This document shows, piece by piece, positions 1-52,500 of a DNA stretch of 52,500 nucleotides (position 1 is the first letter of the stretch; every line of letters begins with the position of its first letter). The notes beneath the pieces are model-generated. The model did not search any database, was not told the DNA's origin, and was given only the letters and a program-made list of their open reading frames with translations. Both the position numbers and the translations under genes were made by a program. The stretch lies in assembly GCA_902561075.1 (NCBI GenBank), contig CACEOC010000003.1:1-52500 (forward strand), given 5' to 3'. The stretch comes from an uncultured Pelagibacteraceae bacterium (GTDB lineage Bacteria; Pseudomonadota; Alphaproteobacteria; Pelagibacterales; Pelagibacteraceae).

Positions 1-1667
1 TTAATTATGTATTGTTGGATAATTGTTAAAATATTCGTACAAACCCAATAAAGAATTAAACCTGCTGCAAAAGGTGCTAAAATTACTGTTAGAAATAAGG
101 GCATGAACATAAAAATCTTTTTTTGCATTTTTTGCATATCATCCGAGCCAGAGGGTTGTGGAGACAGTTTCATTTGAAGCCACATACTACTTCCCATAAG
201 AACTGGAAGAAGACCAATTTCTAAAAAACTTGGAACACTGTAGGGCAGCAATCCAAAAAGATTAAATATTGTTAAAGGATCTTTAGCAGAAAGGTCTTTC
301 CATACCCATATAAAAGGTGAATGTCTCATAGCAAGGTCTAAAAGTAAAAGTTTATATAAACTAAAAAAAATTGGTATTTGTATAAGAATAGGAAAACATG
401 AACTTGCAGGATTCACACCATTAACTTTATAAAGTTTCATCATCTCTTTTTGAAGTTGCTGTTTGTCATCTTTAAATCTCGTTTTCAGATTTTCAATCTC
501 TGGACCCAAGCTTTTCATTTTACCCATAGATTTCATAGAATATTGATTAAGAGGGAAAAATACTATTCTGACCAATATCGTTAGAAGTATTATTGCGTAC
601 CCATAGTTTCCAGTAAAATTGAAGAAATAACTGAGTATTTTATGCATTGGTACAATTATGAAATAAAGCACTCCATAATTAACTATTAAATCTAACTTCT
701 CGATTTTTAAATCATCTTTATATTTGTTTATTTGTTTAATCTCTTTTGCCCCTATTAGAGATTTTACATTATGTTCAACAACAGTATTTGGTCTTATTTC
801 GTAGCCTTTTAGATCGATATAACTTGCCATGTATTTATCATTATACTTCAGATCAAATCTAAATTTTCTACCCTGTTCAGGTATTATAGATGTCATCCAA
901 TATTTATCACCTTGAATAAGTACCCCAGTAGTTCCCTCGGTTGAAAATTTTTTTTCTTCAACATCGTCATAATCAACTTCTTCTAAACTATCTCCTGAAA
1001 TTAATGTATATCCCTCGTGTAAAATATAAAAATCAGTTAAATCACTTGGTAGGTTGTTTCTATTTATTGTTGCGTAGGGGTACAATTTAAAACTAATGTT
1101 TGATTGATTAATTACAGTTTGCTTAACACTAAATAGGTATTTATTATCAATAGCTATTTCTCTCTCGAATCTTATATTTTTGTCGTTTACATAAAATAAT
1201 TTAACCGGATTATTCGGAGTTAAAGTTTTTGATCCATCAACTTTCCACTCAGTATTAGAGTTTGGAGTTCTTACATCTGATTTTGTAGCCCAACCAGTAT
1301 TAAAAGTATATCCTTCATTTGTAGAGGCAGGATTTAGCAATTGAATTTTATTTTTGCTGTCTAAAATTTTATTATACGTCTTTAATTCTAAATCATCAAT
1401 AAGACCTCCGTTTAAAGATATTGAACCTTTTATAAATTCGTTTTCAAAAGTTATTCTCTGACTCGAATTTAAAGCCTCTTGTCTTGAAATTGTTTTAACT
1501 TCTACTTTGTCCTCTAAACTTGGAATATCATTATTCTCTACAATCTCATTTTGTTGAATTTTATTTGATTTTGAAAGTTGTTCGGGGGATGGAGCAAAAA
1601 ATAAACCGTATAGAACAATTACTGCAGCTGATAAAGCTATTGCAGCTATAATATTTTTTAAATCCAT
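1..1667 (-). CDS. yidC: membrane protein insertase YidC (3' end cut by window edge)
   Basis: YidC inserts and folds inner-membrane proteins, alone or with SecYEG. My translation gives an N-terminal membrane anchor (about residues 4-24), a long periplasmic domain, and the C-terminal insertase core, including the conserved tail motif LYWVCTNILTIIQQY. The reading frame is still open at position 1, so only the last few residues are missing; the TTA at 1-3 is not in this frame. The start ATG at 1667 overlaps the yidD stop codon, in the classic rpmH-rnpA-yidD-yidC order. About 555 residues are visible, a normal length for a Gram-negative YidC. Confidence 0.95.
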   Translation of the reverse strand, partial: MDLKNIIAAIALSAAVIVLYGLFFAPSPEQLSKSNKIQQNEIVENNDIPSLEDKVEVKTISRQEALNSSQRITFENEFIKGSISLNGGLIDDLELKTYNKILDSKNKIQLLNPASTNEGYTFNTGWATKSDVRTPNSNTEWKVDGSKTLTPNNPVKLFYVNDKNIRFEREIAIDNKYLFSVKQTVINQSNISFKLYPYATINRNNLPSDLTDFYILHEGYTLISGDSLEEVDYDDVEEKKFSTEGTTGVLIQGDKYWMTSIIPEQGRKFRFDLKYNDKYMASYIDLKGYEIRPNTVVEHNVKSLIGAKEIKQINKYKDDLKIEKLDLIVNYGVLYFIIVPMHKILSYFFNFTGNYGYAIILLTILVRIVFFPLNQYSMKSMGKMKSLGPEIENLKTRFKDDKQQLQKEMMKLYKVNGVNPASSCFPILIQIPIFFSLYKLLLLDLAMRHSPFIWVWKDLSAKDPLTIFNLFGLLPYSVPSFLEIGLLPVLMGSSMWLQMKLSPQPSGSDDMQKMQKKIFMFMPLFLTVILAPFAAGLILYWVCTNILTIIQQYII

Positions 1668-1903
1668 TACCCATCTCCTTTTTTTACAGGGTCATGACCA
1701 CCAGTTTTAAACCAAGGATTACATTTAATAATTCTTATTATCGATTTAAGAGTAGCTGTGAAAAAATTAAATTCTTTAAAGCAATCTAGTGCATAAGAAC
1801 TACACGTTGGATAAAATTTACATGAGTTAGAAAAAAAAGGACTCAAAAATATCTTGTAAGCATTTATTAACAAAATTACTGGAAAATTAAAAATTTTGTT
1901 CAT
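1667..1903 (-). CDS. yidD: YidD, membrane protein insertion efficiency factor
   Basis: YidD is a small membrane-associated protein that helps YidC-dependent insertion; its exact mechanism is unsettled. The 78-residue product has the family hallmarks: an N-terminal amphipathic or hydrophobic stretch ending in the Y-K-I-F-L-S-P segment, the cysteine motif C-K-F-Y-P-T-C-S-x-Y-A, and the distal C-N-P-W motif followed by G-G-x-D-P-V. It lies between rnpA (4-nt overlap) and yidC (1-nt overlap), as expected. Length is normal for the family. Confidence 0.93.
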   Translation of the reverse strand: MNKIFNFPVILLINAYKIFLSPFFSNSCKFYPTCSSYALDCFKEFNFFTATLKSIIRIIKCNPWFKTGGHDPVKKGDG

Positions 1904-2241
1904 ATAATTTTTTCAATATCTTTAAAAATATTATTTTTGATTAATTTATACTCGTCATCAAATACATTCTTTTTTGCAATAAATAAATAAGAATATTTTA
2001 AATTAATATCGCATTTTTTTAATGCATCATACATAATATTTCTCAATCTTCTTTTGATTTTATTTCTTAAAACAGAGTTGCCTAGTTTTTTTTTAGTTAC
2101 AAAACTTATGTTTAAGTAATTATTGTTTTTTGATCTTATTGTTTTAAAAAAAATAGTTATATATTTATTAGAAATTTTTTTTCCGTTTAATAATTTTTTA
2201 AAATCCTCATTTTTAGAAAGACTAACAATTTTAGTTTTCAT
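1900..2241 (-). CDS. rnpA: ribonuclease P protein component
   Basis: RnpA is the protein subunit of RNase P, which matures tRNA 5' ends and helps bind the pre-tRNA leader. The 113-residue product contains the conserved basic RNR-type motif (VLRNKIKRRLRN, about residues 58-69). It is Lys-rich, like most proteins here. Its ATG at 2241 shares a base with the rpmH stop codon in a TAATG arrangement, so the two genes are probably translationally coupled. The RNase P RNA gene is not in this window. Confidence 0.92.
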   Translation of the reverse strand: MKTKIVSLSKNEDFKKLLNGKKISNKYITIFFKTIRSKNNNYLNISFVTKKKLGNSVLRNKIKRRLRNIMYDALKKCDINLKYSYLFIAKKNVFDDEYKLIKNNIFKDIEKII

Positions 2242-2375
2242 TAAACAGATAGTTTTTTCCTGTTTTTTTTTCTTCTATTTTTCAAAACTTTCTGTCTTTT
2301 TTTAGTTGACATTCTAGAGCGAAATCCATGCTTACGAGCTCTTTTGACTTTCGAAGGTTGCCAGGTTCTTTTCAT
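2241..2375 (-). CDS. rpmH: 50S ribosomal protein L34
   Basis: A 44-codon protein that reads [20 protein letters not shown] at its start, the near-invariant L34 sequence, followed by RMST and a lysine/arginine-rich tail. L34 is a small basic protein of the large ribosomal subunit. This is the first gene of the minus-strand operon that continues into rnpA, yidD and yidC. The gap at 2376-2448 separates it from a divergent gene and must hold its promoter. A TATAAG-like -10 is visible on the minus strand there, without a convincing -35. Confidence 0.94.
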
Positions 2376-2448
2376 AGTACTTAATTTAAATCCGATCTTA
2401 TAGAAAATAAAACTATATAAGTACAGTTATTTTTTATAAATTATTAAG

Positions 2449-3168
2449 ATGGATAATATAAAAAAAATCAAAATTTTACTTGGAACTGCATATATTATTA
2501 TATTATCTCTATTTTTGTGGGTATTATTTAGCAATTTCTCAATCAAAGATTTTAATAGCTATGAAATAATAAAATCTAATACTGACATTCTTAATAATAT
2601 TAAAGATAATAATTTAATCTTTTTATCTTTAGGGTTTTTTTTATTTACAGTAGTTTGGGTATTGCTTTTAGGTTTTGGTTCACCAATTTTACTAATAGGT
2701 GGTTTTATTTTCGGAAAATGGATAGGTTCAATTATTGTTATATTAAGCTTAAGCAGCGGATGCACTCTTTTATATATTTTTGGTAGTTATCTTTTTAAAA
2801 ATATTATTGAAAAAAAATTTTCTTTAAAATTTTCCTATTTAATAAATAAATTTAAAAAGAATGAATTCTTATATTTTGTAATTTTCAGAGCAATTGGAGG
2901 AATTCCTTTTTTTATTCAAAATTTAATTCCAATAATTTTTAATATAAGTTTAAAAAATTATTTTTTTGGTTCTTTAATTGGAATGACACCTCAAATTTTT
3001 ATAGGCGTATCTTTAGGTGCTGGAATAAACAAATTAATTAAAAGTAATAGCGAAGTACCGAGTTTCTTTGATATGATATTTATGCCCGATATATTTATTC
3101 CTGTTATTGGTTTAATATTGATTTTCGTAATTGGTTTTATTTCAAGAAAAAAGTTTTTTAAAGAATAA
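2449..3168 (+). CDS. TVP38/TMEM64 (VTT-domain) family membrane protein
   Basis: Integral membrane protein of 239 residues. Hydrophobic segments lie near residues 8-27, 56-80, 85-112, 140-165 and 208-232. The central part carries VTT (DedA-like) hallmarks: a G-S-P-x-L-L-I-G-G-F-I-F-G block near residues 77-90, and an F-R-A-I-G-G-I-P-F-F-x-x-N block (about 147-160) that matches the re-entrant loop. The family is linked to lipid scrambling or membrane homeostasis in general, and no substrate can be read from the sequence. It is divergent from rpmH and ends 4 bp before the end of a minus-strand tRNA gene. Confidence 0.75.
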   Translation: MDNIKKIKILLGTAYIIILSLFLWVLFSNFSIKDFNSYEIIKSNTDILNNIKDNNLIFLSLGFFLFTVVWVLLLGFGSPILLIGGFIFGKWIGSIIVILSLSSGCTLLYIFGSYLFKNIIEKKFSLKFSYLINKFKKNEFLYFVIFRAIGGIPFFIQNLIPIIFNISLKNYFFGSLIGMTPQIFIGVSLGAGINKLIKSNSEVPSFFDMIFMPDIFIPVIGLILIFVIGFISRKKFFKE

Positions 3169-3172
3169 AGTC

Positions 3173-3246
3173 TGGTGCCCTGACCCAGAATTGAACTGGA
3201 AACTGATCCTTACCATGGATCTGTTATACCATTTAACTATCAGGGC
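3173..3246 (-). tRNA. tRNA-Thr (anticodon GGT)
   Basis: Read on the minus strand this folds into a full cloverleaf. The acceptor is GCCCTGA paired with TCAGGGC, followed by discriminator A and an encoded CCA. The D stem is GTTA/TAAC. The anticodon stem GATCC/GGATC carries loop ATGGTAA, and the T stem TCCAG/CTGGG carries loop TTCAATT. The GGT anticodon reads ACC and ACU (Thr). The gene is convergent with the membrane protein gene to its left. Confidence 0.95.
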
Positions 3247-3293
3247 ATATTAATAAGCAAACATTAGTGTATAATAGAAAAATAGACAAATTA

Positions 3294-3321
3294 TTGACTT
3301 ATTTTTTTTTTAAAACATAAT
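3294..3321 (+). promoter_or_regulatory. candidate sigma70-type promoter for the small basic gene and dcd-murA
   Basis: TTGACT (3294-3299) and CATAAT (3316-3321) are separated by 16 nt. They lie about 25-50 bp upstream of the ATG at 3346, and a good Shine-Dalgarno AAGGA sits at 3335-3339. This is a match by eye only, but it is among the best -35/-10 pairs in the window. Confidence 0.45.
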
Positions 3322-3345
3322 ATATATTAATCTTAAGGATGAAAA

Positions 3346-3546
3346 ATGGGTATACACTATGATTATAAAAGCACTAGAGGTGCTAAGGCTATGGAGAAGC
3401 AAGCCAAAAGAGAGAAAAAGCTTGCAGAGAAAAGAGCAAAAAAGCAAGCAAAAGCAGGTTCCTTAAATAAATCAGAAAGTGATAAAACCATACCTATAGA
3501 TACTGTAATAACTTTAGATCATCTCACAAATCCTGATAAAAAGTAA
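3346..3546 (+). CDS. small basic hypothetical protein
   Basis: A 66-residue protein that I do not recognise. The middle (about residues 10-40) is a Lys/Arg/Glu/Ala-rich stretch with repeated K-x-A-K and K-R-E-K-K patterns that would form a charged helix. The C-terminal part contains IPIDTVITLDHLTNPDK, which looks like a conserved short module. No signal peptide or membrane segment is seen. A promoter-like sequence and an AAGGA ribosome site precede it. It is probably the first gene of a transcript running into dcd and murA. The function is unknown; its charge suggests nucleic acid or ribosome contact, which is only a guess. Confidence 0.7.
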   Translation: MGIHYDYKSTRGAKAMEKQAKREKKLAEKRAKKQAKAGSLNKSESDKTIPIDTVITLDHLTNPDKK

Positions 3547-3553
3547 TTATTTT

Positions 3554-3667
3554 ATGTCAAAAAAAAAGAAAGCTTCTGAGCTTGATCTTAAAAATGCTTT
3601 ACGTAAAAATTTAAAAAAAAGAAAACTTTTTCAAAAGAAAAATAAAAGAAATGATATTAAACGATAA
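3554..3667 (+). CDS. very small basic hypothetical protein (37 aa)
   Basis: ATG to TAA with 37 residues, starting MSKKKKASELDLKNALRK and ending in a Lys/Arg/Asn-rich tail. It begins 7 bp after the previous small gene and overlaps the dcd start by 17 nt, which fits tight co-translation. No clear Shine-Dalgarno is seen. AT-rich DNA makes Lys/Asn-rich ORFs by chance, so the support is the operon position and the non-random start (SELDLKNAL), not homology. Confidence 0.5.
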   Translation: MSKKKKASELDLKNALRKNLKKRKLFQKKNKRNDIKR

Positions 3668-4202
3668 GCAAATAAAAAAATTAGCTGAAGAAGAAGAAAT
3701 GATCAGTCCATTTGTCGGTGAAAGTATATCAAAGGGCATTAGTCATGGACTTAATTCTTTTGGTTATGATTTAAGGTGTGGATCAGAATTTAAAATATTT
3801 ACTAATATTAAAGGAGCCACAGCGGATCCAAAAAATTTTAGTGAAGATAATTTTATTACTATTAAAGATGAAAAATCAATTCTAATTCCACCTAACTCTT
3901 TTGCGCTTGCCTCAAGCTTGGAATATTTCAAAATGCCAAGAAATGTTACTGGTTTAGTGACTGCAAAATCAACTTATGCAAGATGTGGTCTGGGTGTTCC
4001 TCCAACAGTTCTTGAAGGAGGGTGGCATGGGGTATTAGTATTGGAATTTTCAAACCATACTAGCAATTCAATAAGATTATATGCAAATAGTGGTGCTGCA
4101 CAAATTTTATTTTTTCAGGGTGATCAACCTGAAGTATCATACTCAGATAGAAAAGGTAAGTATCAAGGTCAAACAGGCATTACACTCGCAAAGTCAAAGT
4201 AG
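3651..4202 (+). CDS. dcd: dCTP deaminase
   Basis: Converts dCTP to dUTP, feeding dTMP synthesis and controlling dUTP pools. The 183-residue product has the family blocks: an N-terminal LND-x-x-I start, SFGYDLRCG (about 38-46), the substrate-binding AKSTYAR-x-GL motif (about 104-113), and VLEFSNHT with the catalytic Glu. The C-terminal GKYQGQTG-x-T closes over the nucleotide. It follows two small basic genes and is 1 bp from murA. The segment before VLEFSN reads EGGWHG, where EPEWEG or EPGWEG is more usual. Confidence 0.93.
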   Translation: MILNDKQIKKLAEEEEMISPFVGESISKGISHGLNSFGYDLRCGSEFKIFTNIKGATADPKNFSEDNFITIKDEKSILIPPNSFALASSLEYFKMPRNVTGLVTAKSTYARCGLGVPPTVLEGGWHGVLVLEFSNHTSNSIRLYANSGAAQILFFQGDQPEVSYSDRKGKYQGQTGITLAKSK

Positions 4203-4203
4203 T

Positions 4204-5472
4204 ATGGAAAAATTTGTGATTAAAGGTCCATCTAATCATATTAATGGAATAGTAAATATCAGTGGAGCTAAGAACTCTTGTCTACCATTAATGGCTTCAT
4301 CTATTCTATTTAAAAATGAAGTATTTCTCAAAAATGTCCCTTTCGTAAACGATGTTTTTACTATGATTAAACTTTTAACCTCACTTGGTTCGAAAATAAA
4401 GATTTCAATTAAAAACAAAACAATAAGAATTATAAATAATAAAAATCATAAATTAATAGTTCCGTATAACCTTGTCTCAACAATGCGAGCAGGAGTACTT
4501 ACTATGGGACCATTACTTGGGAAATATCAAAAAAGAAATATATTTGTAGCTAAAGGCGGAGGTTGCAGCTTAGGTATTAGAGATATCAATTATCATTTAT
4601 CAGGATTCAAAAGCCTTCATGCTTTCAATACACTAAAGGATGGTTATGTAAAAATTAGCTCAAAAAAAGGATTGGTAGGAAGCAAATTTAGATTTCCAAA
4701 TGTAACAGTTACAGGAACAGCAAATTTGATTATGGCAGCAGTTTTAGCTAAAGGTGTTTCAATTTTTAAAAATATTTCTATAGAGCCAGAGGTTGTTGAT
4801 TTAATAAACTTTTTAAATAAATCAGGTGCAAAGATTAAATTCATAGGTAAAAGAACAATTAAAATTGTAGGCGTAAAAGAGTTTTTAAATGGAGAACATG
4901 AAATCATCGGCGATAGAATAGAAGCTTTCAGTTATTTATGCGTAGGCGCAATATCCAAAGGAAAAGTAACAGTCAAAAATATAGATCCTAAATTTTTAAA
5001 TTCTGAAATTACCACATTAAAAAAAATTGGTTTTTTGATTGATACCAAAGGTAAAAGTATATCTTTAAATTGTAAAAAAAAATTAAAACCAATTAATTTT
5101 AAAACTGGCCCTTTCCCAAAGTTTGCAACTGATAATATGCCAGCACTCATGGCTGTTCTTTCTAAAATACCTGGAAAGAGTATAGTAGAAGAAACAATTT
5201 TTTCTAACAGATTTATGGCTGCACCAGAGCTATGTAGGATGGGTGCAAACATTAAAATTAAAAAAAATAATGCTACAATAATAGGACAAAAATTTTTGAA
5301 TGGAGCTGATTGTATTTCTTCAGATCTTAGAACAACGTTTGCTATAATTTTAGGAGCTTTGTCCTCAAATGGAAAATCAGAAATTCAAAGGGTTTATCAC
5401 GGATTAAGAGGATATTATCGACTAGTTTTTAAGTTAAGAAAAATCGGAGTGAATATTAAATCTGTTGTTTAA
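4204..5472 (+). CDS. murA: UDP-N-acetylglucosamine 1-carboxyvinyltransferase
   Basis: First committed step of peptidoglycan synthesis in the cytoplasm: transfer of enolpyruvate from PEP to UDP-GlcNAc. I start it at the ATG at 4204 (422 aa, MEKFVIKGP); the open frame extends upstream into dcd but that part has no MurA character. The ISGAKNSCLP block (about residues 18-27) matches the family. The catalytic Cys lies in G-G-G-C-S-L-G (about 118-124). R-x-T (SSDLRTTFA) and GLRGYYRL are near the C-terminus. It is followed immediately by the DUF2948 gene and hisD, the alphaproteobacterial order. Confidence 0.95.
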   Translation: MEKFVIKGPSNHINGIVNISGAKNSCLPLMASSILFKNEVFLKNVPFVNDVFTMIKLLTSLGSKIKISIKNKTIRIINNKNHKLIVPYNLVSTMRAGVLTMGPLLGKYQKRNIFVAKGGGCSLGIRDINYHLSGFKSLHAFNTLKDGYVKISSKKGLVGSKFRFPNVTVTGTANLIMAAVLAKGVSIFKNISIEPEVVDLINFLNKSGAKIKFIGKRTIKIVGVKEFLNGEHEIIGDRIEAFSYLCVGAISKGKVTVKNIDPKFLNSEITTLKKIGFLIDTKGKSISLNCKKKLKPINFKTGPFPKFATDNMPALMAVLSKIPGKSIVEETIFSNRFMAAPELCRMGANIKIKKNNATIIGQKFLNGADCISSDLRTTFAIILGALSSNGKSEIQRVYHGLRGYYRLVFKLRKIGVNIKSVV

Positions 5473-5880
5473 ATGAAGAAAAGATTTTTTAAAAAAATAA
5501 TAGCACAAACTTCGGAGGATTTAAGATTGATTGCTGCATTATGTTCAGACTCGTTAACAGTATCAAATAAAATTAAATATTTAAAAGATAATAAAATTTT
5601 TTTAATACCAATAGAAAGACCTTTGAATGAATTAGGAAAAAAAAACAAAAAAATCGAAAGTATTCTAAAATTTGAATATATAGAAAAATCAAAATCAAAA
5701 AATATAATTCAAGATAACGATAATAAAATTTTAAAATTAATTACGATAGATATTTTCAAGAAAAATAATAATTTTGAAATATCACTTTTATTTTCTGATA
5801 ATGCAGCTATAAATCTAGAAACAGAAATAATTGAAGCTACTTTAGAAGATTTAAAAAAAGCAAATGATGAAAATAATTGA
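5473..5880 (+). CDS. DUF2948 family protein
   Basis: A 135-residue cytoplasmic protein of unknown function. The opening segment, with TSEDLRLIAALCSDSL near residues 13-28, and its place between murA and hisD are diagnostic of the alphaproteobacterial DUF2948 family. The middle is Lys/Asn-rich and weakly conserved. The C-terminal E-x-x-x-x-D-L segment is also typical. The start codon abuts the murA stop and the end overlaps hisD by 17 nt, so coupled translation is likely. No catalytic motif is visible. Confidence 0.8.
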   Translation: MKKRFFKKIIAQTSEDLRLIAALCSDSLTVSNKIKYLKDNKIFLIPIERPLNELGKKNKKIESILKFEYIEKSKSKNIIQDNDNKILKLITIDIFKKNNNFEISLLFSDNAAINLETEIIEATLEDLKKANDENN

Positions 5881-7126
5881 TTTTTCAAAAAAAAATGGAA
5901 AAAAAACTCTTTTAGATTTTCTTGAAAAAAGAAGATCTAGGTTTAGTATGGACACATCCGTTGTGGATAAAATAATAAAAGATATAAAAAAAAATAAAAA
6001 TAGAGCAGTAATTAAATATGAAAAAAAATTTTCAAAAAATAATAAAATTAAGCCGAGTAAAAATGAAATTTATAACACAATAAAGTCACTGGATAAAAAA
6101 GTAATTAAGGCAATTGATTTAGCTTTTAATAGAATTGAAAGATTCCACAAATTACAAAAAGTCTCAAATATAAAGTTTATAGATAGTTACAATAATAAGA
6201 TTGAATATAGACATCTTCCTTTAAAATCAGTTGGAATATATATTCCAGCGAACTTACCTTCATCATTATTAATGAATGCTATACCAGCAAAAATTGCGGG
6301 AGTTAAGAGAATTGTATTAGCCAACCCTAGAACTAACGGAAAATTAAATTCTGCTATTATGTATGTTGCAAAAAAATGTGGTATTAAGGAAATAATAAAT
6401 GTTGGTGGAGCTCAAGCGATCGCAAGTTTAGCTTATATTCAAAGAGTAGATAAAATAGTTGGCCCTGGAAACGACTTTGTTGCTAAAGCAAAACAAAAAG
6501 TGTTTGGACAAGTTGGTACTGAGGGTATGATAGCAGGACCATCAGAGGTAACTATTATTGCAGATAGTAAATCTGACGTAAAACAAATTTCTACATCAAT
6601 GGCAGCTCAATCTGAACACGGTATAAATTCACAGAGCATCTTAATTTCCAAAGATAAAAATATATTAATTAAATGTGATCTATTCTTAAGAAATATTTTA
6701 GAAAAATTTTTAAATAAAAAAACTATAAGTGAAAGTATTAATAAAAATGGCTTACTGCTATATGCCAAAAGTGATAGTCAAATTATTCAAGCAGTAAATC
6801 TAATTTCTCCAGAACATTTAGAAATACTAACAACAAATACAAATAAATTTAAAAATAAAATTTATAATGCTGGTAGTATTGGTATTGGAGCTTTTAGCCC
6901 GGTTGCTGCAAGTGATTATACAGTAGGCACTAATCATACACTTGGAACTTTAGGTTCATCTAAATTTGCTTCTGGTTTAAATTTAAATGACTTTTATAAA
7001 AAAATTAGTCTGTTTACTTTATCAAAAAAAGGTATTGAAGTTATTGGCAAGGAAGCTATAACTCTTGCCGAATATGAAAACTTACAAGCTCATGCACTTA
7101 GTATTAAATCAAGAATTCAAGGATAA
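5864..7126 (+). CDS. hisD: histidinol dehydrogenase
   Basis: Zn-dependent enzyme for the last two steps of histidine synthesis (histidinol to histidine with 2 NAD+). Two adjacent ATGs (5864, 5867) are possible starts. Visible motifs: [50 protein letters not shown], the metal/substrate Q-S-E-H-G segment (about 248-252), S-P-E-H-L-E, S-D-Y and N-H, and a C-terminal His in LQAHAL. The usual GPNH is GTNH here. UPF0262, often between hisD and infA in Alphaproteobacteria, is missing. The gene sits apart from the hisS-hisZ-hisG block but only about 1 kb upstream. Confidence 0.95.
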
Positions 7127-7134
7127 TTAATTTA

Positions 7135-7353
7135 ATGGTTAAAGAAAACACATTAGAATTTTCAGGAGAAGTAGTTGAATTATTGAAGAATGCCATGTTC
7201 AGAGTAAAGCTTTCAAATGGACATACAATTATTTGTCACAGCGCAGGAAAAATTCGAAAAAATCGGATTAGAATATTGCAAGGAGACACAGTGAAAGTAA
7301 ATGTATCCCCTTACGACCTAACGCGAGGAATTATCGTTTTTAGGGGATTGTAG
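7135..7353 (+). CDS. infA: translation initiation factor IF-1
   Basis: A 72-residue single OB-fold protein that binds the 30S A site during initiation. It has the IF-1 pattern: E-F-x-G-x-V-V-E-L-L-x-N-A-M-F-R-V (about 8-24), H[11 protein letters not shown], G-D[19 protein letters not shown]. Length is that of the family. It lies 8 bp after hisD, with tRNA-Phe starting 13 bp downstream. Confidence 0.96.
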
Positions 7354-7366
7354 AGTTTTTATTTGA

Positions 7367-7441
7367 GCCTCGGTAGCTCAGGAGTAGAGCAGAGCCCTGA
7401 AAAGGCTTGTGTCGGAGGTGCGAATCCTTCCCGAGGCACCA
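7367..7441 (+). tRNA. tRNA-Phe (anticodon GAA)
   Basis: Cloverleaf with acceptor GCCTCGG/CCGAGGC, discriminator A and encoded CCA. The D stem is GCTC/GAGC. The anticodon stem GAGCC/GGCTT carries loop CTGAAAA. GAA reads UUC and UUU. It lies close enough to infA to be cut from the same transcript. Confidence 0.96.
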
Positions 7442-7471
7442 CTATTAAATAAATCTGATACATCATAAAGC

Positions 7472-7498
7472 TTGCATTAAATTTAGAAATCTAATAAT
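7472..7498 (+). promoter_or_regulatory. candidate promoter of the cold shock gene
   Basis: TTGCAT (7472-7477) and AATAAT (7493-7498) with 15 nt between. A start near 7505 would put the perfect hairpin at 7505-7521 at the very 5' end of the message. Weak by-eye match. Confidence 0.35.
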
Positions 7499-7504
7499 TA
7501 AGCT

Positions 7505-7521
7505 TAGCTTTTTAAGCTAAA
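7505..7521 (+). promoter_or_regulatory. perfect hairpin in the cold shock 5' leader
   Basis: TTAGCTT / AAGCTAA with a 3-nt T loop, 25 bp upstream of the cold shock ATG. It is too far from a T run to act as a normal terminator for tRNA-Phe. It may protect the 5' end of the message or act as a temperature-sensitive leader element; both are inference. A purine-rich AAAGAAAGAG ribosome site follows before the ATG. Confidence 0.4.
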
Positions 7522-7546
7522 GTTAATAAACAAAGAAAGAGTAAAA

Positions 7547-7756
7547 ATGAGTCTAAAAGGTAAAGTAAAATGGTTTAATGGAAAAAAAGGTTATGGTTTC
7601 ATTGAACGTGAAGATAAAGAAAAAGATGTTTTCGTACACGCTTCAGCAGTAAGAGAAGCTGGTTTAAAATTCCTAAATGAGGGAGACGAATTAACATTTG
7701 AAGTTGAAGACGGAGAAAAAGGTCCTGCCGCAGTAAAACTGCAAAAAACCTCTTAA
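7547..7756 (+). CDS. cold shock protein, CspA family
   Basis: A 69-residue single cold shock domain that binds single-stranded RNA or DNA and melts secondary structure. The RNP1 motif K-G-Y-G-F-I (about 14-19) and RNP2 V-F-V-H-A-S (about 28-33) are both present, after the [12 protein letters not shown] opening. Length matches stand-alone Csp proteins. It has its own intergenic leader with a hairpin and is followed by a long stem-loop at 7775-7817. It could be any of the csp paralogues, so I give no symbol. Confidence 0.94.
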
Positions 7757-7774
7757 TTCTAATTCAAGTATTTT

Positions 7775-7817
7775 GTATAGGAGTATTACAGTTAACATAG
7801 CTGTATTATTCCTGTAC
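7775..7817 (+). terminator. long stem-loop after the cold shock gene, probable 3' end structure
   Basis: Positions 7775-7791 pair with 7801-7817 as a 17-bp stem. It contains two G-T pairs and one mismatch, and the loop is 9 nt. It starts 19 bp after the csp stop codon. The tail after it is AT-rich but not a clean T run, so it may work as a terminator or as a 3' RNA-stabilising hairpin. The region between it and the His leader (7818-7860) is AT-rich, with only a weak TTGCAT/TTAATT promoter-like pair. Confidence 0.55.
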
Positions 7818-7860
7818 TTAATGTATTGCATTTATTTAAAAAGATGTTAATTAAATCGCA

Positions 7861-7935
7861 ATGACTAAAAAAGTTATAAATACTTGCAATTTTCACAGAC
7901 ACCATTCTCATGCTGGCTGCACGCTAGCAATTTAA
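7861..7935 (+). CDS. candidate histidine-rich leader peptide for tRNA-His-hisS-hisZ-hisG
   Basis: ATG to TAA, 24 codons. The peptide begins MTKKVINT and continues CNFHRHHSHAGC, with His at codons 12, 14, 15 and 17. Four His in six residues is striking in a proteome where His is rare, and the next genes are tRNA-His, histidyl-tRNA synthetase and the two HisG-type subunits. This is the arrangement expected of ribosome-mediated attenuation, where stalling at His codons reports low charged tRNA-His. The last third is locally richer in G and C than the intergenic DNA around it. No strong Shine-Dalgarno is visible; a TTAATT at 7847-7852 could drive a nearly leaderless start. The ORF is seen directly; its role is inferred. 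Confidence 0.55.
   Translation: MTKKVINTCNFHRHHSHAGCTLAI
7911..7929 (+). promoter_or_regulatory. hairpin at the end of the His-rich leader ORF, candidate attenuator stem
   Basis: TGCTGGC (7911-7917) pairs with GCTAGCA (7923-7929) around a 5-nt loop, followed by an AT-rich, partly T-rich tail. A ribosome stalled on the His codons (7894-7911) would cover the 5' arm and prevent the hairpin; a ribosome finishing the peptide would also pass through it. Alternative partners exist: ATTAAATCGC at 7850-7859 nearly complements GCAATTTAAT just after the stem. Whether this is a terminator or another switch cannot be decided by eye. Confidence 0.35.
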
Positions 7936-7987
7936 TCATTTTATAAATTTAAAATAAACAATAATTAGTATAAAACAAAGAAAGGAC

Positions 7988-8062
7988 GCTGCCGTCGTAT
8001 AATAGTTATTACTCCCGCCTGTGGAGCGGGCTATCTTGGTGCAATTCCAAGCGGCAGTACCA
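7988..8062 (+). tRNA. tRNA-His (anticodon GTG), without encoded G-1
   Basis: The acceptor GCTGCCG pairs with CGGCAGT, giving a terminal G1-U72 pair. Discriminator A73 and an encoded CCA follow. The base before G1 is C, so the universal tRNA-His G-1:C73 pair is absent. The anticodon stem CCCGC/GCGGG carries loop CTGTGGA; the T stem is CTTGG/CCAAG. The T loop is TGCAATT, with G at position 55 where T (pseudouridine) is normal, and the D loop AATAGTTA lacks the GG pair. This matches the derived tRNA-His identity set (no G-1, U72, A73) described for a subgroup of Alphaproteobacteria. Confidence 0.96.
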
Positions 8063-8066
8063 AAAA

Positions 8067-9452
8067 ATGGAAAAAGATAAAAATTTAACACCTAGTTTGC
8101 CAAAAGGCTTTAGGGACAGATGGGGCAAGGAGTTAGCTCTTAAGAAAAAGATATTAAGTTTAGTAGAAGAAACTTTTATTAAATATGGATTTGTGCCATT
8201 AGAAACGCCTCCAATGGAAATAAGCTCCAATATTGGATCTTTTCTAAATAATGATAAAGAAAACCCAATGTCTGATGTTTTTTCATTTAGTGACGAAAAA
8301 GAGTCTCTAACTTTAAGGTACGATATGAGTGCACCTTTAGCCAGATTTGTTGCACAAAATTACAGAGATTTAGTTTTTCCATTTAAGCGTTACGCATATG
8401 GAGATGTTTTTAGAAGAGAGAAACCTGACAATGCCAGATATAGGTCATTTATGCAATTTGATGCTGACATAATAGGAAACGTCAATGAAGCACAAGCAGA
8501 TGGAGAGATCTGTAACATTATTGCTGATACATTTAAAAGTTGTGGATTAAAAAAGGATCAATTTATAATAAATGTATCTAACAGAAAAATTATACAGGGT
8601 TTACTTTCTGATATTAAAATAAACGAGGAGCAGGAGACAAAAGTTATTAGAGCAATTGATAAATTAGACCGTTTAGGTACACAAGGAGTAAAAGATCTCC
8701 TTCAGAAAGGCAGAAAAGATGAAAGTGGTGCAATAACAAAAGGTGCAAATTTAACAAAAACTCAAACTGATGCGATCTTAAATTTAATTCAGATTAAAGA
8801 CATAAGCGATTTAAAAAAATCTATTAAAAGTAAATTATCATTAGAGGGGATAGAAGAACTTGAAAAATTATTTGAAATTCTGGCAAAAGGAAAATTTCTT
8901 GATTTTGTCAAATTAAACTTAAATATTGTGAGGGGGTTAGCATATTATTCTGGTAATTGTTGGGAAACTAATCTTAATTTCAAAGCAAAAAATGCCAAAG
9001 GAAAGGATATTGAAATTGGTTCTTGCGCTAGCGGTGGAAGATATAATTCTCTAATCAAAAGATTTAAAGGTGTGGATTTTAAAGGTACAGGAATGTCCAT
9101 CGGAATTGATAGGTTTGTGTTTGCACTTAATCAAATAAACAAATCAGATCTAAACTCAAATGGTATTCTTGTACTTGTCCTCGATGAAAAATATTTAGAT
9201 GAGTATTATTTGATCGTTAATTTGTTAAGAGATAATAATATTAATTCTGAAATATATCTTGATCCGAACAAAAATATGAAGAAGCAACTTGCTTACGCAG
9301 ATAAGAAGGGTTTTTCATTAGCAATAATTTGTGGACAAGATGAGATAGATCAAAATAAAGCAACTATAAAAAAACTTAAGTCTAAAGACGAAAATAAACA
9401 ATTTACTGTACCTAGAGAAAATTTAATTAATGAAATCAAAAAATTACAATAA
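8067..9452 (+). CDS. hisS: histidyl-tRNA synthetase
   Basis: Class II synthetase that charges tRNA-His, 461 residues. Motif 1 lies near the N-terminus (about 30-60). Motif 2 reads FRREKPDNARYRSFMQFDADIIG in outline (about 116-138). The histidine-specific R-G-L-A-Y-Y block is near 290, and motif 3 G-x-x-I-G-I-D-R-F near 345. A C-terminal anticodon-binding domain follows. The MQFDAD segment is of the divergent alphaproteobacterial type rather than the E. coli type, matching the unusual tRNA just upstream. The ATG is 4 nt after the tRNA CCA, so tRNA 3' processing would leave an essentially leaderless message. It overlaps hisZ by 23 nt. Confidence 0.95.
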   Translation: MEKDKNLTPSLPKGFRDRWGKELALKKKILSLVEETFIKYGFVPLETPPMEISSNIGSFLNNDKENPMSDVFSFSDEKESLTLRYDMSAPLARFVAQNYRDLVFPFKRYAYGDVFRREKPDNARYRSFMQFDADIIGNVNEAQADGEICNIIADTFKSCGLKKDQFIINVSNRKIIQGLLSDIKINEEQETKVIRAIDKLDRLGTQGVKDLLQKGRKDESGAITKGANLTKTQTDAILNLIQIKDISDLKKSIKSKLSLEGIEELEKLFEILAKGKFLDFVKLNLNIVRGLAYYSGNCWETNLNFKAKNAKGKDIEIGSCASGGRYNSLIKRFKGVDFKGTGMSIGIDRFVFALNQINKSDLNSNGILVLVLDEKYLDEYYLIVNLLRDNNINSEIYLDPNKNMKKQLAYADKKGFSLAIICGQDEIDQNKATIKKLKSKDENKQFTVPRENLINEIKKLQ

Positions 9453-10488
9453 AGTATTTAACATACTTAAGCGTAAATATTTTAAGTATATAGAGCTAGA
9501 TCCAGTTATTGAATCAAAGTTTATACTTCAACGTTCAGGTGAAAATTTCAAAAAATATTTATTCTCTTTTTATAATTCAGATGGTCAGGAACTTTCCCTA
9601 AGGCCTGACCTTACAATTTCGTCTGTTATCAGATATGCGCAAAGTAAATCAAATAAAAAAGAAAAAGTTTTTTATACAGGTAGCGCGTTTAGAAAGTCAT
9701 ATAACAAAAAAAATGTTGTTGTTAAGCAAATCGGAATGGAAATATTTTCATCTAAGAATGAAAGTATTGATGATAAAGAAATTATAGACACATCTTTAAA
9801 AATTTTAAAGTCATCCAGGTATAGAAATTCTAAATTGAATATTGGAAATTTTAAATTATTTGAACTCCTTATTAATAAATTACAAATTCCACAAAGATGG
9901 AAGCAAAGGCTTATTAAATTCTTTTGGAATAAAAAATACTTTTCTGAACTTTTAAAAAGATTAGAAAGCAATTTGGACATAGATCCTGTAGCAGTAGCAG
10001 GTGACAAAAAAATGTATTCAAAAATGATAAAATTAAATCAAAAAAAAATAATTAATGGGAGATCTTATAAAGAGATAATAAAAAGATTTGAAAGCAAAAT
10101 AAATGATCCTAGGCAGTCAGAAAGTGGAAAAAAAAGTGCAAAAATAATTAAAGAATTTCTTAAAATAAAGTGCTCATTAAATAACGCACCAAATGTATTA
10201 AATAAATTTTTTAAGAAGCATAATTTAAATATTTTTGTAAACAAATATTTTTTTCCAATTAAAAACTTAAAAATAAAAAAAACAAAATTTGAGTTTTCAA
10301 CAAGCATTGGAAGAGGTAGAGAAGTTGAGTTTTACAATTCCCTTATATTTTCATTGGATGTTAAAAAGAAAAATAAATTTGTTAATCTAATATCTGGCGG
10401 CAGGTTTGATGAATTAACATCCAAGTATTTGGGTTTAAAAAAGGTACCCGCAGTTGGTGCTGCGGTCAATTTATCTAATTATGAATAA
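9430..10488 (+). CDS. hisZ: ATP phosphoribosyltransferase regulatory subunit
   Basis: A HisRS-like paralogue, 352 residues, that does not charge tRNA but forms a complex with short-form HisG and carries the histidine feedback site. The class II fold signature is visible in SLRPDLTISSVIRYAQ (about 56-71) and in the C-terminal L-I-S-G-G-R-F-D-E-L (about 318-327). It lacks the synthetase-specific R-G-L-A-Y-Y block and the anticodon domain, as HisZ should. It lies between hisS and a HisG of about 229 residues, which has no room for the C-terminal regulatory domain of the long form, consistent with need for HisZ. The gene end overlaps hisG by 8 nt. Confidence 0.9.
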   Translation: MKSKNYNKVFNILKRKYFKYIELDPVIESKFILQRSGENFKKYLFSFYNSDGQELSLRPDLTISSVIRYAQSKSNKKEKVFYTGSAFRKSYNKKNVVVKQIGMEIFSSKNESIDDKEIIDTSLKILKSSRYRNSKLNIGNFKLFELLINKLQIPQRWKQRLIKFFWNKKYFSELLKRLESNLDIDPVAVAGDKKMYSKMIKLNQKKIINGRSYKEIIKRFESKINDPRQSESGKKSAKIIKEFLKIKCSLNNAPNVLNKFFKKHNLNIFVNKYFFPIKNLKIKKTKFEFSTSIGRGREVEFYNSLIFSLDVKKKNKFVNLISGGRFDELTSKYLGLKKVPAVGAAVNLSNYE

Positions 10489-11170
10489 AGATAACATAAA
10501 CATTGGAATAGTTTCAAAAGGAAGATTAAAAAACTTCACAGAAAACCTATTAAGAAAAAGAAAATTAAAAATATTTTCTGAAAGAGGAGAAAGAGATTTA
10601 TTTGGTAAAATAAAAGGTAAGTCAAATATAAGAGTTTTATTTTTACACGCTCGTGAAATAATTGAACAATTGTCAATTGGAAATTTAGATATAGGAATTA
10701 GTGGGTATGATCTTTTAAAAGAATCAGAGATTAATATTCAAAAAAAAATTAATTTGGTTAAAAGGCTTCCATTTGGTTACGCCAACTTGGTGCTTGCTGT
10801 TAGAGAAGAAAATATTGATCTTTTTACAACCTTAGATTTGGATGAAGTAGCGGACGAATTTAGAAAAAAAAATAAAACCTTAGTAAGAATTGGCACTAAA
10901 TATCCAAATTTAACGAGATCATTTCTATATGAGAGGGGTGTAACAAACTTTCAAATTGTTAAGTCTTTAGGAGCCACAGAACTTATGCCAATCATAGGAA
11001 CTGCAGAATTCATAAGTGACATAACTTCTTCAGGTCAAACTTTAAAAGCTAACAAATTAAGAGTATTAAATGACGGTGAAATACTGAGGTCACAAGCATG
11101 TATTTTTACCTCAAAAATTAGTCAAAAAAAAAAGGGATTAAATGATCTTATCAAGTTACTTTCCAGATAA
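10481..11170 (+). CDS. hisG: ATP phosphoribosyltransferase, short form
   Basis: First step of histidine synthesis: condensation of ATP with PRPP. I choose the ATG at 10481 (229 aa, MNKDNINIGIVSKGRL). The frame is open upstream with a TTG, but that part lies inside hisZ. Visible features: the G-I-V-S-K-G-R-L start, GDLDIG-like NLDIGISGYDLL (about 70-81), RIGTKYPNLTRSFL (about 137-150) and the PRPP-binding stretch with GATELMPIIGTAEFI-x-D. It is the last gene of the tRNA-His-hisS-hisZ-hisG unit. Confidence 0.93.
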   Translation: MNKDNINIGIVSKGRLKNFTENLLRKRKLKIFSERGERDLFGKIKGKSNIRVLFLHAREIIEQLSIGNLDIGISGYDLLKESEINIQKKINLVKRLPFGYANLVLAVREENIDLFTTLDLDEVADEFRKKNKTLVRIGTKYPNLTRSFLYERGVTNFQIVKSLGATELMPIIGTAEFISDITSSGQTLKANKLRVLNDGEILRSQACIFTSKISQKKKGLNDLIKLLSR

Positions 11171-11287
11171 TTTATCTTTCCAATAGTTTAGTATAATTTT
11201 GATTACATCGATGTTTTTGTATAATAAATATATCGAAATAATAAATAGAACTACAATTAAAAATTTAATTAATAAGAATATATCCAT
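11156..11287 (-). CDS. possible 43-aa single-pass membrane protein
   Basis: Minus-strand ORF, ATG at 11287, TAA at 11156-11158, overlapping the hisG end by 15 nt. The product starts MDIFLLIKFLIVVLFIISIY, a clean hydrophobic helix, and continues with a short charged tail containing KNID and NYWKDK. The gap at 11171-11322 has no other gene. A + strand frame across it gives only a Lys/Asn/Ile-rich peptide. I recognise no family and see no ribosome site, so this may be chance in AT-rich DNA. Confidence 0.35.
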   Translation of the reverse strand: MDIFLLIKFLIVVLFIISIYLLYKNIDVIKIILNYWKDKLSGK

Positions 11288-11322
11288 ATTACTAAAATTT
11301 ATTTAGTATATACTATGAGTTA

Positions 11323-12420
11323 ATGGAATCATTAATATTATATATTATTTTATTTATAACCATTGTAATTGGTTCATATTTAATTTTTAAAATTAATAAT
11401 ATTCAAAAAAATATTAAAAATGAAAATAATAGTGAAGATATGAATTCGCTAAAAGAGTCAATAAATACTCAGATTAATAGTGTTTCTTCTTCACTAAACA
11501 CACAAATGGCAAGTATGTCCTCATCTTTTAACAATTTATCAAAAGATGTTACAAAAGATATGACACAAGCACTTACATCAGTTAATGAAAAAGTTGCAGC
11601 TTTTAATATTCAAGTTGAAGATTTAAATAAAAGTCAAATGAGTATTAACAAGATATTAGCAGGAGTTAAAAAGTTTGGTACTTTGGCTGAATTCAGCCTA
11701 GGATCATTATTGCAAGATCTTCTTCCTGCTTCTCAATATAGCTCAAATGTTAAAACGAAAGACGACAGTGGAGAAAATGTTGAGTTTGCTATTAAACTCC
11801 AAGGTGGTGTTATGGTTCCAGTCGACAGTCATTTTCCAGTTGAAAAATTTAATGCGATACAAGACGCTTTTAAAAACGAGGATAAAAAGGCAGCAGCAGA
11901 AGCAAGAAGAAATTTAGCAAGAGCTTTTAGAGATAAAGGTAAATCAATAAATGACAAATATATCAATCCACCAAAGACAACAGATTTTGCAATTGTGTAT
12001 GCTCCAACAGAAAGTTTATTTTCAGAATTAAGTTCATATCAAGATCCAACAACAAAAGAATTATTGACACAAGAATTGATGAAAAAATATAAAGTGATTA
12101 TTTTAGGACCAAATACTTTGTCAGCATATCTACAATCATTACATATGGGTTTTCAAACTCTAAAAGTACAAAAACATGCAACAGAAATTTATGATCATTT
12201 AAAAACAATCAGTACTAGATTTTCTAACCATTTTGACAATATATATAAATTAAGAAAAAAATTAGAGGACGCGATGGCAGTTGTGGATAGTTTTGGTAAA
12301 GATGCTAGATCAATTACCAGAACTCTAGAGAATATTAAAGATCCTGGACAAATAGAAAATGCTGTTAAAAACGAGAATGTAGAAAAATTTGTTGAAACCT
12401 CAAAGCAAGCAAAGATTTAA
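11323..12420 (+). CDS. rmuC: DNA recombination protein RmuC
   Basis: RmuC family proteins carry a nuclease-like fold and limit rearrangements at inverted repeats in E. coli. The 365-residue product has an N-terminal membrane helix (about 3-22), a long coiled-coil of Ser/Gln/Asn-rich heptads (about 30-110), and the family core. The core shows GTLAEFSLGSLLQDLLP (about 119-135), VPVDSHFPVEKF (about 165-176), K-Y-I-N-P-P-x-T-T-D-F-A-I-V-Y-A-P-T-E, and a C-terminal G-F-Q-T-L-K-x-Q-K-x-A segment. It is followed by two more DNA-processing genes. Confidence 0.9.
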   Translation: MESLILYIILFITIVIGSYLIFKINNIQKNIKNENNSEDMNSLKESINTQINSVSSSLNTQMASMSSSFNNLSKDVTKDMTQALTSVNEKVAAFNIQVEDLNKSQMSINKILAGVKKFGTLAEFSLGSLLQDLLPASQYSSNVKTKDDSGENVEFAIKLQGGVMVPVDSHFPVEKFNAIQDAFKNEDKKAAAEARRNLARAFRDKGKSINDKYINPPKTTDFAIVYAPTESLFSELSSYQDPTTKELLTQELMKKYKVIILGPNTLSAYLQSLHMGFQTLKVQKHATEIYDHLKTISTRFSNHFDNIYKLRKKLEDAMAVVDSFGKDARSITRTLENIKDPGQIENAVKNENVEKFVETSKQAKI

Positions 12421-12456
12421 TTTAATTTTAAACAATATCACAATATAAAAGACAAA

Positions 12457-13146
12457 ATGAAGTGGAATACAAAGTTTAATTATCCAAGATCCTCAAGGTC
12501 CAACGAAGATGGAATGAGAAAATATTTATCGGGCAATGAAAAATATCCAAGTGTAACAAGTATATTAAGTTTAACAAAATCTGAGGAAGACAAAGCGTCT
12601 TTGGAATTATGGAAACAAAGAGTAGGGTATAAAGAGGCAAATAGGATTAAAACTGATGCATCTAGAAGAGGAACATCTCTTCATTCGTATATTGAGGATT
12701 ATTTAAGAGGAAGAGTTAACGACAGTTTTTTTGAAAGTAATGAGCAGCATAAAAATATGGCAAAGGTCATCATTGAAAATGGTATTAAAGGTAAGTTAGA
12801 CGAAATTTATGGAATGGAGGCAACTCTGATTAATCCAAATGATAAATACGCTGGTACTGCAGACTTAATAGGAATTTATAAAGGAAATGAAACAATAATT
12901 GATTTTAAACAAGCAAACAGACCAAAAAAAGCTGATTATATTCAAGATTATTTTTTACAACTTGGAGCTTATACATTAGCCCATAATGTTGTTTATAAAA
13001 CAAATATTTCATCAGGAGTTATTCTATTATGCACCGTGGATAACCTATATCAAGATTTCATAATTGAAGGTCCAGAATTACAAATGTATCAAAATTTATT
13101 TCTTGGAAGATTAAAAATGTTTAATGAGCTTAAGAATTCAGCTTGA
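12457..13146 (+). CDS. PD-(D/E)XK nuclease, MGME1/RecB-like exonuclease
   Basis: A 229-residue protein with a readable PD-(D/E)XK core. An R-G-T-x-x-H motif has H76, with E121 after it. D136 lies in GTADLIG, the D149-F-K151 strand in TIIDFKQANRPK, and Q168/Y172 in the QLGAY motif that is typical of RecB-type nucleases. The opening YPSVTSIL resembles that of the mitochondrial exonuclease MGME1 and phage relatives. The likely activity is single-strand-specific DNA exonuclease; substrate and partners are unknown. The gene sits between rmuC and exonuclease I, with a 36-bp gap on the left and 120 bp on the right. Confidence 0.75.
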   Translation: MKWNTKFNYPRSSRSNEDGMRKYLSGNEKYPSVTSILSLTKSEEDKASLELWKQRVGYKEANRIKTDASRRGTSLHSYIEDYLRGRVNDSFFESNEQHKNMAKVIIENGIKGKLDEIYGMEATLINPNDKYAGTADLIGIYKGNETIIDFKQANRPKKADYIQDYFLQLGAYTLAHNVVYKTNISSGVILLCTVDNLYQDFIIEGPELQMYQNLFLGRLKMFNELKNSA

Positions 13147-13266
13147 CATTAAACTTATGTTAATTAAAAGTGATATATTAACTCAATGCTAATTGTTTAT
13201 ATGCGAATAGTTAAGTTCTTTAAAAACTTCAAATATTCCTCAAAACAAAGCTAATAAAAGGAAAAT

Positions 13267-14697
13267 ATGAATTTAGCTATATGGGACATTGAAAGCTCAA
13301 GTGCAAGTACAGATTTTGGTAGCATAATAGAGATAGGGGGAATATTAGTTGATGAAAACTTCAAAGAGAAAGATAGATTTAATCTAAGATGCAGATTACC
13401 TGAGGGAGAAATACCCCAAGCAATGGCATTGATAGTCAATAAAACAAGTATTAAGCAACTTACCCAAGGAAATTTAAGTCACTATCAAATGTTGGGAGAA
13501 ATAGAAAAAATTTTTAAAAAATGGAGCCCAGCAATTTTCTTAGGCTGGTCTAACATTGGTTTTGACGATGAAATGATAAGAAAAGAGTTTTTTAAAGGCA
13601 TTAGATATCCTTATATAACAAATGCTTCGCCAAACAAACGTCATGATGGAATTAATATTGCTAGGGCCGCTTATGCTGTAGATCAAAACATACTTGAGAC
13701 AGAAATTAACGAAAAAAATAACCCGGTATTTAAATTAGCGTCTTTAAGTAAAATGAATGGTTTTGATTCAGCCGGAGCTCACTCTGCGTTATTTGATGCA
13801 AGCTTAACTGTAAAAGTTCTTGGTTTAATAAAAAGAAAACAACCTGATACATGGAATGAGTTTCTGAGAACTTCAAATAAAATAGAGACTGAAACAATTA
13901 TAAAAAAAGAAAATATCATTACTCTTAATGAATATTTTTATGGCAAAAGTAGACTATATCTTGTTAGTCCACTTCATCCAAAATACTGTATTCATCCAAT
14001 TTATCAATGGGGTCAGGCTGTAGACCTAAGAGTTGACGTAGAGCCTTTGTTAAAAATGTCAGTAAATGAATTAAAAGCAGAAATGAAGAAAACTCCTAAA
14101 TTTTTAAGAACTATAAGATCAAACAAAGCTCCAATAATTCTTGATAAAAAATATGGTATGCAAGCAGAACCTTACAATACAATAGATTTGGAACTAATTA
14201 ACAAAAGATCTAAAATGGTTAAGGAAAATGAGTCTTTTTCACAAAATATATTAACGGCTTTGAGAGAAATTGCAGAAGATAAAGAACAATCAAAAAATCA
14301 AGAGGATATATATGCTGAGGAAAGTATTTATACAAAATTTACATCAAATAAAGATACAGCATTATTTCCTGCTTGGCATGCAGCAGATTGGAAAGATAAA
14401 TTAAGTCTTTTGTCAAAATTTGAGGATGAGAGGTTACATGGTTTTGGAAAGAAAATTATTTTTCAAGAGGCACCAGAGGTTTTGCCAAAAGACATAAGAA
14501 AAAAAATAGAACAAGGTATTGCAAAGAGAATACTAAGTACTAGTAAAGAAAAATGGTGGACAGTTTCTGCATGTTTTAGTGAAATTGACACTCTAAGAGA
14601 TAAATATTCAGATGAAAATGATGATGAAAAACTTAAATTTTTAGATGAATTAAACGATCATGTTATGACAATACAAAAAAAATACGAAAATATTTAA
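13267..14697 (+). CDS. sbcB: exodeoxyribonuclease I
   Basis: DEDDh-family 3'-5' exonuclease that degrades single-stranded DNA. The 476-residue product shows Exo I motif D7-x-E9 (WDIESSS), Exo II GWSNIGFDDEMIRKEF (D about 99), and Exo III GAHSALFDASLT with the H and D residues (about 170-180). A C-terminal SH3-like/helical region follows, normal for the family. The segment ALIVNKTSIKQL matches the Exo I substrate loop. A good ribosome site AAGGAAA precedes the ATG. Together with rmuC and the PD-(D/E)XK nuclease it makes a small DNA-end-processing cluster. Confidence 0.87.
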   Translation: MNLAIWDIESSSASTDFGSIIEIGGILVDENFKEKDRFNLRCRLPEGEIPQAMALIVNKTSIKQLTQGNLSHYQMLGEIEKIFKKWSPAIFLGWSNIGFDDEMIRKEFFKGIRYPYITNASPNKRHDGINIARAAYAVDQNILETEINEKNNPVFKLASLSKMNGFDSAGAHSALFDASLTVKVLGLIKRKQPDTWNEFLRTSNKIETETIIKKENIITLNEYFYGKSRLYLVSPLHPKYCIHPIYQWGQAVDLRVDVEPLLKMSVNELKAEMKKTPKFLRTIRSNKAPIILDKKYGMQAEPYNTIDLELINKRSKMVKENESFSQNILTALREIAEDKEQSKNQEDIYAEESIYTKFTSNKDTALFPAWHAADWKDKLSLLSKFEDERLHGFGKKIIFQEAPEVLPKDIRKKIEQGIAKRILSTSKEKWWTVSACFSEIDTLRDKYSDENDDEKLKFLDELNDHVMTIQKKYENI

Positions 14698-14755
14698 TGT
14701 GGATAATATCAATATTATATGTTGATTATAAATTAAATTTTAATATATAAGAATT

Positions 14756-15070
14756 ATGCCTACAGTCAAATCTACAGATGAAACTTTTGAAAAAATGATT
14801 AAAGACAATAAAATTGTTGTAACAGATTTTTGGGCATCCTGGTGCAATCCATGTTTAATGATCGCTCCACATCTTGAGGCAATTTCTGATGAAATGAAAG
14901 ATGTAGTTGTGGCTAAACATAACATTGATGAGGAACCAAATACTCCAACTAAGTTTGGAGTAAGAGGTATTCCAACTATGCTTTTATTTAAAGATGGAGA
15001 ATTAGCAAGCACAAAAGTTGGAGCTACTACAAAATCTAATATTCAAGATTGGATTAAAGAAAATCTTTAA
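14756..15070 (+). CDS. trxA: thioredoxin with WCNPC active site
   Basis: A 104-residue cytoplasmic thioredoxin. The active site reads W29-C30-N31-P32-C33, with Asn replacing the usual Gly of WCGPC; the preceding DFWAS and the cis-Pro loop GIPTMLLF-x-DG are normal. The G-to-N change at the position next to the nucleophilic Cys may shift redox potential or partner choice. The gene is convergent with folC (4-nt overlap), and trxA next to folC-accD-trpA is the ancestral alphaproteobacterial order. Confidence 0.93.
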   Translation: MPTVKSTDETFEKMIKDNKIVVTDFWASWCNPCLMIAPHLEAISDEMKDVVVAKHNIDEEPNTPTKFGVRGIPTMLLFKDGELASTKVGATTKSNIQDWIKENL

Positions 15071-16332
15071 TTTAAACTTAACACTTCTCCAGCTAGGTAT
15101 AATGATCCAGTAATCAATAAAATATCTCCCTCTTTTAAATTTATAGATTTTATAGCTTCCAATATATTGGGCTGATATTTTACGTTTGGTAAATTCTTAA
15201 ATTTTTTGACTAAATCTTTACCACTTATTGCATTCGGTTGATTTGGAATATCTACTGTAGTTAGAGATGTAATATTTTTAAAATAACTTATATATTTTTC
15301 GTGACGTTTATTAGACATCATTCCAACAATAACATGTTTATTGCAGTCTAGACTTTGGAGGTATTCATTTAATACTCTTGCCCCATCTTCGTTATGGCTC
15401 CCATCGACTATTAATTTATTTTTTTTAACTAGCTCTTTTAGTTTACCAGATTTAATTTCTTGAAGCCTAGCTAAGTCAGATATTTTTGTTACTCCTTTTT
15501 GAATATGTTCCTTTTTAATTTCAAGATCTAAAATTCTGAGAGTTGCAATAGCAGTAGATATATTTTCTAATTGAAATTGACCTTTTATATTTGGCATTTG
15601 AAGCTTCAATTCCCCAAGCTTATCTTCATAATAAAAAAAATTATTCTCACAAACCGAGTAACTAAAGTGTTTATTAAAAAATATCTTATTAGACTGGTTT
15701 TGAGAGATGGTTTTCTTAATGCAATTCATAGTTTCATCTGAGCCTTGTTTAGCCACAATAATATTTGAATTTAAAAGTGTAGATGTTTTTTCAAAAACAA
15801 TTTTTTCGATCGTTTGTTCATTTTTTGGAAGCCAATCAAGATGATCTTTGCTTATGGAAGTGACAACACTAGCTAGGTTTTGTTTTATTATATTTGTTGC
15901 ATCAAATCTGTGAAATAATCCAGCCTCAACAAGATTAATATTTTTGGGGTATTGAGCAGCTTTATAAAAAAATGAAGCTGTTAATATTTCAAAAAAAGTA
16001 ATTGGATTATTATTATTTATACCTTCTACTTCTTCAAATAAATCAGCTAACTCTTCATCGCTTAATTCTTTATTGTTAAAAACAAATCTTTCATTTATTT
16101 TTAAGATATGTGGACTTGTATAAACATTACAATTAAAATTAGCTTCTTTTAATATAGCAAGCATTGCACTAATTGTACTATTCTTACCATTTGTGCCTAA
16201 GACAGAGATAACTTCGATTTTATCTTGGGGATTACCTAATTTTTTACACAGTTCTTTGCAACGCTCTAAACTAAGATCTATCTCTTTAGGATGCAGCTTT
16301 TGTAATTTTTTCAAAATTATCTGAAGTCTCAT
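15067..16332 (-). CDS. folC: folylpolyglutamate / dihydrofolate synthase
   Basis: Mur-ligase-type ATP enzyme adding glutamate to dihydropteroate and folates. The 421-residue product has the opening LHPKEIDLSLER, P-loop G-T-N-G-K-N-S (46-52) instead of GTNGKGS, YTSPH, NERF, ITFFE, VEAGLFHRFDATN (usual GLGGRxDATN), ISKDHLDWL and DGSHNEDGA (usual DGAHNPxG). The Lys and Ser of the P-loop remain, so activity is plausible, but several signature glycines and prolines are replaced. It overlaps accD by 47 nt, an unusually long overlap for this genome. It is the last gene of the rpsA-to-folC operon. Confidence 0.9.
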   Translation of the reverse strand: MRLQIILKKLQKLHPKEIDLSLERCKELCKKLGNPQDKIEVISVLGTNGKNSTISAMLAILKEANFNCNVYTSPHILKINERFVFNNKELSDEELADLFEEVEGINNNNPITFFEILTASFFYKAAQYPKNINLVEAGLFHRFDATNIIKQNLASVVTSISKDHLDWLPKNEQTIEKIVFEKTSTLLNSNIIVAKQGSDETMNCIKKTISQNQSNKIFFNKHFSYSVCENNFFYYEDKLGELKLQMPNIKGQFQLENISTAIATLRILDLEIKKEHIQKGVTKISDLARLQEIKSGKLKELVKKNKLIVDGSHNEDGARVLNEYLQSLDCNKHVIVGMMSNKRHEKYISYFKNITSLTTVDIPNQPNAISGKDLVKKFKNLPNVKYQPNILEAIKSINLKEGDILLITGSLYLAGEVLSLN

Positions 16333-17224
16333 TTTCTGAATTCAAATTTACCTCAGTATTTTTTTTTAGCAATATTGATAAAAGATTACCTATTTCATGA
16401 CCTAATTCTTTTCTGTGTACTACTTTATCTATAAATCCATGCTTTTGTAAAAATTCCACACTTTGAAAGTCATCAGGCAGTTCTTCTTTTACAGTTGCTT
16501 GCACGACTCTACGCCCCGCGAATGCACAAAGAGCGCCAACTTCTCCCATAATAATATCACCAGTCATAGCATAACTAGCAGAAATTCCCCCAGCACACGG
16601 ATCAACCACACATACAATATACGGGAGTTTATTTTTTTTTAATTCGTTAATAGCAATTGTGGTTGCAGCCATACCTTTTGTTAAACTTATAGCTGATGCC
16701 ATCATACGCATTCCACCACCACTACAAAAATTTATAAATGGTGTTTTATTGTCTAACGAATGTTTAATTGCATAAATTAGCGCCTCAGACTCGGCTAAAG
16801 AAATAGACCCACCTAAAAAAGAAAAGTTTGAAGCGGCAACAGTGACCTCAATATTTTTTATATTGCCTTTAGCAACCATGATTGCACAAGCTTGTTCTGT
16901 TTTTTTCTTTGCATCCTTTAATCTATCCTTATATGATTTTGTATCATTCCAACTTAAAGGATCTTCCTCTGACGGAAGAGGTGTTTTTATCAATTCATAA
17001 TTATTTTTACCAAAAAAAGTATCAAACCTTTGAATGCAACTCATTCTATGATGTTTTCCACATGCGTTACAAACAAAAAGATTTTCTTCTAAATCTTTTT
17101 TTAAAATTGGTCCTGTACAACAATTAGTCCAATCCGAATTATCAATTTCCTCCTTGGTAGGACGTTTTTTTAAAATTTTTTTTATTTTCTCTCCGAATTT
17201 TAAGGCTTTTGTTATCCAATTCAT
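16286..17224 (-). CDS. accD: acetyl-CoA carboxylase carboxyltransferase beta subunit, divergent
   Basis: With AccA, transfers CO2 from biotin to acetyl-CoA to give malonyl-CoA. The 312-residue product aligns along the whole AccD length (NACGKHHRM, DTKSYKDRLKDAKKKT, a ...GGGMRM... oxyanion segment, VVDPCAGGISASYAMTGD, FAGRRVVQ, LPDDFQSVEFLQKHGFIDKVVHRKEL). The N-terminal zinc ribbon is altered: the first CxxC is C35-C36-T-G38, while the second, C52-x-x-C55, is intact. FMGGSMG is FLGGSIS and ASGGARMQEG is CSGGGMRMMAS. The synteny (trpA-accD-folC) marks it as the true orthologue. Confidence 0.88.
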   Translation of the reverse strand: MNWITKALKFGEKIKKILKKRPTKEEIDNSDWTNCCTGPILKKDLEENLFVCNACGKHHRMSCIQRFDTFFGKNNYELIKTPLPSEEDPLSWNDTKSYKDRLKDAKKKTEQACAIMVAKGNIKNIEVTVAASNFSFLGGSISLAESEALIYAIKHSLDNKTPFINFCSGGGMRMMASAISLTKGMAATTIAINELKKNKLPYIVCVVDPCAGGISASYAMTGDIIMGEVGALCAFAGRRVVQATVKEELPDDFQSVEFLQKHGFIDKVVHRKELGHEIGNLLSILLKKNTEVNLNSENETSDNFEKITKAAS

Positions 17225-18021
17225 AAAATTTTATTTTTTAAATTTTTTACTAATTTACTTACATTTGTGACAGGATTTTGTCTACTCTTTAAACTTCTTG
17301 TTATTTCTTTACAAATTGCACTTCCAACAACTAGTCCGTCAGCAGATTTAAGTTTTCCAATAGTTTTTTTAGTAATCCCAAACCCTATAACAACTTTTTT
17401 TTTTGGATTAATTTTTTTTATTTTTTTGTAATTTTTGAGTATTTGTTTAGGCGAAACTTTTAACTTACCGCCTGTGGTGCTTAGCATAGAAATAAAGTAG
17501 TTCATCTGTTGCGAGTCTTTAATAATTTTATTAAGTCTTTTGTTTGTAGTCGTAGGTGACAAAAGTTGTATAAAAACTATCGAATTTTTTTTACATTTTT
17601 TTGCAAATTCTTTATTTTCTGGCCAAGGCAAATCTACAATTATCAACCCATTTACACCTGAAATTTTACATTTATGCAAAAACTTATTTTCATCGTACTG
17701 AAAAATCATATTATAATATCCCATCAATATTATTGGCTTATTTTTGTTTAATTTTTTAAAATCTTTGACAATCTGAAAAATACTATTTATCTTTATTCCA
17801 TTTTTGATCGCTCTATAAGAACTAGTTTGGATTTGACTTCCATCTGCAACAGGAGTGTTATGAGGTACGCCTAATTCTAAAATATCAGCATTCTTTGAGA
17901 TTGATTTAAGAATTTCTAAAGATTGTTTTTTTGTACTATCACCAGCGACAGTATAAGTTAATAAAGCTGGCCTATTTTCCTGCTTTGCCTTTTCAAATGC
18001 TTCACTAATTGGATTTAACAT
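17221..18021 (-). CDS. trpA: tryptophan synthase alpha chain, divergent
   Basis: Cleaves indole-3-glycerol phosphate to indole, which channels to TrpB. The 266-residue TIM barrel keeps catalytic E49 (ILELGVP) and D60 (VADG). However, the usual F-S-D-P after the ELGVP motif is H54-N55-T56-P, and loop 6 reads STTGGK instead of GVTGAR. MGYYNMIFQY, DLPWPEN and SPTTTNKR match the family. The segment ITPK-like GFGITKKTIGKLKSADGLVVGSAI is the phosphate site. It overlaps accD by 4 nt and trpB by 17 nt. Confidence 0.88.
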   Translation of the reverse strand: MLNPISEAFEKAKQENRPALLTYTVAGDSTKKQSLEILKSISKNADILELGVPHNTPVADGSQIQTSSYRAIKNGIKINSIFQIVKDFKKLNKNKPIILMGYYNMIFQYDENKFLHKCKISGVNGLIIVDLPWPENKEFAKKCKKNSIVFIQLLSPTTTNKRLNKIIKDSQQMNYFISMLSTTGGKLKVSPKQILKNYKKIKKINPKKKVVIGFGITKKTIGKLKSADGLVVGSAICKEITRSLKSRQNPVTNVSKLVKNLKNKIL

Positions 18022-19249
18022 ATTTTTTTCCTAATTTTTTTTGCAAAATTCCTCGATCTTTATATGCATCACCACAGCTGTTAACTACTACAATCGTATC
18101 TTTACTAAATCTTTTTGATTCTTTTATTGCTACCGAGAATGCATGGCTAGGTTCTAATGAAGGCTTTAATTTTTCGTACTTGGTAACCATCTTGTAAGCC
18201 CATAGAGCATCTTCATCACTTGCAGCTGTATATCTTGCTCTTTTGGTATCTTTTAAAAAACAATGAAGAGGAGAAATTCCTGGGTAATCAAGTCCTGCAG
18301 AAATTGATTCTGTTTCTTCTATTTGCCCATCTGAGTTTTGATTAACATATTGAGCAGCACCGTGAAGAATACCTATTTTAGATCCGTAAGTTAGAGGTGC
18401 GGCATGCTTTTTACTTTTTTTAGGTCCACCAGCCTCCACTCCAATAAATTCACACTGTCTCTTGTCATAATCCATAAATTCATTCCAAAACCCAAAACTT
18501 GAACTACCACCTCCAACACAATTGTAAAGTTTAAGTTTTTTTGGAATTGAACCAAATTCATCTATTAATTGGACTTTTAGTTCCCTAGATATTTGACTTG
18601 TGCTCCATCCACAGATACGAACAAAAACAGCTGGACCTACGGTGCTCCCAACGCACATTGCTGTTGTATCACAATTTGCTACCCAAAATCGCATACATTC
18701 AGAAACAGCATCAACAAGTGTCTGGCTACCAGAGTAAACTGGTATAACTTCAGCTCCATTTTTTTTTATTGCTCTAACGTTAGGTTGTTGTCTCTTTATA
18801 TCTTTTGCCCCCATAAAAATTTTACATTTTAAACCGAACTTCTTAGCTGCCATACTTAACATTTTACCCGCATATCCTGCTCCTGTGTCTCCACATATAA
18901 TTTTTTTCCCTGATCTTTTTGCGAGCAAACAATGTACTGTTGCATTATAAATTTTATGTGCTCCACCATTAGCATCTGAAACAACTTTAGACCAAATCTG
19001 AGCGCCACCCACATAGTTTGTCAAATTTTCTAATTTAATGAAACGTGTAGGAGTACCAACCCAATTTTTAAAATATTTATCTCTTTCATTAATAAAATTC
19101 TTATCTTTTTTTAATTTATTAAAAAGAGTTTCAAGGTCTTCAATTGGTTTTTTCAAAGTTTCAGGAACAAAATTTCCTCCAAATTTTCCACCCCAAAAGC
19201 CAAGCCTATTACCTTGATCAATTACTGGAATTCTTTTCTTTAATATCAT
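18005..19249 (-). CDS. trpB: tryptophan synthase beta chain, divergent at the active site
   Basis: PLP enzyme joining indole and serine; 414 residues, aligning end to end with TrpB. Lys99 in GGAHK is the Schiff-base lysine, and CVGGGSS is the phosphate cup. Unusual points: the K-R-E-D-L-N-H-T-G stretch before it is KVVSDANGG; the E-T-G-A-G-Q-H-G motif is D121-T-G-A-G-Y-A-G, so the catalytic Glu is Asp; GSVVGPHPYP is GSTVGPAVFV; and N-L-S-G-R-G-D-K-D is N-S-C392-G-D-A-Y-K-D, placing Cys where Ser contacts the PLP ring nitrogen. ESISAGLDYPG and LEPSHA are normal. No other trp gene than F, B and A is in the window. Confidence 0.87.
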   Translation of the reverse strand: MILKKRIPVIDQGNRLGFWGGKFGGNFVPETLKKPIEDLETLFNKLKKDKNFINERDKYFKNWVGTPTRFIKLENLTNYVGGAQIWSKVVSDANGGAHKIYNATVHCLLAKRSGKKIICGDTGAGYAGKMLSMAAKKFGLKCKIFMGAKDIKRQQPNVRAIKKNGAEVIPVYSGSQTLVDAVSECMRFWVANCDTTAMCVGSTVGPAVFVRICGWSTSQISRELKVQLIDEFGSIPKKLKLYNCVGGGSSSFGFWNEFMDYDKRQCEFIGVEAGGPKKSKKHAAPLTYGSKIGILHGAAQYVNQNSDGQIEETESISAGLDYPGISPLHCFLKDTKRARYTAASDEDALWAYKMVTKYEKLKPSLEPSHAFSVAIKESKRFSKDTIVVVNSCGDAYKDRGILQKKLGKKYVKSN

Positions 19250-19251
19250 TA

Positions 19252-19866
19252 CTAAATTTTATTTATCTCCTTTAAAAAAATATCAATTTTTGAAAAATCT
19301 TTCTCTCCTTTAGTTTCTAAACTACCAGATATATCTATAATATCTGACATTTTACTATATTTATCAAGTTTATCATTGTATTGGATATTCCCAGCTATCA
19401 TTTTTTTAATTTTTTTGGGAACAATTTTTAATAATTTATGATTGAAACTTAAAGACTTTTCATAACCTTTGCTGTCAAACAATATAATTTCTGAAATATT
19501 CTTGTAATCCTTATATTTTTTTACATCTTTTATTTTGTCGATTGTTAAAGCTGTTATAATTTTTATTTTTAATTGTTTTTTTATATTTTTTGTTTTCTCT
19601 GGACTTACATTATATAACTGTAAATAATCAAAATTTAATTGCATAATTTTTTTTAAAATTTTTTGATTAGGATTAACTAAAACGGCAACATAATTTATTT
19701 TAGCATTTTTTTTTATATCTATTAATTCTTTAAGTTTTTTAAAATTTAAATTTCTATGAGATTTTGGATAATTGCATATAAATCCAACAAATTTTGGAGG
19801 ATATTTGTGATTTATTAAATATTTTAAAGTTTTAGTATTTTTTATACCACATATTTTCGCATGCAT
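19252..19866 (-). CDS. trpF: phosphoribosylanthranilate isomerase, divergent
   Basis: Amadori isomerase of tryptophan synthesis; 204-residue TIM barrel. The catalytic Cys is C6 in AKICGI and the Asp is D131 in ILFDSKG. NYPKSHRN matches F-x-P-x-S-x-R, usually PKSPR. The usual Q-L-H-G is Q-L-Y-N, and the G-G-T-G phosphate loop after the Asp is lost. The C-terminal D-V-S-S-G-V-E is DISGSLE, followed by G-E-K-D (usual G-x-K-D). It sits 2 bp from trpB and 2 bp from pyrF. It is very Lys/Ile-rich. I call it trpF by synteny and the catalytic pair; sequence support alone is moderate. Confidence 0.8.
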   Translation of the reverse strand: MHAKICGIKNTKTLKYLINHKYPPKFVGFICNYPKSHRNLNFKKLKELIDIKKNAKINYVAVLVNPNQKILKKIMQLNFDYLQLYNVSPEKTKNIKKQLKIKIITALTIDKIKDVKKYKDYKNISEIILFDSKGYEKSLSFNHKLLKIVPKKIKKMIAGNIQYNDKLDKYSKMSDIIDISGSLETKGEKDFSKIDIFLKEINKI

Positions 19867-19868
19867 AT

Positions 19869-20540
19869 TTATTTTAAGTGGTTTAACAATGTTTGAATAT
19901 TTTTTTTGATATTACCTTTGGTAATAGATCTTCCCATAACTAACCAATCACTACCGTTTTGAAAAGCTTGTTTTGGGGATAAAACTCTTTTTTGATCATG
20001 TGTTTTTTTATCGTACCTTATTCCTGGTGTAATAATTTCCTTTTTAAATATTTTTTTTACGTATTTTATTTCTTTGGCACTACAAACAATTCCATCTAAA
20101 TTTGCTTTTTTTGCAAGTTTAGCTTGACGATATATAATATTTTTTATTGATCTGTTAAATCCTATTTCCTTTAAAGATTTATCATCAATCGAGGTAAGAA
20201 TTGTAACACCAATTAACTTAGAATTGCCGGAGACCTTCTTGGCTGCTTTTAAAGTTTCTAGACCTGAGCTGATATGAATTGTTAAATAATTAAAATTTAG
20301 ATCCTTTATAGCTCTAATAGCTGATGAGCAGGTATTTGGTATATCTGAAAATTTATAGTCACCAAAAGTGATAATATTTTTTAATTTCGAAACATATCTT
20401 CTACCATTCTTAGAGTTTAAAAACTCCAATCCGAATTTGTATCCAATAATTAATTTATCATTTTTAGAATCTTTGATAATTTTTGTTATTTTTTTTACAC
20501 TTGTACTATCGCACGCGATAAACAATTTATTTTTTTTCAT
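19869..20540 (-). CDS. pyrF: orotidine 5'-phosphate decarboxylase
   Basis: Last step of UMP synthesis. The 223-residue barrel has IACDS (substrate Asp), IGYKFGLEF with the conserved Lys, and the catalytic D-x-K-x-x-D as G-D-Y-K-F-S-D-I-P-N-T (about 60-70, where DLKLHDIPNT is typical). GVTILTSID, LDGIVCS, ITPGIR and DQKRVLSPKQAFQNGSDWLVMGRSIT are clear. It overlaps ihfB by 14 nt. Position between ihfB and trpF is the alphaproteobacterial arrangement. Confidence 0.93.
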   Translation of the reverse strand: MKKNKLFIACDSTSVKKITKIIKDSKNDKLIIGYKFGLEFLNSKNGRRYVSKLKNIITFGDYKFSDIPNTCSSAIRAIKDLNFNYLTIHISSGLETLKAAKKVSGNSKLIGVTILTSIDDKSLKEIGFNRSIKNIIYRQAKLAKKANLDGIVCSAKEIKYVKKIFKKEIITPGIRYDKKTHDQKRVLSPKQAFQNGSDWLVMGRSITKGNIKKNIQTLLNHLK

Positions 20541-20820
20541 TTATCTCTTTTGCCCATTTTTTTGATATTTTAAGTCTTATTATTTTTTTTTCAGGCACAA
20601 ATACTTTTTCGTTAGTTTTTGGATTTCTTGAAATCTTAGAATTGTATTTTTTTGCTTCAAGCATAATTATATCTCTTAATTCTACTCTATAACCTTTTCT
20701 TAAATTATCTTTAATCGTATCCAAAATTATACTTATTAACTTTGAAATATCTTTTTTTATAAAATTGGGAAAGCTGTTTGAAATTTCTTTAACTATATCG
20801 GATCTATTAATTGTCGACAA
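20527..20820 (-). CDS. ihfB: integration host factor beta / HU-family DNA-binding protein
   Basis: A 97-residue DNA-bending protein of the HU/IHF family. It has the N-terminal helical part (INRSDIVKEI), the V-E-L-R-D beta arm entry, and the arm-tip signature S-R-N-P-K-T-N-E (usual GRNP-x-TGE) with the intercalating Pro. Its place directly after rpsA is that of ihfB in Proteobacteria. The usual R-G-F-G-S-F is RDIIML here, so it could be called an HU variant; synteny decides. Confidence 0.87.
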   Translation of the reverse strand: MSTINRSDIVKEISNSFPNFIKKDISKLISIILDTIKDNLRKGYRVELRDIIMLEAKKYNSKISRNPKTNEKVFVPEKKIIRLKISKKWAKEINEKK

Positions 20821-20825
20821 ATTAA

Positions 20826-22544
20826 TTATTTTTTTCCTTTTTTATCCAACTTTTCTGATAAATTTGCAAATGGTAAAGATTTTCCACTGGATAAATCAGA
20901 ATAGTTTTTCAAAGCCTCTTCATTATTAATTTCCTCTACTCTTTTTATACTCAAAGAGACCTTCCTTTTTTCTAACGAAATCTCGGTTATAGCTGCGTCC
21001 ACCCTATCCGATACAGTAAATCTTTCGCTCCTAGCGTCCTCACTTTGAATAGCTATTTGATTTTTTTTAATAAACACCTCAATTTGCGATCCTTCAGGTT
21101 TAACTACCAAACCTTTTTTATCAACACTTACAACTTTAGTTGTAACTATATCATCAATATTCTTACCAGACCAAAATTCCATTGGATCTTTTTCCAATGC
21201 TTTTTTACTAACTAAAACTTTTCTATTCTCAATAGAGATATCAACTATTTTGCAAGAAATTTTGTCTCCTTTTTTTATTTTATCATATTGGTTTTTGTTA
21301 TCATTTGTCCAACTTAACTGATTTTGATGTAAAAACGCATCAACCTCTGTTTCTGGTATTCTAACAAGAATACCATTCTCTATTTTCTCGGTTACTGTAC
21401 ATTCTATAATTTTATCCATATCATAGTTTTTTGAAATAAATTCAAAAGGATTTTCCTTAGTTAATCTATAAGAAACAGATACTCTCTGAGCATCTCTATC
21501 AATAGAAAGTATTTGTACTTTAATCGTTTGACCTAATTTAAAATAATTTTTAGGGAAAGGATTTTTTTCTGTCCATGAAATTTCAGATTGATGAAGCAAA
21601 GCTATAAGAGAGTCCTCTAGTTCACAAAATACTCCATAAGCTAATACTTTTTTTACCACAACATCATAGTTTTCTCCAACTTTGTAATTTTCTATATTAT
21701 CAAAAGGATTCTTTAAAAGAGCTTTAATAGATACACCAATCTGCATTTTTTTCTCATCGATACTGATTACCTCAACTGGAATTTTTTGACCTATTTCAAA
21801 TATATCGTTTAAATTTTCTACTCTCTGATAACTACAACATGAAGAATGGCAAAGCGCATCTATCTCCCCGTTAATCTCAAAAAATAAACCCCAGTCAGTA
21901 ATACTTTTAATTACAGCATCATCAACTCTTGTGCCGATTTTATATTTTTCAAATATTTTAAGTTTGTCACCCTTTTTATTTTCACTTATAAGCTCTCTCC
22001 TAGAGCAACATAAGTTTGCTCTTTTTCTATCTGCCTGAATTATTTTTACCTCCATCTCAGAGTTAATGACATTATTTCCATCCTTTACAGGACGAGTTGC
22101 TAATTGTGATGCTGGCATAAATAATAAGTGTTTTGTCTCAACTTCTTCACATACAAATCCACCTTTAATTTTATTTTTTATTTTAATTTTAATTATTTCG
22201 TTATTCTCATATTTTTTTATTAAAGTTTCATAACCAGCAATTTTTTTTGCTTTTGACGCCGAAACAATTATCTCTCCATTTTTTGACTCTAGGTTTTCGA
22301 CAACTATTTTTAGTTTTGAGCCTTCTTTTATTTTATCCATCATATCAATTTCTCTTATCTCGTTAATATCTATGGCAGGCTCGCTCTTTAATCCATCAAG
22401 ATAAACCCAACAATATTTAGATGATATTTTGGTTATTGTAGCTTCAAAAATTTTACCCTCTTCAATTTTATTATTAGTCTGTGAGTTAAGTAAATTTGCA
22501 AACTCTTGATTTTTAGTTGAGTCTAAATCTTTATAAATTTCCAT
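20826..22544 (-). CDS. rpsA: 30S ribosomal protein S1
   Basis: A 572-residue RNA-binding protein made of six S1 (OB-fold) repeats; recognisable repeat cores include KSITDWGLFFEINGEIDALCH (third repeat) and VVKKVLAYGVFCELEDSLIALLH (fourth repeat). Each ends in the D-x-x-x-x-R-V/I-x-x-S pattern. S1 binds mRNA leaders and helps start translation, important in a genome with few strong Shine-Dalgarno sites. It heads the minus-strand operon running to folC. The 118-bp gap upstream (22545-22662) is AT-rich and holds the promoter. cmk, normally just upstream, is missing. Confidence 0.95.
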   Translation of the reverse strand: MEIYKDLDSTKNQEFANLLNSQTNNKIEEGKIFEATITKISSKYCWVYLDGLKSEPAIDINEIREIDMMDKIKEGSKLKIVVENLESKNGEIIVSASKAKKIAGYETLIKKYENNEIIKIKIKNKIKGGFVCEEVETKHLLFMPASQLATRPVKDGNNVINSEMEVKIIQADRKRANLCCSRRELISENKKGDKLKIFEKYKIGTRVDDAVIKSITDWGLFFEINGEIDALCHSSCCSYQRVENLNDIFEIGQKIPVEVISIDEKKMQIGVSIKALLKNPFDNIENYKVGENYDVVVKKVLAYGVFCELEDSLIALLHQSEISWTEKNPFPKNYFKLGQTIKVQILSIDRDAQRVSVSYRLTKENPFEFISKNYDMDKIIECTVTEKIENGILVRIPETEVDAFLHQNQLSWTNDNKNQYDKIKKGDKISCKIVDISIENRKVLVSKKALEKDPMEFWSGKNIDDIVTTKVVSVDKKGLVVKPEGSQIEVFIKKNQIAIQSEDARSERFTVSDRVDAAITEISLEKRKVSLSIKRVEEINNEEALKNYSDLSSGKSLPFANLSEKLDKKGKK

Positions 22545-22662
22545 ATATTAATTTTTTTTCCTGGGATTTTTTATTTAAAAAAAAAGTAAGAATCAAGTTA
22601 GAAATTAAGTAAAATATACCTTCTTATCTCTATTTTTTTAAAAAAAACCTCAATTATCAAAA

Positions 22663-23991
22663 TTATTTTATTTTAGCACCTAATTTTTTTAGAATTTCAA
22701 TAAAGTTTGGAAAAGAGGTTTTGATTGAGTCCTTATCATTTATTTTAAAATTTCCACCAAAAGTAAGTGCTGCAATACAAGCCATCATAAATACTCTATG
22801 ATCTTTTAAAAAATTTTTTACGTGAAAACTCTTATTTAACTTTAAATTTGGGTTGCCAAAAATTTCTAACGAACCTGATTTTTGATTAACTTTCACTCCA
22901 ATCATTTTTAAAAAATTTGCTGATTGTTTTAATCTATCGCTCTCTTTATTCCTGAGTTCCTCTAAATTTTTGAACCTAGAAACTCCGGAAGCTTTTGCAC
23001 ATGCTAAAAAAATTATTAAAAACTCGTCAATTGCTTTGGTATTCAAATGGCTTGGACAGTTAATAGGTTTTAAGTTACTCGTACTCTTTACTCTAATATC
23101 AGCAATACTTTCACCTTTATAAAATTTTTTATTTAAAATTTTGATATCTGCATTCATTTTTTTTAAAATTTCTAATAACCCTGATCGTGTTTTATTTATA
23201 TTTATATTTCTAATCAATAATTTTGAGTTCTTAGAAAGTATAGTTAAAACTATCATGAAACCTGCTGAGCTAATATCTCCAGGAACTTTATAATTAAATC
23301 CTTTATAATTATTTAAACCTTCTACTTTTATTAAATCAAATTTTTTACCTTTTTTTATAAAAATTGGAATTTTAAGACAGTGTCTAAACATCTGTTCTGT
23401 GTGATCTCTTGATGGGACACATTTTATGGTAGTTGTTCCAGGAGTATTTAGTGAAGCAAGCATAATTGCACTCTTAACTTGAGCGCTTCCTTTTGTTTCT
23501 TTATAATTAATTGGTTTTAAATATTTTGATCCAATAATATTTAATGGCAATTTACTTTTTTTACTTTTGAAAAAGACGCCAAATAAAGTAAGTGGATTAA
23601 TTATTCTTGAAAAGTCACGTTTTGATAAACTTTTATCACCAAGTATCTGAATTTGATTTTCGTTCTTAACAATCAATCCACAGAATAATCTTGCAAAAGT
23701 CCCAGAATTACCAGCATAAATTTTTTGCTTATTCTTAACGTAAAATCCATTTAAACCTACCCCTTCAATTTCATAAAAATTTTTCTTTTTTTTTATTTGT
23801 ACCCCTATTTTTTTCATAGAGTTGATAGTATTTTTAATATCATCTGACTCTAACAAATTATATGCTCTGGATGATCCTATAGCTTGAGAGGCTAATAAAA
23901 TGCATCTTATAGATATTGATTTATCACCAGGTATATTTATTACTGAATTAAAATTGTTTAATTCAGAATTAATCCTTATAAAATTCCTCAT
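22663..23991 (-). CDS. aroA: 3-phosphoshikimate 1-carboxyvinyltransferase (EPSP synthase)
   Basis: Shikimate pathway step combining shikimate-3-phosphate and PEP. The 442-residue product shows PGDKSISIRCILLAS (about 21-35), YAGNSGTFARLFCG (about 90-103), the phosphate-binding GDKSLSKRDFSRII block, KGSAQVKSAIMLASL, and E-L-R-N-K-E-S-D-R near residue 340-350. The D-H-R-x-x-M-x segment is near the C-terminus. YAGNSGT rather than LGNAGT is a class II-like variant. The gene is last in the rnd-kdsD-lptC-lptB-aroA unit, 5 bp from lptB. Confidence 0.94.
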   Translation of the reverse strand: MRNFIRINSELNNFNSVINIPGDKSISIRCILLASQAIGSSRAYNLLESDDIKNTINSMKKIGVQIKKKKNFYEIEGVGLNGFYVKNKQKIYAGNSGTFARLFCGLIVKNENQIQILGDKSLSKRDFSRIINPLTLFGVFFKSKKSKLPLNIIGSKYLKPINYKETKGSAQVKSAIMLASLNTPGTTTIKCVPSRDHTEQMFRHCLKIPIFIKKGKKFDLIKVEGLNNYKGFNYKVPGDISSAGFMIVLTILSKNSKLLIRNININKTRSGLLEILKKMNADIKILNKKFYKGESIADIRVKSTSNLKPINCPSHLNTKAIDEFLIIFLACAKASGVSRFKNLEELRNKESDRLKQSANFLKMIGVKVNQKSGSLEIFGNPNLKLNKSFHVKNFLKDHRVFMMACIAALTFGGNFKINDKDSIKTSFPNFIEILKKLGAKIK

Positions 23992-23996
23992 TAAAA

Positions 23997-24776
23997 TTAA
24001 TTAATATTAAAGGTGTTTCCAAAATACAAGTTTTTAGCTTCTTCATTTCGTATTAACTCTTTAGGTTGCCCATGAGCAATAATTTTTTTATTAGCTAAAA
24101 TAATTGCTCTATCTGAAATGTTTAGAAGGTCTCTAGCAGCATGATCTGAGATTACACAACATCTACTGTTATCCTCAGTTTGTAAATTCACAATAGTTTC
24201 TTGCAAAGATCTTGTAGAAATTAAATCTAGTCCTTGAAAGGGTTCATCCATAAGTATTATTTTTGGATTAGATAATAATGCCATGGAAATGCTCAAACGC
24301 TTTCTTTGACCGCCTGAAAGGTATTTTGCTTTAATAAGTTTAACAGCGTCTAATTCAAATTTAGATATCATATATTCTATTTTGAAAAGTCTTTCCTTTT
24401 TTTCATCTATAACTAAATCTGCAATTGCATTTAGATTTTGGTAAGTTGTCAGGTCTGAAAAAACACCTCCATTTTGAGGGACTATACTTACTTTAAACTC
24501 AGATGATCTTTTATAAATTGGAATATTATTTACTTTTTTTTTATCTATAAATACTGACCCGTAATCTGGTTTTAATAGTCCTATTATTAGATTAAAAATA
24601 GTTGATTTACCAACCCCATTTGGTCCTAGAAGTCCACAAATCTCCCCCTCTCTAATTGTACATGTTATGTTATCTAAAATTTGCCTTTTATTGAATGATA
24701 AAGATATGTTTTTTAACTCTATTTTTGGTCTTTCTTTCTTAAATTTTGTTATATAAAACTTTTTTATAATACCCAT
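23997..24776 (-). CDS. lptB: LPS export ABC transporter ATP-binding protein LptB
   Basis: ATPase of the LptB2FG(C) complex that extracts lipopolysaccharide from the inner membrane. The 259-residue product has Walker A GPNGVGKST (about 52-60), Q-loop VPQNGGVFSDLT, ABC signature LSGGQRKRL (about 151-159), Walker B ILMDEPFQGLD and switch H in SDHAARD. It starts 1 bp after the lptC stop. In most Proteobacteria lptA lies between lptC and lptB; there is no room for it here. rpoN, the usual downstream neighbour, is also missing and aroA follows. Confidence 0.93.
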   Translation of the reverse strand: MGIIKKFYITKFKKERPKIELKNISLSFNKRQILDNITCTIREGEICGLLGPNGVGKSTIFNLIIGLLKPDYGSVFIDKKKVNNIPIYKRSSEFKVSIVPQNGGVFSDLTTYQNLNAIADLVIDEKKERLFKIEYMISKFELDAVKLIKAKYLSGGQRKRLSISMALLSNPKIILMDEPFQGLDLISTRSLQETIVNLQTEDNSRCCVISDHAARDLLNISDRAIILANKKIIAHGQPKELIRNEEAKNLYFGNTFNIN

Positions 24777-24777
24777 T

Positions 24778-25383
24778 TTATTTGTATAAAATTTTTATTC
24801 TTTGATTATCTTTATACATATTTACACTGACATTTTTAGTCAAGATGTCAAAAGTTATTTTATCTGCTAAAAGTGTACTTTGTTTATAATTAGCTGATTT
24901 AATATTATATAAGTCGACTCTATTTTCCTTATATAGTAAATCTAAATTATCAGATGAAACTTGTATTGTATCGTGTAAAATTTCAACATTATCGTAAAAT
25001 TTAGTATTAAAAGTTAATTTATTATGCAACGCGAAATCCGATTTTATCATTATAGGCTTTTTTTTTGGTGAGTATATTATTGCAGAAACCTTAAAAAGCT
25101 TTACACTATTACTATCATTCATTTGACTTTCTGCTTTTGAGGATTTTATTACATATTCATTACCATATGCATCAATAGACTTATATTCTAGTTTTTCTAT
25201 AATATTATCTGTATCTATTACTTTACTCTGAATACTTTGAGAGTTTTGAGGCTGAATTTCATTTGGCTGACTATCTATTATTTTGACTGATTTATTTTCA
25301 CTAAAAAAATATTGGTAAACGATAAAAGATGATAAAATAACTATTAAAAATAGTATTAACTGTATAAAAGACTTAGACTTCAT
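24778..25383 (-). CDS. lptC: LPS export protein LptC
   Basis: Single-pass, mostly periplasmic protein passing LPS from LptB2FG to LptA. It has 201 residues: an N-terminal membrane helix (about 9-28), a Ser/Gln/Asn-rich linker and a beta-jellyroll-like region (about 80-195) with alternating hydrophobic strands and the motif F-x-L-H-N-K-L-x-F-x-T-K-F-Y-D-N-V-E-I. Assignment rests on the topology, size, and place between kdsD and lptB, since LptC sequences are poorly conserved. Confidence 0.8.
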   Translation of the reverse strand: MKSKSFIQLILFLIVILSSFIVYQYFFSENKSVKIIDSQPNEIQPQNSQSIQSKVIDTDNIIEKLEYKSIDAYGNEYVIKSSKAESQMNDSNSVKLFKVSAIIYSPKKKPIMIKSDFALHNKLTFNTKFYDNVEILHDTIQVSSDNLDLLYKENRVDLYNIKSANYKQSTLLADKITFDILTKNVSVNMYKDNQRIKILYK

Positions 25384-26358
25384 CTATTGAATATTTGCAT
25401 TAAGTATGTGATGGATATGTAATATTCCAATTGTTTTGTTTCTACTCCGATTTTTATGAACACATAAACTTGTTATCTTTTTATCTGACATTATAGCTAA
25501 AGATTTTGCTGCCAAAACATCTTTATCAATTGAAATAGGATTTTTTGTCATGACCTTTTTAACTTTTAATTCTCTCAAATTTCCTTTTTTTAAATTTGAT
25601 CTTCTAATTTGACCATCAGTTATTATTCCAGTTGTATTCTTCTTGCCATCTCTTACGATAAGGACTCCTAGTTTTTTCCTTGTTATAATGTCTAATGCTT
25701 TTTTCATACTAGAATTTTCGTTTATAAAAGGAATACCATTTTTTGATATCATTAAATCCTCAGCAGTTTTGAGCTGATTACCTAGACTTCCATGTGGATG
25801 AAATAATTTAAATTTCTTTTTATTAAATTTTTTTAGGTTTAATGCTGCTACAGCCAAACAATCACCCATAGCAATTTGCTCTGTTGTACTACTTGTTGGT
25901 ACAATATTTAAAGCTGCCTCTTTTACCTCTGGTATTAACAGTTTCACATCTGCTGCCTTATACAAGATTGAATTTTTTTTAGAGGTAATACCAATTAATT
26001 TTATTTTGTATCTATTTGCATATTGTATTACAGGTTTTAACTCTTCTGTATTTCCCGAATTACTAATAATTATTAAAAGATCTTTCTTTGAAATACTTCC
26101 TAAGTCACCATGAGAACATTCATTAGCATTTATTGCAAAAGAAGGGCAACCCACTGACGACATAGTGCTACTTACTTTGGATGCAATCAAATAGCTTTTG
26201 CCAACACCACATATTATTACTTTTGATTTACATCGTGCAATTAAATCTACTGCGCTTGCAAAAGTAAAATTTATAGAACTTCGTAATTTCTTAAGTGCTA
26301 TAATTTCTAAATCTAATACTTTTTTTGCTATTTGCTGTAAATTTTTATTCTTATTCAT
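25384..26358 (-). CDS. kdsD: D-arabinose 5-phosphate isomerase
   Basis: Makes arabinose 5-phosphate for Kdo and thus lipid A core. The 324-residue product has an N-terminal SIS domain (GVGKSYLIASKVSSTMSSVG, NANECSHGDLGSI, ISNSGNTEELKPVI, VPTSSTTEQIAMGDCLAVA) and two C-terminal CBS domains (about 205-320). H-P-H-G-S-L-G links them as in the family. It is immediately followed by lptC. kdsB, the Kdo-activating enzyme, is also in the window at 32354. Confidence 0.94.
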   Translation of the reverse strand: MNKNKNLQQIAKKVLDLEIIALKKLRSSINFTFASAVDLIARCKSKVIICGVGKSYLIASKVSSTMSSVGCPSFAINANECSHGDLGSISKKDLLIIISNSGNTEELKPVIQYANRYKIKLIGITSKKNSILYKAADVKLLIPEVKEAALNIVPTSSTTEQIAMGDCLAVAALNLKKFNKKKFKLFHPHGSLGNQLKTAEDLMISKNGIPFINENSSMKKALDIITRKKLGVLIVRDGKKNTTGIITDGQIRRSNLKKGNLRELKVKKVMTKNPISIDKDVLAAKSLAIMSDKKITSLCVHKNRSRNKTIGILHIHHILNANIQ

Positions 26359-26973
26359 CTAATGTTCAAATATTGTTGTTTTGAAACCTGATATTTCCAT
26401 ATCTACCAATGTTGGTACTACATTCATACATTTTTCAAATATTTCAAACCTTTTTTCTCTTTCAAGCATTTCAATCAATTTATTTTTAATTTCAAAAAGA
26501 TATTGTGTATCTTGTGCAGCATAATTTATTTGTTTTTCTGTTAGATTTGGATTTCCCCAATCGCTTTGTTGTTCTTTTTTTGAAATATCTTTACCACAGA
26601 TCTCTTTTACTAATTCTTTATATCCGTGGTACTGCGAAGCTGTTCTAGCAATCTTTGAGGCAATTTTAGTACAAAAGATTTTTTTTGGTTTTACTTTTAA
26701 ATGGTATTGCAACCATAGTAAGTCTTGTCTTGCATAATGCATTATAAATTCTGTCTTAGGATTAGAAAGAAATTTTTTTAGATTGGGAGCATCATAATTG
26801 CTTCTATTTAATTTGATCAAATAAAAGTTTTTTGACTTTAAACCTATTTGTACTAGTGTTAATGGATCTCTACCTAAAACTAATCCAAGTGCCTCGTTAT
26901 CTAATGCGACTTCTTTCTCATCAGATAAATCAAGATCTGCTGGTAAATCATAATTAAAAATTTTGATATTCAT
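26359..26973 (-). CDS. rnd: ribonuclease D-like 3'-5' exonuclease
   Basis: DEDDy exonuclease for RNA 3'-end trimming. I start it at the ATG at 26973 (204 aa, MNIKIFNYDLP); an upstream TTG is in frame but less likely. Motif I is VALDNEALGL, motif II HYARQDLLWL, motif III YAAQDTQYLFEI, all in the expected order, with WGNPNLTEKQINYAA before motif III. It lacks the HRDC domains of E. coli RNase D, like the short alphaproteobacterial forms. It is divergent from the NDUFA9-like gene and heads the kdsD-lptC-lptB-aroA unit. Confidence 0.88.
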   Translation of the reverse strand: MNIKIFNYDLPADLDLSDEKEVALDNEALGLVLGRDPLTLVQIGLKSKNFYLIKLNRSNYDAPNLKKFLSNPKTEFIMHYARQDLLWLQYHLKVKPKKIFCTKIASKIARTASQYHGYKELVKEICGKDISKKEQQSDWGNPNLTEKQINYAAQDTQYLFEIKNKLIEMLEREKRFEIFEKCMNVVPTLVDMEISGFKTTIFEH

Positions 26974-27022
26974 TTTAGATTTATATATATAAGACAAAAT
27001 AAAATTGTCTATTTTAAGATAA

Positions 27023-27970
27023 ATGATAAAAAAAAATGTGTTAATATTTGGTTCTACTGGTCAAATTGGCCGACATTTAATTAGAAAACTCACTAAGAAC
27101 AATTATAAGGTAATTTGTCAAACAAGGAATTCTCACAAGGCAATATTTCTTAAATCAAGCGGTTCAATAGGTTATATTGAAATTAAAGAAGCAAATATTT
27201 TCGACATTACTAAATTGGAAGAACTTATTGATAATTCAGATATTTGTGTAAATTTAATAGGAATATTATACCAGGATAAAAAAAATACTTTTAAAAGAAT
27301 TCACTCAGACTTTCCAGAAATATTAGCTAAAATTTGTGGAAAAAAAAATAAAAAATTAATTCATGTATCTGCACTAGGGTTAAAAAATATTGAAGATTCT
27401 GATTATGCGAAGTCTAAAATTTTAGGCGAAAAAAAAATAAGGCAATTTTTGAAATCTGCAACAATTATTAAACCATCTGTTGTTTTCTCAGTAGACGACT
27501 CATTTACAACAAAATTTATGAGTATGCTAAGTCTTTTTCCAATATTCCCTCTTTACTATAAAGGTTCAACATTATTTACACCTATTCATGCAACTGATAT
27601 TGCAGAACTAATATATTTTGTAATTAACAATGATTTATATGAAAAAGATATTGAAGCTATAGGTACTAAACAAATTAGTTTTAAGCAAATTTTGCAAATT
27701 TTATCAAAAAGCATTAACAAAAATAGATTATTTGTTCCATTACCGTATCCTCTTGCGAGACTCTCTGCTTCTTTTTTACAATTATTTCCAAAACCATTAC
27801 TTACAATTGACCAACTTAAATTACTTAAGTATAATAATATTAAATCAGAAAATGGAATAACAAATTTTGATATTGGTTGTCCAAGTAAAATTGATTTTGA
27901 AGAAGGAGTTCAAAAGTACTCTTATAATTGGACAGAAGGAGGACAGTATTCTAGAAATTCTGGTCAATAA
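27023..27970 (+). CDS. NDUFA9-like NAD(P)-binding protein (complex I assembly type)
   Basis: A 315-residue atypical short-chain dehydrogenase. The nucleotide-binding loop is GSTGQIGRHLIRKL (about 10-23). It has N-L-I-G-I-L (about 77-82), VSALGL (about 112-117), Y-A-K-S-K-x-x-G-E (about 124-132) and I-K-P-S-V-V-F (about 145-151), the pattern of the alphaproteobacterial relatives of mitochondrial complex I subunit NDUFA9. Function there is structural or assembly-related, and catalysis is uncertain. It is 2 bp from the SHOCT gene. Confidence 0.85.
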   Translation: MIKKNVLIFGSTGQIGRHLIRKLTKNNYKVICQTRNSHKAIFLKSSGSIGYIEIKEANIFDITKLEELIDNSDICVNLIGILYQDKKNTFKRIHSDFPEILAKICGKKNKKLIHVSALGLKNIEDSDYAKSKILGEKKIRQFLKSATIIKPSVVFSVDDSFTTKFMSMLSLFPIFPLYYKGSTLFTPIHATDIAELIYFVINNDLYEKDIEAIGTKQISFKQILQILSKSINKNRLFVPLPYPLARLSASFLQLFPKPLLTIDQLKLLKYNNIKSENGITNFDIGCPSKIDFEEGVQKYSYNWTEGGQYSRNSGQ

Positions 27971-27972
27971 AT

Positions 27973-28218
27973 ATGTTAACTAATATTATTTTTATTTTAA
28001 TCGCTTTAATATTATTATTCGTTCTTTATTTAGCTGTTAAGGCTATTACTAGAGGTGTTGAAGCTAAAAATGATCTTAATTCTGAGATCGAAACTTATGA
28101 AGATAATTCCTCAAATTTGTCAAATGAAATTATTAAAATTAAAAAACTTCATGATGATGGTGTTTTAAATGATGAGGAGTACAAAAAAGCTAAGGATAAA
28201 ATTCTAAAAAATAATTAA
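27973..28218 (+). CDS. small membrane protein with SHOCT domain
   Basis: An 81-residue protein: an N-terminal membrane helix (about 3-25), an acidic linker, and a C-terminal SHOCT motif (I-x-K-I-K-K-L-H-D-D-G-V-L-N-D-E-E-Y-K-K-A-K). SHOCT is a short oligomerisation-type module of unknown role. It follows the NDUFA9-like gene by 2 bp and overlaps the convergent gcrA end by 4 nt. Function unknown. Confidence 0.78.
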   Translation: MLTNIIFILIALILLFVLYLAVKAITRGVEAKNDLNSEIETYEDNSSNLSNEIIKIKKLHDDGVLNDEEYKKAKDKILKNN

Positions 28219-28712
28219 GCAGATTTAATTTTTTTCTCTATAAATTGTGGCACCTCGTCTTTTTCAATAATATCCTCTTTCTTTCCTTTAGGTTGAAAAA
28301 TCATCATCAAATGCAATGGACAGTAAGAAAACTTACCAACTGTCTTTCTTCCACAAAAAGAAAAATCAGGTTTATCCGGGTCTGATTCCGCATATTTGCA
28401 ATTTTCATCTGTTAGTTCCTCTAGTGAAAGATTTTTTGCTGGCTCAAAGTTTTTGTCTAACAGTAACGATTGAAAACGTTGTTTTCTAGTCTTCTTTCCT
28501 TTTGTTAACTCACTTAAATTTTCTTTTCCTGTATTATTTTTAAATGATATTGAAGATCTTTTTTTAATTTTAGCTGATAGATTTAAACGATGAGCTTTAC
28601 CTATTACTGCATTACGAGTGACACCACCAATTTTTTCTGCAAGAGCTGATGCTGTCATTTTTCCCCAGTTCTCACGAAGAATTTCTATTTTATTATCATC
28701 CCAAGCAGACAT
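28215..28712 (-). CDS. gcrA: cell cycle regulator GcrA
   Basis: GcrA is an alphaproteobacterial transcription factor that binds sigma70 and GANTC-methylated promoters. The 165-residue product has the N-terminal HTH-like block AWDDNKIEILRENWG-K-M-TASALAEKIGGVTRNAVIGKAHRL (in outline, residues 3-43) and the C-terminal Cys/His segment CKYAESDPDKPDFSFCGRKT-V-G-K-FSYCPLHLMMIFQP (about 113-150). Both are family hallmarks. Its presence suggests CcrM-type methylation, although no methylase is in the window. It is convergent with the SHOCT gene. Confidence 0.93.
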   Translation of the reverse strand: MSAWDDNKIEILRENWGKMTASALAEKIGGVTRNAVIGKAHRLNLSAKIKKRSSISFKNNTGKENLSELTKGKKTRKQRFQSLLLDKNFEPAKNLSLEELTDENCKYAESDPDKPDFSFCGRKTVGKFSYCPLHLMMIFQPKGKKEDIIEKDEVPQFIEKKIKSA

Positions 28713-28767
28713 ATTTTAAATATTTAATTATTACTATTACTATATATAGTTAAACTTCATTGCTTTC

Positions 28768-28784
28768 AACAACATGTAGTTGTT
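28768..28784. repeat. inverted repeat between gcrA and the ABC permease gene
   Basis: AACAAC and GTTGTT around a 5-nt ATGTA centre, in the 141-bp gap separating divergent genes. It may be an operator or a small RNA hairpin. Nothing else notable is seen in 28713-28853 apart from AT-rich promoter-like tracts. Confidence 0.35.
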
Positions 28785-28853
28785 CATAATATAGCTATTA
28801 ATACAAGTCTTTTTTTTGATTTATTAACATTAGATCTGTTTTAAAAGATATTT

Positions 28854-29663
28854 ATGTCTGAATTAGAAAACAAATATCAAATTGGTGTAAGAAGATTTAA
28901 TATAAATTGGATAGGTATTGGTTCATTAATTTTAAAAGAAAATCTTAGATACTTAACTGTAGCAGGACAAACTATTATTGGTCCAATAATAACCTCAATT
29001 CTATTTTTGGTAGTAATAAATATGGCTGTAGGAGATGATAGAGCTAATGTATTAGGAGTTGAATTCATATCATTTTTAGCACCAGGATTAATCGCTATGC
29101 AGATTATTTCCCAAGCTTTTGCACATTCTTCATCATCTATACTAATGGGCAAAATAATGGGTAACATTTTTGATTTAATAGGAGCACCTTTATCTCCGGC
29201 AGAGGTGACTTTATCAATTATATCGGCTTCTATTTCAAGAGGAATAATAATTTGTTTTCTGTCAATTGTAACTTTTTCTTTATTTTTAGAAATAGAGGTA
29301 AAAAATTTTTATTTATTGGTCACGTATTTATTTCTCTCTACATTTATCTTGGGTGCTGTAGGTTTTATTGCTGGGTTATGGGCTGAAAAGTTTGATAATA
29401 TGGCTACAGTAACAAATTTTATAGTGATGCCTTTATCTTTTTTATCAGGAACTTTTTATTCTGTTGATAGACTTCCAGAATTTTTAAAAGTTTTAAGTTT
29501 TTATAATCCTTTTTTTCATATGATAGATGGATTTAGATATGCGTTTATATCAGATATGGATGGATCAACTAAATTTGGTATCATTTATTTATCTTTTATC
29601 GCAATTATAGTTTGGTTTATTTCTTATATTTTATATAAAAAAGGCTATAAAATAAAATCTTAA
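28854..29663 (+). CDS. ABC-2 type transporter permease
   Basis: A 269-residue integral membrane protein with about six helices (near 38-58, 72-95, 120-140, 145-165, 180-200 and 240-262). The ABC-2 signature is seen in the region A-x-x-F-x-N-x-x-x-x-P-L-S-F-L-S-G-T-F-Y-S-V-D-R-L-P and F-Y-N-P-F-F-H-M-I-D-G-F-R (about 190-230). This YadH/NodJ-like family exports lipids, polysaccharide or drugs; the substrate is unknown. Its ATPase partner is not in the window. It is 3 bp upstream of argD, an order seen in other Alphaproteobacteria. Confidence 0.85.
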   Translation: MSELENKYQIGVRRFNINWIGIGSLILKENLRYLTVAGQTIIGPIITSILFLVVINMAVGDDRANVLGVEFISFLAPGLIAMQIISQAFAHSSSSILMGKIMGNIFDLIGAPLSPAEVTLSIISASISRGIIICFLSIVTFSLFLEIEVKNFYLLVTYLFLSTFILGAVGFIAGLWAEKFDNMATVTNFIVMPLSFLSGTFYSVDRLPEFLKVLSFYNPFFHMIDGFRYAFISDMDGSTKFGIIYLSFIAIIVWFISYILYKKGYKIKS

Positions 29664-29666
29664 ATT

Positions 29667-30833
29667 ATGAGTTTTTTAGCAAAAAATTACAATAGAAAAA
29701 ATATTTCGTTCAAATATGGAAAAGGTAGTTATCTTTTTTCAACAAATGGAAAAAAATATTTAGATTTTGTTCAAGGAATAGCTGTTAACTCTTTAGGTCA
29801 TGCACATCCAAAATTAGTTAAAACAATAAGAGATCAATCAAAAAAACTTTGGCATGTTTCTAATGCATTTCAAATTCCAGAGGGAGAAAAATTAGCGAAA
29901 AAGTTATGTCAAAAAACATTTGCTGATTATGTTATGTTTCAAAATTCAGGAGCAGAAGCCACTGAAGCAGCAATAAAAGCTGCTAGAAGGTATTTTTATT
30001 CTATTGGAAAACCAAAAAAAAATAGAATTTTATGTATAAGAAACTCTTTTCATGGAAGAACTTTAGCAGCGATTTTTGCAAGTGGATCAAAAAAGATGAC
30101 ACAAGGTTTTGGACCCAAAGTTCCAGGTTTTGACCATTTTGTTTTTGGAAATCATATATCTTTAAAAAAAAAAATAACAAAGAATACCGCAGCAATTATG
30201 GTTGAACCAATCATGGGGGAAGGTGGAATTCGTGTAATACCTGATTTTTGCCTGAGAGAGTTAAGAAAATTATGTAACCAAAAAAAAATATTACTTATTT
30301 TGGATGAAGTGCAATGTGGAATTTCGCGTTCAGGTGAATTTTTTGCTTTTGAAAAATCTAAAATATTTGCAGACATAGTCCCAATTGCAAAGGGTCTTGC
30401 TGGCGGATTCCCTATTGGCGCAGTTCTTATGAATAAAAAAGTTGCTGCTGGCATGACACCAGGTACGCATGGCTCAACTTTTGGTGGTAATCCTTTAGCT
30501 ATGGCTGTTGGCAATACAGTCATGGATATTGTTTCTAATAAAAAATTTCTCAACAATGTTAAAAAATCTTCAAAATATTTTTTTTCAAAATTGAATAAGT
30601 TAAAGGAAAAATATCCAAGTATTATTAAGGAGATAAGAGGAAGAGGTTTATTAATTGGAATTCAACTTCAAACAGATCAAACAAAGTTTATTAAAAAATT
30701 AATGGACAATAAATTATTAACTATCCGTGCTGCTGAAAATGTTGTTCGTATTTTACCTCCTCTAAATGTCAAAATAAAAGAAATAGATTCAGCGTTAAAA
30801 ATAATTGATAAAGTTTGCTCAGAGATAAAATAA
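29667..30833 (+). CDS. argD: acetylornithine aminotransferase
   Basis: Class III PLP aminotransferase of arginine synthesis, 388 residues. Visible: D-F-V-Q-G-I-A-V-N-S-L-G-H (about 31-43), FQNSGAEATEAAIKAAR (about 91-107), NSFHGRTLAA, the PLP Asp in LLILDEVQCGISRSG (about 210-224), and the Schiff-base Lys in PIAKGLAGGFPIGA (about 242-255). It is followed by argF after 2 bp, making an arg pair; argJ is 12 kb away in the same window. Confidence 0.93.
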   Translation: MSFLAKNYNRKNISFKYGKGSYLFSTNGKKYLDFVQGIAVNSLGHAHPKLVKTIRDQSKKLWHVSNAFQIPEGEKLAKKLCQKTFADYVMFQNSGAEATEAAIKAARRYFYSIGKPKKNRILCIRNSFHGRTLAAIFASGSKKMTQGFGPKVPGFDHFVFGNHISLKKKITKNTAAIMVEPIMGEGGIRVIPDFCLRELRKLCNQKKILLILDEVQCGISRSGEFFAFEKSKIFADIVPIAKGLAGGFPIGAVLMNKKVAAGMTPGTHGSTFGGNPLAMAVGNTVMDIVSNKKFLNNVKKSSKYFFSKLNKLKEKYPSIIKEIRGRGLLIGIQLQTDQTKFIKKLMDNKLLTIRAAENVVRILPPLNVKIKEIDSALKIIDKVCSEIK

Positions 30834-30835
30834 TC

Positions 30836-31765
30836 ATGAAACATTTCATAAATCTAAAAGATATACCTGCAAAAAATCTGAGAAAGATTATTACTGACGC
30901 CAAGAAAAGAAAAAGTTTAAGAAAAAAACTAGGTACATTAGAGCTTGATAAGCATGCACCCTTAAAAGGAAAATTATTAATTCAAATGTTTGAAAAATCA
31001 AGCCTTAGAACAAGATTGAGTTTTTATTTAGCCATAAAGCAGCTCGGTGGAACTGCATTGACTTTAAGACCTGACGAACTTCATATTGGAAAAAGAAGCG
31101 AACCTATTTCTGATACTGCCAAAATATTAGGAACGTATGCTGATTTATTTATGTTAAGAACTGATAGTGAAAAAAAATTAGAACTTTTTAAAAAAAATTT
31201 AGACATTCCTTTAATAAATGGATTAAGTCCAAATTCACATCCTGCACAAATATTATCAGATATTTTTACAATTGAAGAGATTAAAAAAAAATCTATATCA
31301 AAATTAAATATAAGCTGGATAGGAGACTCAAACAATGTTTTGAATAGCTTAATTGAAGCATCAGTTAAGTTTTCTTTTAACTTAAAAATTGCTTGTCCAA
31401 AAGAATTTATGCCAAAAAAAAAATTAATTGAATGGGTTAGAAAAAACGATGGTAAAGTTTACATATTCAACAACCCTCTAGATGCTATAAAAAATTCAGA
31501 TGTTTTACTAACTGATAAAGTCATTTCTATGAATGATAAAGTAAACAAATCATATAAAATTAAAAAATTTAAAAATTTTAAAATTAATGATCAAATTTTA
31601 AAAAACGCAAAAAAAGATTTAATAATCTTGCACTGTTTACCAAGAGGTGATGAGATAACAGATAAAGTTTTCAACAGTGTCAGATCTAAAGTTTGGATCC
31701 AAGCGTTGAATAGAGTTCATGTTCAAAAATCAATTTTACTTTATTGTTTAGATAAATTAAGGTAA
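30836..31765 (+). CDS. argF: ornithine carbamoyltransferase
   Basis: Makes citrulline from ornithine and carbamoyl phosphate. I start it at the ATG at 30836 (309 aa, MKHFINLKDI). The carbamoyl phosphate loop reads S56-L57-R58-T59-R60 (usual STRTR), HPAQ replaces HPCQ, and WIGDSNNVLNSLIEA is normal. The ornithine loop is TDKVISMND (usual S-M-G), and HCLPRGDEITD is shortened against HCLPAHRGEE. Catalytic Cys and Asp are present. The end overlaps the convergent cytochrome gene by 9 nt. Confidence 0.9.
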   Translation: MKHFINLKDIPAKNLRKIITDAKKRKSLRKKLGTLELDKHAPLKGKLLIQMFEKSSLRTRLSFYLAIKQLGGTALTLRPDELHIGKRSEPISDTAKILGTYADLFMLRTDSEKKLELFKKNLDIPLINGLSPNSHPAQILSDIFTIEEIKKKSISKLNISWIGDSNNVLNSLIEASVKFSFNLKIACPKEFMPKKKLIEWVRKNDGKVYIFNNPLDAIKNSDVLLTDKVISMNDKVNKSYKIKKFKNFKINDQILKNAKKDLIILHCLPRGDEITDKVFNSVRSKVWIQALNRVHVQKSILLYCLDKLR

Positions 31766-32275
31766 AGGCAATTGAACGTCAGAACTGTCATTTAAATACA
31801 AAATTACACTTGCTCTATCTTTATCGTCTTTTAAACCAGCAAATCCCATTTTATTTCCTTTTATCCAAGTAGCTGGTTTCAATAAGAATCCGTTTAATTC
31901 CTCAAAATTCCATTGTTTTTCATAATCTAATAAGGCTTTAGAATATTTATAATCACTAAGTTCACCTGACTTACGTTGCATAACAGACCATAGAGCTGGT
32001 CCTATTTTATTTTTCCCACCTTTATTTATGCTGTGACATGCAGCACATTTCTTGAAAACTTTTTTTCCATGTTCCACATCCCCTAAAGACAAGAAAGATG
32101 CCATATCAAGAGATACAGTTTCAGCAGAGGAAACCTCTTTAGTTTGTACTTCGACTTTATAAGCAACAACATTTTTCTCTGTTTTAAATACAATATCGCT
32201 AATCTTTCCAATACCTAAAACCACAATAATAACTATAACAATTGAAGTGATAATTTTTTGAAATTCGTATAACAT
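31757..32275 (-). CDS. membrane-anchored class I cytochrome c (CycM-like)
   Basis: I favour the ATG at 32275 (172 aa); an upstream in-frame ATG at 32296 adds seven residues. An uncleaved N-terminal helix (about 6-26) anchors a periplasmic c-type domain with a single heme motif, C-A-A-C-H in KCAACHSI. The domain also has G-P-A-L-W and the axial Met in GNKMGFAGLKD. This matches cytochrome c552/CycM, which carries electrons from complex III to cytochrome oxidase. Cytochrome c next to kdsB and pheA is a conserved alphaproteobacterial order. The gene is divergent from kdsB. Confidence 0.87.
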   Translation of the reverse strand: MLYEFQKIITSIVIVIIVVLGIGKISDIVFKTEKNVVAYKVEVQTKEVSSAETVSLDMASFLSLGDVEHGKKVFKKCAACHSINKGGKNKIGPALWSVMQRKSGELSDYKYSKALLDYEKQWNFEELNGFLLKPATWIKGNKMGFAGLKDDKDRASVILYLNDSSDVQLPLP

Positions 32276-32335
32276 TGTTAAACATGCGTATAGCATTAAT
32301 TTTAAAAAAAAACTTAAATTTATTACAATTTTTTT

Positions 32336-32350
32336 GCGTCTGAAAGACGC
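32336..32350 (+). promoter_or_regulatory. perfect GC hairpin just upstream of kdsB
   Basis: GCGTCT and AGACGC around a GAA loop, ending 3 nt before the ATG at 32354 or 15 nt before the alternative ATG at 32366. The T run lies before it on the + strand, so it is not a + strand terminator. On the minus strand an A run follows, so it is not one there either. It could hide or expose the kdsB start. Role unknown. Confidence 0.4.
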
Positions 32351-32353
32351 ATA

Positions 32354-33103
32354 ATGTTATCAATAATGTCTAAAATTTTAGTATTAATACCCTCAAGACT
32401 TTCAGCTACTAGGCTAAAGAGAAAACCACTTTTAAAGATAGATAATTTGTCTCTTATAAATCATGTTTATAGAAATGCAGTTAAGGCAAAAATTGGTGAT
32501 GTGTATGTTGTAACTGGGGATAAAGAAATTTACTTAGATGTAAAAAGAAACGGTGGGAAATGTGTTCTTACGAAACAAAAACATAGATCTGGAACTGATA
32601 GGATATTTGAAGGTTTAAAAAATTTAAAAAAAAAAAAAATTAAATATGTTTTAAATTTACAGGGAGATGAACCTTTAATTAATATCTCTGATATACGATG
32701 TTTAAGTTCTCAAATTATTAAAAAAAAACAAAACATTGGAACACTGGCATGTAAAATTGAAAATAAATCTGATTTTAAAAACAGAAATATGGTAAAAGTT
32801 ATCAGTGAAAAAAAATTAATCAATAACTCAATTACTAGTGCTTTAAAATTTTATAGAATAAATAATAAAAAAATTAAAAATACTTATCACCATATAGGTT
32901 GTTATATATATAGAGTTTCTATGTTAAAAAAAATTGTTTCACTAAAACAAACAAATAACGAAAAAAAACTAAGATTAGAACAATATCGATGGATGGATAA
33001 TCAAATACCAATTAGTCTAGTATTAGCTAAAAAAAAGCCAATAGGAGTTGATACATTAAAAGATTTTAAATTAGTTAAGAAAATAATGGAAAATAAATTT
33101 TAA
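32354..33103 (+). CDS. kdsB: 3-deoxy-manno-octulosonate cytidylyltransferase
   Basis: Activates Kdo as CMP-Kdo for lipopolysaccharide. Up to 249 residues; the ATG at 32366 (MSKILVLIP) is the better family start, and the gene proper may begin there. Visible: IPSRLSATRLKRKPL (about 12-26 of the longer form), TKQKHRSGTDRI (usual T-x-x-x-H-x-SGTDR), LNLQGDEPLI, the H-x-G-x-Y-x-Y-R segment (about 176-183), and R-L-E-Q-Y-R-W with G-V-D-T near the C-terminus. An uninterrupted run of 14 A lies in the reading frame at 32626-32639. Confidence 0.92.
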   Translation: MLSIMSKILVLIPSRLSATRLKRKPLLKIDNLSLINHVYRNAVKAKIGDVYVVTGDKEIYLDVKRNGGKCVLTKQKHRSGTDRIFEGLKNLKKKKIKYVLNLQGDEPLINISDIRCLSSQIIKKKQNIGTLACKIENKSDFKNRNMVKVISEKKLINNSITSALKFYRINNKKIKNTYHHIGCYIYRVSMLKKIVSLKQTNNEKKLRLEQYRWMDNQIPISLVLAKKKPIGVDTLKDFKLVKKIMENKF

Positions 33104-33120
33104 TATCATATAAACCATCT

Positions 33121-33951
33121 ATGAAATTTGCATATCAAGGTATTCCAGGCTCATACAGTGAAAACTGTATAAAAGTAAATTATCCAGACGCAGAAGCTAT
33201 ATCTTGTCGGACTTTTCAAGATGCTTTTGAGCTTGCAAAAAAGGATAAAAATATAAAAGCTTTAGTTCCAGAGCAAAATCAACTTATAGGGTCAATTAAT
33301 ATTGAGACACTAATTCTAAAATATAGATTAAATGTTTCAGCTGAACATTTTTTTCCAATCAATCACAGTCTTCTAGTGCTGCCCGGAGCAAAATTGAGTG
33401 ATATAACCGATGTGTATTCTCATACAGCAGCTTTAAGTCAGTCACATAGTTTTATTAATAAATATAAATTTAAGGAAAATGTAATGGCGGATACAGCCGG
33501 AAGCGCGTTATATATATCTAAGCAAAAAGACAAGACAAAAGCAGCAATTGCCTCAAAAGAAAGTGCAGAAATATATAATCTCGAAGTGGCAAATCAAAAA
33601 ATACAGGATGAAGAGGAAAACTTTACTCGTTTCTTAATTTTTCAAAAAGAGATTTCTCACCCTAAGTTTTCCGAAAATGAAAAATACATAACTTCGTTCA
33701 TATTTAAATTAAAAAATAAACCTTCCGCGCTTTTTCAGTCACTAACTGGTTTAAGTATTCGGCAAGTTGATATGACTAAACTTCAATCATTTCCTGAAAA
33801 GGGAACTTTTTCTTCATACTATTTTTTTTGTGAAGTGCAAGGACATATTGAGGAGAAAAAAGTTTCAGGAGCAATTAAAGATTTAGAATTACATTGTTCA
33901 GAGTTTCAATTGTTGGGTGTGTTTAAACAATCAAAATTTAGGAATAGATAA
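33121..33951 (+). CDS. pheA: prephenate dehydratase
   Basis: Makes phenylpyruvate for phenylalanine synthesis; 276 residues, a stand-alone PDT without chorismate mutase. The N-terminal AYQGIPGSYSE (about 3-13), P-x-x-N-x-x-x-G-S-I-N region, and D-T-A-G-S-A (about 125-130) are followed by the catalytic T-R-F (NFTRFLIF, about 177-184). A C-terminal ACT domain starts with KPSALFQSLTGLSIRQVDMTKLQSFP, giving likely Phe feedback. It follows kdsB after 17 bp. Confidence 0.93.
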   Translation: MKFAYQGIPGSYSENCIKVNYPDAEAISCRTFQDAFELAKKDKNIKALVPEQNQLIGSINIETLILKYRLNVSAEHFFPINHSLLVLPGAKLSDITDVYSHTAALSQSHSFINKYKFKENVMADTAGSALYISKQKDKTKAAIASKESAEIYNLEVANQKIQDEEENFTRFLIFQKEISHPKFSENEKYITSFIFKLKNKPSALFQSLTGLSIRQVDMTKLQSFPEKGTFSSYYFFCEVQGHIEEKKVSGAIKDLELHCSEFQLLGVFKQSKFRNR

Positions 33952-34000
33952 TTTTACTAAATTCATTATATTTAGATTAAATTATTGATATACTGTGTTT

Positions 34001-34084
34001 GGGTCAATCAGGTGAACTTACAGAAAATCCTGTCAGGTTCGAAAGAAAGCAGCAGTGTCTAGTAACATTCAGGTTGATTGGCCC
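34001..34084 (+). ncRNA. ffs: signal recognition particle 4.5S RNA
   Basis: Ends GGGTCAATC and GATTGGCCC pair to close one long hairpin. The apical region contains GTCAGGTTCGAAAGAAAGCAGC, the conserved Ffh-binding domain IV in outline (usual GTCAGGTCCGGAAGGAAGCAGC). The position directly upstream of dnaX is the standard proteobacterial one. It binds Ffh to target membrane proteins. Confidence 0.92.
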
Positions 34085-34099
34085 TAAAAAATTAAAATA

Positions 34100-35728
34100 A
34101 TGAAAGACAAAAAAGTTTTAGCTATTAAATATAGACCGGTAGTATTAGAAGATCTTTTAGGACAAGATTTAGTTTCAAAAACTATTTTTAATTCTTTGAA
34201 ATCAAAAAAAGTACCTAATGCTTTTCTATTTCATGGAATAAGAGGTACGGGCAAAACATCAATTGCCAGAATCATAGCAAAAGGTTTAAATTGCGAAAAC
34301 GGAATCGAAAACTTGTGCAAAAAAAATTTTTGCAATAATTGCGAAGCAATATCTAATTCAAATCATTTAGATGTAATTGAGCAAGATTGTGCAACGGCTA
34401 CTGGAATTGATTCTGTTAGAGATCTAATAGAGTTTTGTAAATATCCACCTTCTTCAGCAAAATTTAAAGTATTAATACTTGACGAAATCCAAGCTATGTC
34501 CAAAGCAGGAGCACAGTCTTTATTAAAAATATTGGAAGAGCCACCTAATTATGTAAAATTTATTTTTTGCACTACAGAGATTAAAAAAATTTTAGTTACA
34601 ATGTTATCTAGATGTACTAGGTTTGATCTTTCTAGAGTAAAGTTTGAAGATCTATTTATTTACTTAAAGAAAATTATTAAATTAGAAAATGGAAAAATTA
34701 ATGATGAAGCGCTCAAACTAATTTGCAAGTGTTCTGAGGGCAGTGTAAGAGACTCACTTTCTTTATTAGACAGGGCTTTGTTAATTGACGACAATACAGA
34801 ACTAAATCTAGAAACTGCCCAGAAAATTTTTGGACATTTTGATAAATCTTTGCTTATAAAACTATTAGAGAATATTTTTAATGGAAATGAAAAAGAAGTA
34901 GTAAACATATACCAATCGATATATACGGCTGGAGTTGATCCCTCGACTTTCCTTAATGACTTTTTAGAAATTCTTTATTACTTAAAAAATATAGATTCAA
35001 TACAATTGAATGGTTTTAATTTTGATTTAAACGATAGTGATTACAAAAGTATTAAAAATTTAAAGGATAAAGTAGATAATAAAACTATAATTCTATTTTG
35101 GCATTTTACAATTAAAATGCTAGATGAAATAAAAGTTGTTTCAAATCAAAATGTATCTGTTGAAATGTTTTTAATTAGATTGTTGTATGTTAAAAATTTT
35201 AACCCTAAAAGTACTTCTGATGAAAACATCTTACCTGATGCAAAATTTGAAAAAAATTTAAGTTCAAACCAAATAAATAATAAAAATTTTGCCAGCACTA
35301 TAGATCAAATTAAAAATATTACGCAAACAGATGAGCTTAAATTTGAAAAAAAACAGGATACTTTTAATCATAAGATCAAATCAATTAATGATCTAATTGA
35401 TTTATGTAATGAAAAAAAGGAAATGAGTTTAAAATATGAATTAGAAACAAATGTCAAACTCGTAAGTTTTGATAATAAATTAATTGAAATTTCATTTAAT
35501 GATAATTTAAACAAAAATTTTATAAAAGATTTAACATCAAAACTCTTTGAATGGACTTCTGAAAGATGGATAATTACTCTTACAAAAGAGTTAGGCAGCT
35601 CCCCAATAAAACAAAAAATTAAAAATGAGAAAGAAAAAATTCACTCATCTTTTAAAAAAACAGATGAATATAAAAAGTTAAAAAAAATGATTGATGATAT
35701 TGAGTTAATAGATATCACAGAACAATAA
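34100..35728 (+). CDS. dnaX: DNA polymerase III subunits gamma/tau
   Basis: Clamp-loader ATPase, 542 residues. It has the opening YRPVVLEDLLGQD, Walker A HGIRGTGKTS (about 45-54), a Zn module with Cys near 72-93, DEIQAMSKAGAQSLLKILEEPP (Walker B onward, about 127-148), SRCTRFDLSR (sensor/arginine finger region), and SEGSVRDSLSLLD. The C-terminal third is Lys/Asn-rich with a short conserved end, shorter than in E. coli tau. An in-frame A-AAA-AAG heptamer is at 35413-35419. It is followed by ybaB after 1 bp. Confidence 0.93.
   Translation: MKDKKVLAIKYRPVVLEDLLGQDLVSKTIFNSLKSKKVPNAFLFHGIRGTGKTSIARIIAKGLNCENGIENLCKKNFCNNCEAISNSNHLDVIEQDCATATGIDSVRDLIEFCKYPPSSAKFKVLILDEIQAMSKAGAQSLLKILEEPPNYVKFIFCTTEIKKILVTMLSRCTRFDLSRVKFEDLFIYLKKIIKLENGKINDEALKLICKCSEGSVRDSLSLLDRALLIDDNTELNLETAQKIFGHFDKSLLIKLLENIFNGNEKEVVNIYQSIYTAGVDPSTFLNDFLEILYYLKNIDSIQLNGFNFDLNDSDYKSIKNLKDKVDNKTIILFWHFTIKMLDEIKVVSNQNVSVEMFLIRLLYVKNFNPKSTSDENILPDAKFEKNLSSNQINNKNFASTIDQIKNITQTDELKFEKKQDTFNHKIKSINDLIDLCNEKKEMSLKYELETNVKLVSFDNKLIEISFNDNLNKNFIKDLTSKLFEWTSERWIITLTKELGSSPIKQKIKNEKEKIHSSFKKTDEYKKLKKMIDDIELIDITEQ
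35413..35419 (+). other. possible -1 frameshift heptamer in dnaX
   Basis: A-AAA-AAG in the frame used by the E. coli dnaX slip site. A -1 slip gives GGA-AAT-GAG-TTT-AAA-ATA-TGA, ending at 35439 with a product of about 446 residues, close to the size of gamma. There is no obvious upstream Shine-Dalgarno or downstream stem, and A runs are common here. An 8-A run at 35346-35353 could slip in transcription instead. Confidence 0.3.
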
Positions 35729-35729
35729 A

Positions 35730-36047
35730 ATGACGGATTTTCAAAAAATATTGGATAAAGCAAAAGAGCTAGAAACAACCATGAAAGAGAAACAAGAAAA
35801 AATCAAAAAAATAGAGGCTGAGGGTATCTCTGGAGGGAATAAGATAAAAATAACTCTCAATGGAGAAGGTGAAATAAAAAAAATTGAAATGTCTGATGAC
35901 TTGTTTAAGGAAGACAAAAGTGTCATTGAAGATTTAATAATAGCCGCTCATAATAATGCGAAAGCAAATCTTAAAGTAAAAACAAATGAGGAAATATCTA
36001 AAATTTCGAGCGATATAGGTATTCCAGGATTTAAATGGCCTTTATAA
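35730..36047 (+). CDS. YbaB/EbfC family nucleoid-associated protein
   Basis: A 105-residue DNA-binding protein. The N-terminal half is a charged coiled coil (about 3-30). It is followed by the family core A-E-G-I-S-G-G-N-K-I-K-I-T-L-N-G-E-G-E-I-K-K-I-E-M, L-I-x-A-A-H-N-N-A, and a C-terminal G-I-P-G-F-K-W-P-L typical of alphaproteobacterial members. Position between dnaX and recR is diagnostic. Confidence 0.93.
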   Translation: MTDFQKILDKAKELETTMKEKQEKIKKIEAEGISGGNKIKITLNGEGEIKKIEMSDDLFKEDKSVIEDLIIAAHNNAKANLKVKTNEEISKISSDIGIPGFKWPL

Positions 36048-36051
36048 TATT

Positions 36052-36657
36052 ATGCAGAGTATTGATGAAATTGAGGAACTTGTAAAAATAATATCAAAGC
36101 TCCCAGGTTTGGGACCTAAATCAGCAAGAAGAATAATTTTAAAATTAATTAATAATAAAGAAAAAATTCATAAACCTTTAATAAATTCTTTAGCTGATGT
36201 TTTTAAAAATATTCAAAGATGTAATGGGTGTGGTGCGTTATCATCCAGCAAATCCCATTGCAGTAATTGCAAAATCGAAAAAAAAAAAAATAATAAAATA
36301 TGTGTTGTGGAGACAATTTCTGATCAATGGTCAATTGAGACATCTAATGTTTTTAATGGTTATTTCCACATTTTAGGCGGAACAATATCTTTAAATAAAT
36401 CTGAGAATAAAGACAGTTTATTAATAAATAGTTTAGTTGAAAAAGTAAGAAATAATAGTATTGATGAAGTTATATTAGCAACAAGCTCTACTGTTGAGGG
36501 TCAAACTACAGCTTTTTATATTCAGGATGCATTAAAGGATAGTAACATTAAAATTTCTAGACTTGCTCAAGGTATTCCTGTTGGTGGTGAAATTGAAAAT
36601 TTAGATGATGGTACCTTAATATCAGCATTCAAGAATAGAATAGAAATCAATGATTAA
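36052..36657 (+). CDS. recR: recombination protein RecR
   Basis: Part of RecFOR gap repair, loading RecA. The 201-residue product has an HhH motif (LPGLGPKSARRI, about 15-26), a four-Cys zinc finger (C57-C60 and C69-C72 region, RCNGCG...HCSNCK), and a Toprim domain (VVETISDQWSIE; HILGGTISL; about 80-170). The Walker-like GGEIENLDDGTL end is normal. An uninterrupted run of 13 A at 36278-36290 lies just after the zinc finger codons. It is convergent with glcB. Confidence 0.94.
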   Translation: MQSIDEIEELVKIISKLPGLGPKSARRIILKLINNKEKIHKPLINSLADVFKNIQRCNGCGALSSSKSHCSNCKIEKKKNNKICVVETISDQWSIETSNVFNGYFHILGGTISLNKSENKDSLLINSLVEKVRNNSIDEVILATSSTVEGQTTAFYIQDALKDSNIKISRLAQGIPVGGEIENLDDGTLISAFKNRIEIND

Positions 36658-36660
36658 AAG

Positions 36661-38811
36661 CTAATTTTTTTTTATGATCCTGTTAAGATGTAATAAAGGT
36701 TCCGTGTATCCCGAGGGTTGATCCTTACCTTGAAAAACTAGTTCACAAGCAGTTTTAAAAGCTAGCGATTTGTCAAATCTTGGATACATATTTTCATAAT
36801 TGCTCCCGTCTTTATTTTGATTATCAACTATTTTGGCCATTTTTTTCATAATTTCTAAAACTTGTCTTTTACTGCAAATACCATGGTACATCCAATTTGC
36901 TAAAAGTTGAGATGAAATTCTCAATGTAGCCCTGTCTTCCATTAGGTTTGTTCCTTCAATGTTAGGAACTTTTGAACACCCTATGCCTTGATCTATCCAA
37001 CGGACAACATAACCTAGTATACTCTGTGCCGAATTAGCTATTTCATCTCTGATTTCATTTTTTGTCCAATTTGGTTTTGATATGATTGGAATATCTAATA
37101 AGTCGTCGATATTTACTTTTTTACTTTTTTTGATTTTTTTTTGTTTTTCGAAGATATTAACCTCATGGTAATGTAAAGAATGAAGAGCAGCAGCAGTTGG
37201 GGATGGTACCCATGCGCAGTTTGACCCCGCCTCAAGATGAGAAATTTTTTCTTTTAACATTTTTGCCATATTATCTGGTTCCGCATACATTCCCTTTCCA
37301 ATTTGGGCAATACCACTAAAACCACATTCTAAACCTACTTGCACATTATTATTTTCATAAGCAGAAATCCAGTTAGCGGTTTTCATATCTCCTTTTTTTA
37401 ACATTGGACCAGACTCCATTGATGTATGAATTTCATCCCCCGTCCTATCTAAAAAACCAGTGTTGATAAAAAATACTCTGTGCTTCAATTTTCTAATGCA
37501 TTCTTTTAAGTTTATGGAAGTTCTTCTTTCTTCATCCATTATTCCACATTTAATAGTATATTTTTGCAAATTGAGGACTTCTTCCACTTTTCCAAAAATT
37601 AAATCTGTAAATTCACACTCATCTGGACCATGTTGCTTTGGTTTAACAATCATTATTGAACCAGTAATTGAATTTTTCCGAGACTTTAGGTCATGCATGC
37701 TACACAATGATGTAATGAATGCATCCATAATTCCCTCCGGTATCTCCGAGCCGTCATCTAATAATATTGATGGATTGGTCATTAAGTGACCAGTATTTCT
37801 ATTAAGCAGTAAAGCTCTACCTTTTAGTTTTGATTTACTGCCATCTTTTGCAATAAAGCTTCTATCTGGATTAAGCTTTCTAACAAAATTTTTACCTTTT
37901 TTAACAAAATTAGATTTTAATTCACCTTTCATTAAACCTAGCCAATTCCTGTAGCCCGTAACTTTATCGCTGGCATCAACACTTGCTACAGAGTCTTCGT
38001 GGTCACATATAGTCGTAACAGCTGCTTCAACTATTATATCTGCTATTCCAGCCGGATCGCTTTTTGCGCTGAAAGCTTGTCGATTTATAATTATTTCAAT
38101 GTGAAGATTATTATTTTTAAGTATTATAGCAGATGGATTGTCATTTGATCCTCTAAAACCGATAAATTTTTTATCATTTTTTAGAAATAATTTTTTATTA
38201 TAAGAAAAAAGAACTAGCTTTTTATTTGCTATTTGAATTTTATTTATATTGCTCCAGCTTTTTTCATTTAAAGTGAAATGCTTATCTAAAAATTTTTTTG
38301 AAAATTTTATTACCTCAAGCCCCCTTTCAGGATCATACCTTTCACTTGCGGATTCCTCAGATTGAATTACGTCTGTACCATATAAGCTATCGTATAAAGA
38401 AACGTATCTCGCGTTAACAGCATTTAAAGCGTACCTCGCATTATTAATTGGCACGACCAATTGTGGTCCTGGAATTTTAGAAATTTCATCATCTAAATTT
38501 TTTGTTTTAATTTGAAAATTAGGACCCTCTTTTTTTATATAACCAATCTTCTCTAAAAATTTTTTATAATCTTTTTTTTTAAATAACTTATTTTTATTTA
38601 TTAAATGGTATCTATCTATTTCTAGTTGTAGTTTCCTTCTTACATTAAGTAATTCTTTGTTTTTTGATGCTAGTTCATGCGCGGCTTTGTCGAAATTTTT
38701 CCAAAAATGATCTTTTTTAATGTGTAAGTCTGGCAAAGCTTCATTATTGATAAAATTAAAAATTTTGTCTGATACAGATAAATTATTTATTTTTACGTAG
38801 TTTTCAGACAT
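36661..38811 (-). CDS. glcB: malate synthase G
   Basis: Condenses glyoxylate with acetyl-CoA to malate; 716 residues, the normal MSG length. Visible: V-V-P-I-N-N-A-R-Y-A-L-N-A-x-N-A-R (about 117-133), H-E-D-S-V-A-S-V-D (about 274-282), M-I-V-K-P-K-Q-H-G-P-D-E (about 390-401), CGIMDEERRTSINLKECI (Mg-binding Glu region), FLDRTGDEIHTSMESGPM, and the catalytic D-R-A-T-L-R-I-S. The 81-bp space to the divergent accA has no glycine aptamer-like sequence. In SAR11 glyoxylate comes from glycolate, glycine or the isocitrate lyase route. Confidence 0.94.
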   Translation of the reverse strand: MSENYVKINNLSVSDKIFNFINNEALPDLHIKKDHFWKNFDKAAHELASKNKELLNVRRKLQLEIDRYHLINKNKLFKKKDYKKFLEKIGYIKKEGPNFQIKTKNLDDEISKIPGPQLVVPINNARYALNAVNARYVSLYDSLYGTDVIQSEESASERYDPERGLEVIKFSKKFLDKHFTLNEKSWSNINKIQIANKKLVLFSYNKKLFLKNDKKFIGFRGSNDNPSAIILKNNNLHIEIIINRQAFSAKSDPAGIADIIVEAAVTTICDHEDSVASVDASDKVTGYRNWLGLMKGELKSNFVKKGKNFVRKLNPDRSFIAKDGSKSKLKGRALLLNRNTGHLMTNPSILLDDGSEIPEGIMDAFITSLCSMHDLKSRKNSITGSIMIVKPKQHGPDECEFTDLIFGKVEEVLNLQKYTIKCGIMDEERRTSINLKECIRKLKHRVFFINTGFLDRTGDEIHTSMESGPMLKKGDMKTANWISAYENNNVQVGLECGFSGIAQIGKGMYAEPDNMAKMLKEKISHLEAGSNCAWVPSPTAAALHSLHYHEVNIFEKQKKIKKSKKVNIDDLLDIPIISKPNWTKNEIRDEIANSAQSILGYVVRWIDQGIGCSKVPNIEGTNLMEDRATLRISSQLLANWMYHGICSKRQVLEIMKKMAKIVDNQNKDGSNYENMYPRFDKSLAFKTACELVFQGKDQPSGYTEPLLHLNRIIKKN

Positions 38812-38892
38812 TATACCTCTAGCAATAATTATTTATTTGATGTAATTTTTAAATACATTTTATTGCCTTTTTTTAATATAATAAACCTTTAA

Positions 38893-39990
38893 ATGAAAAA
38901 TTATCTCAATTTCGAGTCAGAACTAAAAAACTTGGAAGATGAATTAGATAAACTAAAAGATCCTTATAACCAAGATGGATTATCTGAGGTTAATACAGTA
39001 AAAATTGGTAAAGTTGAGGAAGAAATTAATCAGAAATTAAAAAAAATTTACTTGTCGCTTGATCCTTGGCAAACTACTTTGGTTGCTAGGCATGAAGACC
39101 GGCCAAGAGCAAAATTCTTTATAGAAAACTTAATAGAAGATTTTGTTCAATTATCTGGGGACAGGTATTTTGGCGAAGACAAGTCTTTAATTGGTGGATT
39201 TGGAAAATTTAACAATCAATCCGTATTAGTACTTGGTCAAGAAAAAGGTGAAGACCTTGATAGTAGAATTGAAAGAAATTTTGGAATGATGAGACCAGAA
39301 GGTTATAGAAAAGGAGTACGATTATTGTCACTCGCAGAAAAATTTAAAATACCAGTTATAACTTTTATTGATACCCCTGGGGCTTACCCAGGAGTTGGTG
39401 CAGAGGAAAGGGGTCAGGCCGAAGCAATTGCTCAGTCAATTGAACAATGTATGAAACTAGAGGTTCCTAATATTTCAATAATAATTGGCGAAGGTGGGTC
39501 AGGTGGAGCTATAGCATTGGCTTCATCAAACAAAGTTATAATGTTAGAACATGCTATATATTCAGTTATATCTCCTGAAGGTTGTGCAGCAATACTTTGG
39601 AGAGACCCAACTAAAACTTTAGAAGCATCAAAGGCCATGAAATTGACATCAAAAGATTTACTAGAATTAAATATAATTGACGAGATAATATACGAACCCA
39701 TTGGTGGGGCCCACAGAAATAAAGATGAAATTTTGAAAAATGTAGAAATAAGTTTAAAAAAAAATTTAGATTATTTTAAAACAATGTCTTCAACTGAAAT
39801 TTTAGATCACAGAAAAAATAAATTTCTGTCGATAGGTAGAGAAAAAGGATTTGAAATAGATGAAAAAAATCCTTTAGGATCAATTAGAAGTAATAAATTG
39901 GAAATTGTAAAATTATTAAAAAAAAACAAATATATTGGAATTGCGACAGCAATAATTTTAGTTATCGGGCTTTATTTATTATTACTATAA
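38893..39990 (+). CDS. accA: acetyl-CoA carboxylase carboxyltransferase alpha subunit with C-terminal membrane tail
   Basis: Partner of AccD in malonyl-CoA formation. The 365-residue product is well conserved across the core: LARH-like VARHEDRPRAKFF (about 64-76), NFGMMRPEGYRK, TFIDTPGAYPGVGAEERGQ (about 158-176), IGEGGSGGA (about 195-203), YSVISPEGCAAILW and GGAHRN. AccA is usually near 315-320 residues. Here about 45 more follow, ending in a hydrophobic segment, YIGIATAIILVIGLYLLLL, preceded by KKNK. That is a tail anchor by appearance. The end overlaps convergent secA by 6 nt. Confidence 0.93.
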   Translation: MKNYLNFESELKNLEDELDKLKDPYNQDGLSEVNTVKIGKVEEEINQKLKKIYLSLDPWQTTLVARHEDRPRAKFFIENLIEDFVQLSGDRYFGEDKSLIGGFGKFNNQSVLVLGQEKGEDLDSRIERNFGMMRPEGYRKGVRLLSLAEKFKIPVITFIDTPGAYPGVGAEERGQAEAIAQSIEQCMKLEVPNISIIIGEGGSGGAIALASSNKVIMLEHAIYSVISPEGCAAILWRDPTKTLEASKAMKLTSKDLLELNIIDEIIYEPIGGAHRNKDEILKNVEISLKKNLDYFKTMSSTEILDHRKNKFLSIGREKGFEIDEKNPLGSIRSNKLEIVKLLKKNKYIGIATAIILVIGLYLLLL

Positions 39991-42510
39991 CGAGCCACAA
40001 CAGTGCTTATATTTTTTTTTAGAACCACAAAAGCATAATTCATTTCTTCCAATTTTTTTTCCAACAAGCCTAGGATCTATTTTTTTTCTTAAACTTTCAT
40101 TGTTATTTTTTTTCTCAACTCTTTGAACACTTAAATTTAATAAAATTGTTATTAAATCATTTTTTAATTTATTTAATAAATTTTCAAAAAGCGAGAATGC
40201 CTCCTTTTTGTATTCTATCAAGGGATCTCTGTTTCCATATGACCTAAGTCCTATAACTTGTCTAAGTTGTTCGAGGTACTGGATATGCCCTTTCCAATTT
40301 TGATCAATAATTTGTAAAAATATTCTTTTTTCTAGCTCAAAATTTTGCTTCTCTCCTAGGTATTTAATTCTTTCTAATTTTTTTATATTAAATTTGGATT
40401 TTATAGAGCTTTTAAAATCATCATCACTCATATTAATTATTTTACTTAACTCATCTTCATCAAATGATTTACCGAATATTTGTTTGAAACTATTTAAAAA
40501 ATTACTACCTTTTGGATCTGATTTAAATTTATTTTTGCTAAGAATTAAATTAATTAATATTTCCTCTAGAAAATCGTCAACATAATTGTTCTCTTCATTG
40601 TTTAAAATATTATTCCTTTGTGTAAATATAACTTGTCTTTGGTCATTAAGAACATTGTCAAATTTAAGAAGAGTTTTTCTTATATCAAAGTTTCTAGCCT
40701 CGACCTTTTGTTGTGCTCTTTCTAGCGCTTTATTGATCCATGGATGATCTATACTTTCACCATCTTTGAGACCAAGCTTTTTCAAAATTCCATCGAGAGA
40801 GTCTGATCCAAAAATTCGCATAAGGTCGTCTTCTAAACTTACAAAGAATATAGAAGATCCTTCATCCCCTTGTCGACCTGATCTTCCTCTTGCTTGATTA
40901 TCTACTCTTCTACTTTCTAGTCTTTCTGTCCCAATAACATATAATCCACCTAATTCCTTAATTACTTTTTTTTCCTCATTTAATTCGTTTTTTCCACCTA
41001 GCTTAATATCTACCCCTCTACCCGATATACTGGTGGTAATAATTACTGATCCCTTTTTTCCAGCATTTGCAATTATTTCAGCCTCTCGCTCGTGATTTTT
41101 TGCGTTGAGAACTAAATGTTTGATACCTTTTTTATCTAGTAACTCAGAATAGTGTTCGGATTTATTTATACTAGATGTGAAAACTAATGTTGGCTGACCA
41201 TTTCTATGTGTTTTATTAATTTTGTCTATTATCGATTGATCTTTTTCTTTTTGAGTACGAAAAATTAAATCATTGTAATCAATTCTTATCATCTTTTTAT
41301 TTGTAGGTATTGAAACTACAGATAATTTATAGATTTCAAAAAACTCCTCCGCTTCAGTTTGGGCTGTACCGGTGCAACCACATATTTTATCATATAGTTT
41401 AAAATAATTTTGGTAAGTTATAGATGCAAGTGTCTGGTTTTCCGCTTGTATCTCTAAATTTTCTTTTGCCTCAAGACTTTGATGGAGGCCATCACCGTAT
41501 CGTCTACCTGGTAGCTGCCTTCCTGTTTGCTCATCTATAATTATTATTTGATTATCTTTTACAATATAATCTTTACCATTTTGAAATAAATAATTTGCTC
41601 TAAGAGCTTGATTAACAAAATGGACTAAAGAAATATTTTCTGGATCATAAAAATTATTATTTTTTAGTATTCCCGCATTAGAAAATATTTTTTCAACGTT
41701 ATCAATTCCAGCGTTTGTCAATAAAATATTCTTATCTTTTTCATCAATTTCAAAATCAGTTGTTTTTAAAGATTTTATAAGTTTGTTAATTGCAACATAC
41801 TGATTAGTTTTATCCTCTGATTGTCCGCTTATAACTAGAGGAGTTCTTGCCTCATCTATTAAACAGGAGTCTATTTCATCAACTATTGCATAATTATGTC
41901 CTCTTTGAACCATAGATTGTAAATCATATTTCATATTATCTCTTAAGTAATCAAAACCTAACTCACTATTGGTTGCATAAGTAATATCACAACTATAGTT
42001 CTTTTTTCTTTCTTCATCTGATTGTCCAGCATTTATAAACCCACAAGTTAGACCAAGAAAATTATAAATTACTCCCATGTTCTCGCAGTCTCTTTTTGCA
42101 AGATAATCATTAACGGTAACAACGTGTACACCTTTACCTTTTAATGCATTTAAATATGCTGCTAAAACAATTGTGAGAGTTTTGCCTTCTCCAGTTTTCA
42201 TCTCTGCAATTTTTCCATCACACAAAACGTGCCCACCAATTAATTGAACGTCAAAATGTCTTTCCTTATTACATCTTTTCGAGGCTTCTCTTACCATTGC
42301 GAAACCAAGCGGCAGAATATTATCAAGACTTTCTCCATTAATAATTTTTTCCTTAAACAATTTTGTATTTTTTGGAAAATCACTTTTTTCAAAATTAGAT
42401 ACTTTATTTTCTAATTCATTTATCTTCAAAACCGTTTTTTGTATTTTTTCTAATTCTCTTTGATTGCCAGATTTTATAAATTTTGTGATAAAGTTTAATG
42501 GATTAATCAT
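39985..42510 (-). CDS. secA: preprotein translocase ATPase SecA
   Basis: Motor for post-translational export through SecYEG; 841 residues. It has Walker A MKTGEGKTL (about 98-106), the V-V-T-V-N-D-Y-L-A-K-R-D block, D-E-I-D-S-x-L-I-D-E-A-R-T-P-L-V-I-S-G (about 207-225), the second ATPase half with TGRQLPGRRYGDGLHQ, IITTSISGRGVDIKLG, and RQGDEGSSIFF. The C-terminal zinc tail is C-F-C-G-S-x-x-K-Y-K-H-C-C, used for SecB or lipid contact. It is a single copy of normal type. Confidence 0.96.
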   Translation of the reverse strand: MINPLNFITKFIKSGNQRELEKIQKTVLKINELENKVSNFEKSDFPKNTKLFKEKIINGESLDNILPLGFAMVREASKRCNKERHFDVQLIGGHVLCDGKIAEMKTGEGKTLTIVLAAYLNALKGKGVHVVTVNDYLAKRDCENMGVIYNFLGLTCGFINAGQSDEERKKNYSCDITYATNSELGFDYLRDNMKYDLQSMVQRGHNYAIVDEIDSCLIDEARTPLVISGQSEDKTNQYVAINKLIKSLKTTDFEIDEKDKNILLTNAGIDNVEKIFSNAGILKNNNFYDPENISLVHFVNQALRANYLFQNGKDYIVKDNQIIIIDEQTGRQLPGRRYGDGLHQSLEAKENLEIQAENQTLASITYQNYFKLYDKICGCTGTAQTEAEEFFEIYKLSVVSIPTNKKMIRIDYNDLIFRTQKEKDQSIIDKINKTHRNGQPTLVFTSSINKSEHYSELLDKKGIKHLVLNAKNHEREAEIIANAGKKGSVIITTSISGRGVDIKLGGKNELNEEKKVIKELGGLYVIGTERLESRRVDNQARGRSGRQGDEGSSIFFVSLEDDLMRIFGSDSLDGILKKLGLKDGESIDHPWINKALERAQQKVEARNFDIRKTLLKFDNVLNDQRQVIFTQRNNILNNEENNYVDDFLEEILINLILSKNKFKSDPKGSNFLNSFKQIFGKSFDEDELSKIINMSDDDFKSSIKSKFNIKKLERIKYLGEKQNFELEKRIFLQIIDQNWKGHIQYLEQLRQVIGLRSYGNRDPLIEYKKEAFSLFENLLNKLKNDLITILLNLSVQRVEKKNNNESLRKKIDPRLVGKKIGRNELCFCGSKKKYKHCCGSL

Positions 42511-42574
42511 TTATTTTTTTTGTATAATTTGTTGCTATAATTTATATAGTTATTAAAAATAAAATTTAAACAAT

Positions 42575-43876
42575 ATGAGTATAAACATAAATAATTTTTT
42601 CAATTTTCAAAATAAAAACTCTAAAATTGGGGATTTTCAGGATCTAGAACATTTAGATGGTGTCTCAGTTTCAACAATTTCTGCAGGATTGTATAATCTT
42701 AAGAGAGATGATCTGGTTATGTTTTATTTTAGAGATGGCGCTAATCATGCAAGTGTTTTTACACAATCTAAAATTGTTTCCGAAAACATAAAATGGAACT
42801 TAAGTATTAAATCAAAAAAAATTAGAGCCTTATTAATTAACACAAGAAATGCAAATTCATTTACGGGCAAAGAGGGTTATAAGGGGCTTAAAATAATTGC
42901 TGATAAATTAAGTGCTGAGCTAACATTAAAACAAAAGTCTGATGAAGAAAAACCAAACATAATTAAAAGTAATGAAATTTTGTTTGCTTGCACTGGAACT
43001 ATAGGTGAAAAATTCCCTGCTGAAAAAATTACTTCAAATATTAACAGGTTAATACAAAATATTAAATATACACAAAACAAATATATCTGGATTAAAGCAG
43101 CGATGGGTATATTAACAACCGATTTAAAGCCTAAAATGACAATGGAGGTATGCAAAATAGGTAGCACTAACGTAAAAATTTTTGGTATTGCTAAGGGATC
43201 TGGAATGATACAACCCAATCTTGCTACTACTTTAGGATTTGTTTTTACAGATGCAAAATTATCTTCAGGTCTATTAAAAAAACTTTTAAAAAAAAATATT
43301 ATAAACACATTCAATGCTATTTCATGCGATAGCGATACCAGCACTAATGATATGGTATCTATTTTTTCAACATCAAAAGCTAACAATTCAGAAATTAAAA
43401 ATATTAACGATCCCAAGCTTTCAGAATTTCAAGAAAAATTAAATTTGGTCTTACTTAACCTAGCAAAGAGAGTTGTTGCTGATGGTGAAGGGGCTTCAAA
43501 ATTTATTACTATAAAAGTTTTAAATTGCAGAAAAGATGAAGACGCAAAAAAAATTGCTTTTTCAATTGCTAATTCTCCGCTTGTAAAAACAGCTATTACT
43601 GGTGAAGATCCAAATTGGGGAAGAATTATAATGGCTATAGGCAAAGCGAATATTAAACTTAACACAAAGTTATTAAATCTTGAAATTGGAAACTTTAAGA
43701 TAATTGAAAAAGGCGAACTAATTAAAAACTTTGATGAAAACATTATAAAAGAATATATGAAACAAGATAAAATTGATATTCAAGTCGATCTAAGTGTAGG
43801 AAATAAAAACTTTACAGCTTTCACAATGGACTTGACAAAAAAGTATATAGATATTAACTCAGATTACAGATCGTAA
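42575..43876 (+). CDS. argJ: bifunctional glutamate N-acetyltransferase / amino-acid acetyltransferase
   Basis: Transfers acetyl from acetylornithine to glutamate, cycling arginine synthesis with ArgD and ArgF from this window. The 433-residue precursor self-cleaves before the Thr in L-A-T-T-L-G-F-V-F-T-D-A (about 220-231; usual ATML). Other motifs: ACTGTIGEKFPAEKI (oxyanion loop), N-T-R-N-A-N-S-F-T-G (about 90-99), SCDSDTSTNDMV and TGEDPNWGRI-I-M-A-I-G. It starts 64 bp from divergent secA. Confidence 0.93.
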   Translation: MSININNFFNFQNKNSKIGDFQDLEHLDGVSVSTISAGLYNLKRDDLVMFYFRDGANHASVFTQSKIVSENIKWNLSIKSKKIRALLINTRNANSFTGKEGYKGLKIIADKLSAELTLKQKSDEEKPNIIKSNEILFACTGTIGEKFPAEKITSNINRLIQNIKYTQNKYIWIKAAMGILTTDLKPKMTMEVCKIGSTNVKIFGIAKGSGMIQPNLATTLGFVFTDAKLSSGLLKKLLKKNIINTFNAISCDSDTSTNDMVSIFSTSKANNSEIKNINDPKLSEFQEKLNLVLLNLAKRVVADGEGASKFITIKVLNCRKDEDAKKIAFSIANSPLVKTAITGEDPNWGRIIMAIGKANIKLNTKLLNLEIGNFKIIEKGELIKNFDENIIKEYMKQDKIDIQVDLSVGNKNFTAFTMDLTKKYIDINSDYRS

Positions 43877-43904
43877 TATTAATAGTAAATAAATTTAAAA
43901 GTTT

Positions 43905-44339
43905 ATGATAAAGTATAAAATACAATGCGGTGATTGCGAATTTATTTTTAATAGTTGGTTTGCTTCTTCAGAGGACTTTGAAAAGATAAAGAAATCTAAT
44001 TTACTTAATTGTAGTATGTGCAATTCATTAAATGTAGATAAATCTTTAATGGCTCCAAACTTAAGTAAAACAAAAAAAAATCAAGCTGATACTAAAATGC
44101 AACAAATAAATGAAATTAGAAAAAATTTGAAAAAGTATCAAAAGTTTATTGAAAAAAATTATAGCTATGTGGGAAATGATTTTGCTTATGAGGCTAGAAC
44201 AATTCATTATAACAATAAAAAAAATAACAAACTTAAAAAAGGTATATTTGGAAACGCATCAAAAAAAGAAATTGAAGAACTTAAAGATGAAGGAATTGAA
44301 ACAGAAACCATTCCATGGATAACTAATAAAGAAAATTAG
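43905..44339 (+). CDS. DUF1178 family protein
   Basis: A 144-residue protein with an N-terminal zinc-ribbon-like part (I-Q-C-G-D-C-E-F-I-F-N-S-W-F-x-S-S-x-D-F near 7-27, then L-N-C-S-M-C-N-S near 35-42). A middle V-G-x-D-F-A-Y-E-A-R segment follows, then G-I-F-G-N-A and E-G-I-E-T-x-x-I-P-W. This is the DUF1178 pattern common in Alpha- and Betaproteobacteria. Function unknown. It is convergent with ubiG (4-nt overlap). Confidence 0.83.
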   Translation: MIKYKIQCGDCEFIFNSWFASSEDFEKIKKSNLLNCSMCNSLNVDKSLMAPNLSKTKKNQADTKMQQINEIRKNLKKYQKFIEKNYSYVGNDFAYEARTIHYNNKKNNKLKKGIFGNASKKEIEELKDEGIETETIPWITNKEN

Positions 44340-45070
44340 TTTTTATAAAACTCTGCGATATAATTTACAGATTTGTCATTACTTAATAGAAATTTATTTT
44401 TTAATGGATTAAATTTTACTCCCTCAATTTTATTAAGATATAAGGAATTTTTTTTTCCTATATTTATAAGTTTATCAGGCTCAACAAATTGATTCCAGTC
44501 GTGAGTTCCAATTGGTAACCATCTCAATATATATTCAGCTCCTACAATAGCCATAACATAAGATTTAAGTGTTTTGTTAATTGTTGCAATAAACATAATA
44601 CCATCATTTTTAAGTAATTTTGCAGTCTTTGATATAAATAAATCTATATCATTAACGTGCTCAACTACTTCCATATTAAGAATTACATCAAATTTTTTTT
44701 TTGTTTTAAAACTTTCCGGTGATGAATGAAAATAATTTATTTTAAGTTTAGTTTTCAACAACCTAGCTTTAGCTACTTTGATATTTTTATCAGAGGCATC
44801 TATCCCAGTAACCTCAGCTCCCAACCTTGACATGGGCTCACTTAATAATCCACCCCCACAACCAATATCTAAAATATTAAGTTTTTTTAGTGGCTTATTG
44901 ATATCATTAACCCCAAATTTTTTTGATATACTATCTCTTATATATTTAATTCTTACAGGATTAAATTTATGCAAAGGCTTGAATTTACCATCTGGTTTCC
45001 ACCATTCTTCAGCAATTTTTGAGAATTTTTCTATTTCCTCGTTTTTAATTGTTGTTCTTTTCATTGACAA
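44336..45070 (-). CDS. ubiG: 3-demethylubiquinol 3-O-methyltransferase
   Basis: SAM-dependent O-methyltransferase of ubiquinone synthesis; 244 residues. It has the family start F-x-x-I-A-E-E-W-W-K-P-D-G-K-F-K-P-L-H-K-F-N-P-V-R (in outline, about 17-40), SAM motif I LDIGCGGGLLSEPMSRLG (about 70-87), D in TGIDASDKNI, and N-M-E-V-V-E-H-V. The C-terminal P-x-G-T-H-D-W-N-Q-F-V-E-P matches. It is divergent from lysC, the usual alphaproteobacterial neighbour. Confidence 0.93.
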   Translation of the reverse strand: MSMKRTTIKNEEIEKFSKIAEEWWKPDGKFKPLHKFNPVRIKYIRDSISKKFGVNDINKPLKKLNILDIGCGGGLLSEPMSRLGAEVTGIDASDKNIKVAKARLLKTKLKINYFHSSPESFKTKKKFDVILNMEVVEHVNDIDLFISKTAKLLKNDGIMFIATINKTLKSYVMAIVGAEYILRWLPIGTHDWNQFVEPDKLINIGKKNSLYLNKIEGVKFNPLKNKFLLSNDKSVNYIAEFYKN

Positions 45071-45128
45071 CTGACATTATTATTTAGATATATTTTATCA
45101 ATATTTAAATTTAAATAAAATTTAATCA

Positions 45129-46343
45129 ATGAAAATTGTGGTTTTAAAATTTGGGGGAACATCTGTAGGTACCATAAGTAGAATTAAAAAAGTAAGTAAA
45201 ATTATACTAAGCTTTAAAAAAAAAAAGTATAAAGTAATTGTTGTCACATCTGCCATGAGTGGTATGACAAATAACTTAATAAAAAAAAGTTTAAAAATAT
45301 CAAAAAGTTTTGACCCTATAGAATATGATGTCCTTGTTTCCTCAGGCGAGCAAATTTCATGTGCATTAATTTCTGGTCAACTCAAAAGTTTAGGTCATAA
45401 ATCGCGTTCATTTTTAGGTTGGCAGGTACCTATTATTACAGATAATAACCATACCAATGCAAAAATAGACTTTGTAAATGTCCGAAATATTAAAAAAATA
45501 TTATCTAAAGGAATTATTCCAATAGTTGCTGGCTTTCAGGGAATAACAAAGAACGGTGAGGTTAGCACTTTAGGAAGAGGTGCATCGGATTACACTGCAA
45601 TTACATTAGCAAAATATTTCAATGCTGAAAAATGTGTAATTTTTACGGATGTTGATGGAGTGATGACCACAGATCCAAGAAATTATAAAAAAGCAAAAAA
45701 AATTAAAACAATTTCATATGAGGAAATGTTAGAGATGTCATCCCTAGGATCAAAGGTAATGCAGTCAAATTCAGTCCAAGAGGCAAGACTAAATAGAACT
45801 GATGTTTTAGTTAAATCCTCTTTTAAAGAAAGCGAAGGAACGTTAATAACAAAAAGAAAAAAAATTAAAAATCACAAGATTATTACTGGAATTTCCTCTA
45901 CAAAAAATGATGCAAAAATTACATTAGTTGGCGTTAAAGATAAACCAGGTGTAGCAGCGGCAATATTTAAACCTTTATCAAAAAATAATATAAATGTTGA
46001 TATGGTTGTTCAAAATATTTCTGCAGACAAAAAAGAAACTGATGTAACATTTACTATTAAAAATGAGAATACTATAAAGACGGTTAATTTAATAAAAAAT
46101 AACAAAGAATTCAAATATGATAAAATTCTAATTGATAAGAACGTATCAAAACTATCAATAATAGGAGTTGGCATGATTACTACTCCTGGTGTAACATATA
46201 GAATGTTTCAAGCTTTAAGTAAAAATAAAATAAACATACTTGTTATTTCAACTTCTGAAATAAAAATTTCTGTTCTTATAAAGCAATCAAATTTAAAAAA
46301 AGGTATTGAAGCGTTACACAAAGAGTTTAATTTAGATAACTAA
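45129..46343 (+). CDS. lysC: aspartate kinase
   Basis: First step of Lys/Thr/Met synthesis, 404 residues. It has K-F-G-G-T-S-V-G (about 7-14), [13 protein letters not shown] in [38 protein letters not shown], and [10 protein letters not shown]. Two C-terminal ACT domains (about 265-400) contain [14 protein letters not shown] and [16 protein letters not shown], for feedback control. It is followed by ispG after 1 bp, where ptsP often stands in other Alphaproteobacteria. Confidence 0.94.
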
Positions 46344-46344
46344 A

Positions 46345-47445
46345 ATGAGTATTAGACCTTTTAGAGATATTAACAGAAATCAAACTAAAGAAATCAAAGT
46401 TGGAGACGTATTAATTGGGGATAAGAATCCTATTTCTGTTCAATCCATGACTAACACTCTTACAACTGATGTAAAAGCAACTATTAAACAAATTGATCAA
46501 ATAATTGAAAAAGGAGGAGATCTAGTTCGAGTTTCTGTTCCTGACAAAGATAGTAGCAAAGCTCTAAAAGAAATAACGAGACATTCTTCTATTCCTATTA
46601 TTGCGGATGTACACTATCATTACAAGAGAGCCTTAGAGGCAGCTGATAATGGAGCAAAATGTTTAAGAATAAACCCTGGGAATATAGGAGACAAAAATAA
46701 GATTAAGGAAATAATTAAAGCAGCAAAAAATAATGATTGTGCAATAAGAGTTGGTGTTAATGCGGGATCACTAGAGAGTGAATTGCTAGAGAAATATAAA
46801 GAGCCTTGCCCCGAAGCCCTTGTTGATAGTGCTTTAAGAAATATAAAAATTCTTGAAGATGAGGATTTTTTTAATTTAAAAGTAAGTGTCAAATCATCAG
46901 ATGTATTTCTTTCAGTGAATGCGTACCGACAATTATCGAAAAAAACAAATTATCCTTTACATTTAGGAATTACCGAGTCCGGTAGTTTCATCCCTGGTAG
47001 TATTAAATCTTCTATTGGGCTAGGTATTCTTTTAATGGAGGGAATTGGTGACACTATAAGAATATCATTATCTGATGAACCTTATAAAGAAATTGAAATT
47101 GGAAACGAGATTTTAAAATCCTTAAATTTAAGAAATAGGGGAGTAAAAATTATCTCCTGCCCCTCGTGCGCAAGACAAGGTTTCGAGGTTATTAATACTG
47201 TTAAAATTCTTGAAAAAAAACTATCTCATATTAAAACACCAATAACATTGTCTATAATAGGCTGTGTTGTAAATGGTCCTGGGGAAGCCTCTCAAACAGA
47301 TATTGGATTAACCGGCGGTGGCAAAGACAGTAGCATGCTTTATCTGAATGGAATTCAACAAAACAAAATCTCAAATAAAGAGATTATATCAAAAATTGTA
47401 GAATTAGTTGAAAAAAAAGCAGCAGAATTAGAAAATCAAACATGA
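46345..47445 (+). CDS. ispG: 4-hydroxy-3-methylbut-2-en-1-yl diphosphate synthase
   Basis: [4Fe-4S] enzyme of the MEP isoprenoid pathway, 366 residues. [15 protein letters not shown] near the start, [32 protein letters not shown], and the cluster Cys residues in I-S-C-P-S-C-A-R (about 271-278) and [12 protein letters not shown] (about 305-316) are present. It overlaps prfA by 4 nt. Length is that of the short bacterial form. Confidence 0.95.
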
Positions 47446-48515
47446 TCCCTTTGAGTAAAGTTGAAGAATTAATTTTAAAACATGCTAGTTTAGAAAGAGA
47501 ATTATCATCTAATACAGTTGAAAAAAATAAATTTGCACAAAAATCAAAAGAGTATGCTGATCTTAATGAAATTATTGAGATAGCAAATTTATATAAAAAC
47601 TTCGAAAAAAACAAAAATGAACTAGAAAATATAATCAATGAAACTAAAAGTGAGACAGAAATGAAAGATCTAGCTAAATTAGAGCTGAGCAACTTGATCA
47701 ATGAAAATAAGAATCATGAAAAAAAACTTAAAATATTTTTATTACCCAAGGATGAAGCAGATAGTAAAAATGCAATAATGGAAATTAGAGCAGGTACAGG
47801 AGGATTAGAAGCAAGTTTATTTGCTGGTGATTTATATAAAATGTATGAAAAAATATGTAATAAAAAAAAATGGTCTGTTGAATTAATAAGCATTTCTAAA
47901 AGTGAAGCAGGCGGACTTAAAGAGGTAATTTCTTTAATTAAAGGAAAAAATATCTATTCATCTTTAAAGTATGAAAGTGGAGTGCATAGAGTTCAAAGAG
48001 TTCCAGATACAGAGACGCAGGGTCGAGTACACACTTCTGCTGCAACTGTAGCAGTATTACCTGAAGCCGAAGATGTTGATGTAAAAATAGATGAAAAAGA
48101 TCTTAGAATTGATGTTTTTAGAAGTAGTGGCCCGGGAGGACAGAGTGTAAACACTACTGATAGCGCCGTAAGAATTACTCATTTACCTACAGGTATAGTT
48201 GTAAGTCAACAAGATGAAAAATCACAAATTCGAAATAAAGAGAAAGGACTTAAAATTTTGAGATCAAGAATATATGAATATGAAAGAAAAAAATTAGATG
48301 ATGAGCGTTCCAAATATAGAAAAAGTAAAATTGGAACAGGGGATAGATCTGAGAGAATAAGAACCTATAATTATCCACAAGGAAGAATTACTGACCATAG
48401 AATAAATTTAACACTACACAAATTAGATGAATTTATGGAGGGAGAAATATTTGATGAGTTGGTAGAAAATCTCGTACTCAGATCACAAGAGGAAGAAATC
48501 AATCAACTTGTATAA
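47442..48515 (+). CDS. prfA: peptide chain release factor 1
   Basis: Terminates translation at UAA and UAG; 357 residues. It has [18 protein letters not shown] (about 109-126), the peptidyl-hydrolysis motif S-G-P-G-G-Q-S-V-N (GGQ near 232-234), and a P-x-T anticodon-like element in [23 protein letters not shown]. No frameshift site, as expected for RF1. It is directly followed by prmC, its methyltransferase. Confidence 0.95.
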
Positions 48516-49358
48516 ATGAAATATATTGAAATTCTTAAAAAAGCTCAACAAGATTTAATTAAAAATTCAATTATAAATCCTTCTTTAGATGCTGAGCTGA
48601 TTTTATCTAATATTTTAAAAATTAAACGAGATAATCTATTATTAAATTTACAAAATAATGTAAGCAATAAACAATTAAAATTATTCAATTTTCAGATTGA
48701 GCAAAGGAAAAAAAACCTACCGGTTGCTTATATTTTAAAGTATAAGCATTTTTGGAAAAGCAAATTTTATGTAAATGAATCTGTTTTAATTCCAAGACCA
48801 GCTACAGAACTAATAGTCGAAAATGTGCTAAAAAAAGTACCAAAAAATCAAAGTTTAAAATTTTTAGACATTGGAACTGGATCTGGATGTATATTAATAT
48901 CCATTTTATTGGAGAGACCTAAAAGTACAGGAATAGGTATTGATATATCTCAATCCGCAATTAAAGTAGCTAAATATAATGCAAAAATGCAACAATTAAA
49001 AAATAGAATTAAATTTATTAATTCTGATGTTGACAAATTTTTTTCTTATAAATATGATATTATTGTATCAAATCCACCTTATATAAATAAATTCAATTAC
49101 AGAAATTTACAAAAGGATGTTAAGGATTATGAGCCAAAAGTTGCTCTTTATGGTGGTTTATATGGTATTTCAATGATTAGAAAAGTAATAAAAAAAAGCT
49201 CAAAACTTTTAAAAAGAAATGGTAGCTTAGTCCTTGAGATAGATAATCAAATTTTAAGAGAAACTAACGAATTACTTAAAAAATATAATTTTTATATTAA
49301 TGATATTTCAAAAGACTTGATGAATAAATATAGATGTATATTTAGCACCAAATACTAG
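48516..49358 (+). CDS. prmC: release factor glutamine methyltransferase
   Basis: Methylates the Gln of the GGQ motif in release factors; 280 residues. It has the R-x-x-x-x-P-V-A-Y-I-L segment (about 67-76), VLIPRPATELIVE (about 91-103), SAM motif LDIGTGSGCILISILL (about 117-132) and the catalytic S-N-P-P-Y-I (about 186-191). The ATG follows the prfA stop with no gap, so the enzyme and its substrate are co-produced. Confidence 0.95.
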   Translation: MKYIEILKKAQQDLIKNSIINPSLDAELILSNILKIKRDNLLLNLQNNVSNKQLKLFNFQIEQRKKNLPVAYILKYKHFWKSKFYVNESVLIPRPATELIVENVLKKVPKNQSLKFLDIGTGSGCILISILLERPKSTGIGIDISQSAIKVAKYNAKMQQLKNRIKFINSDVDKFFSYKYDIIVSNPPYINKFNYRNLQKDVKDYEPKVALYGGLYGISMIRKVIKKSSKLLKRNGSLVLEIDNQILRETNELLKKYNFYINDISKDLMNKYRCIFSTKY

Positions 49359-49362
49359 TTAT

Positions 49363-49731
49363 ATGAGAAACTTTAAAAATAATTATAAAAAAAATAGATT
49401 TAGAAATAATTCAGAAAGAATTTTTAAACGTAACGGAAGTAATAAATCATTTCAATCAAATTATAACGAGTTAATAGACAACAAAAGAAAAAAAATTAAC
49501 AAAAACTTCAATCCTCTAAAACTTATAGAAAAATATACTGAATTAGCGAAAGAAGCTTTATCTAATGGAGATAAAATTTTGTCAGAAAATTACCTTCAAC
49601 ATGCCGACCATTTTGTAAGAATCTGCGATAAACAAAATTCAGATAAGATAAATAATGAAATGCATGCATCTCAATCTAATTTAAATAAAGTTAGTGAAGA
49701 AACTGAAAAGCAAGAAATAGATTTAAATTAA
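49363..49731 (+). CDS. DUF4167 family protein
   Basis: A 122-residue protein with an Asn/Arg/Lys-rich N-terminus (about 1-45) and the DUF4167 core L-I-E-K-Y-T-E-L-A-K-E-A-L-S-N-G-D-K-I-L-S-E-N-Y-L-Q-H-A-D-H-F-V-R-I (about 53-86). The family sits next to prmC in many Alphaproteobacteria. Function unknown; the basic tail suggests RNA or ribosome association, which is a guess. It is convergent with the peptidase gene. Confidence 0.88.
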   Translation: MRNFKNNYKKNRFRNNSERIFKRNGSNKSFQSNYNELIDNKRKKINKNFNPLKLIEKYTELAKEALSNGDKILSENYLQHADHFVRICDKQNSDKINNEMHASQSNLNKVSEETEKQEIDLN

Positions 49732-49735
49732 ATCT

Positions 49736-51031
49736 TTAGCTATTGTAAATAAGATCTGACTTGAGTATTTCTATCTTCATTTTTTCAACTTCAAATTTTT
49801 TTCTTTCCTCACCCAAAAGTGTTTTTCCTGAAGGTAATTTTAATGTTTGCGAATTAATTTTTTTTCCATTTTCGATTACTTCATAATGAAGATGGGGGCC
49901 AGTAGACATACCAGTTGATCCAACGTATCCAATAATTTGACCTTGTTTTACTCTTACACCTTTTTTTATACCTCTACCAAATTTAGAAAGGTGAGCATAC
50001 ACAGTAGTATAAGTAGAGTTATGTTTTATTTTAATACAATTTCCCCCTCCACCACACCAAGAGGATTTTATTACTTTCCCGTCACCTGATGCCATAATAG
50101 GTGTTCCCATTGGTGCTGCAAAGTCAGTGCCCTTATGCATTTTATTAAAACCTAGAATTGGATGTTTCCTCATTCCAAAACTTGAGGATAACCTTGCACC
50201 ATTGATTGGAGTCTTCATTAAAGTTTTTTTTACACTCTGACCTCGTTCATCAAAGTAGTCTGTCATATCTTTAGATTTAAATTTATATAAAGGATATTCT
50301 TTTCCTTGAAGATTCAGTTTCGCAAATATTATTTCGCCATTTTTGATAAATGTATTCTTACTATCATGATACTGTTCATAAACAATTTGAAAGCTATCAT
50401 TTTTCCAAATATCTCTTTGAAAATCAAATTGAAATCCATAAAGTCTTGCAAATTCAATTATTATTTCTATAGGTATTTCAGTTTCTATACCTGATGCATA
50501 TAAACTTTTTGTAATTATAGACTCCTTATAAAATAATTTTTTTTTAAGATTTCTCTCAATCTCTTTAAAACTAAAGTTATTTTCTGATAAATTTCTTGCA
50601 ATTACAAGATTCTTACTTTTCGTTAATTCTATAGATATTTTTTTAGTTGTTACTGGTCTTTTTCTGTCAATGCTAAACTCTATTACTTGATTTTCGTATA
50701 CCCTTAATTTTTTTTTGTTTAATTTAAAGCTCTTTATTATCAATTCTATTTCATTTGTAGGCAAATCTAAATTTTTCAAAATTTTTTCAAAATTATCTCC
50801 TGGTTTGACCACATATTTAATATTTTCTTGTCTAGGATTAAAACTATTTAGAGTTGCAATTGCAGTTTTCTTTAAATAAATATTAGAAATTAGTTTTTGA
50901 AACGCATCATTTTCTTTTTTTTTATAAGCGCTGTAAAAGCTATTAAATATAATTCCTGTTGATATGATTGAAACGAGGAATATTAAGTTTGTATATTTTC
51001 TAAAAAGGCTAGAAATTTTTTTTTTGTTCAT
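49736..51031 (-). CDS. M23 family (LytM) murein endopeptidase
   Basis: Envelope-anchored zinc peptidase, 431 residues, likely cutting peptidoglycan crosslinks. An N-terminal membrane helix (about 15-35) is followed by a LysM/OapA-like region (about 70-200; YVVKPGDNFEKIL). The C-terminal M23 domain shows the first ligands in K-M-H-K-G-T-D-F-A-A-P (about 291-301), Y-A-H-L-S-K-F, and the HxH-type pair in G-P-H-L-H-Y-E (about 376-382). All zinc residues seem present, so it should be active. It resembles MepM. Confidence 0.9.
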   Translation of the reverse strand: MNKKKISSLFRKYTNLIFLVSIISTGIIFNSFYSAYKKKENDAFQKLISNIYLKKTAIATLNSFNPRQENIKYVVKPGDNFEKILKNLDLPTNEIELIIKSFKLNKKKLRVYENQVIEFSIDRKRPVTTKKISIELTKSKNLVIARNLSENNFSFKEIERNLKKKLFYKESIITKSLYASGIETEIPIEIIIEFARLYGFQFDFQRDIWKNDSFQIVYEQYHDSKNTFIKNGEIIFAKLNLQGKEYPLYKFKSKDMTDYFDERGQSVKKTLMKTPINGARLSSSFGMRKHPILGFNKMHKGTDFAAPMGTPIMASGDGKVIKSSWCGGGGNCIKIKHNSTYTTVYAHLSKFGRGIKKGVRVKQGQIIGYVGSTGMSTGPHLHYEVIENGKKINSQTLKLPSGKTLLGEERKKFEVEKMKIEILKSDLIYNS

Positions 51032-51085
51032 TCTAAAAGTATCGATTTTACTGACTTTTTAACACATTTTTTAAAATCTAATAGC

Positions 51086-51113
51086 TTGATTATTTATAGT
51101 TTTAGCATATAAG
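51086..51113 (+). promoter_or_regulatory. candidate rRNA operon promoter
   Basis: TTGATT (51086-51091) and TATAAG (51108-51113) with a 16-nt spacer. They lie about 180 bp upstream of the 16S 5' end and are the best match in the 263-bp leader. A GCGTC follows directly, a GC-rich discriminator that fits stringent control. Confidence 0.5.
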
Positions 51114-51141
51114 CGTCACACTCAGTAAAAAACTGTTTATT

Positions 51142-51161
51142 ATCAGGCTTTTTAACCTGAT
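51142..51161 (+). promoter_or_regulatory. rRNA leader hairpin with boxA-like loop
   Basis: ATCAGG pairs with CCTGAT around CTTTTTAA. The stretch GCTTTTTAAC resembles the boxA antitermination element (GCTCTTTAAC), and it lies inside the hairpin. Leader position fits, but boxA is a loose motif. Confidence 0.45.
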
Positions 51162-51192
51162 TAGCTATTTGAAAAGTAAAAATTTGAAAAGA

Positions 51193-51237
51193 GAAGTGTG
51201 GACGGTTAAGGTTACCAAAATTTGTCGTACACACTTC
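51193..51237 (+). promoter_or_regulatory. long stem in the rRNA leader
   Basis: GAAGTGTG (51193-51200) pairs with CACACTTC (51230-51237), and the stem goes on past one mismatch with ACGG/TCGT-type pairs. This is a strong hairpin about 60 bp before 16S; it may be an RNase III or processing site, or an independent leader fold. Confidence 0.5.
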
Positions 51238-51243
51238 AATCAT

Positions 51244-51271
51244 GCATAAATATTATTCTTAGTATTTATGC
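51244..51271 (+). promoter_or_regulatory. 9-bp perfect hairpin before 16S
   Basis: GCATAAATA (51244-51252) pairs with TATTTATGC (51263-51271) around a 10-nt loop, ending 23 bp before the 16S 5' end. Its exact role in pre-rRNA maturation cannot be read from this window because the 3' half of the operon is missing. Confidence 0.5.
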
Positions 51272-51294
51272 TGAAGCTAGTGTGCGCCGTTTTT

Positions 51295-52500
<1,206 letters not shown>

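Follow-up and report, generated by a model that had tools for sequence, protein, structure and literature searches.

A histidine-codon ORF and hairpin ahead of tRNA-His and hisS

Does the short, histidine-rich ORF that precedes tRNA-His and hisS in a Pelagibacteraceae genome act as a regulatory leader, or is it a chance reading frame beside a chance hairpin? The locus lies in a 52,500-nucleotide stretch of DNA from an uncultured member of this family (the whole stretch is referred to here as the window), in which the first-pass annotation had pointed to a 24-codon ORF and a 7-bp hairpin with the geometry of translation-coupled attenuation. Both elements are present exactly as it described them. 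The ORF (MTKKVINTCNFHRHHSHAGCTLAI, 24 codons and a stop; 7861..7935, + strand), read from the sequence together with the ORF list, carries the His block H-R-H-H-S-H (7894..7911, +) with control codons at 7894, 7900, 7903, and 7909. The hairpin (TGCTGGC-TGCAC-GCTAGCA; 7911..7929, +) is part of the minimum-energy fold and abuts the last His codon (7909-7911), with which the first base of its stem is shared. In the window lineage the stop codon lies 3 nt past the hairpin, and the ORF thus reads through it.

The gene order, all on one strand, is a cspA-like gene (7547-7756), the leader ORF, tRNA-His, hisS, hisZ, and hisG. The tRNA-His gene (GTG; 7988..8062, +) was identified by ARAGORN and Rfam (RF00005), and hisS, encoding histidyl-tRNA synthetase (8067..9452, +), by TIGR00442 (339.5 bits, cut-off 286.75). 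The gene for the ATP phosphoribosyltransferase regulatory subunit, hisZ (9430..10488, +), has NF008953 as its best NCBIfam match at 255.8 bits, which is below the cut-off of 384, and also matches PF13393; hisG, encoding the short-form ATP phosphoribosyltransferase (10481..11170, +), was assigned by TIGR00070 (165.2 bits, cut-off 75.75). The closest named relatives are Pelagibacteraceae, with a hisS identity of 95% (L004). A long inverted repeat follows cspA (7766-7819; TGTATAGG...CCTRTACA-like) and is also found in near relatives; in other relatives it is replaced by a GGGCG...CGTCC hairpin with a U run.

Searches for known RNA elements returned only tRNA, SRP, and rRNA when the whole window was compared with Rfam at gathering scores, and the other matches to 7740-8075 at E values up to 10 (E 4.9 to 9.3) were eukaryotic families and one Listeria sRNA. 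The His_leader family (RF00514) gave no match in either search, and no T-box riboswitch was among the matches. A second copy of the leader was sought in the same genome and none was found at E up to 0.001; a search for a His-rich leader at hisH in this genome gave just two short ORFs, both on the reverse strand and with 3 His in 8 residues. Candidate leaders at ilvB and trpE in this genome were dropped, given that the ilvB matches fell below cut-off and the trpE match was partial and likewise below cut-off.

Within the window sequence alone, the His ORF and the hairpin could be due to chance. Indeed, when all six frames are read, four separate places contain a stretch of 7 residues with 4 or more His, and the 100-nt fold is 1.7 sd below that of shuffled sequences, with 12 of 200 shuffles folding as well.

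Conservation of the leader across Pelagibacterales

We gathered 238 Pelagibacterales (SAR11) loci upstream of hisS, from which one with just 29 nt upstream (L230) and 11 exact duplicates were removed. The resulting 226 distinct loci include near-identical genomes and do not amount to 226 independent cases. They comprise 211 loci from the window's own family (f1), drawn from 11 of its 14 genera (one other genus was matched but unsampled, and two had no hisS match), and 15 distinct loci from 3 genera of a second family of the same order (f2). One of the genome searches matched 134 of 151 genomes, of which 119 were used and the others set aside as weak cross-matches or as fragments lacking the N-terminus; part of the matching loci was taken from the family and order searches.

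A leader precedes hisS in all 226 distinct loci, including one (L198) in which it was recognized by eye, so that relatives without the ORF or its His codons, which would have spoken against the first-pass reading, did not turn up. More specifically, an automatic picker, asked for an upstream ORF whose last 16 residues include 2 or more His, succeeded in 225/226 real loci compared with 184/2260 shuffled ones; for 3 or more His the figures were 179/226 and 22/2260. The single locus that it missed was L198, whose leader we placed further upstream. The comparison across SAR11 that the first-pass annotation had proposed thus shows that the reading frame is kept, together with its His codons and the hairpin next to them, while the rest of the peptide drifts. 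The occurrence of the leader across relatives is, in these sequence comparisons, far beyond chance, and an ORF arising by chance was rejected as an explanation on the basis of the shuffles together with the coding constraint described below.

Coding constraint falls on the His codons

Substitution patterns were analyzed in 67 aligned leaders, chosen for a length of exactly 24 codons, a peptide ending in AI, and two or more His within residues 13-17; only pairs that differ at no more than 35% of sites were used. Codons 2-11 displayed a dN/dS of 1.17, i.e., no coding constraint. The His block (codons 12-17) gave a dN/dS of 0.23, which denotes strong constraint, with exchange between CAC and CAT; the control codons are therefore under coding constraint, as is expected of an attenuator. 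Codons 18-24 changed little and without synonymous bias (dN/dS 1.30), a pattern that would be expected under RNA constraint.

Peptides from different genera have little but His in common (THRHHFHAGCTLAI, VHSHFHAG, STHRNCFHSQ, AKHHFAHARLLLS, and THRHHPHAEHALS), and those of f2 read MFKFKHHHYHI or MIVFTHHHIHI. Since so little besides His is shared between genera, it seems from these alignments that the codons, rather than the peptide, are what matters. A functional leader peptide was considered as a candidate and is disfavoured by the neutral first half. Counting against the attenuator reading, 46 of the 211 f1 leaders have only 2 His.

The hairpin keeps its distance from the His codons

A hairpin is located at the His codons in 226/226 loci, with a mean energy of -8.1 kcal/mol in f1 and -9.8 kcal/mol in f2; two loci, the one missed by the parser (L198) and one that it misread (L140), were placed by hand. 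Hairpins of -6 kcal/mol or better occur in 224/226 real compared with 13/678 shuffled sequences. Measured from the first base of the His codon nearest upstream, the stem starts at a distance of 0-5 nt in all 211 f1 loci (1-3 nt in 208 of them) and of 9 nt in 15/15 f2 loci, with at least one His codon lying within 12 nt of the stem in every one of the 226 loci. In the 224 loci counted, the stop codon may come past the hairpin, at or within the loop, or, in f2, ahead of the hairpin. Given that the position of the stop codon varies and the distance between His codon and stem does not, the stop appears free to move and the spacing does not.

There are 71 distinct hairpin sequences, with stems that diverge widely (e.g., GCUGGC/GCUAGC, AUAGCC/GGCUAU, and GCAAGC/GCUUGC), and pairing is present by construction in the pair types that we tabulated. 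Covariation was assessed in 9 of the 15 distinct f2 sequences, aligned with MAFFT, and the structure tested was derived from those same sequences, which favours it. All cells of the stem were paired (shuffled mean 91%), 12 cells were changed on both sides (shuffled mean 4.7), and the covariation score was 0.500 (shuffled mean 0.309), none of these values being reached in 500 shuffles. Pairs in which both sides had changed numbered 4, a count not above the shuffles (136/500 were as high), and further pair types were fewer than in shuffles.

According to an excerpt of PMC4833913, the footprint of a ribosome reaches up to 12 nt beyond a stop codon. A ribosome waiting at the His codons would cover the 5' arm of the hairpin, and in the 226 loci the hairpin is so placed that the position of the ribosome could decide its formation, which is a further feature expected of an attenuator.

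Downstream genes and promoter-like elements

Among named f1 loci, hisZ follows hisS in 37/37 and hisG in 36/37 (L006 ends early), and further f1 stretches gave 14/14 and 13/14, respectively (L326 ends early); in f2, both genes follow hisS in 6/6 stretches. ARAGORN found tRNA-His between the leader and hisS in 208/211 f1 loci, and the other three have a tRNA-like sequence with a GTG anticodon, recognized by eye. In f2 the leader is kept, 88-104 nt before hisS, and ARAGORN found no tRNA-His in the 800 nt before hisS in 16/16 loci. As the f2 leader is retained without an intervening tRNA-His and hisZ-hisG are constant, the constant target would be hisS-hisZ-hisG.

A candidate promoter, P1, precedes the leader, with a putative -35 element TTGCAT (7826..7831, +) and a putative -10 element TAATTA after TG (7848..7853, +), both based on a position logo and on our reading of the window sequence. 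Before the leader ATG, TTG..T is weakly conserved at -35..-30 in 210 f1 loci (0.4-1.0 bits), and TTGAC occupies the corresponding position in the 15 distinct f2 loci. From these elements transcription is predicted to start at ~7860, at the ATG, which would leave the ORF leaderless or nearly so; the promoter-like elements thus suggest that the P1 transcript is leaderless. SD-like words are rare here: only 3/210 f1 and 0/15 f2 loci have one within 16 nt of the leader ATG. A second candidate, P2, lies between the leader and tRNA-His, where a TANNATAAA-type element forms a putative -10 (TAGTATAAA; 7966..7974, +). TANNATAAA occurs 19-27 nt before the tRNA in 200/208 loci, compared with a frequency of 0.107 in shuffles. 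No terminator was listed here by a consensus scan of the window for promoters and terminators, and P1 and P2 were absent from its list as well.

Judging from P2, tRNA-His may have a start of its own, with read-through from the leader added on top. The placing of the tRNA under the control of the leader, as part of the first-pass annotation had it, therefore becomes uncertain, given this intervening element and the f2 leader without tRNA-His. The P2-like element could also drive tRNA-His and hisS without the leader, which counts against the attenuator reading.

A probable one-hairpin attenuator and its possible output

We consider it probable that the leader is a His-tRNA-sensing attenuator for hisS-hisZ-hisG with a single hairpin, whose formation would be blocked by a stalled ribosome. 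Its sensor half, a His-sensing leader, appears well supported by the comparative data; the start site, the stalling, and transcription termination as the output are all three what we infer. Under this model, P1 transcripts would begin on the ATG or directly beside it, and a ribosome would load on the leaderless ORF. When charged His-tRNA is ample, the ribosome would clear the His codons and leave, the hairpin would form, and downstream expression would be lowered. When charged His-tRNA is scarce, the ribosome would stall while a His codon occupies its A site and would shield the 5' arm with its footprint; with the hairpin blocked, transcription would continue into (tRNA-His-)hisS-hisZ-hisG; the stalled ribosome would in effect replace an anti-terminator. 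P2 would supply basal transcription of the tRNA and the operon. The position of the window-lineage stop codon counts against the model, because a ribosome terminating there would also cover the hairpin for a while.

The nature of the output is less clear-cut. In the window the hairpin is followed by an AU-rich stretch (7930..7950, +), a possible weak terminator tail marked by the U enrichment in f1, where the first 8 nt after the hairpin contain a mean of 4.25 U compared with a background of 2.83 further on, and where 97/211 loci have at least 5 U of 8. The f2 value is 0.33 U of 8. Since a good U-tract is lacking, intrinsic termination is doubtful, most of all in f2; weak, factor-assisted or Rho-dependent termination is possible, as is an effect on translation or processing. 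We compared the leader hairpin with the one after cspA, taken as an internal standard for a terminator (60 loci, 3.30 against 4.13 U of 8), and rejected the comparison as uninformative, given that the U run of this repeat is frequently enclosed in its stem and that some of the compared segments (including that of L084) had caught something else, such as cspA coding sequence or tRNA-Phe. In f2 (L265-L280), an invariant ACCCC follows the leader hairpin.

The same sensor might therefore act through translation or RNA processing and not through transcription termination, in the form of leader decay, release of tRNA-His, or control of hisS translation. We regard this as unlikely, though it has the most to be said for it among the alternatives: besides the weak or absent U-tract, hisS begins 2-11 nt past the tRNA 3' end in 199/208 f1 loci (commonest after AAAA, 118 loci) and only 10/208 have an SD-like word within 20 nt of this gene, so that excision of the tRNA would leave the hisS mRNA with almost no leader, and in f2 a second short inverted repeat was noticed by eye beside the hisS start. 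Against it, U is still enriched after the f1 hairpin, and the f2 consensus fold contains the leader hairpin only. The likelihoods that we attach to this and the other readings weighed here are not strictly exclusive.

It is improbable that the leader is transcribed separately as a small RNA that works in trans, by itself or through its peptide, with the operon driven by P2 alone. The frequent P2-like element would fit such an arrangement, as would the trans roles described for the leaderless trpL RNA and peptide of Sinorhizobium in the portion of PMC7298713 that deals with them. The neutral codons 2-11 and the retention of little but His between genera make a working peptide unlikely, however, and among our loci, which were found via hisS, the leader precedes hisS in every distinct one, in f2 even without the tRNA.

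Competing arms in SAR11 and in other alphaproteobacteria

A classical attenuator would contain a competing arm. We paired both arms of the hairpin with the leader upstream and with 45 nt downstream, in comparison with shuffled partners, and found no competing partner for either arm in the 226 SAR11 loci (mean z +0.30, +0.36, -0.13, and -0.13). With regard to the attenuation geometry first proposed for the window, the His-sensing leader thus finds support, whereas the classical competing anti-terminator went undetected within the range tested.

We then turn to f127, a family of another alphaproteobacterial order, in which the leader-hairpin layout before hisS is as in SAR11 in 17/17 loci. The f127 leader shares the leaderless spacing (in L309, TTGACT-17-TATCGG stands at leaderless distance before the ATG) and a MNTALHHHHHHS-like ORF, and its hairpin (CGCGCC-GGCGCG) begins right after the stop codon. 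It differs from SAR11 in having a strong competing downstream arm: the 3' arm tested against the 45 nt downstream gave a mean z of -2.97, with values at or below -1.43 in 17/17 loci. It also differs in that no tRNA-His was found in the 9 loci scanned. The presence of hisZ and hisG downstream was checked, and seen, in L309. Two f127 loci (L348 and L349) have tRNA-Gln between the His leader and hisS, a parallel to the SAR11 tRNA-His.

The f127 arm is what would speak for a classical attenuator in SAR11 whose anti-terminator has gone undetected, being long-range or involving the tRNA. We hold this to be highly improbable, given that no competitor appeared within 45 nt downstream or in the upstream leader RNA and that the tRNA body differs greatly between species. 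The notion that the hairpin alone matters, as a terminator or insulator between cspA and P2 with an incidental ORF, draws on the presence of the hairpin in 226/226 loci and on codons 18-24 being kept as nucleotides without synonymous bias in the 67 leaders, but it is strongly disfavoured by the low dN/dS of the His block with its CAC/CAT exchange, by the rarity of such ORFs in shuffled sequences, and by the persistence of the His codons beside unrelated hairpins and in loci in which the leader closely follows the end of tRNA-Phe.

Within the order of f127, 80 genomes were matched and 30 loci read. In a further family, f54, hisS is also preceded by a His-rich ORF, which reaches 5 or more His in 8 residues in 6/8 loci, and five loci of f133 and f134 showed no clear leader. 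We found no leader in 43 named alphaproteobacterial loci, mostly Methylobacterium (L041-L083), of which three have less than 200 nt upstream; the highest count was 3 His in 8 residues, in one locus. In a class-wide search that matched 189/192 genomes, 27 new loci were read, of which L309 has a leader and 26 do not. These absences are soft, since the ORF scan was length-limited and a like scan missed 2 of the 17 f127 leaders, which were found by eye. The leaders of SAR11 and of the f127 order could be related either by descent or by convergence.

Relation to known leaders

With respect to the features used here for comparison, the hisL leader of E. coli (RF00514) likewise consists of a short ORF with clustered His codons, followed by a hairpin and his genes. 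The SAR11 leader is unlike it in that it has no Rfam match, its target is (tRNA-His-)hisS-hisZ-hisG, it has a single hairpin for which no competing arm was found, and SD-like words are scarce.

His leaders are known before gammaproteobacterial his operons and have been proposed in some Firmicutes, as an excerpt of PMC9413887 states. In Bacillus, hisZ and a hisS paralogue have been proposed to be preceded by His leader peptides (Naville and Gautheret 2010, PMC2965389, in part), which likewise places a His-codon ORF before a gene of the hisS family. These leaders differ in belonging to Firmicutes and in having been found by a search for terminators, and in the part of the article concerned with them its authors see no sequence similarity with Proteobacteria. 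A precedent for the blocking model is tlrB (yxjB) of B. subtilis, where a stalled ribosome covers the base of the terminator and blocks it directly, no overlapping anti-terminator having been identified according to an excerpt of PMC6851288; it differs in sensing tylosin at an RYR motif, not an amino acid, and in combining an intrinsic terminator with an SD-sequestering hairpin (same excerpt). The trpL leader of Sinorhizobium meliloti is alphaproteobacterial, its transcript starts at the leader ATG, and it has amino-acid control codons (PMC7298713, in part). It differs in responding to Trp, in forming two mutually exclusive structures, and in the action of its peptide and RNA in trans.

No SAR11 hisS leader was found in print among the matches listed; Vitreschak 2004 and Lopatovskaya 2010 may describe alphaproteobacterial ones. 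A survey of Pelagibacter RNAs tabulated intergenic regions from which those containing tRNA or rRNA had been removed (PMC2704228, from an excerpt), and this exclusion may have hidden the SAR11 His leader.

SAR11 bacteria are held to have few regulators, and the first-pass annotation had accordingly called a regulated leader unexpected. That expectation needs correcting, given that RNA-level regulation is unsurprising in a streamlined genome, as discussed by Meyer et al.

As a broader reading, which we advance only tentatively, the leader might represent a minimal attenuator across the whole SAR11 order, with the ribosome footprint as its only anti-terminator, and in f1 it might make one sensor of charged His-tRNA serve all inputs to the pool. 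If true, the f1 transcript would carry tRNA-His, its synthetase, and the first committed enzyme of histidine synthesis, and the minimal attenuator would consist of a leaderless ORF, His codons, and one hairpin. The element itself, found in every distinct SAR11 locus read, would be a concrete amino-acid sensor of ~75 nt in a group of cells that ranks among the most abundant in the sea. It also illustrates how small an attenuator can become, with f127 offering an alike layout that has a second, competing arm. According to an excerpt of PMC4833913, attenuation usually needs a terminator outside the stretch covered by the ribosome; unlike this, the SAR11 hairpin lies inside the covered stretch, from which a direct prediction follows.

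Variation in tRNA-His at the locus

The body of tRNA-His at this locus is highly variable among SAR11 species. We counted 25 different acceptor-stem starts in 208 f1 loci, and alignment scores fall to about 0.37 of full length. The identity rule of alphaproteobacterial HisRS is G1:U72/A73, and all 208 tRNAs begin with GC and 203/208 end in ACCA as called (G1:U72, A73). From these sequences, the tRNA-His body looks free to be replaced. Nine f1 loci have longer gaps between the tRNA and hisS, and four of them carry AACGUC-UUGGAGG-ACGUU, in which an SD sits in the loop of a hairpin.
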